Source of the DNA: an uncultured Clostridia bacterium
GTDB lineage: Bacteria; Bacillota; Clostridia; TANB77; CAG-508
Length of the DNA: 42,139 bases
Direction: 5' to 3'
Assembly: GCA_947626555.1 (NCBI GenBank)
Contig: CANQSP010000010.1
Location: 1-42,139, forward strand
The translations under genes were made by a program, and so were the position numbers. Of this stretch, positions 1-42,139 are shown one piece after another. The stretch's first letter is position 1. The number at the start of each line of letters is the position of its first letter. The notes beneath the pieces were generated by a model, which had not been told where the DNA came from, did not search any database, and saw only the letters and a list, made by a program, of their open reading frames with translations.

Positions 1-126
1 GATTTTGCTACACACTTCCTCCACGTCACACCTCATGGTGGAACGCTTGTGTTTCACTATGTGGTTGGCGATGTATATCTCCACTTCGGACTTTCACCGA
101 TTAACTAAACGACATGCCCGTCGCAC
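1..126 (-). mobile_element. Group II intron, 5' end (partial, runs off left edge)
   Basis: On the minus strand a sequence starting GTGCGACGGGCATGTCG follows the T-rich tail of the rnpB terminator. It continues with CGGTGAAAGTCCG and GTGAAACACAAGC. GUGYG at the 5' splice site and a GGUGAAAGUCC-like segment in domain I are typical of bacterial group II introns. Only the first 126 bases are present; the rest of the ribozyme and any reverse transcriptase lie outside the window. Insertion immediately after an intrinsic terminator is the known habit of class C introns, so class C is an inference from position, not from a maturase sequence. Confidence 0.72.
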
Positions 127-160
127 AAAAGAAAGAACTCGGTCTTATGCCGAGTTTCTT
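127..160 (-). terminator. Intrinsic terminator of rnpB
   Basis: Read on the minus strand, an AAACTCGG / CCGAGTT stem with a short loop is followed by TCTTTCTTTT. It ends exactly where the group II intron begins, so the T-tract doubles as the 5' exon of the intron. Confidence 0.85.
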
Positions 161-165
161 CATAT

Positions 166-522
166 ATAAGTAAATCTGTAAGCCGGGTTCTGTCGTGAAT
201 AGTCATTTATCTACTTTCTATATTACTATAGAACTTACAGCCACCGAGTTAGAAGATGACGAGCAGTCTTAGCCTTCTTTTACGGTGTTGCTCCAGATGG
301 GGTTTGCATATACGCTCTATGTCACCACAAAGCTGGTGAGCTCTTACCTCGCCTTTTCACCCTTACCTAAACACATATTACATTTAGGCGGTAATTTTCT
401 GTTGCACTTTCCTTAAGGTTTCCCTCACTGGACGTTATCCAGCATCATTGCTCTATGGAGCCCGGACTTTCCTCGTACGCAACCTTTCGGTATTGCTATA
501 CGCGACTATTCAATTTACTCAT
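166..522 (-). ncRNA. rnpB: RNase P RNA (catalytic subunit)
   Basis: This is the ribozyme that removes 5' leaders from pre-tRNAs. The minus strand contains the diagnostic 5' block GAGGAAAGTCCGGGCTCC with the following ATAGAGCA, the GGTAAGGGTGAAAAGG region, and the 3' block ACGACAGAACCCGGCTTAC. Helix P1 (GAGTAAAT with ATTTACTT) and helix P2 (GAATAGTC with GACTATTC) can be paired directly, which sets both ends to within a few bases. The gene has its own promoter and terminator and is not part of the neighbouring operon. Confidence 0.97.
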
Positions 523-528
523 AATATT

Positions 529-557
529 ATTTTAATACGTAATATTGAAAAAGTCAA
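529..557 (-). promoter_or_regulatory. Sigma-A-type promoter of rnpB
   Basis: Minus strand TTGACT, 17 bases, TAAAAT. The -10 box ends about 7 bases before the predicted 5' end of the RNase P RNA, which supports both calls. Confidence 0.8.
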
Positions 558-585
558 GGAATTTACTGTTTTCTATAATTATTCA

Positions 586-1566
586 TTATACTATACCTTC
601 AATATTTTCCATTAAATTCTTGTATTTTATATAATATAATGACTTATCTTGCTTCTCAATACAATTATTAAATTCGCCTAAAAGAACATAGGCTTTACTT
701 AATTTTTTCTGATTTTGAATGCTTTTTTCATTTGTATTATTAATCATATTTGTAAAATATTCTTGTGCTGTTGTAAGTTGTTCTTTTGCACCACTCCAAT
801 TTTCTTGTTCAATTAAAGCATATGAAGCTAATATATTTGATTTTGCATATGCAATGTTTATATTAGTAGTATCTTCTGTATAATGCTCTGTATATTTTGG
901 TATATATGAATATAAATTTGATAACATTGCAGCAACATTTTTCTTATCTTCATTTTGAACATCTACAATTAAATCATCCAATTGATTACTAAAATTTAGA
1001 ATATCTTCATTATTTACATTAACAGAATGTAAATCTACAATTATACTTGACCATATTGAATATAAATTTTCAACTTCATTTTTTGTAGAATTCCAATCTA
1101 CTTTCTGTTCTGTTCCTAATATTCCTTGTTCTTTCATTTCATATTGGATATTAGATGATTCGGAATTAGAACTACCTGATGATTCTCCTCCTGAAGATTC
1201 ACTTTTTCCTCCTGATGACCCAGAACTTTCCTCAGAAGATTTGTCTCCAGATGATTGCCCTTCACTAGATTCCTGTCCTTGACCTGAATTTCCTTCACCA
1301 GATTTTCCACTTTCTGATCCTGATTTTTGTGTTTTTCCTTCTCCTTCTGAATTATTATTAGATGTATTTTCTTCCGCTAATACATAATTTGTAAGTTTTA
1401 TATTATTTAAACCATTAATCATACTTATTAGCTTATTTTCTACCATCTTAACTTCTTGTTCTACTTTTTCCTTAGTTTTATTTTTTTCATCACATCCTGT
1501 TAACGTAAAAATTATTCCTGAACTTAATAAAATTATAAATATATATATTAAAAACTTATTTTTCAT
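586..1566 (-). CDS. Putative lipoprotein with Ser/Gly/Glu-rich linker, function unknown
   Basis: The 326-residue product begins with a basic, hydrophobic signal sequence ending in a lipobox (LTGC, Cys25), so it is probably lipid-anchored outside the membrane. Residues about 68-140 are a low-complexity linker rich in S, G, E and K, of the kind that crosses or spaces from the cell wall. The remainder (about 145-326) is predicted to be mainly helical, with spaced aromatic and Leu residues that suggest a TPR-like or helical-bundle fold. An AGAGGTGAAC ribosome binding site precedes the ATG. The gene is divergent from the small gene to its right. I recognise no catalytic motif. Lipoprotein status is well supported; the function is not known. 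Confidence 0.8.
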   Translation of the reverse strand: MKNKFLIYIFIILLSSGIIFTLTGCDEKNKTKEKVEQEVKMVENKLISMINGLNNIKLTNYVLAEENTSNNNSEGEGKTQKSGSESGKSGEGNSGQGQESSEGQSSGDKSSEESSGSSGGKSESSGGESSGSSNSESSNIQYEMKEQGILGTEQKVDWNSTKNEVENLYSIWSSIIVDLHSVNVNNEDILNFSNQLDDLIVDVQNEDKKNVAAMLSNLYSYIPKYTEHYTEDTTNINIAYAKSNILASYALIEQENWSGAKEQLTTAQEYFTNMINNTNEKSIQNQKKLSKAYVLLGEFNNCIEKQDKSLYYIKYKNLMENIEGIV

Positions 1567-1614
1567 AGTTCACCTCTTTTAATTATTATCTGTTTAAAAT
1601 TTCAATTTTATTCC

Positions 1615-1644
1615 TTGTATAGATATAAAAAATTTTTCTATAAT
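1615..1644 (+). promoter_or_regulatory. Possible promoter of the small plus-strand gene
   Basis: Plus strand TTGTAT, 18 bases, TATAAT, ending 20 bases before the ATG of the gene at 1665. The -35 match is moderate and the region is AT-rich, so chance is possible. Confidence 0.4.
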
Positions 1645-1664
1645 ATTATTAAAAGGAGTTTTTT

Positions 1665-1988
1665 ATGTATACCACGGTAAAATTATATAGTAATGAAAAA
1701 AATGAAATTTTTAAGTTTTTAAATAGTTTTTACGATTTTGAAAATAATATTCTTTCTGAATCAAATAAAAAGTCTAATGATTTTTTGGCAAAAGCTAACG
1801 ATTTAGAATGGCAATATAATTATGAAAACCCTATTGAAATGACTGATATAATAGGTACATTTATTGATAATAACGATAAATTTAAAATTAATATGTGGGT
1901 TTCTATAGATAAGGACGTATATATTAATGTTACTGACCAAAATGCTGATGAAATAATTAAATATCTATATGAAAGATTTCCATATTAA
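1665..1988 (+). CDS. Hypothetical protein, 107 aa
   Basis: This is one of the few plus-strand genes I accept. A strong AAAAGGAG lies 6 bases before the ATG and a plausible promoter lies upstream. The protein is acidic, with no signal peptide or membrane segment. Alternating polar and hydrophobic strands in the second half (IGTFIDNNDKFKINMWVS, VYINVT) suggest a small alpha/beta cytoplasmic fold. I do not recognise the family. It lies alone between a divergent lipoprotein gene and convergent dtd. Coding status is supported by the ribosome binding site and by the absence of an overlapping gene on the other strand. Confidence 0.7.
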   Translation: MYTTVKLYSNEKNEIFKFLNSFYDFENNILSESNKKSNDFLAKANDLEWQYNYENPIEMTDIIGTFIDNNDKFKINMWVSIDKDVYINVTDQNADEIIKYLYERFPY

Positions 1989-2034
1989 ACTAATAACTTA
2001 GTCTTTTCTTTTACACCAATTTATGTATTTTTAA

Positions 2035-2062
2035 AGAGGGCTTCCATAATTTGAAACCCTCT
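2035..2062 (-). terminator. Stem-loop between convergent genes (probable dtd terminator)
   Basis: An AGAGGG / CCCTCT stem lies between the convergent 1665-1988 gene and dtd. On the minus strand it is followed by TTTAAAAAT, a modest T-tract, so it more likely ends the dtd transcript. Confidence 0.5.
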
Positions 2063-2091
2063 ACTAATAAAAATTGTTATAATATGATTAT

Positions 2092-2529
2092 TTATTTTTC
2101 TAAGATAATAGTTACTGGTCCATCATTTAAAAGTTCAACTGCCATATCAGCACCAAATATACCATGTTCTGTTTTAATTCCTTCTTTTCTACATTGTTCC
2201 ATAAAATATTCATATAATTCGTTTGCTAAATCTGGCTTAGCAGCATTAACAAAACTAGGTCTATTTCCTCCTGTGCAATCAGCATATAAAGTAAATTGAG
2301 AAACTATTAATAGTTCTCCTCCTACATCTTTTATAGATAAATTCATTTTATCATTTTCATCTGTAAAAACTCTTAGTTTTACTAATTTTTGAACTAAATA
2401 ATCTGCAATTTCTTTTGTATCTGTAGGTGCAACTCCTAAAAGAACAAGAAAACCTTGTTCAATTTGTCCTGTTATATTACCATCTACTGTAACTTTTGCG
2501 TTTTTTACTCTTTGGATAACTAATTTCAC
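2092..2529 (-). CDS. dtd: D-aminoacyl-tRNA deacylase
   Basis: The enzyme hydrolyses D-amino acids mischarged onto tRNA, for example D-Tyr-tRNA, as cytosolic quality control. The 145-residue length is standard for the family. The N-terminus MKLVIQRVKNAKVTV, the active-site strand SQFTLYAD, the NRPSF segment and the C-terminal GPVT motif are all present. The start is GTG at 2529, preceded by AAGGAAAG at proper spacing. It follows gpsA by about 77 bases and is the last gene of the block before a stem-loop. Confidence 0.97.
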   Translation of the reverse strand: MKLVIQRVKNAKVTVDGNITGQIEQGFLVLLGVAPTDTKEIADYLVQKLVKLRVFTDENDKMNLSIKDVGGELLIVSQFTLYADCTGGNRPSFVNAAKPDLANELYEYFMEQCRKEGIKTEHGIFGADMAVELLNDGPVTIILEK

Positions 2530-2606
2530 TGCAATCTTTCCTTATTATAAAAATATTTAGATTTTTATTTGGATTTACCTATAAACCAAAATTTTATTGT
2601 ATATAT

Positions 2607-3596
2607 TTACTCATCTTCAAACTTTTTTTCTCTAGTCATAAGCATATTTACAGCAACATCTGGCTTAAGACCATTATAAAGCATATTGTATACTGCATCA
2701 ATAATAGGAACTTCTACTTCACACTTTTTTGCGAGTTTATAAGCCACTTCAATATTATCTACACCTTCTATAACCATTCCTATTTCTTTTCTAGTTTCTT
2801 CTAAGCTTTTACCTTGCCCCATCATTTTGCCTGCTCTTCTATTTCTACTATGTTCACTTAAGCATGTAACTATTAAATCTCCTAAACCTGTTAAACCATA
2901 AAATGTTTCTTTTTTGCCTCCTAGTGAAACTCCCAATCTTGAAATTTCTGTAAGTCCTCTTGTTATTAATGCAGCAAAACTATTATCTCCTAGTCCTATA
3001 CCTGTTGCAACTCCTGCACAAAATGCTATTATATTCTTTAATGCCCCTCCAAGTTCAATTCCTTTCATATCTTCAGATATGTATACTCTTAAATTTTCAT
3101 TCATAAAAATATCTTGTAATTCTTTAGCAATTTCCATTTTTTCTGAAGAGATAACCATTAATGTTGGCATTCCTTTTGAAACTTCTTCTGCATGACTTGG
3201 ACCTGAAAGAACTGCTAAATTTACATTTGGCATTTCCTCTTTTAATACTTTATCTAATGTATATAATGTTTCCCCTTCAAATCCCTTAGTGCATATTACT
3301 ACTGTTTGATTTGTTACATATTTTTTATATTCTTTTACTGTATTTCTTGTAAATTTAGAAGGTGTTACATGCAAAATATATTCGCTTCCAGATATCGCTT
3401 CTTCATAAGAAGTAGTACAATAAATACCTTCTGGAATAGTTACTTCTGGTAAAAATTTGCATTTTTTTTCTTTGTTTATTAAATCTGCTTCTTCTTGTAA
3501 AAAAGACCATATTTTAATCTCATTTCCTAATTTTGCTAAATGTATAGCTAACGCTGTTCCCCAACTTCCACTTCCTATTATTGAAATTTTCCTCAC
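2607..3596 (-). CDS. gpsA: Glycerol-3-phosphate dehydrogenase [NAD(P)+]
   Basis: Reduces dihydroxyacetone phosphate to sn-glycerol 3-phosphate, the backbone for phospholipids. The N-terminal dinucleotide fold carries IGSGSWGTALA. The catalytic-domain signature GGALKNIIAFCAGVATG (catalytic Lys) and the substrate-binding stretch with GLTGLGDL and SRNRRAG follow, all as in canonical GpsA, and 329 residues is the usual length. GTG start at 3596 with AAAGGAG 8 bases upstream. It is 27 bases downstream of plsY, whose product uses its product, so the two are very likely co-transcribed. Confidence 0.98.
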   Translation of the reverse strand: MRKISIIGSGSWGTALAIHLAKLGNEIKIWSFLQEEADLINKEKKCKFLPEVTIPEGIYCTTSYEEAISGSEYILHVTPSKFTRNTVKEYKKYVTNQTVVICTKGFEGETLYTLDKVLKEEMPNVNLAVLSGPSHAEEVSKGMPTLMVISSEKMEIAKELQDIFMNENLRVYISEDMKGIELGGALKNIIAFCAGVATGIGLGDNSFAALITRGLTEISRLGVSLGGKKETFYGLTGLGDLIVTCLSEHSRNRRAGKMMGQGKSLEETRKEIGMVIEGVDNIEVAYKLAKKCEVEVPIIDAVYNMLYNGLKPDVAVNMLMTREKKFEDE

Positions 3597-3623
3597 TTAA
3601 TTTTCTCCTTTCGATTTTATATA

Positions 3624-4271
3624 CTATTTTATTTTCTTAAAATCTAGTCTATTTTCAGTACCTGTTAAAAGTCTCTTTACATTGGCTCTATGGTTATATA
3701 CAACAAGTATAGCTAATATTATTGCATAAATAATATAATTTCCTTCTGGTACTAAATAAGCACTACCTTCAATTGGTGGCATAAATATAACTAACACTGG
3801 AAATAAGATTGCTGCTGCAATTGACCCTAATGATACCATTCTTGTAAGCAACATTAATACTAATGCAAATACTAAACAAATAAGACCTATATTCCAATTA
3901 GTTACTAATAAAACTCCTAAAGAAGTTGCAACTCCCTTTCCACCTTTAAAATTGAAGAATATAGGAAAAGTATGGCCTAATATAACAGCAATACCTGCTA
4001 ATTGTATTAATAAAGATTTATTTATGTCAGGTATAATTAAACCTGCAATAAACGCAATTAAAATTGCTGCAACTCCCTTTAAAGTGTCACATAAAAGTGT
4101 TAAAGCACCTGCTTTTTTTCCAACAGTTCTTAATACATTTGTGCTTCCTGCATTTCCACTTCCTTTTTCTCTTACATCAAATCCTCCCATTTTTTTACTA
4201 ATAATTACTGAAAAACTTATACTTCCTATTAAATAAGCTATAATTGCTATAATTATATATGCTACGATCAT
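3624..4271 (-). CDS. plsY: Glycerol-3-phosphate acyltransferase (acyl-phosphate dependent)
   Basis: Integral membrane enzyme that transfers an acyl group from acyl-phosphate to glycerol 3-phosphate, giving lysophosphatidate. The 215 residues have an N-out membrane helix start (IIIAIIAYLIGSISFS). They also carry the three conserved cytoplasmic motifs: the GSGNAGSTNVLRTVGKKAG loop, the GHTFPIFFNFKGGKGVAT loop, and the C-terminal YNHRANVKRLLTGTE region. AAAAGGAGG precedes the ATG. It lies between der and gpsA, the common Firmicute arrangement. Confidence 0.98.
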   Translation of the reverse strand: MIVAYIIIAIIAYLIGSISFSVIISKKMGGFDVREKGSGNAGSTNVLRTVGKKAGALTLLCDTLKGVAAILIAFIAGLIIPDINKSLLIQLAGIAVILGHTFPIFFNFKGGKGVATSLGVLLVTNWNIGLICLVFALVLMLLTRMVSLGSIAAAILFPVLVIFMPPIEGSAYLVPEGNYIIYAIILAILVVYNHRANVKRLLTGTENRLDFKKIK

Positions 4272-4337
4272 ATTTATTCCTCCTTTTATTTTACGATATG
4301 GCTTTTATGTTTATTTTTCAAACACAAAGGTCCGCTC

Positions 4338-5657
4338 CTAGTGTTCATTTTTTTCTCTAACTATCATTCTAACTGGTGTTCCAGTTAATCCAAATTCTTT
4401 TCTAATTTGATTTACTAAATACCTTTCATATGAAAAATGAAATAATTTTTTGTCATTTACAAATACAACAAATGTTGGTGGTTTAGTTTGAGCTTGTGTC
4501 ATATAAAAAATTTTTAGCCTTTTTCCTTTATCTGTTGGCGGTTGTACTATTGAAATTGCCTCATTTAAAACCTCATTTAATACTGCTGTTTTTACTCTCA
4601 TAGCATTTTGATTTGCAACACTATTTATCATTTCAAATAAATTATGTACTCTTTGACCTGTTTTAGCAGATATGAATATTATTGGTGCATAAGAAATATA
4701 TGATAATTTGTTATATACATCTTTTTTATATTGTTCTATAGTATTAGTATCTTTTTCATATTCATCCCATTTATTTACTACTATTATTATGCCCTTTCCT
4801 GCTTCATGAGCCTCTCCTGCTATTTTTGTGTCTTGCTCTGTAACTCCCTCATTAGCATCTATCATTAATAAACACACATCTGCTCTTTCTACTGCTAAAA
4901 TACTTCTCATTACACTATATTTTTCTACTTTTTCTTCAACTTTGCTTTTTCTTCTAATTCCTGCTGTATCTATAAATAGATATTTGCCAAATTCATTTTC
5001 AAATTCAGAATCTATGGCATCTCTAGTGGTTCCTGCTATGTCGCTTACAATAACTCTATTTTCACCTAATATTTTATTTATTAAAGAAGACTTGCCTACA
5101 TTAGGCTTTCCTATTACTGCTACTTTTATAATTGTGGATTCATCATCTTCTACAGAGTTTGGTAAATTATCATATATTGCATCTAATATATCCCCTATAC
5201 CTATAGCATTTACTGCAGATACAGGGTATGGATCACCTAAACCTAAGCTATAAAATTCATATATATCATCTGATGTTTTTCCAAAATTATCTGCTTTATT
5301 GCAAACTAAAATTATAGGCTTTTTAGATTTTTTAAGCATTAATGCTATATCTTTATCTGCCTCTGTTACTCCTTGTTTTATATCTGTTAAAAATATAATA
5401 ACATCAGCAACGCCTATAGCAATGTTTGCTTGTTCTCTCATTTGAGATAATATAACATCTTCTGACTCTGGCTCAATTCCTCCTGTATCTATTAAATTAA
5501 ATGTCTTTCCTCTCCATGTAGCTTCAGCATAAATTCTATCTCTGGTAACACCTGGTTCATCTTGAACTATTGATATTCTTTTTCCGACTATATAATTAAA
5601 AAATGTTGATTTTCCTACATTTGGTCTTCCTATAATTGCTACCGTTGGCTTTGCCAT
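4338..5657 (-). CDS. der: Ribosome assembly GTPase Der (EngA)
   Basis: Double-GTPase factor needed for maturation of the 50S subunit. Two G domains in tandem are visible: GRPNVGKST, DTGGIEPE and NKAD in the first, then GKPNVGKSS, DTAGIRRK and NKWD in the second. A KH-like C-terminal domain follows. The ORF track starts 40 codons too early. I place the start at the ATG of MAKPTVAIIG (5657), which has an AAAGGAAAG upstream and gives 439 residues, the normal Der length. The preceding 40 codons are hydrophobic and AT-rich and do not resemble Der. Confidence 0.98.
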   Translation of the reverse strand: MAKPTVAIIGRPNVGKSTFFNYIVGKRISIVQDEPGVTRDRIYAEATWRGKTFNLIDTGGIEPESEDVILSQMREQANIAIGVADVIIFLTDIKQGVTEADKDIALMLKKSKKPIILVCNKADNFGKTSDDIYEFYSLGLGDPYPVSAVNAIGIGDILDAIYDNLPNSVEDDESTIIKVAVIGKPNVGKSSLINKILGENRVIVSDIAGTTRDAIDSEFENEFGKYLFIDTAGIRRKSKVEEKVEKYSVMRSILAVERADVCLLMIDANEGVTEQDTKIAGEAHEAGKGIIIVVNKWDEYEKDTNTIEQYKKDVYNKLSYISYAPIIFISAKTGQRVHNLFEMINSVANQNAMRVKTAVLNEVLNEAISIVQPPTDKGKRLKIFYMTQAQTKPPTFVVFVNDKKLFHFSYERYLVNQIRKEFGLTGTPVRMIVREKNEH

Positions 5658-5791
5658 ATTGCTTCTTTCCTTTCTTCTTATTATTGATAATACATTCTTA
5701 TTTATTTTATACCAATACATATTATAAGTCAATTTTATTATTTCAAAATTTTCAACTTGCCTTTCATAATAACTCATAACATATTTTTACA

Positions 5792-7558
5792 TTATTTTTT
5801 ACTATAAATTTTAATATATAAATAAATATATATGGCAAATGCTACAATAGAAATCATTGATAAAATATAAGAAATTTTTGTTATTTGAGAACCAATATAC
5901 TCTACTTTTATTAAGCCATTTTTTATTCCTTCAATTCTAGTTGATAAATATCCATTTTCTGATTCTTCAGAATTTAGCTCCATTATTTTGCCACTTTCAT
6001 CTTGCACAGTAATTTTGTATCCTGGATAATATAGATATGGTAATTCTAATATTGTATTTTCCTCTAAATTTTCTATTTTGGCAGTCAACCTAATATTATC
6101 TTTATATTCATCATATATACTTGCATTTCCAGATAAAACATAAATTTTATTTTCTCTTTCCATCATATAAGTATGTTGTAACACAAGCGCTTTAACTGGT
6201 AGATACTCTCTATTTATGCTCATATGACTTATTTTTTTATTTTCCATAATGCTATTTTCATAAGTTTCATCCACAGTTGCACTTCTTGTATATCCTTCTA
6301 AAGTATACTTTTCCTCAGACCTTTCTTTATCTCTTTGTATAAATTTAGATACTGTATGTATTCCCAAAAATGTAATTATTGCAATTGAAAATACTGCTAG
6401 AATTATATTAATAGTTTCTTTTTTCGAAATTTTTTCTATTATTAACTGTAAATTTATTCCACTTAGAACTGATGCAAAAAATATAAAAAATCCTAACATT
6501 CTCCATGGATATTGTAATTTACAAAATATATCTGGCATATATTTCCATGGAAAAAATCTAGTACACATTACTATTGAAACTATTGAAAAAATAAAAAATA
6601 TTATATATATTTCTCTGTATTCTTTATTTATTTTAAAAACTCCATATATGCTTATTAAAGTTAAAAAAAGCATTGGTATTCCTATAACAAAAGTAGTTCC
6701 TTCTTCTTCATCTATATCTTGTATAAATTGTGAAAAACGAATTGTATTCTTAGAAGCAAAATCACTATTTGTTTTCATAATATCATCATCCATTATTCCA
6801 TATTTCGCTGAAAATGATGCTTCCAACATTGGAAATACAAACATTGCTGACATAAGTACTATAAAAATTATGTTTATAGCACACTTTTTTAAAACTTGTT
6901 TTTCTTTTAGTTTCTTTATAAAAAACATTATATAAAATACACAAAATATTGCTACATACAAAGTTGAAACTGTATGAGACAATATTAATCCCGTTGCTCC
7001 AATGGCTATGTAATAATGCTTTTTACCATCTCCATTAAATAAATTGTATAACCCTAAAAACACTAATGGTATAAATACTGCTGCCATAAATTCGCCTATT
7101 GCATATCTTATATATATATTTGCCAATTTATATGGTGCTACAATATATAAAATTGCAGAAAATAACGCTATAACTCTTTTTTGCGTTACTTCATTTACAA
7201 ATTTATACATTGTGAATCCAGATAAAATTATACATATCATTCCAAATATTTTTAGTGCTAGTACATATGTAGGAGTAAATAGTTTTATTATTAAAGGTAA
7301 ATAACATGTAACTGCTGGATAAAACAGATTTATTGCATATCCCATTCCATTACAATAATCTAAAGAAAGTATGGGGGGTATTTGTGCCATTTTTATTGCA
7401 TCATCTGTACCAATTGTTCTTAATAAATGTATAAAACCATCATGTGTATTCCTTATATTTATTGATAACAAAGGTAAAGCTATAATTAATCCAATTAACA
7501 AAATAATTGTATAATGCATCCATTTATTATTTATAATTGTTTTCATGAAATCTTTCAT
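5792..7558 (-). CDS. Polytopic membrane protein, PTPS-related (GT-C-like) family
   Basis: The 588-residue protein has about ten to twelve hydrophobic segments. An extramembrane loop domain (about residues 390-560) precedes a final C-terminal helix. The N-terminal pattern with NTHDGFIHLLR after helix 1 and the GMGYAINLFYPAVTCYLP segment matches the family annotated as 6-pyruvoyl-tetrahydropterin synthase-related membrane proteins. That family resembles GT-C glycosyltransferases with an acidic residue in the first external loop. The pterin label is historical; I see no pterin enzyme motif. A role in cell-surface glycan or lipid-linked sugar transfer is an inference. It follows hemW after 3 bases and shares its transcript. 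Confidence 0.75.
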   Translation of the reverse strand: MKDFMKTIINNKWMHYTIILLIGLIIALPLLSINIRNTHDGFIHLLRTIGTDDAIKMAQIPPILSLDYCNGMGYAINLFYPAVTCYLPLIIKLFTPTYVLALKIFGMICIILSGFTMYKFVNEVTQKRVIALFSAILYIVAPYKLANIYIRYAIGEFMAAVFIPLVFLGLYNLFNGDGKKHYYIAIGATGLILSHTVSTLYVAIFCVFYIMFFIKKLKEKQVLKKCAINIIFIVLMSAMFVFPMLEASFSAKYGIMDDDIMKTNSDFASKNTIRFSQFIQDIDEEEGTTFVIGIPMLFLTLISIYGVFKINKEYREIYIIFFIFSIVSIVMCTRFFPWKYMPDIFCKLQYPWRMLGFFIFFASVLSGINLQLIIEKISKKETINIILAVFSIAIITFLGIHTVSKFIQRDKERSEEKYTLEGYTRSATVDETYENSIMENKKISHMSINREYLPVKALVLQHTYMMERENKIYVLSGNASIYDEYKDNIRLTAKIENLEENTILELPYLYYPGYKITVQDESGKIMELNSEESENGYLSTRIEGIKNGLIKVEYIGSQITKISYILSMISIVAFAIYIYLYIKIYSKK

Positions 7559-7561
7559 TTA

Positions 7562-8692
7562 CTACACAAATTCCTCCCACACCAAATTTGCTAAATCAAT
7601 TCCTTTATTAGTTAATTTTATAGAATCTAAATTAACTATTATTAAATTTTCTTCTGCCAATTTTTCTAACTCATTTCTAAATATGTATAATGGATTTTGA
7701 ACAAATTTATTTTTGAAATCACTAATTTTTACACCATCTATTTTTCTTAAACCGAGCATCATGTATTCTTTTTGTTTATCATACAAATTTTGTATTTCAT
7801 GTATTTCTATTTGATTCTTTCCAATTATATACTCATCTAAATTATTTGTATTTGAATATCTTTTATCTTCAAAATATGAATGTGCACCTAGTCCAAATCC
7901 CAGATATTCCATTTGATTCCAGCAATTTAAGTTATGCTTCGATTCATATCCTTTTTTTGCAAAATTTGAAATTTCGTAATGTTTATAGCCTTTCTCCTCT
8001 AATTTATTCTTTACATACCAGTACATTTCTCTTTCCACATCATCATCTGGAAGTTTTAATTCTCCTTTCGAAACTAATTGTTCTAATTTAGTGTTTTCTT
8101 CCAAAATTAGTGAATATACTGAAATATGTTCGGGATTTAACTCTATAATATTTTCTATACTTTCTCTTAAATCTTGGACAGTTTGATTCGGAAGTGCTAA
8201 CATTAAGTCTACATTTATATTTTCAAAACCATTTTCTCTTGCCGTAATATATGTTTGTTTAAATTGCTCAAAATTGTGAATTCTGCCTATTTCGTTTAAA
8301 ATTTTATCATTAGTAGACTGCAAGCCTATACTCAATCTGTTAATTCCTACTTCTCTATATTTTTGTATTTTCTTTTCATTTACGGTACCTGGATTTATTT
8401 CTATTGTTACTTCTGCATTTTTTAATACATTAAACTTTTTTCTTATTGTTTGTACTATCTGTTCAATATAATCTTCGTGAATTATAGATGGCGTGCCTCC
8501 TCCAATATAAACAGTAGAAACTTGAATATTTTGTTTTTTTTCATTTTCTATTTTATTGTTTTCTATTTCATTTATTAGTGATTTTATGTATTCATCCACT
8601 TTATTTTCACATTTTGCAAAAGATAAAAAGTCGCAATAATAACATTTTTGCTTGCAAAATGGTATATGAATGTAAATTCCTATGTCCTTCAT
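7562..8692 (-). CDS. hemW: Radical SAM protein HemW (heme chaperone, coproporphyrinogen oxidase-like)
   Basis: The N-terminal CKQKCYYC gives the CxxxCxxC cluster motif of radical SAM enzymes. It is preceded by GIYIHIPF and followed by the YIGGGTPS strand and a HemN-type C-terminal domain. HemW proteins bind heme and deliver it to respiratory enzymes. The Cys arrangement fits HemW, which lacks the extra N-terminal residues needed for true HemN oxidase activity. The ORF-track start is a TTG. I prefer the internal ATG at 8692, preceded by GAAAGGG, which gives 376 residues, the usual HemW length. Overlap with the next gene is avoided by 3 bases, suggesting an operon. Confidence 0.93.
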   Translation of the reverse strand: MKDIGIYIHIPFCKQKCYYCDFLSFAKCENKVDEYIKSLINEIENNKIENEKKQNIQVSTVYIGGGTPSIIHEDYIEQIVQTIRKKFNVLKNAEVTIEINPGTVNEKKIQKYREVGINRLSIGLQSTNDKILNEIGRIHNFEQFKQTYITARENGFENINVDLMLALPNQTVQDLRESIENIIELNPEHISVYSLILEENTKLEQLVSKGELKLPDDDVEREMYWYVKNKLEEKGYKHYEISNFAKKGYESKHNLNCWNQMEYLGFGLGAHSYFEDKRYSNTNNLDEYIIGKNQIEIHEIQNLYDKQKEYMMLGLRKIDGVKISDFKNKFVQNPLYIFRNELEKLAEENLIIVNLDSIKLTNKGIDLANLVWEEFV

Positions 8693-8766
8693 ATTTTTTC
8701 CCTTTCTAGCTTGGTTCAAGGTACATTACAACAATTATCTATTTTGCGTTTTTTTATCTAAAAGTA

Positions 8767-8781
8767 CCATGCCACATGGTG
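8767..8781 (-). terminator. Short palindrome behind whiA, weak terminator candidate
   Basis: ACCATG-CCA-CATGGT followed on the minus strand by ACTTTTAG. The stem is short and the T-tract poor, so it could also be a simple palindrome. Confidence 0.3.
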
Positions 8782-8793
8782 TATAACTATTAT

Positions 8794-9660
8794 TTATTTG
8801 TTCTGTGCCATTTCCACAATTGCATTTAATCTATGATTTATTCCAGATTTACCGATTGGTTTTTCTAACATTTGACCTAATTCCGCAAGTGTTGCATCAG
8901 GGTTTTCCAATCTTAATTTTGCAACTTCTTTTAATGTACTTGGAAGATTTTCAAACTTTTTTTGTTTTTTTAGTAATTTTATCGCTTCTATTTGCTTTAC
9001 AGCAGCATTTACAGTTTTTGTTATATTAGCTGTCTCACAATTTACTTTCCTATTTATATTGTTTTTCATATCTCTAAGTACTCTAATTTCTTCAAATTTA
9101 AGAACTGCCGTATTAGCACCAACGTATGCAAGAAATTTTGAAATCTGTTCACCCTCTTTTATATACAAAGAAAATCCATTTTTTCTTTGCAACTCCTTAG
9201 CTTCTATTTCCTGTTTTTGTAATATATTTTTTATATATCTTGCATTTTCATATGTACTTAATATTATTTCCATGTGATACTTTTTTTCCGGATTATTAAT
9301 ACTCCCTCCACCTAAAAAAGCTCCTCTTATTAACGCTTTATTTAAATTTTCATCTTCAACATTAATTATTTGAATATCTTTTCCTATATATTGTATTTCT
9401 TCTATACTTATTTTTGGAAGCGTTACTATATATTTTTGACCTTTTAATTCAATTTTAAAATCTATTACATTTAAATTAGAAATTAATTTATTAAATCTAT
9501 TAATATTATATTCATTTGCCGTTGAATACATTATTTTAGAATTCGTACAAGTTGTATTATTACTAATTAAGTAACCAATTAATTCATACTTGACTTCTTC
9601 TTTATTTTTTAAGTTATTTATTTTACTTAAATATTCCTTTACTTCAGATGAGAAAGACAT
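8794..9660 (-). CDS. whiA: Sporulation/cell division regulator WhiA
   Basis: DNA-binding protein whose homologues control sporulation septation in actinomycetes and affect division and chromosome segregation in Bacillus. The N-terminal MSFSSEVKEYL and GAFLGGGSINNPEKKYHMEI belong to the LAGLIDADG-like domain, which has lost homing-nuclease activity in this family. The C-terminus, with DATLAELGQML and INHRLNAIVEMA, is the helix-turn-helix domain. 288 residues is slightly short for the family. GGAAGAGGTG precedes the ATG. In many Firmicutes whiA follows rapZ and yvcK; here it stands apart from yvcK by about 17 kb. Confidence 0.96.
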   Translation of the reverse strand: MSFSSEVKEYLSKINNLKNKEEVKYELIGYLISNNTTCTNSKIMYSTANEYNINRFNKLISNLNVIDFKIELKGQKYIVTLPKISIEEIQYIGKDIQIINVEDENLNKALIRGAFLGGGSINNPEKKYHMEIILSTYENARYIKNILQKQEIEAKELQRKNGFSLYIKEGEQISKFLAYVGANTAVLKFEEIRVLRDMKNNINRKVNCETANITKTVNAAVKQIEAIKLLKKQKKFENLPSTLKEVAKLRLENPDATLAELGQMLEKPIGKSGINHRLNAIVEMAQNK

Positions 9661-9716
9661 ATGAACACCTCTTCCTTTTTAGGATGATTTTTTAGTAATA
9701 CATATCTTATTACATT

Positions 9717-10556
9717 TTACTGCATTTTTTTTGCTATAATAATTCTATCATTTCCAGATAAATCTCTTTTACAATATATTTCACTATATTTATTAGATTT
9801 ATTTAATAATTCTACCACTTTTTCTCTTTGATTATAACCTATTTCCAAACACAAATATCCATTGTCATTTAAATATTTATATGCTTCATTTGCAAATAAT
9901 TTATAAAATTTTAAACCATCCTTACCCCCATCTAAGGCTAAATGTGGCTCATTTTGTACCTGCATATCTAAATTTAAAATCTCAGCTGTTTCCACATATG
10001 GTGGATTTGAAACTATTATATCAAACTTTTCATTTATATTTTCAAACATGTTAGAACATACAAATTCTATAACATTCTTTTTTTTATTTTTTTCATAGTT
10101 TTCTTTTGCTATTTTAAGTGCCTCATTACTTATATCTGTAGCAACTATTTTCACATTATCTAAATAGTATGCTAATGCTACTGCTATAGCACCACTTCCA
10201 GTACACATATCTAATATATTTTTCTTAGACTTTGACAGTTTTATTACTTCTTCTACTAAAATCTCTGTATCTGGCTGTGGTATTAACACATTTTCATCTA
10301 CGTAAAAATTCAATTTCATAAATTCTTGATTATTGGTTATATATTGCATTGGTTTTCCATCTGCTATGTCTTTTAGTCCTTTTAAATATTCAATTTGCTC
10401 ATCTTCATTTACTTCTTTGTCTTTTATTATTATTAACTCTTCTTTTTTTACTTTTATTGTTTTTGCCAATAGTATTCTTACTATCAATCCAATATCTTGT
10501 ATTTTATATTTTTCTAAATAATTTTTTCCATATTGTAATAACTGTTCTACTTTCAA
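9717..10556 (-). CDS. prmC: Peptide chain release factor N5-glutamine methyltransferase
   Basis: Methylates the Gln of the GGQ motif in release factors RF1 and RF2 using S-adenosylmethionine. A helical N-terminal domain (about residues 1-75) is followed by the Rossmann methyltransferase fold with DMCTGSGAIAVALA (SAM site) and the diagnostic NPPYVE catalytic motif. 279 residues is normal. The start is TTG at 10556 with AAGGAG about 10 bases upstream. Its promoter region merges with the repeat cluster at 10615-10947. prfA, a frequent neighbour, is not seen here. Confidence 0.96.
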   Translation of the reverse strand: MKVEQLLQYGKNYLEKYKIQDIGLIVRILLAKTIKVKKEELIIIKDKEVNEDEQIEYLKGLKDIADGKPMQYITNNQEFMKLNFYVDENVLIPQPDTEILVEEVIKLSKSKKNILDMCTGSGAIAVALAYYLDNVKIVATDISNEALKIAKENYEKNKKKNVIEFVCSNMFENINEKFDIIVSNPPYVETAEILNLDMQVQNEPHLALDGGKDGLKFYKLFANEAYKYLNDNGYLCLEIGYNQREKVVELLNKSNKYSEIYCKRDLSGNDRIIIAKKMQ

Positions 10557-10614
10557 TATGTTGCATCTCCTTATTCTTTTTTATGATTTTAGCATAATTT
10601 GAAATAAATGTAAA

Positions 10615-10947
10615 TAAACTAATAGGGACGGGGTTAAATAGTTTAGCACAATAATTTATAAAGTAACAGTTAAACTACTAGGGACGGAGTTAAATAGTTT
10701 AACAAAATTTAAAATATATTATTTGCAAAACATGAATATTATATATTTTTGCGTTGCCCCATTTAAGAAAATGTAACTCACACATGTTCGTAACATTTTC
10801 TAAAACGATCCCCACGAACCACTTCAAAATATATAATATTAATGTTTTGCTATATAGTAATTAAGTTGTTAAACTATTTAACTCCGTCCCTATTAGTTTA
10901 ATTAAAAAATAAGTGCTAAACTATTTAACCCCGTCCCTATTAGTTTA
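10615..10947. repeat. Nested palindromic repeat cluster (four GGGACGG units around a hairpin element)
   Basis: Four 31-base units occur at 10615-10645, 10671-10701, 10870-10900 and 10917-10947. Each is a small palindrome: TAAACTA..., core AGGGACGG(G/A)GTTA, ...AATAGTTTA. The left two read GGGACGG on the plus strand and the right two are inverted, so they nest as an outer and an inner pair. The outer pair both carry GGGGTT and the inner pair both carry GGAGTT. Inside them lies the hairpin element at 10725-10850. The layout resembles REPIN-type inverted REP doublets. No transposase is present in the window. Confidence 0.85.
10725..10850. repeat. Hairpin (MITE-like) element, diverged copy
   Basis: Ends are GCAAAACATGAATATTATAT and its near-perfect inverse. 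A central AGAAAATGT/ACATTTTCT stem is separated from the ends by an asymmetric region containing GCCCC on one side and GATCCCCACGAA on the other. It shares its ends and the TCCCCAC motif with the elements at 20059 and 29339 but has a different middle. Confidence 0.7.
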
Positions 10948-10955
10948 ATCAAAGA

Positions 10956-10979
10956 AGACTTCTATTTATATAGAAGTCT
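10956..10979 (-). terminator. Terminator of the 6S-like RNA
   Basis: A 10-base-pair AGACTTCTAT/ATAGAAGTCT stem lies on the minus strand, followed by TCTTCTTT. It lies just after the predicted 3' end of the small RNA gene. Confidence 0.65.
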
Positions 10980-10999
10980 CCTGTTATTTTTAATATATA

Positions 11000-11206
11000 T
11001 TAAATCCCCACTTTAGCCGTAAGATGAAGAAATTTTTAATACCTGTTTGCACAGGTGGGTGTCTTGTTGAATGCTCCTGGGTTTCTTACTATATAGTAAG
11101 CTTACACGCCACATTCAAAGGCGGACTCCCTTATTTTATTTGTTGGTAATAAAATTTCAGTCTACACGTACCATGCAGGGAAAATTGATAACTATTTGAT
11201 TAGGTT
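11000..11206 (-). ncRNA. ssrS: Probable 6S RNA
   Basis: This 200-base stretch encodes no protein, yet has its own promoter and terminator. The minus strand folds as a long interrupted hairpin. Outer pairing is TTTCCC with GGGGA, then GAAATTTT with AAAATTTC. An open central region follows, with a small ACCTGT-GCAA-ACAGGT hairpin on its 3' side, then GGGAGTC with GACACCC, TTGAATG with CATTCAA, and a terminal CTTACTAT/ATAGTAAG hairpin. A closing stem, central bubble and terminal stem is the 6S architecture that mimics an open promoter and sequesters RNA polymerase holoenzyme. The AAGAAACCCAGGAGCA segment looks like clostridial 6S, from memory. Ends are approximate. Confidence 0.62.
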
Positions 11207-11212
11207 ATTTAT

Positions 11213-11241
11213 ATATTAGCATATAAATATTATTATTTCAA
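11213..11241 (-). promoter_or_regulatory. Promoter of the 6S-like RNA
   Basis: Minus strand TTGAAA, 17 bases, TAATAT, ending just before the predicted RNA start. The surrounding sequence is AT-rich, so a chance match is possible. Confidence 0.5.
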
Positions 11242-11359
11242 TTTCCCAAATAAGGTGATTTTTTTACTTTAAACACGATTTAGCATGATTAAAGACTATT
11301 TACTTATTTTTAATTAATTATTATCATTTTTTATTATTTGCTATTTATATTATTTTATG

Positions 11360-12244
11360 CTATAATGATATAAATTGTGTTAGTATTATATCCCTTTTTA
11401 GTTTATTTTTCTCAATGTAGCCAGTACCAATGTATTGGTCATTTTTTTTGTATATATTATAAACCCCGTCTGCATAGTTTTTATATGTTAATTTTACACC
11501 ATTTAGAAACATCTCTAATTGTTTCTCATCCAATTTTATAGTAGGTTTATCTTTAAAGAATTGCTCTATTGAGATTAATTTATCTCTCGTTTTCTCCAAA
11601 TTTCTCACTTTTTCTACTTCAATTGAATCTTTTATATCAAATTCTCCAACTTTGGTTCTGTTTAACTCTTTCATATATCCTATTGTGCCTAATTTTTCAG
11701 CAATATCTTCACACAGACTTCTTATATAGGTTCCTTTCGAACAATTTACTTTAAATGAAATTTCATCATCTTTTATATTTAATAACTCTATACTATATAT
11801 TTCTATTTCTCTTGGTTTTAATTCTACTTCTTCACCTTTTCTTGCATATTCATACAATTTTTTTCCATTTACTTTTATTGCAGAATACATAGGAGGAATC
11901 TGCTGTTGTTTACCAATAAATTGCTTAAAAATAGATTTTACAATAATCTCATCTATATTTTTTACATGCCCTACCTTTATTACTTTTCCTTCTGAATCTG
12001 CTGTATCAGTCTTGGTACCTAATTTTAAAACTACCTCATATTCCTTGTCATGATTAATTAAATATTTTGAAAGCTTTGTTGCATCACCAATAAGCAAAGG
12101 CAGTACTCCTGTAGCGTTAGGATCTAAAGTTCCGGTATGTCCAACTTTTTTTATGTTAAGAGTTTTTCTTACTTTGCTTACTATATCATGTGATGTGCAA
12201 TTTTTAGGCTTATTTATTAATATAATTCCATCCATTTTTTCCAT
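11360..12244 (-). CDS. truB: tRNA pseudouridine-55 synthase
   Basis: Converts U55 in the T-loop of tRNAs to pseudouridine. GHTGTLDPNATGVLPLLIG contains the catalytic Asp and the family signature. SCKGTYIRSLCEDIA-like residues (CSKGTYIRSL) and a short C-terminal PUA-like part follow. 294 residues is normal. Its ATG overlaps the nrnA stop codon by one base (TAATG), indicating translational coupling. A second ATG three codons in is an alternative. It ends the rimP-nusA operon; ribF, the usual next gene, is absent and the 6S-like RNA follows instead. Confidence 0.97.
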   Translation of the reverse strand: MEKMDGIILINKPKNCTSHDIVSKVRKTLNIKKVGHTGTLDPNATGVLPLLIGDATKLSKYLINHDKEYEVVLKLGTKTDTADSEGKVIKVGHVKNIDEIIVKSIFKQFIGKQQQIPPMYSAIKVNGKKLYEYARKGEEVELKPREIEIYSIELLNIKDDEISFKVNCSKGTYIRSLCEDIAEKLGTIGYMKELNRTKVGEFDIKDSIEVEKVRNLEKTRDKLISIEQFFKDKPTIKLDEKQLEMFLNGVKLTYKNYADGVYNIYKKNDQYIGTGYIEKNKLKRDIILTQFISL

Positions 12245-13194
12245 TATTTTATATACATTCTAGTTTGATTTATAATTTTTTCTTTTGCTTGTTCTAATGG
12301 CATCTGCATGTTACAACCTGCTGCATGAACATGCCCTCCTCCACCAAACATTAAACATACATCTGAAACATTTACATATTCGTTAGAACGAAGTGATGCT
12401 TTAAATCCTTTATCTATTTCTCTTAAAAATATAGAAACTTCAACACCTTCTATATTTCTACCTTCCTCAACAATTCCCTCATAATCACCAGATTCTGACT
12501 TAGTTTCTTCATTATCCTTTTTGGTAATATATGTAAAAGCTATTTTTCCATCCTCTATGAACTCCATTCTGTCAATAGCTCTTTTTCTCAATTCAAAATT
12601 AGCTTTTGATTTAGTATTCATTACTTTTTTATATATTTCAGATACATTTATGCCCTTTCTTAACAAATCTGCTGCAAATTCAAAGGTTTCTGGAGCAGTT
12701 GATTGATATTGAAAACCACCTGTATCTGTTATTATCCCTGTTAATATACAAGTTCCTATATCCTTTGTAATTTCGACACCAAAATATTCCAATACTGTAA
12801 TTAATATTTGTGCACATGCTGGTGAATCAGGATTAATATAATTTAAGTCTGCATACATTGTATTTGTTCCATGATGATCTATTGTTACTTTTACTTTAGA
12901 ATCTTCGAAATACTTTGAAAACCCATTTAGCATTTTTACAGTTGCACAGTCTAATACAATGGCTAAATCATATTGCTCAATATTACTTTGTTTTTTTATT
13001 TTGCTTGCTTCTGGTAAAAAATTGTATACCTTTGGCATATCTGGAATAATTATATCTGGATTCTTTCCCATTGATTTTAGTGCAATATACATAGCTAAAC
13101 TACTTCCTATTGCATCTCCATCTGGGTTTTCATGCGTTAATATTACTATTGAATTTGCTTTTTTTATTTCCTCTAATATATTATCTAAAGTCAT
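12244..13194 (-). CDS. nrnA: Bifunctional oligoribonuclease / pAp phosphatase NrnA (DHH family)
   Basis: Degrades short RNA oligomers and 3'-phosphoadenosine 5'-phosphate. DHH phosphoesterase motifs appear in order: THENPDGDAIGS (I), IVLDCA (II), TIDHHGTN (III, the DHH), GIITDTGGF (IV). A C-terminal DHHA1 domain with GGGGHVHAAGC follows. I place the start at ATG codon 13 of the listed ORF (13194), which fits DHH proteins better and has GAGAGGAAGGAA upstream, though somewhat far. The first ATG at 13230 lacks any ribosome binding site. It lies between rbfA and truB as in many Firmicutes. Confidence 0.94.
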   Translation of the reverse strand: MTLDNILEEIKKANSIVILTHENPDGDAIGSSLAMYIALKSMGKNPDIIIPDMPKVYNFLPEASKIKKQSNIEQYDLAIVLDCATVKMLNGFSKYFEDSKVKVTIDHHGTNTMYADLNYINPDSPACAQILITVLEYFGVEITKDIGTCILTGIITDTGGFQYQSTAPETFEFAADLLRKGINVSEIYKKVMNTKSKANFELRKRAIDRMEFIEDGKIAFTYITKKDNEETKSESGDYEGIVEEGRNIEGVEVSIFLREIDKGFKASLRSNEYVNVSDVCLMFGGGGHVHAAGCNMQMPLEQAKEKIINQTRMYIK

Positions 13195-13246
13195 TTTTAT
13201 ATTCCATTCCTTCCTCTCATGTAAATTCATAAATTCACATATAATA

Positions 13247-13594
13247 TTACTTTTTTAAACTTTTTAATATTGAATCTATTTTCATTCCATATTCTAGTGA
13301 ATCATCTTTTTCAAAAACTAATTCTGGAGTTATCCTTAAATTCACTTTTTTTGCAACTATGCTTCTAATAAAACCTGCTGATTTCTTTAAAGCTTCCATA
13401 GTTTTTTCATCACTTTTTGCATTTAATATACTTACATATACTTTTGCATATTTTAAATCTGGTGTTACCTTTACTTTTGTAACACTTATTAACCCAGTTG
13501 CATCTGGATTTTTTAACTCAAATGAAATAATATTACTGATTTCCTTTTTTAATTCTTCATTAATGCGATTTAGTCTATTTTCGTTTGTTGGCAT
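13247..13594 (-). CDS. rbfA: 30S ribosome-binding factor A
   Basis: Small KH-fold protein that binds the 30S subunit during late 16S rRNA maturation and cold adaptation. The 115-residue length and conserved segments (NRINEELKKEIS, VTKVKVTPDLKYAKVYVS, LRITPELVF) are canonical. It starts at an ATG with a nearby GGAGG (AGAAGGAGGACAAA). It follows the unknown gene at 13607 by 12 bases. Confidence 0.97.
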   Translation of the reverse strand: MPTNENRLNRINEELKKEISNIISFELKNPDATGLISVTKVKVTPDLKYAKVYVSILNAKSDEKTMEALKKSAGFIRSIVAKKVNLRITPELVFEKDDSLEYGMKIDSILKSLKK

Positions 13595-13606
13595 TTTGTC
13601 CTCCTT

Positions 13607-14008
13607 CTATCTTTCTTCTCCATGTAGAATTTCATCTACAACCTCTCTATAAGCAATATTTCTCTTTCTATCAGCTTCTTCTGCTCTTTTTCTTTCCATA
13701 ATTTGTTCTATTTTTTTATCAAATTGGCCACTATATTCTATTCTTTCTAAAAATTCCATTCTTTTCTGTTCATCTGATTTAATTTCTTTTGCATCATCTT
13801 CTTTTCCTTCTGTTATTAATTGTTGCATTTGATTATTTTCTATTTCCTGTTGTATTTGTGTTCCTTCTATTTCTATTTGTATTTCTCGTGCCTCTTCTAT
13901 TTCCTGCTGTATTTGTGTTTTTTCCATTTCCTTTTTCAATCTTTTGGCATTCTTCTTTTCTTTTCTTCTATTTTTTATAGCTTGACTCTTTTTACTTCCT
14001 TGTTTCAT
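13607..14008 (-). CDS. Hypothetical charged coiled-coil protein between infB and rbfA
   Basis: The 133-residue product is very rich in Lys, Glu, Gln and Arg, with a basic N-terminus (KKSQAIKNRRKEKKNAKR) and long heptad-like helices. TQIQQEIE occurs twice, with related copies between, so the middle looks built by internal duplication. No cysteine, no signal peptide. AAAGGATG lies 8 bases before the ATG, and tight spacing to rbfA supports translation within the operon. Many Firmicutes have ylxP (DUF503) in this position; this protein does not resemble it. A nucleic-acid or ribosome-associated role is only a guess from charge and context. Confidence 0.65.
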   Translation of the reverse strand: MKQGSKKSQAIKNRRKEKKNAKRLKKEMEKTQIQQEIEEAREIQIEIEGTQIQQEIENNQMQQLITEGKEDDAKEIKSDEQKRMEFLERIEYSGQFDKKIEQIMERKRAEEADRKRNIAYREVVDEILHGEER

Positions 14009-14059
14009 AATTACACATCCTTTTCACATAAATTATTATGCTATTTTATCTTTTTTTAC

Positions 14060-14090
14060 TAAACTATTTAACCCCGTCCCTATTAGTTTA
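14060..14090 (-). repeat. Single GGGACGG palindromic repeat unit overlapping the infB stop
   Basis: One 31-base unit identical to the outer units of the 10615 cluster (core AGGGACGGGGTTA), with no partner nearby. Read on the minus strand its first three bases, TAA, are the infB stop codon. Confidence 0.85.
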
Positions 14091-17000
14091 CCTTTTTATT
14101 TCTTCCATAACATACACCTCTATGATGTCTCCTTCTTTTATATCATTGTAATTTTCTATTTGCATACCACATTCGTATCCTTTAGCAACTTCCTTTACGT
14201 CATCTTTAAAACGTTTTAATGATACAAGTTTACCTTCATGTATTACAACATCTTCACGTATTACTCTTACTCCTGCATTTCTTTCAATTTTACCTTCTAA
14301 TACGTAAGCACCTGCTATTGTTCCTACATTTGAAACTTTAAATACTTGCCTTACTTCTACATTTCCTATTACTTTTTCTTCAAATACAGGGTCTAACATT
14401 CCTTTCATAGCAGCTTTAACATCATCTATAACTTGATAAATTACTGAATATTGCTTTACTTCTATATTTTCTTTTTCAGCCACTTCTTTTGCTGTTGCAA
14501 CTGGTCTAACGTTGAATGCTATAATTATTGCATTGGCAACTTTGGCTAAATTTAAGTCAGATTCTGTAACAGCTCCTGTTGCAGAGTGAATAACTTTAAC
14601 CTTTACTTCATTATCAGATAATTTTTCAAGAGATTGCTTTAAAGCTTCACTTGAACCTTGAACATCTGCTTTTACTATTATATTTAATTGTTTTAAGTTT
14701 CCTTTTTCCATTTGATCAAATAAGTTGTCTAATGTAACTTTTTGAACTTCATTTATTGATTTTTCTCTTTGTTGACGTTTTCTTCTTTCTATTAAATGTT
14801 TTGCCATTTTTTCATCTTTTACTTCATAGAAAGTATCTCCTGCTTCTGGCACTTCTGTTAATCCTAATATTTCTACTGGTGTAGATGGACCTGCTTTTTT
14901 AACTTTTTGTCCTTTATCATTTTTCATTGCTCTAATTCTACCAATTGAAGAACCTACAACTATTGTATCTCCTGTATCTAATGTTCCTCTTTGAACAAGT
15001 ACAGTTGCAATTGGACCTCTTGCTTTATCTAGTCTTGCTTCTATAACAGTTCCTTTTGCTTGTTTGTTAGGATTTGCTTTTAACTCCAACATATCTGCTT
15101 GCAATAATACCATTTCAAGTAATTCATCTATATGCATATTCTTTTTAGCTGAAATTGGCACATATATTGTATTTCCGCCCCATTCTTCTGGTACTAATTC
15201 ATAATTCATTAATTCTTGTTTTACTTTATCTATATTAGCATCTGGTAGGTCTATTTTATTTATTGCTACTATAATAGGTATATCTGCTGCCTTTGCATGG
15301 TTTATAGCTTCTACTGTTTGAGGCATTACTCCGTCATTTGCAGCTACAACTAATATTGCTATATCTGTAATTTGAGCTCCTCTTGCACGCATACTTGTAA
15401 ATGCTTCATGTCCTGGTGTATCTAAGAAAGTAATTTCTCTTCCATTTATTTCAACTTTATATGCACCTATAGCTTGAGTAATTCCTCCAGCTTCACCTTC
15501 TATAACATTAGTTTTTCTTATTGCATCTAGAAGTGATGTTTTACCATGGTCAACGTGTCCCATAACAACTACAACTGGTGGTCTTACTTCAAGTTCTTCT
15601 GCTTTATCCTCTGAATCATCAAATAAGATATCTTCTTCTTTAACTTCTTCCTTCTTCTTTGCGGTTACTCCAAATTCTCCTGCTATTAAAAATGCTGTAT
15701 CAAAATCTACTTCATTATTTATTGTTGCCATTATTCCATAATCTAATAATTTTTTTATAACTTCTCCTGAAGTTTTCTTAAGTTCTGTTGCTAAGTCTTT
15801 TACAGTAATTGATGATGGTATTGTAATTTCTGTTAGCTTAAATATTTTTTGAGTTCTATCTTTTTCATCCTTATTTACTTTTTTCTTATTCTTTTTCCCT
15901 CTTGCCGTTGTTAAATCATAGTAGTCTAACATTCCACCTTCTTGATCTTCGAACATATTAGATAAACGGTCTACTTGTTTTAAATCTTTTAGTTTTTCTC
16001 CATCAAAATCTTCATTAAACCTTCCGCCTCTTTTATTTTTAGTAACCTTTCTAGTTTTTTCTTCATATCTTTCACTTTTTGCTTTATCTATAGCTTTACT
16101 GTTATAATCTCTTTGATTTTCTTTCTCAGGCATATCTATGGACATTATATCTTTTATGTTCCTATCAATACCTCTTTCGTCAAGTGGTCTTTTTCCATAA
16201 TTATTTTGTCCATTTTTATAATTATCTCTTCCTTGAAAATTATTCCTATCTTTGCCTTGGAAGTTATTTCTTCCGTCTCTATTTTGAAAATTATTATTTT
16301 TATTATTTTGCATATTTCTATCTCTATTTTGAAAATTATTGTTTCTATTTTGGAAATTATTTCTATCTGTATTTTGAAAATTTTTGTTTTGGAAATTATT
16401 TCTATCTCCATTTTGGAAATTCTTATTTTTATTTTGAAAGTTTCTATCTTTATTTTGAAAATTTACATTTTGAGAATTATAATTGTCCTTATTTTGCACA
16501 TTACTTCTGTCTTTATTTTGCTTCTCTTTTTGTAAATTCTTTTCTTGTGATTTTTCATCTACTCTAATATTTTTATTTTCCATATTTTCAATTTTTTGCT
16601 CTTGTTTTTCAGAAATTTCCTCTATTTTTTTCTCTTCAACCTTATTTTTTGATTCTTCAGCCTTTGGAGCCTCTTTCTTTTCTTCTTTTTTGCCTATACC
16701 TAATAATTCACTTATAGTAAGTGGTTTTGTAGGCTTATTTCTATATACAATATTGTAATCTGCATTTTTGTTTCTTTCTACGAATCCTACTTGTTTATTT
16801 TTTTGTTCTTCTCTTCTTGCTTCTTTTTCCTTTTCACTTTCTGTCTTTTCATCTGTTATTATAACTTCTCTTCTTATAATAACAGGTGCTGATTTTTTTT
16901 CTACTTTTTTATTTTCTTGTTTATCCTTTACTTTTGCTTGTTCTATATTTCCACCTGCAAGAACTCTTTTTAATTCCCTTGCTTCTTTTTCAGACAAGCC

Positions 17001-17108
17001 ACTTAAATGGTTTTTTACATCAAATCCCATTTCTTGTGCTTTTTCTATTACTTCTTTACTGGTTAAGTTTGTTTCCTTTGCTATTTCATGTATTTTTACC
17101 TTACCCAA
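14088..17108 (-). CDS. infB: Translation initiation factor IF-2
   Basis: GTPase that positions fMet-tRNA on the 30S subunit and promotes subunit joining. The C-terminal half is canonical: GHVDHGKTS (G1), [16 protein letters not shown] (G3), NKID (G4), then domains II to IV. The N-terminal half is long and disordered. It begins with an IF2_N domain ([21 protein letters not shown]), then a Lys/Glu-rich stretch, then about 100 residues of N/Q-rich NFQN(R/K) repeats. I favour the TTG at 17108 ([12 protein letters not shown]) because GGGGGTG lies 6-7 bases upstream and the product then aligns with usual IF2 starts. The listed ATG at 17129 overlaps ylxQ further. The stop codon lies in a mobile-type repeat. 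Confidence 0.95.
16200..16470 (-). repeat. Imperfect tandem repeats inside infB (NFQN motif)
   Basis: Reiterated codons for N-F-Q-N-(K/R)-(D/N)-(R/K)-N, seen on the plus strand as runs of TTTTGGAAATTATT and TTTTGAAAATTATT. Unit length varies from about six to nine codons. The frame is kept throughout. Confidence 0.85.
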
Positions 17109-17424
17109 TAATTTCACCCCCATCATCAATTATCCTTAAAATTTCTTTTGAAAAATTTATATCTTTTATTCCTATTATAGCTTTATTTTCTTTTCCTGTA
17201 CTGTTGCTTATTTCATTAATAGTTAATAATATTTTCATAGGAATTTTATTTTCATTACATAGTTGCTGAAAATTTTTCTTTGTTCTATCTGCTGCATCGT
17301 TTGCAACTATTACTAATTTTACTTTCTTTTTTTGTATATCTTCTTGTGTTGCCTCTGCTCCAAAAACAGCCTTACCAGCTCTTGTCGCTAGACCTAACAA
17401 TCCTAATATCTTGCCCTTTGTCAC
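17101..17424 (-). CDS. ylxQ: L7Ae-family RNA-binding protein YlxQ
   Basis: Small ribosomal-protein L7Ae/L30e-like protein encoded between ylxR and infB in most Firmicutes. [17 protein letters not shown] and [17 protein letters not shown] are the family features (kink-turn binding fold). The listed start is a TTG. I prefer GTG at 17424 because AGAGGTG sits 5 bases before it and the product then begins [13 protein letters not shown]. The C-terminus overlaps the infB start, consistent with coupling. Confidence 0.92.
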
Positions 17425-17466
17425 TTTTACACCTCTATTATATTTCAATTATAATACACTTTTATA

Positions 17467-17727
17467 TTATGTACTTTTCATTTCATTTCTTAAATTTTCA
17501 TATAATTCTTCATCTATTTTACATTCAAACTTTTTTTCTAGTTTTTTATATCTTATAGCACTTTCTAAGCATTGTATATTATTACATACATACGCTCCTC
17601 TTCCTTGTGCTTTTCCAGTTTTGTCTACAGTTATTTGTCCATCCTTATTTTTTACAATTCTTATAAGTTCTTTTTTTAATTTTATTTCATTACAACCTAT
17701 ACAAGTACGTTTTGGTAAGTTTTTCAA
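17467..17727 (-). CDS. ylxR: RNA-binding protein YlxR (RnpM)
   Basis: An 86-residue DUF448 protein with the hallmark RTCIGC N-terminus, the GRGAYVC turn and a trailing helix. Members sit between nusA and infB; the Bacillus protein has been reported to bind RNase P RNA and modulate its activity. TTG start at 17727; the ribosome binding site (AAGGTCG) is weak and rather distant, so the start is less certain than the family. Note that rnpB, its possible partner, is at the left end of this window. Confidence 0.92.
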   Translation of the reverse strand: MKNLPKRTCIGCNEIKLKKELIRIVKNKDGQITVDKTGKAQGRGAYVCNNIQCLESAIRYKKLEKKFECKIDEELYENLRNEMKST

Positions 17728-17801
17728 AATCTCACGACCTTATCTATATTGTATTCTTAAATATTTCGTTTATTCTTCTTGTCCGCTATTTTACATATAA
17801 T

Positions 17802-19406
17802 TTATTCTTTTTTCTTTTTAGTAGCACTTTTTTTAGACTTTTCTTCTACTTTTTCATCTTTTTCTGCTTTTTTAGATGATTTCTTAGTTTTCTTTTTTTC
17901 TACTCCTTCATCTTTTTCTTCGATTTTAGATGATTTCTTCGTTTTCTTTTTTTCTACCCCTTCACCTTTTTCTTCGATTTTAGATGATTTTTTAGTTTTC
18001 TTTTCTTCTATTTCTTCAACATTATCTAGCTCTTTACTAGATTTTTTAGTCTTCTTTTTTTCTTTAGGTTCATCTTCTTTATCTTTCTTTTTAGATACTT
18101 TTTTTGAATCTTCTTTATCAACATTTTTTGTAGACTTTTTTGTGGTTTTCTTAGGAGTTTCGCTTTCTTCTTTTTCAACTTCATCTTTTTCTATTACAGT
18201 TTCATTTTCTTGAACTAACTTTTCAGCTTCTTCAAGAGCTTGTTTGATTTTTTCCTCATCTATCATTTCATCATTTTCTATATTATTTTCTAACTTTTGA
18301 GCATCTTGCATTTCAGCTATTACTTGCCTAATTTGACTTTCACTCTTAATATCTATCTTCCAACCAGTAAGTTTAGCTGCTAACCTTGCATTTTGTCCAG
18401 CTTTTCCTATTGCTAAAGATAATTGATTATCTGGAACTATAACCTGAGCAAAATTTTCTTCTTCTTTTACATCTACTGCCATAACTTGAGCAGGTAATAA
18501 AGCTGATGATATATATGTTGCAGGATTTTCATTCCATTCTATTACATCTATTTTTTCTCCATTTAATTCATTTATGATATTTTGAATACGTATTCCTTTT
18601 TGACCTACACAAGAACCTACTGGATCTATGTTTGGATTTTGAGAATATACTGCAACTTTACATCTATTTCCAGGATCTCTAGATACACTTTTTATTTCAA
18701 TTAAACCTTCATATATTTCAGGTATTTCCAATTCAAATAACTTTCTTACAAAATCATTATGTGCTCTTGAAATCATTACTTGGGTGCTACCCTTTAATCC
18801 TCTTTCAACATCTACTACACAAGCCCTTATTTTATCATTTACATGATAATGCTCTGTTGGAATTTGTTCTTTTACTGTCATTACACCTTCTATTCTACCT
18901 AAATCGACTATAACTACTCCTCCATCAGCCTTTTGAACTATTCCTGAAACTATTTCACCTTTTCTTTCATTAAATTCATTATATAAAAATTCTCTTGAGG
19001 CTTCCCTTATTTTTTGAATAATTACTTGTTTTGCTGTTCCTGCTGCTATTCTTCCAAAATTTCTAGGTATTAGTTCTATTTCTGCTATATCACCAATTTC
19101 CAAATTTTTATTTATTTTTTTTGCTTCATCTAATTTAATTTGTACCTTTTCATTTTCTACTTTTTTTACAACCTCTTTTTGTGCATATATATGTATTTCA
19201 CCTGTTTCCTTATCCATTGTAACTTTTACATTTTCTTCTTCGCAATCAAAATTTCTTTTATATGCTGTAACTAATGCTGTTTCTATTGATTCTAGCAAAT
19301 ATTCTTTTTTTATTCCACTTTCCTTTTCTAGTGCATTCATTGCTTCTACAAGCTCTGTGCTATTTATCGCTGGCTCATTTACTTTATTATCTTTTTTCTT
19401 TCTCAT
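17802..19406 (-). CDS. nusA: Transcription termination/antitermination factor NusA
   Basis: Binds RNA polymerase and nascent RNA to control pausing, termination and antitermination. Order of domains: N-terminal polymerase-binding domain (about 1-130), S1 domain (GEIVSGIVQKADGGVVIVDLG, about 135-200), then KH1 and KH2 (to about 350) with DPVGSCVGQKGIRI and LAIGKAGQNARLAAKLTGW. The last about 180 residues are an extra acidic then Lys-rich tail. It includes 18-residue repeats built on EKKKTKKSSK, absent from typical Gram-positive NusA, which ends near residue 350-370. AAGGAGGAG precedes the ATG, 17 bases after rimP. Confidence 0.97.
   Translation of the reverse strand: MRKKKDNKVNEPAINSTELVEAMNALEKESGIKKEYLLESIETALVTAYKRNFDCEEENVKVTMDKETGEIHIYAQKEVVKKVENEKVQIKLDEAKKINKNLEIGDIAEIELIPRNFGRIAAGTAKQVIIQKIREASREFLYNEFNERKGEIVSGIVQKADGGVVIVDLGRIEGVMTVKEQIPTEHYHVNDKIRACVVDVERGLKGSTQVMISRAHNDFVRKLFELEIPEIYEGLIEIKSVSRDPGNRCKVAVYSQNPNIDPVGSCVGQKGIRIQNIINELNGEKIDVIEWNENPATYISSALLPAQVMAVDVKEEENFAQVIVPDNQLSLAIGKAGQNARLAAKLTGWKIDIKSESQIRQVIAEMQDAQKLENNIENDEMIDEEKIKQALEEAEKLVQENETVIEKDEVEKEESETPKKTTKKSTKNVDKEDSKKVSKKKDKEDEPKEKKKTKKSSKELDNVEEIEEKKTKKSSKIEEKGEGVEKKKTKKSSKIEEKDEGVEKKKTKKSSKKAEKDEKVEEKSKKSATKKKKE
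17840..18010 (-). repeat. 54-base tandem repeats encoding the NusA C-terminal tail
   Basis: The GATGATTT landmark recurs at 17875, 17929 and 17983, an exact 54-base period. Each unit encodes KKTKKSSKIEEKDEGVEK or a close variant, with shorter degenerate units on both sides. Confidence 0.85.
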
Positions 19407-19422
19407 TTTTTCTTACTCCTCC

Positions 19423-19887
19423 TTATTCTTCCCAATTATATTTTAATTTTATTTGTGAAATATTTTTTCTTTCTAATTCTATTACGTTTTCATTCTGTAT
19501 TTCTAAATTTAATGTTTCTGGATTAAATTCTTTTAATATTCCTATATATTCTTTTTTATTCTCAATTGGTTTAAATAATTTTACCTCAATTTCTTTTCCT
19601 ATACTTGCTTCTAAGTGCTTATCCTTTCTTAATATTCTTTCTACTCCAGGTGACGATACTTCTAAAAAATATTGTTCTTTTATATAATCTGCTTCATCTA
19701 ATATATCATTTATTCCATCATTTACTTTTTCACAATCATTTAAGTCTACTCCATCTTGTTTGTCTATAAATATTCTTAAGAAATAGTCCTTTCCCTCTTT
19801 TATATATTGCACATCATATAATTCATAGCCTAAACTTTTAACTTTTGCTTCTATTAAGCTTTCAACTTTTGACTCTATATTTTGCAA
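19423..19887 (-). CDS. rimP: Ribosome maturation factor RimP
   Basis: Needed for early 30S assembly. The 154 residues show the RimP N-terminal fold (GYELYDVQYIKEGKDYFLRIFID, then DLNDCEKVNDGINDILDEAD), the LEVSSPGVERIL signature, and a C-terminal Sm-like domain ending LKYNWEE. TTG start at 19887, with a strong AAGGAGG 7 bases upstream. First gene of the nusA-infB operon. Confidence 0.96.
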   Translation of the reverse strand: MQNIESKVESLIEAKVKSLGYELYDVQYIKEGKDYFLRIFIDKQDGVDLNDCEKVNDGINDILDEADYIKEQYFLEVSSPGVERILRKDKHLEASIGKEIEVKLFKPIENKKEYIGILKEFNPETLNLEIQNENVIELERKNISQIKLKYNWEE

Positions 19888-19912
19888 TTTTATACCTCCT
19901 TATTACGAGCTA

Positions 19913-19937
19913 AGGAGTGGGATTTGTTCCCACTCCT
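19913..19937 (-). promoter_or_regulatory. Strong hairpin in the rimP leader
   Basis: A perfect 10-base-pair AGGAGTGGGA/TCCCACTCCT stem with a 5-base loop lies about 13 bases upstream of the rimP ribosome binding site. No T-tract follows on the minus strand, so it is not a standard terminator. It could be an operon-leader control element or the base of a processed leader. Confidence 0.5.
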
Positions 19938-20010
19938 CTAGTAATTATTTATGCTATATAGTATTATATACTTATTTTATAAAAATTACAAGTATTTTAT
20001 ACAAAAAATG

Positions 20011-20277
20011 TAAACTATTAGGGACGGGGTTAAATAGTTTAGTGAATTAATATCTTATTGCAAAACATTAATATATTATTTATTTAGGAACTCCCAACTG
20101 CATAATAGCTTGTAAAAAATTTTATTTTAAGTAAAACAAGTTTTACAAAATAAAATTTTTACAAGCTATAATTTATTGGTCCCCACAATATATTCCTAAA
20201 TAAATAATATATTAATGTTTTGCATTTATAATTGTATTTTTTTCACTAAACTATTTAACCCCGTCCCTAATAGTTTA
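20011..20277. repeat. Composite repeat: inverted GGGACGG units flanking a hairpin element
   Basis: Identical 31-base units at 20011-20041 and, inverted, at 20247-20277, both of the CTATTAGGG subtype, enclose the long hairpin element at 20059-20224. It fills the space between gpr and the rimP promoter region. The right unit ends 10 bases after the gpr stop codon in gene orientation. Confidence 0.88.
20059..20224. repeat. Hairpin (MITE-like) element with perfect 32-base inverted ends
   Basis: Terminal inverted repeats of 32 bases, starting TGCAAAACATTAATATATTA, are perfect. Inside, TAGCTTGTAAAAA pairs with its inverse. Between the two stems is an asymmetric unpaired region: CTCCCAACTGCAT on the left, ATTTATTGGTCCCCACAA on the right. 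It encodes nothing. Confidence 0.88.
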
Positions 20278-20287
20278 CATTGCATAA

Positions 20288-21214
20288 TTAATTCCGTTTG
20301 GCCACAATTTCTTTCATATTATCTATTAAACTATCTATCTCTTTAGGTGTTACTATCATATTGTATTCCCCTACATTTAATGCTTCTTTTACTTCTTCAT
20401 ATTTATCATTTTGCTGTAATTTATTTAAATAATCGTTCGACTCTGCTTTTTCTTGAAGTTTATCTATAAAAATATCTATACCATCTGAGACAAGAGTTGC
20501 TAATTCTACAACTGTTGGAATTCCTATTGCTATTACTGGTATTCCCAAACTATTTTCTGTTATTTCTTTTCTATTATTTCCAACACCAGCTCCTGGTGAT
20601 ATTCCTGTATCTGCTATTTGTATAGTACTACTTATTCTTTCTATACTTCTTGAAGCTAACGCATCTATAACAATTAATAATTTTGGTTTTATATTTTCTA
20701 CTACCCCTTTTATTATTTCTAAAGTTTCTATCCCTGTTGTTCCTAATACTCCAGGTGCTATTGCACTTACAGGTCTTGCATTTTCATCTATATATTGTGG
20801 AAGATAATTTATTATATGTCTTGTTATTTCTAAATTTTTTACAACATTTGGTCCAAGTGCATCTGGTGTTACATCCGAATTTCCTAGTCCTACAACTAAT
20901 ACATCTTCTTTACTTTGTATTTTATTTTCAACTAATTTTTTTATTTCTTGTGATAATACATTAGCAGCTTTTTCTATTTCCTCCTCTGTTATAATGTTAA
21001 TTTTTTTTATATCCATTGTTATATAATTTCCTTTAGGTTTTCCTATAGCTTGTCCAGCTTCATCTTTTAAAACTTTCACTCTAATAATTTTAATTTTTTC
21101 ATCAATTTGTTCTTCTTCAGTCTCTATTCCTTCTATTTCATTTTCAATATTGTTTGCTTTTTTATAAATATCTCGTCTTTCATCTGCTAAATCTGTCCTA
21201 AAATTTATCATCAT
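20288..21214 (-). CDS. gpr: Germination protease (spore protease GPR)
   Basis: Aspartic-type endopeptidase (MEROPS A25) made in the forespore that cleaves small acid-soluble proteins at germination. FRTDLADE near the start is the mature N-terminus motif. VVGLGNSDVTPDALGP, SAIAPGVLGTTGIET, VIDALASRSIERI and TGISPGAGVGNNRKE are family landmarks containing the conserved Asp residues. Only four residues precede FRTDLA, so any propeptide is very short compared with the roughly 15 residues of the Bacillus zymogen. AAAGGAATG precedes the tandem ATG codons. It marks the organism as a spore former. Confidence 0.96.
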   Translation of the reverse strand: MMINFRTDLADERRDIYKKANNIENEIEGIETEEEQIDEKIKIIRVKVLKDEAGQAIGKPKGNYITMDIKKINIITEEEIEKAANVLSQEIKKLVENKIQSKEDVLVVGLGNSDVTPDALGPNVVKNLEITRHIINYLPQYIDENARPVSAIAPGVLGTTGIETLEIIKGVVENIKPKLLIVIDALASRSIERISSTIQIADTGISPGAGVGNNRKEITENSLGIPVIAIGIPTVVELATLVSDGIDIFIDKLQEKAESNDYLNKLQQNDKYEEVKEALNVGEYNMIVTPKEIDSLIDNMKEIVAKRN

Positions 21215-21280
21215 AGGTCACATTCCTTTCTAAAATGTAAAAAATTATATTTCTTACATTATTACAACTTAAACTTTTGA

Positions 21281-21302
21281 AGATTACAAATTTTTGTAAT
21301 CT
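21281..21302. repeat. Inverted repeat upstream of gpr
   Basis: AGATTACAAATTTTTGTAATCT, a palindrome with a 7-base arm and AT loop, about 70 bases upstream of the gpr start. It could be an operator or a weak terminator for the Spo0A-like gene; nothing decides between them. Confidence 0.35.
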
Positions 21303-21347
21303 TTATTCCTATTATTTACAATTTTTATTATTTTTAAACTCATTATA

Positions 21348-21390
21348 AAATAAGGAATTCTTTACCATTAAAGTAAAAAATTCCTTATTT
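21348..21390 (-). terminator. Intrinsic terminator of the downstream Spo0A-like gene
   Basis: On the minus strand AAATAAGGAATT pairs with AATTCCTTATTT, extended internally by TTTAC/GTAAA, then TTATAATG. It lies about 40 bases after the stop codon at 21432. Confidence 0.7.
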
Positions 21391-21431
21391 AGCATTCTTT
21401 GAAATAGGATACTTTTCGTAGCAATACTGAA

Positions 21432-21950
21432 CTACAGCTTATAAACCATTCGAACCCTTTCTTCCACCATACTCAAAAACTCAGAATTTGTAATCTTGTG
21501 TTTCTCTTCTATTCTTGTATAGCCGAAAATATTCTTAATTTTTTCTCTACTATCTTTATAAGAACATACTATTTCAATTGCATTTCTGATATTTCTTTCC
21601 ACTCTATAAGGTTCTGTATGATTTACTTCAGCTACATATGGATATAGTTGCTTAGTAATAGACCGTGCTTTTTCTGGATTTTCAATTCTAAACATTATCG
21701 CATCAATTATATATCCATACCCTTTACATCTGGTAGGCATTCCTATATTATGCAATAATTCTACTATACCATCTCTAATATCGCTCTTTGATTCATTTTT
21801 CCGCTGTCCTACAGTAAATTCATCACCTTTTACTACATCGTCTGGAACATTAACAACTTTATAGTTAATTCTTTCTCCAAGTACTTTTTCAGACAAATTT
21901 ACCAACTTTTTTACATACTCTTCCTCCAAAAGCAATACTACGTACCCCAT
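21432..21950 (-). CDS. Receiver-less Spo0A-like DNA-binding protein (copy 1, divergent)
   Basis: The C-terminal about 105 residues match the Spo0A effector domain: LLHNIGMPTRCKGYGYIIDAI, KQLYPYVAEVNHTEPYRVER (recognition helix region), IFGYTRIEEKHKITNSEFLSM. Full Spo0A is about 260 residues with a phosphorylatable receiver; here only about 65 residues precede, starting GYVVLLLEEEYVKKLV. These may be a remnant of receiver strand 1 and helix 1, and no phospho-acceptor pocket is visible. The recognition region differs from classical SRVERAIRHAIE (YRVERNIRNAIE), so DNA specificity may have shifted. It has its own promoter and AGGAGGAAATATT site, and a paralogue directly upstream. Confidence 0.88.
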   Translation of the reverse strand: MGYVVLLLEEEYVKKLVNLSEKVLGERINYKVVNVPDDVVKGDEFTVGQRKNESKSDIRDGIVELLHNIGMPTRCKGYGYIIDAIMFRIENPEKARSITKQLYPYVAEVNHTEPYRVERNIRNAIEIVCSYKDSREKIKNIFGYTRIEEKHKITNSEFLSMVEERVRMVYKL

Positions 21951-22006
21951 AATATTTCCTCCTAATTAGATTGAAATAATTAATATGTATATATGTTACG
22001 TTCACC

Positions 22007-22035
22007 ATTGTAGCATACTTTATAATATTTGTAAA
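22007..22035 (-). promoter_or_regulatory. Sigma-A-type promoter of Spo0A-like copy 1
   Basis: Minus strand TTTACA, 17 bases, TACAAT, followed by AACGTAAC near the expected transcription start. The region from -35 to AACGTAAC is clearly related to the promoter of copy 2. Confidence 0.8.
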
Positions 22036-22071
22036 GTTTTATTGCAATAACTTCTTTATATTACATTATGC

Positions 22072-22104
22072 AAAAGGGATTCTACTTAGTGTAGAACCCC
22101 TTTT
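22072..22104 (-). terminator. Intrinsic terminator of Spo0A-like copy 2
   Basis: On the minus strand AAAAGGGGTTCTAC pairs with GTAGAATCCCTTTT around a 5-base loop, the T-tract being part of the 3' arm. It is about 30 bases after the stop codon at 22133. Confidence 0.8.
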
Positions 22105-22132
22105 CGTCACGGTTAGTATGAGTTATATAGAT

Positions 22133-22687
22133 TTATAGATTAGAAATCCTAATTTTATCAGCTAGCAAAGCTATGAACTCCGAATTTGTGGCTTTCTTTG
22201 ACTCTTTAGATACAGTATAGCCAAAAATATCACTAATAACTTGAAAATTTTCTCTATCCCACGCAACTTCAATTGCATGTCTAATTGCCCTCTCTACCCT
22301 TGAGCTAGTTGTTTGATAGTTCCGAGCAATAGTAGGATATAACTCCTTAGTCACATGCTCGATAATATTCAAATCTTTTACAGCAAGAATTATTGCATCC
22401 CTTAAATATTTGTATCCCATTATATGGGCAGGAACACCAACTTTGTGCAAAAGATTTGTTGTAGCATACATAATTGCATCGTCTGAATTCTCCATACACT
22501 TTTGCTTTTCAGCTTTTTTCTCGTTAGTCATGGTTTTCACTTGTTCAATACCGCCTTCTACTGTAACATTAAGGCCTTTCAACACTTTCACTTTGTCGTT
22601 AAAATCGCTTTTGTTCATTGCACTAATTACTTGCAAAAGACTCTCTGAACTTTCTTCATCCACTAACCATACAACATAATCCCGCAT
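22133..22687 (-). CDS. Receiver-less Spo0A-like DNA-binding protein (copy 2, Spo0A-like recognition helix)
   Basis: Residues about 78-184 are a near-canonical Spo0A C-terminal domain: LLHKVGVPAHIMGYKYLRDAI, VTKELYPTIARNYQTTSSRV, RAIRHAIEVAW, IFGYTVSKESKKATNSEF. The N-terminal 75 residues (MRDYVVWLVDEESSESLLQV...) share the opening pattern with copy 1. They are far too short for a receiver domain and lack its phospho-Asp and Thr/Lys positions. The protein should bind 0A-box-like DNA without phosphorelay input, or act through another partner. Strong TTAGGAGGAAGAA site and its own promoter and terminator. Not a frameshifted Spo0A: upstream sequence is promoter, not receiver remnants. Confidence 0.9.
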   Translation of the reverse strand: MRDYVVWLVDEESSESLLQVISAMNKSDFNDKVKVLKGLNVTVEGGIEQVKTMTNEKKAEKQKCMENSDDAIMYATTNLLHKVGVPAHIMGYKYLRDAIILAVKDLNIIEHVTKELYPTIARNYQTTSSRVERAIRHAIEVAWDRENFQVISDIFGYTVSKESKKATNSEFIALLADKIRISNL

Positions 22688-22739
22688 TTCTTCCTCCTAA
22701 TTAGAAACCAGATATTTTATGTTTACAAGTTACGTTATC

Positions 22740-22768
22740 ATTATATTATATTTTATAACTTTTGTAAA
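22740..22768 (-). promoter_or_regulatory. Sigma-A-type promoter of Spo0A-like copy 2
   Basis: Minus strand TTTACA, 17 bases, TATAAT, then GATAACGTAAC. The AACGTAAC block at the start site is shared with the copy 1 promoter and is a candidate operator. Confidence 0.85.
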
Positions 22769-22816
22769 GTCTTTTCACTTATTTTCTAACTAATATGCAA
22801 ATATAAATTGTTTTTA

Positions 22817-23788
22817 TTATGAACAATATCTACATAAAATACTCTCTAATCCAATATTTAAATCAATCTTTCCTATTTTATAGTTACTGTCTAAATTTAT
22901 AAGTTCTTCTATAATACTTCTTAATTCGTTTTCTTTAAAGTAATTAGCCTGCATTTTATATTTACTTGTTAAAAACATTTGATTTGGCTTTAATCCTAAG
23001 CTTTCAGCTAAATTTTTATTAAATCTCTCACTTAATTTTACAATATACAATTTTTTAAAATGATTATACAAAGTAATCAAGATTTTTTGTATTGGTTCTT
23101 TTGAATATAACAAATTATTTAATACATTTAAAGCTTCTTTTGTATTTTTCTTTCCTAAACTGTCTGTTAAATCAAATATAACACTATCTATTTTTCTTAT
23201 ACATAACAAATCTATATCTTGTTTTTTAATAGTACCATTTTCTCCTGCATATTCTATCAACTTTCTTACTTCGTTAATTAACTCTTGCATATTAGTTCCA
23301 CAACATTCTATAAAATACTTTAATGTGGCATCATCTACATTTACTTTATAACTATTACATATTGTTTTTATATTAGTTATTATTTGTGGCAATTTTAATT
23401 CTTCAAAATTTTTAATTTCCCCTATTTTTTCAATTGTAGAATATAAAGAATTTTTGTTAACTTCTTGTTCTATAAAAACTAAATCTACACATTCATTTAT
23501 TACATTATTATTTTCCTCTATATATTTTGATATTTTATCAACTAACTCTTGATTTTGTTGTACTTTCTTTCTCCCATCTTTTTTAAATAGATTTGTATCT
23601 CTTGCTATTATAAGTTTTTTATCATATCCAAATGCTGGTGTATCTATATCTGATATTAATTCTGTTACATTATTGCTATCTATTTTTATAAAATTAATCC
23701 CTACTTTTAATTCTTTAAAGTTTTTCTTTATTTTTTTTACATAGTTTTCCAACAAATAGGTTTCCTCGCCATATAATAAATAAACCAT
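22817..23788 (-). CDS. holA: DNA polymerase III delta subunit
   Basis: Clamp-loader subunit that opens the beta clamp. MVYLLYGEETYLLENYVKKIKK is the typical N-terminus, with DTPAFGYDKKLIIARD and the helical C-terminal collar domain ending IGLESILCRYCS. 323 residues is normal. GAGGGAG precedes the ATG and lies only a few bases from a repeat unit ending at 23802, so the repeat pair now forms part of the 5' leader or promoter region of this gene. Confidence 0.95.
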   Translation of the reverse strand: MVYLLYGEETYLLENYVKKIKKNFKELKVGINFIKIDSNNVTELISDIDTPAFGYDKKLIIARDTNLFKKDGRKKVQQNQELVDKISKYIEENNNVINECVDLVFIEQEVNKNSLYSTIEKIGEIKNFEELKLPQIITNIKTICNSYKVNVDDATLKYFIECCGTNMQELINEVRKLIEYAGENGTIKKQDIDLLCIRKIDSVIFDLTDSLGKKNTKEALNVLNNLLYSKEPIQKILITLYNHFKKLYIVKLSERFNKNLAESLGLKPNQMFLTSKYKMQANYFKENELRSIIEELINLDSNYKIGKIDLNIGLESILCRYCS

Positions 23789-23801
23789 ACTTTTCTCCCT
23801 C

Positions 23802-23919
23802 TAAACTATTAGGGACGGGGTTAAATAGTTTAGCAAAAATATTTATTCTATTTGCAAAACAATAATATTCAATTTTACTTAATTTTGCTAAACTATTTAA
23901 CCCCGTCCCTAATAGTTTA
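23802..23919. repeat. Inverted pair of GGGACGG units with remnant interior
   Basis: Units at 23802-23832 and, inverted, at 23889-23919 are both of the CTATTAGGG subtype. The interior is only 56 bases and keeps just TTTGCAAAACAATAATATT, resembling the left end of the hairpin element. So this is a deletion derivative or a simpler form. It starts 13 bases upstream of holA and ends 1 base from the ruvC stop. Confidence 0.85.
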
Positions 23920-23920
23920 A

Positions 23921-24406
23921 TTATAATTTCTGTGAAAACTTTGCAGAATGAGCATGACAAATTGCAGCAGCCATGCTATCTGTTGTATCATCCAATTTTG
24001 GTAAATTGTCTACATTTAAAATAGTTTTTACCATTTTTTGAACTTGAATTTTGTCAGCCCTTCCATATCCAACAACTGCCTGTTTTATTTGAAGTGGAGT
24101 ATACTCATATGTTGGTACATTTTTTTTACAACCAGTAACTAATATAACTCCCCTTGCTTGTGCAACATTTATAGCTGTTTTAGCATTATTGTTAAAAAAC
24201 AATTCCTCTACTGATATTGCATCTGGTTTATAAGTGTCTATTATCCCCTCTAAGTCATTATTTAGCTTTAATAATCTTAACGGAAATGACTCACCTGCTT
24301 TTGTTAATACCGCACCAGATGTTACTAAATTAAACTTATTACCTTTGTAATCTATTATACTATAACCTGTTATTGCAAAACCTGGATCTATTCCTAATAT
24401 TCTCAT
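23921..24406 (-). CDS. ruvC: Holliday junction endodeoxyribonuclease RuvC
   Basis: Resolves Holliday junctions in recombinational repair. The acidic active site is visible: LGIDPGFAITGY (first Asp), VEELFFNNNAKTAINVAQARG (Glu and basic loop), TPLQIKQAVVGYGRADK, and the C-terminal DDTTDSMAAAICH (catalytic Asp pair region). 161 residues, normal. AGAGGAAAT precedes the ATG. ruvA and ruvB are not in the window. Confidence 0.97.
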   Translation of the reverse strand: MRILGIDPGFAITGYSIIDYKGNKFNLVTSGAVLTKAGESFPLRLLKLNNDLEGIIDTYKPDAISVEELFFNNNAKTAINVAQARGVILVTGCKKNVPTYEYTPLQIKQAVVGYGRADKIQVQKMVKTILNVDNLPKLDDTTDSMAAAICHAHSAKFSQKL

Positions 24407-24530
24407 TTTTTATTTCCTCTATTTATTTCATACTATATATTTTAATTTTTTCATACTATAAAACTAATAATTACATTACTTTTTATCTATTATTATTTAT
24501 CCTCTTTATTTTATATTACCATATATTATA

Positions 24531-26570
24531 TCAACTTTCGTCTTTCCCTAAAATCCGGATTTTTAGAACCGTCCCCAAACTTCCCACACTCCATGCTTGC
24601 ATAAATGCTCCTCTAGCTTCATATGGTGATTTTGAATCGTATAATTCAGATATTCCTCCAACGGTTTTTCCATTTTCTGCCTCTTTTATAAATGTATTTC
24701 TGACACTTTCAATAAAACTTTTATATTTACTTTCTAACTCTTGCTTTTTTTGTTTGTCTTTTTCTGCTTCAACTATTTTCTTAAAAGCATCATTATATGG
24801 ACCTAAAAGCCATGGCCAAGTGACACCTTGATGATAACTCATATCTCTTCTAAATGAGTCTCCCTCATATGTTTCTATATAGTTTTCTTCTCCTTTGGCT
24901 AAAGTTTTTAATCCATAATTATTTAATAGCTTTTTACTGACTGTATCAAACATCTCCTTAGCAATTTCTGATTCTGGATTTAAAATTGGGTATGTAAGAG
25001 AAAGTGCAAATAATTGATTTGGTCTTATTTTCGAATCTCCTAATACATCATACAAACATTTTCTTTTTTTGTTATAAAATTTTTCTTCAAACGTTTTTTG
25101 ACATTTTATTGCTAACTTTCTATACTTTTCTGCCTTTGCCTTTGTTTCGAACTTAGTAGTTAATTTTTCCATTATTTTTAAAGCATTATACCATAAACTG
25201 TTTATCTCTACTACTTTTCCATTTCTTGGTGTTACTGCATAATCATTTATTTTTACATCCATCCATGTATTTTGAGTATTAGCAGTTCCTGAGACTATTA
25301 GTCCATCATCATCTAAATATATATTATTATTGTCTAGGTCAATTCCAGATTTGTATTGCTCTATTATGTTTTTTAACACTTCATAAATATTATCTTTTAT
25401 AAATTGCTCATCTTTTGTATAATTAATATACTTTTGTACTTGCTCAAATAATAGCAAACTACTATCAACACTATTATATAATGGCTTATTGTCATATTCT
25501 GAAAATCCATTTGGAACTAGTCCACATTTTACTTTTTTTATACATGTAAGCAATACTTCTTTTGCTATATCAAATCGTTTTGTTATTAATAAAAGACCTT
25601 CAAATGCAATAAGAGTATCTCTTCCCCAATCTAAGAACCATGGGAAACCTGCTAAAATAGTATGTAATTTAAAGCTTGGTCGATATGCTATAAAATTGTC
25701 TGTTGCAATTATATAGTCTCTTATCCTTTTCCTCGTTTCTTCATCAATACCACTTTTAACAATCTTAGATTGTTTTATAAGTGTATCTATTCTATTTATT
25801 TCGTTATTTATTACTTCTTGTGCATCTATTTTTCCAATGTTTTTTTCAATGCTAGCAACATACGTAATATTTTTCTCTACATTTTCATTTATGTCTATTT
25901 CATATCTTCCTGGTATAAGATGATTTTCTTCAGGATTAAAACCTCTTTTTTCCTCCTCTATGTAAAACATATTTTTGAAACTATCATTCTCATGCTCTAT
26001 ATAATTTCCTTCAGATGTTTTCATATATATAGGTCTATCTTCATTTGAATCCACTACAATCTTTACTTTTTGCTTGTCTATCTCTTGTCTCATAATAAAT
26101 TCATGGTTATAACTTTCTGAATGGAAATCTCTAAAATTAATTAAAGGAGTTATTATAAGCTTTACTTTATGATTTTTATTAAACACTTTATACAATATTG
26201 CTACTGTGTTTTTTCCGTATACCATACAAATATATTTTTTTATTATTACATCTTCTACTTTATATGTAAAAATTGGTATATACTCTTTTTCGAAACTTTC
26301 TAAATATTTGTAACCATCAGAGACATAATTTTTACAGATATTTGTATATAAATTATACTTTTTTCCATCTATTTCTATACTCTCATCTACTTTTGAAAGA
26401 ATTAAATGTCTTTGTGCTGGTGGCATAAATGGTGCTACTAAAAGACCATGATACCTTCTCGTATTTGCACCTATTATTGTTGAACTTGCATATCCACCTA
26501 TTCCATTGGTTACAATCCATTCTTTTTTTAAACTATTCTCCAACTTCAAATTATCATTTGTATATTTCAT
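24531..26570 (-). CDS. Glycogen debranching-type amylo-alpha-1,6-glucosidase
   Basis: The 679-residue protein has an N-terminal GDE beta domain (EWIVTNGIGGYASSTIIGANTRRYHGLLVA) and a C-terminal alpha/alpha barrel. The barrel carries LAGFPWFLDWGRDTLIAFEGL and SYHQGVTWPWLLGPYNDA, the active-site segments of the archaeal/bacterial glycogen debranching family. It should hydrolyse alpha-1,6 branches of a storage glucan in the cytosol. AGGTGGAAGAAA precedes the ATG. The final codons (after VGS) run through a GGGGACGGTTCT palindrome-type sequence and may be repeat-derived. No other glycogen genes are nearby. Confidence 0.9.
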   Translation of the reverse strand: MKYTNDNLKLENSLKKEWIVTNGIGGYASSTIIGANTRRYHGLLVAPFMPPAQRHLILSKVDESIEIDGKKYNLYTNICKNYVSDGYKYLESFEKEYIPIFTYKVEDVIIKKYICMVYGKNTVAILYKVFNKNHKVKLIITPLINFRDFHSESYNHEFIMRQEIDKQKVKIVVDSNEDRPIYMKTSEGNYIEHENDSFKNMFYIEEEKRGFNPEENHLIPGRYEIDINENVEKNITYVASIEKNIGKIDAQEVINNEINRIDTLIKQSKIVKSGIDEETRKRIRDYIIATDNFIAYRPSFKLHTILAGFPWFLDWGRDTLIAFEGLLLITKRFDIAKEVLLTCIKKVKCGLVPNGFSEYDNKPLYNSVDSSLLLFEQVQKYINYTKDEQFIKDNIYEVLKNIIEQYKSGIDLDNNNIYLDDDGLIVSGTANTQNTWMDVKINDYAVTPRNGKVVEINSLWYNALKIMEKLTTKFETKAKAEKYRKLAIKCQKTFEEKFYNKKRKCLYDVLGDSKIRPNQLFALSLTYPILNPESEIAKEMFDTVSKKLLNNYGLKTLAKGEENYIETYEGDSFRRDMSYHQGVTWPWLLGPYNDAFKKIVEAEKDKQKKQELESKYKSFIESVRNTFIKEAENGKTVGGISELYDSKSPYEARGAFMQAWSVGSLGTVLKIRILGKDES
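24549..24576 (-). repeat. Palindromic GGGGACGGTTCT-type repeat in the debranching gene 3' end
   Basis: On the minus strand GGGGACGGTTCTAAA is followed by the 14-base palindrome AAAATCCGGATTTT, just before the stop codon. It resembles the degenerate element at 36162. Only weakly supported as a repeat within this window. Confidence 0.4.
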
Positions 26571-26620
26571 TTTCTTCCACCTACATCTTAATTTTATTTC
26601 ATTTCTAGCATGAGCTCTTA

Positions 26621-28246
26621 TTATTTACTATGCTTTGCTGGTCTTCCCACTCTAACTGACTTTGGCTTGTATGGTTTTGCTCCATTCTCTGTTTTATTTT
26701 GTATAGTAGTACTCTCTGCTAGTTTTTTGTTAACACTTTTTATTTTTTCTAGTTCCTTTTGCTTCTTTTCTTTTTCTCTAACATCTGCACTTTCTTTTAT
26801 TGAAACTATTCTCTCCTTATATTTTTCAACAAATTTACTTTCTTTTTTGTCCTTAGATAACCTTTTGGCACTTGGCTTTAATTTTTTGCCCGTAGTCTGC
26901 TTCAATTTTTTCTTTGACTCTTTAGCCTTAGAATCTAACATTATATATTGTGTGTCGTTTTGCATATCTCTAAATTTTAAATCTTCACAAACTAATTCTA
27001 TTATTGAAAGCCCTATAGCTTCTGGATTATGCCTTATATATTCTCCATCTATATATGATAAGTTTCTTTGTATTAATTTTACACCCAATTGCTTTACATT
27101 TTCAGTATCTTGCTCTACTAAGTCTTGACCATCTTTATTATATTTTCTAACAAATTCTGGTACTATTTCTCCTGTATCATAAATACAATAATCTAATATT
27201 CCCTTTCCAGCATGTTCTACTATAGCTCTTATATGATCTGACAATGAATAATTATCTGTTTGACCTGGTTCTGTCATTATATTGCTTACATATATTTTAA
27301 AACCTTTATTTTCCTTTATTGCTTTAGCAACACCCTTTACTAATAAATTTGGTATTACATTTGTATACAAACTTCCAGGTCCTATTACAATTGCATCCGC
27401 TTTTTGTATTGCCTCTATAACTCCAGGGGCAGGTTTGCAGTTTGATGGATTTATAAAAATTCTGTTAATTTTACTAACTTTTTCTTCTACTATTTCTCTT
27501 ATACTACTTTTATTTTCTATAACAGTTCCATCATCTAACTCTGCACAAATATTTATTGCCTCTAATGTAACTGGCAAGACTTTTCCTGTAATATTTAAAA
27601 CATTTCTAGCTTGTTCTATTGATGAAGAAAAATCTCCACATATTTCTTTCATAGCTAACAAATATATATCACCAAATGATAATGACTTCAATCTTCCATT
27701 TTCAAATTTGTAGTTCATTACTGCATCCATTACTGCCTCGTTTGAAGATAGTGAAACAAAACTCTCTTTTATGTCTTCCAATGGTAGCAACTCTAATTCT
27801 TTTCTAGATATTGATTCTTTTTCTCCATAATCTGAAACAGTAACTATTGCAGTTATATTGTTAGTATAATTTTTTAATCCTTTCAATACAGAATTTAAAC
27901 CTGTTCCTCCACCTATTACGACTATATTCGGTCCTTCATCATAAACCTTTTTATTAAATATTAATGATTTTACTTGTCCTTCTTTAGATTCTTCTCTCGT
28001 ATCAGTTTCTTCTACTAATATTTCTAGTGTTCTTCTTTGTATGTAAACTATTCCTATTACAATCATTACTGCACCAACAACAAATGGAACTATTATCTTT
28101 ACTAAGTCCATAAATGGATCTTTTAATTCCTTATGTACTAATAAATACGACATTCCATAGCAGGCTAACACTACGCCAACTAATATCAAAAGAATCCATC
28201 TTTTCATTTTTGTACTTGATTTAAACCATTTAAAAAAGCCTTTCAT
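26621..28246 (-). CDS. yvcK: YvcK/CofD-family protein with membrane anchor and basic tail
   Basis: YvcK proteins bind UDP-GlcNAc-type nucleotide sugars and adjust cell-wall precursor supply, especially on gluconeogenic growth. Two N-terminal membrane helices (about residues 16-37 and 48-68) precede the core. The core has VVIGGGTGLNSVLKGLK, FGDIYLLAM, INPSNCKPAPGVIEAI, ADAIVIGPGSLYTNVIPNLLV and SNIMTEPGQTDNYS. The usual ADDGGSSGRLR segment is replaced by SDYGEKESISR, a notable change in a ligand-binding loop. A Lys-rich tail of about 100 residues follows. GAGGAGGAAAT precedes the ATG. murB lies 72 bases upstream; rapZ is absent. Confidence 0.9.
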   Translation of the reverse strand: MKGFFKWFKSSTKMKRWILLILVGVVLACYGMSYLLVHKELKDPFMDLVKIIVPFVVGAVMIVIGIVYIQRRTLEILVEETDTREESKEGQVKSLIFNKKVYDEGPNIVVIGGGTGLNSVLKGLKNYTNNITAIVTVSDYGEKESISRKELELLPLEDIKESFVSLSSNEAVMDAVMNYKFENGRLKSLSFGDIYLLAMKEICGDFSSSIEQARNVLNITGKVLPVTLEAINICAELDDGTVIENKSSIREIVEEKVSKINRIFINPSNCKPAPGVIEAIQKADAIVIGPGSLYTNVIPNLLVKGVAKAIKENKGFKIYVSNIMTEPGQTDNYSLSDHIRAIVEHAGKGILDYCIYDTGEIVPEFVRKYNKDGQDLVEQDTENVKQLGVKLIQRNLSYIDGEYIRHNPEAIGLSIIELVCEDLKFRDMQNDTQYIMLDSKAKESKKKLKQTTGKKLKPSAKRLSKDKKESKFVEKYKERIVSIKESADVREKEKKQKELEKIKSVNKKLAESTTIQNKTENGAKPYKPKSVRVGRPAKHSK

Positions 28247-28318
28247 ATTTCCTCCTCATTTCTTTCTAAGTTTTATATTATATTTTTTTAGCTTGTTATA
28301 TTAATTTCTGATAATTTT

Positions 28319-29230
28319 TTATTCCCCAACAATTTCTATTTCCAATTCAATAACTTTTCCGTATTTTTCATATATTACTTTTATTACATATTCTATTAAA
28401 TTTAAAACATCTTCTGCTGTTGCTTCTCCTGTGTTTACTATAAATCCTGCATGCTTTTTTGAGACTTGTGCTCCACCTATTGTGTAACCCTTTAAACCTG
28501 CTTCATCTATTAGCTGAGCTGTTATATAGTTTGTACCTCTTTTAAACGTACTTCCAGCACTTGGCATATCTATAGGTTGTTTTTCTTTTCTCAAACTTTG
28601 ATAATTATTTATTTTTTCTAGTATTTCTTCTTTGTTTCCCTTTTGTAATTTTATTGTTCCAGATACAATAATTTCATTTGTACTTATAAATCTGCTATGT
28701 CTATAAGAAAAGTCTATTTCATCATTTTTCAAGCTTTTTAAACTTCCATCTGAATCCATAAAAGTTACATCTTGAATTATTTCTTTAAATTCTTTTCCAT
28801 ATGCACCTGCATTCATTCTAATAGCTCCACCTATTGTTCCAGGTATTCCACTTGCAAATTCAAAACCTTGTATCTCTAAATCTGCTAATTTTCTTGCAAG
28901 CATTCCTAATTTTACACCTGCTCCTAAATTTATTAATACTGTCCCATCATCTTCATAATTTACTTCTATTTGATCAAGATTAATATTTATTGTTATTCCC
29001 CTTATTCCATTATCTTTTACTAATAAATTACTTCCATTTCCTGTTACAGTAAGTGGTATATTATTTTCTTTTGTGAATTTTACTATCCACCTTAAATCTT
29101 CAATACTTCTTACCTGTATATAATAATCTGCTTTTCCTCCTATTTTAAATGATGTATGCTTCTTCATGTCTTCATTTTTGTATATATTAGAGTTTTTAAG
29201 GTTCAATTTTAATTGTTCTGATATATTCAA
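28319..29230 (-). CDS. murB: UDP-N-acetylenolpyruvoylglucosamine reductase
   Basis: FAD enzyme for the second committed step of peptidoglycan precursor synthesis. HTSFKIGGKADYYIQV, VTGNGSNLLV, FASGIPGTIGGAIRMNAGAYG (FAD site), SYRHSRF and the catalytic Ser segment PSAGSTFKRG are present. Length 303 fits the type II enzyme of Firmicutes. TTG start at 29230 with AAAGGAGG 9 bases upstream. Pairing with yvcK fits joint control of wall-precursor flow. Confidence 0.97.
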   Translation of the reverse strand: MNISEQLKLNLKNSNIYKNEDMKKHTSFKIGGKADYYIQVRSIEDLRWIVKFTKENNIPLTVTGNGSNLLVKDNGIRGITININLDQIEVNYEDDGTVLINLGAGVKLGMLARKLADLEIQGFEFASGIPGTIGGAIRMNAGAYGKEFKEIIQDVTFMDSDGSLKSLKNDEIDFSYRHSRFISTNEIIVSGTIKLQKGNKEEILEKINNYQSLRKEKQPIDMPSAGSTFKRGTNYITAQLIDEAGLKGYTIGGAQVSKKHAGFIVNTGEATAEDVLNLIEYVIKVIYEKYGKVIELEIEIVGE

Positions 29231-29338
29231 TATAAAATTCCTCCTTTAATATATTTATTCTAATATATTTTTATTTTGTATATTTTATCATTATTTTTTT
29301 AATTTTACAATATCTATTTTAAAGTATACATAACTATG

Positions 29339-29484
29339 TGTAAAATATTAATATATTATTTATTTAGTAACTCCCAACTGCATAATAGCTTGTAAAAAAA
29401 TTTTATAAATAAAATTTTTTACAATCTATAATTTGTTGGTCCCCACAAAATGTTACTAAATAAATAATATATTAATATTTTACA
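29339..29484. repeat. Hairpin (MITE-like) element, solitary copy
   Basis: Perfect 32-base inverted ends starting TGTAAAATATTAATATATTA, with the same internal CTCCCAACTGCAT and TTGGTCCCCACAA loop strands as the copy at 20059. No GGGACGG units flank it, so the hairpin element exists independently of them. It lies between the spoVT terminator and murB and occupies most of the murB upstream region. Confidence 0.88.
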
Positions 29485-29498
29485 TAATAATTTATAAA

Positions 29499-29527
29499 AA
29501 AATTGCCTATTAAAATTAGGCAATTTT
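29499..29527 (-). terminator. Intrinsic terminator of spoVT
   Basis: Minus strand AAAATTGCCTA, 6-base loop, TAGGCAATTTTTTT: a clean stem with a T-run, directly behind the stop codon of spoVT. Confidence 0.92.
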
Positions 29528-29532
29528 CTTAT

Positions 29533-30087
29533 TTATAATTCCATTTGTGTTCCTAAAAAGCTTGCTGCTGACTGAACTACTTTTTTCTCAACTTCTGACA
29601 TTTTGGTGTTTGCATCTTTTGATAGCAGTATTACACTACCTATAACATCACCTTCTGATATAATTGGATATACAACTTGAGAATTATTTCTTCTTTCTTT
29701 ATTATCATTTTCAGTTACTGGTATTGCAACATCATTGTTATCCTTACTTATATATGCTTCTTTTTCTTCCATTATTTTTTCTAAATCTTTACTTATACTT
29801 TGTTCTAAGTATTCCTTTTTTGAAGCACCAGATACCGCAATTACTGTATCTTTATCCGTTATACATGCTATATGACCTGTTGTTTTTGCAAGTGTTTCTG
29901 CATATTCAGTAGCAAATTCTGAAAGTTCTCCTATTGGAGAATATTTCTTTAAAATTACTTGACCTTCTTTATCTGTAAAAATTTCAAGTGGGTCTCCTTC
30001 TTTTATACGAAGTGTTTTTCTAATTTCCTTTGGAATTACAATTCTACCCAAATCATCTATTCTTCTTACAACACCTGTTGCTTTCAT
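29533..30087 (-). CDS. spoVT: Stage V sporulation protein T (AbrB-family regulator)
   Basis: Forespore transcription regulator that tunes sigma-G-dependent genes. Residues 1-50 are the AbrB swapped-hairpin DNA-binding domain (MKATGVVRRIDDLGRIVIPKEIRKTL). The rest is a GAF-like domain (FATEYAETLAKTTGHIACITDKDT ... GDVIGSVILLSKD). Total 184 residues, close to Bacillus SpoVT. AAAGGAGG precedes the ATG. Monocistronic, with its own terminator. Confidence 0.96.
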   Translation of the reverse strand: MKATGVVRRIDDLGRIVIPKEIRKTLRIKEGDPLEIFTDKEGQVILKKYSPIGELSEFATEYAETLAKTTGHIACITDKDTVIAVSGASKKEYLEQSISKDLEKIMEEKEAYISKDNNDVAIPVTENDNKERRNNSQVVYPIISEGDVIGSVILLSKDANTKMSEVEKKVVQSAASFLGTQMEL

Positions 30088-30246
30088 AGTTTTCCTCCTT
30101 TATTGTTTATGTCTACTCTTATTATTACAATTGAGGAGAAAAATATACATTTTTAGTTTTATTATTTATAACTTTTTATAATTCATTTTTTAAAATATTA
30201 TTGTAACTCCATACTTTTTAGAGAAATTTAGCCAAATATTATTAAT

Positions 30247-32223
30247 CTAAACATTAGCACTTGTATTATACTCTTTTTCTGGATTATATATATGTAAAAT
30301 ATTTCCAAGTTCTGTAGAAAATTCTTGTAACATTACTATTCTAATTGTATTTTCTTTTCCTTCTATATAGTTATCTATTAATTGCTTTAACTTTTCCATA
30401 TTTTCTACTTCTGATTTTAGTTGTTTTGTATATTTTTTTGCTCTATCTGCTAGCATTTCTTTTATTGTTACTATATCTTCATTACTTGCACAAGATATTC
30501 TTTGGAACATCTGAAATCCTTCATAATATTTAAATATAGGAAATTTAGTACATTCCTTAGCAAATTTATCATAAAATACTTCCATTTTCATTGGAATATT
30601 CTTAAATATGTCTTCCGCCTTTTCCTTATACATTTTTTCTTTTAATTTTTCATTTATTCCCTCAAAATAAGTTACTATTTCAGTCATTTCTGATCCAACG
30701 TCATCTACAGATATAGTGTCCAATTCTTCTTCAACATTATCACAATATTTTGCATCTAAACATGCTAAATTCAAACCATTTAAAAATATGCTTTTTATTG
30801 TTTTCATATCATAATTTATTAATTTTCTATTTATAAAGTAGCTAAAATATGCGAATAATTTTACTATTTCTATTGGTTTTATTTTTCCGTTTTTTACATC
30901 ATTTATTACTTCTTCAATAACTTTATCAAATTGATCATCTGCTATTTTCCAATATTCTTCTGTAAGTAATCTTTTGTAGCCTGGGAGTTTATCTGTGTCT
31001 ATTGTGTTTATTATAACTTCCATATCATTTTTAAATGCCTTCATATCAAAAATACGCGTACGTACGTAAATTTCAATAAATTTAAAAAATCTATATTCTG
31101 CTTTAAAATTATAATAATAGTTGTTATCAAACTCTTTTATATAAAATTGCCTATTATCCATAAATACTCTTGATGATACTAAAATAGCCTTATATTCCTC
31201 ATTACTATTAATATTTATAAATTTATCCTTTGTAATTTTACCAGCTTTTATTTCAAAAGAAACCGCTATTGTAAATATTAGCATAGTTTGCATTACTCTA
31301 TGATTTGTGTTTGGATATGCTTTATTTACCATATCAAAAATTTTTTTAAAATCATTTAATGCATGCTTTAAAATTCTTAAATTTCGTGTACCACTTTTAT
31401 TAAATGTTGATATTATTAAATTTGTATTTTCTCTTAAAAATCTTATTAAATCTGGATATTTCTCATATCTCATTAAAAGTCCACTAATTATATAATTAAA
31501 TTCTGGTGCATACTCAAAAGTTTCTCCAATTAGCTTTTCTTTTATTCTTTCATAATCATTTGCTTTATCAAAAACGTATTCTATAGTATCTCTTATTCTT
31601 TCAACCATTGGTTTATCCGTTTTTTGCATTAAGTTGCCTTCTTTATCCAAAAGATATGTTGCTATAAATGTTTTCATTTCAAGATTACTACTTTTTAATT
31701 TTGTAGATAATTCTTTTTCATTACATATAATTATAGTTTTTATATGGTCATGCTCCACAAAGTTATTAATATAACCTAAAATATCTATAACATCTACATT
31801 CGCTCTTTCTAGGTCATCAAAACATAAAACTTTATCGTCTGTTGAAAAGAAATCTGCATAGTCTATTTTATCTCCATTTTGCGTAACACCAAAGAAATTG
31901 GCCATATCCAAACCGGTTTTTGCGTATTCAGGTATATTACTTTGTCCATTTGCCGTCATAAATTTTTTTAGGTTTTTATCCATTAACTGAGTAGTTTCTA
32001 TGAATATCTTTTTACTTATTTCTTCTAAGTTAGAAATCCCATATAAAGACATATAAATAGTAGTGTATTTTTTACCATTTAATGTCATTGATTCTATTTT
32101 ATTTCTTATTTTATGATTCCAAAAATAAGTTTTCCCACTTCCCCATTCACCATTTATCATAATGGCATAGTCTGTATAATCCGCTCTAATATAGTCTAAT
32201 ATACTTTCTACTAATTCTTCCAT
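30247..32223 (-). CDS. KAP-type P-loop NTPase, function unknown
   Basis: The 658-residue protein has a Walker A motif (GEWGSGKT, residues 25-32) and a Walker B motif (VLCFDDLER, about 132-140). A sensor-like strand IIICNEKEL follows, an order typical of KAP-family P-loop NTPases. About 500 residues of alpha-helical, charged sequence follow with no recognisable catalytic domain. Unlike many KAP proteins I see no transmembrane pair between Walker A and B, so it is likely cytosolic. The family includes PifA, which excludes phage T7, so defence is possible but not shown. AAAGGAAAG precedes the ATG. Neighbours are spoVT and comF, with no evident partner gene. Confidence 0.8.
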   Translation of the reverse strand: MEELVESILDYIRADYTDYAIMINGEWGSGKTYFWNHKIRNKIESMTLNGKKYTTIYMSLYGISNLEEISKKIFIETTQLMDKNLKKFMTANGQSNIPEYAKTGLDMANFFGVTQNGDKIDYADFFSTDDKVLCFDDLERANVDVIDILGYINNFVEHDHIKTIIICNEKELSTKLKSSNLEMKTFIATYLLDKEGNLMQKTDKPMVERIRDTIEYVFDKANDYERIKEKLIGETFEYAPEFNYIISGLLMRYEKYPDLIRFLRENTNLIISTFNKSGTRNLRILKHALNDFKKIFDMVNKAYPNTNHRVMQTMLIFTIAVSFEIKAGKITKDKFININSNEEYKAILVSSRVFMDNRQFYIKEFDNNYYYNFKAEYRFFKFIEIYVRTRIFDMKAFKNDMEVIINTIDTDKLPGYKRLLTEEYWKIADDQFDKVIEEVINDVKNGKIKPIEIVKLFAYFSYFINRKLINYDMKTIKSIFLNGLNLACLDAKYCDNVEEELDTISVDDVGSEMTEIVTYFEGINEKLKEKMYKEKAEDIFKNIPMKMEVFYDKFAKECTKFPIFKYYEGFQMFQRISCASNEDIVTIKEMLADRAKKYTKQLKSEVENMEKLKQLIDNYIEGKENTIRIVMLQEFSTELGNILHIYNPEKEYNTSANV

Positions 32224-32302
32224 ATGTTCTTTCCTTTCTCTTTTGATAATTAATTTTTCTTATAACAATATAATCATTTAAAAATCGAATATTGCTCTAA
32301 CT

Positions 32303-33088
32303 TTATGTTTTCAATAAAAAATCTTTTGCTAAAGTTAGCACTAATATTTTTTTAACGTTTGCTTCTCTTAGTAACTTGGCACATTCATTTACTGTACTTC
32401 CTGTTGTATATATATCATCAAAAATAACAACACTTTTGTTGCTTAACATCTGCTCATTTTGCAATTTATATACTCCTTTTACATTTTTAATTCTCTGCCT
32501 TTTAGTTAAACTACTTTGTGCTACTGTGTTTTTTTGTTTAACTAAACAATTTGGTATATATTGCAAATTTTCTATGTTTTTTGCTACTTTTTTTGCTATA
32601 ATTTCACTTTGATTATAGCCTCTTTTTCTCTTTCTTTTTATATGTATTGGTACTGGAGTTATTATATCATAACTTTTTAAAAATCTACATATTTTTTCAT
32701 TTTTTAATATAAAGTTCACAAAAGTTTCATTTAAATAACTTTTTTCTTTAAATTTATATTCAATAATTTTCTTCCTTACCATTCCTTCATATTTAAATAA
32801 GTATATATGATTGTCAAAATATTTATCTTTATATTTTACAATATTCAATTTTTCTGTATCAGACTTTAATTCTTTATCTATATATTTAGGATAAAAAATA
32901 TCGCTTATACTATTCAATTTTGGAATTTCTACTTTGGAAATTATAGTATTTATATTTTCTTCTATTTTATTGATTTTTTGATCTAGACTATTTATAATTG
33001 AATCTTCTATTGAATCTTCTTTAATCTCATTTCTTATGATTAAATTTTGCATTTTAGGGAAAATTTTTTTAAGAATTTGCACTAACAT
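32303..33088 (-). CDS. comF: ComF-family phosphoribosyltransferase-like protein
   Basis: The C-terminal part has YDIITPVPIHIKRKRKRGYNQSE and the PRPP-binding loop VVIFDDIYTTGSTVNEC, diagnostic of ComF/GntX proteins linked to DNA uptake and processing. The usual N-terminal CxxC zinc finger is missing. In its place are about 90 residues of Lys/Glu/Ile-rich helix and linker. I start it at the ATG of MLVQILKKIF (33088), preceded by AAGGTGG. The earlier ATG lies inside the recD2-side terminator. It is 120 bases behind recD2, also a recombination gene. Confidence 0.87.
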   Translation of the reverse strand: MLVQILKKIFPKMQNLIIRNEIKEDSIEDSIINSLDQKINKIEENINTIISKVEIPKLNSISDIFYPKYIDKELKSDTEKLNIVKYKDKYFDNHIYLFKYEGMVRKKIIEYKFKEKSYLNETFVNFILKNEKICRFLKSYDIITPVPIHIKRKRKRGYNQSEIIAKKVAKNIENLQYIPNCLVKQKNTVAQSSLTKRQRIKNVKGVYKLQNEQMLSNKSVVIFDDIYTTGSTVNECAKLLREANVKKILVLTLAKDFLLKT

Positions 33089-33121
33089 ATACTGTACCAC
33101 CTTATTTTTGAAAAAAATTTT

Positions 33122-33153
33122 GAAAAAATACACATACTTTCGTATGTGTATTT
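33122..33153 (-). terminator. Intrinsic terminator between recD2 and comF
   Basis: Minus strand AATACACATAC, 4-base loop, GTATGTGTATTTTTTC: an 11-base-pair stem with a T-run, 56 bases behind the recD2 stop. It overlaps the over-extended start of the comF ORF and supports the later start. Confidence 0.88.
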
Positions 33154-33208
33154 ATATTAACATATTATGTCTAGTTTTTCAATATAAATATATGTCATTT
33201 TATTTTCA

Positions 33209-42139: not shown

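Follow-up and report, generated by a model that had tools for sequence, protein, structure and literature searches.

A mobile group IIC intron with a class C maturase/reverse transcriptase (RT) of the E. rectale/MarathonRT type has almost certainly retrotransposed into the terminator stem-loop of rnpB in this genome. The window, i.e. the whole stretch of DNA that was analyzed, is an entire contig (C10; 42,139 bases). It comes from a 75.9% complete draft genome that comprises 1.45 Mb in 65 contigs, and the intron lies at the very edge of the window:

163..521, minus strand: rnpB, bacterial class A RNase P RNA (Rfam RF00010, 270.7 bits)
131..161, minus strand: intrinsic terminator hairpin of rnpB, the target stem of the intron (MFE hairpin; conserved in the closest relatives)
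127..130, minus strand: TTTT, end of the T-tract and predicted IBS1 in the 5' exon (all seven copies in this genome end in TTT)
1..126, minus strand: first 126 nucleotides of a group IIC intron, domain I (six other genomic copies; intron 5' ends of relatives)

The rnpB terminator and the intron junction

The class A RNase P RNA gene was identified at 521..163 on the minus strand with high significance (RF00010, E 2e-87). The window also encodes a 6S RNA at some distance (11001-11184, minus strand; RF00013, 101.8 bits). Downstream of rnpB the minus strand reads ATGAAGAAACTCGGCATAAGACCGAGTTCTTTC-TTTT, where the hairpin (161..131) is followed by the T-tract (130..127). Folding of the 45 nucleotides upstream of the intron junction yielded a minimum free energy of -12.0 kcal/mol for this hairpin, and a homologous hairpin is conserved behind rnpB in the closest relatives. 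The intron directly abuts the T-tract and starts at base 126 of the minus strand with GTGCGACGGGCATGTCGTTTAGTTAATCGGTGAAAGTCC...; from there, its 5' end (GTGCGACGGGCATGTC..., or in the reading down to the contig end GTGCGACGGGCATGTCGTTTAGTTAATCGG...) extends to base 1. Its first bases, GTGCGAC, agree with the conserved group II 5' end GUGYG, as do those of six other copies in the same genome. The intron is oriented in sense relative to rnpB, and both the RNA gene and its terminator are left intact. A preliminary description of this DNA had already reported GTGCGAC adjoining the T-tract of the rnpB terminator, and its coordinates proved right, except that the contig end cuts the feature short, with the remainder beyond base 1 and the 3' end in another contig (C37; L013).

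Contig C37 starts with an intron 3' end (domain V/VI), and after approximately 65 further bases comes rluA, a gene of a pseudouridine synthase family. The domain V in C37 scores 34.8 bits (RF00029), and the match begins at model position 3. In the two closest relatives (G008 and G020; rnpB 93-94% identical), rnpB and its terminator are followed by a convergent rluA without any intron, and the flank in C37 is 81% identical to the region downstream of rnpB in G008. Because this flank matches the arrangement in G008, the intron can be placed between the rnpB terminator and rluA. Judged by synteny with the relatives, rather than by a read spanning the intron, C37 is the partner contig of C10.

Class of the intron and its copies at terminators

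By sequence comparison, the element in the window is a group IIC intron, another member of a known family. A complete relative in the same genus (L047; G001:C79, 2357..503, approximately 1,855 nucleotides) has its 5' end at 2357, domain V at 577-508, and its 3' end at about 503. It contains the ribozyme motifs D1-D4 (RF02001 and RF01998) and domain V (RF00029) as well as an open frame of 437 residues (about 425 amino acids from its ATG), whose product is a group II RT/maturase (TIGR04416, 440 bits). The same model matches three such relatives (L047, L049, and L050) with 437-443 bits, and RVT_1 and GIIM were identified in L047 and L049. An endonuclease domain was not found in the 437-residue frames of the relatives, which carry RVT_1 and GIIM only. 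The best PDB relatives of the L047 RT are MarathonRT from a IIC intron (7uim_D, 529 bits), the GsI-IIC RT (6ar1, 389 bits), and LtrA (169 bits). Going by its best relatives, domain content, and site choice, the RT of the full-length relatives is of class C.

In the genome bin that contains the window (a draft, 75.9% complete), no intact RT of the intron family found at rnpB was detected. Two RVT_1 matches in this bin were rejected as the RT of the intron. The match in C11 (G000:C11:13517-13657; L127) is a decayed class C RT fragment of 46 amino acids with 57% identity and one stop, and that in C21 is a defence-type RT (L057:697-1833; 379 amino acids; RT_UG13b, 359 bits). The latter is a candidate member of the anti-phage DRT family.

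The same intron 5' end occurs seven times in this genome and always at the junction with a terminator T-tract, so that the 126 intron bases in the window are no chance match. The other six 5' ends show 99% identity over 67-77 bases. Every copy stops at a contig end after 67-126 bases; such breaks are expected when assembly runs into a long repeat whose copies hardly differ. In all seven cases the exon ends in TTT, preceded by T or A, and the host sites are otherwise unrelated (lysS, a T-box/thrS leader, a histidine kinase gene, and others). Related intron 5' ends were present in 15 of 96 other genomes. The 5' end in the window is 83-90% identical to those of its relatives, which are introns with D1-D4, an RT, or domain V, and a search of a plasmid collection retrieved a single, distant relative (Monoglobus, 78%). 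With a terminator defined as a hairpin of at most -7 kcal/mol plus four or more T among the final eight bases, a hairpin and T-rich tail precede all 21 distinct 5' ends tested (seven from this genome and 14 distinct related ones from other genomes) versus 2.9% of 4,000 random positions drawn within the same loci. This result supports the earlier view of a class C group II intron that chooses terminator stem-loops.

At the opposite end of the intron, ten domain V matches were found in this genome. Nine of them share a common 3' end (...GGGAATAAATAAAATAATTATTTATTCTCTACTCG, with A behind the boundary) and match domain V/VI (RF00029) at the level of the RNA family, two above the gathering score (44.6 bits) and the others cut at contig ends; the 3' boundary (CTACTCG/A/T) could be shifted by 1-2 nucleotides. 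The tenth match, in C32 (L008:1501-1867), is the 3' end of a different group II intron (domain V, 47.5 bits), upstream of which lies the C-terminal part of a putative maturase reading frame with no Pfam match. Six of the seven 5' ends pair with a 3'-end contig predicted by synteny, and the copy behind lysS (C52) is unpaired. Besides the rnpB insertion, five further 5' ends each have a 3' partner and an intron-free homologous site in relatives. For example, the filled site in C43/C34 reads ...GCCGATTTTTTATTT before and AAAAAAAATTGACATAAG after the intron versus GCCGATTTTTTATTTTCTAAAAATTGACATAAG in the intron-free state. The global alignments of some empty sites (C1/C26 and parts of others) are too diverged for base-exact 3' boundaries. 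The preliminary description had named domains V/VI, the RT class, and an intron-free site as the means to check its proposal, and all three speak for it: domains V/VI were located in nine copies, one of them in the partner contig of C10, the full-length relatives encode a class C RT, and the rnpB sites of the closest relatives are free of introns.

In the structure of the E. rectale IIC intron, EBS1 lies immediately behind a C in the D1d loop and pairs with the last four exon bases (PMC10190682). When the EBS1 loop was picked by analogy with this published structure, six introns together formed 22 of the 24 possible EBS1-IBS1 pairs, a value reached by 8 of 720 permutations; the copy in the window is not readable in this region. 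For the family in the window, the predicted EBS1 is AAAA or AAAU, preceded by a C, in the D1d loop around intron position 180. As knowledge of the structure guided the choice of loop, the pairing result is support and not proof. It suggests that the 5'-exon bases co-vary with the predicted EBS1 loop, in keeping with the short EBS1-IBS1 pairing of class C.

Probable route of insertion and alternative explanations

It is established that class C introns target terminators (PMC4424553, PMC8919778, PMC10190682). IIC introns find their target through the shape of the stem-loop and short pairings with the T-tract, and they insert behind the terminator by reverse splicing; they have no endonuclease and use the replication fork for priming (PMC4424553, PMC10190682, PMC7161350). 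If the intron behaved like this known family, its RNP would have recognized the shape of the rnpB terminator hairpin and paired, EBS1 with IBS1, at the 3' end of the T-tract. Reverse splicing directly after the T-tract and copying into DNA at the replication fork would then have produced a sense-oriented intron that separates the rnpB terminator from the convergent rluA, with both genes and the terminator intact.

The same placement mechanism would also apply if the intron at rnpB were a dead or ORF-less remnant, or had suffered a large internal deletion that kept its ends, and were no longer mobile. We consider this rather unlikely. The copy could be ORF-less or defective, because its interior is unassembled and an intact RT of its family is missing from the bin. 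Moreover, it carries a private substitution (G to A at intron position 49), the copies in some relatives are truncated, with unrelated ORFs adjoining the 5' end (L053, L054), and the decayed 46-amino-acid IIC RT fragment with its stop codon in C11 would be in line with such decay. However, both ends of the copy are present and nearly identical to the ends of the other copies, and the contig breaks in the way expected of a long, nearly identical repeat.

A further alternative is an assembly artefact at the junction. In a draft of 65 contigs, where every copy of the intron ends at a contig end after 67-126 nucleotides, reads of a multicopy repeat might have been joined erroneously to the end of the rnpB contig. 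Yet seven independent junctions all fit the terminator rule, six of the seven 5' ends have a 3' partner contig predicted by synteny, and the private base of the rnpB copy suggests assembly from its own reads. We thus attach hardly any weight to an assembly artefact.

We give just as little credence to the idea that the intron homes specifically to rnpB, by retrohoming like the introns of classes A, B, ML, and CL, and is driven by read-through from this gene. The shared orientation of the intron and rnpB would fit this idea, as would two more independent pairs of an rnpB terminator and a IIC intron in other organisms, but the RT is of class C without an endonuclease domain and the other copies in this genome lie behind the unrelated terminators listed above. 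Furthermore, the succession of rnpB, terminator, and intron was found in 1 of 391 genomes of the class, namely this genome only, and in two genuine further cases in a collection of 84,980 species; as the pattern demands exact matches, these counts are lower bounds. A strict version of the pattern had no match in genome_contigs, and a looser version had three. One of these, from a Bacillota MAG, is a complete IIC intron with RT and domain V behind rnpB (L125:2044-4412), whose 5' end, GTGCGCCCGGCATGG, is presumably GsI-like. Another, from a Synergistaceae MAG, is a IIC 5' end behind rnpB that is cut at the contig end (L126:1195-1636). The third match, in Vibrio (L124), was discarded as a chance hit, since neither rnpB nor an intron exists there. 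With one case among the class genomes and two independent cases elsewhere, the rnpB terminator is thus a tolerated and recurrent site, and nothing shows a preference for it. The suggestion in the preliminary description that a highly transcribed essential RNA gene would make rnpB a safe target finds no support as a reason for the choice of site, considering the copies behind other terminators and the single occurrence in 391 class genomes. That description also proposed that read-through from rnpB could drive intron expression; class C introns behind terminators have been argued to be rarely transcribed (PMC8919778).

Conditional terminators and comparison with known introns

As any terminator is taken, IIC introns also land behind conditional ones. 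One copy (C56/C19; start of C56 in L003 and start of C19 in L016) immediately follows the terminator of a T-box leader and lies upstream of thrS, which encodes TGS and tRNA_SAD domains. The leader scores 76.3 bits (E about 1e-15 to 4.5e-17), which is below the gathering score of 93, and the conserved T-box sequence is present. This insertion is absent in G008 and G020. In another genome of the same class (G238), IIC-like 5' ends lie behind two T-box-like terminators (L128 and L130; pattern match only), and insertions at T-box terminators thus appear to recur. Short inverted repeats (TAAACTATTGGGGACGGGGTTAAATAGTTTA) near thrS (L016:1-350), which also occur in L106:1739-1962 and other loci of the genus, are possibly a small non-autonomous mobile element.

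Because the T-box terminator is conditional, transcription of an intron behind it could depend on tRNA charging. If so, tRNA charging would gate transcription of the copy between the T-box terminator and thrS and perhaps also the mobility of this copy, and expression of thrS would need transcription through the intron or its splicing; at rnpB, leaky termination of an abundant RNA would feed intron expression. We regard this scenario as improbable. The T-box/thrS copy is more intriguing than the one at rnpB, and it could be used to ask whether a riboswitch turns such introns on. Taken together, the insertions illustrate terminator targeting in a clean and well-controlled way: close relatives differ in several filled and empty sites, and the covariation of EBS1 with IBS1 can be read. 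They also indicate that the terminator of even an essential RNA gene is a tolerated IIC target.

Among known systems, the E. rectale IIC intron has the closest solved RT (MarathonRT; PDB 7uim, PMC10190682; 529 bits over residues 14-434). It likewise is a IIC ribozyme that targets a DNA stem-loop (PMC10190682), its IBS1 consists of the last four bases of the T-rich spacer, and its EBS1 is found in the D1d terminal loop after a C. In contrast, the letters of EBS1 and IBS1 differ between the families, and the present draft genome (1.45 Mb) contains at least seven to nine copies, including the one behind rnpB. GsI-IIC from Geobacillus stearothermophilus (PDB 6ar1) is also a highly proliferative IIC intron with a class C RT, but this RT is more distant (389 bits) and the 5' end sequence of the intron is different. 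B.h.I1 and the class C introns of Robart et al. (2007), as far as they are portrayed in PMC4424553 and PMC8919778, share the insertion directly after intrinsic terminators and the lack of an endonuclease domain. Measured against these accounts, nothing substantive differs, and our genome adds a further host and site. The insertion at rnpB is a clear but ordinary case, and its choice of site is normal for the IIC family.
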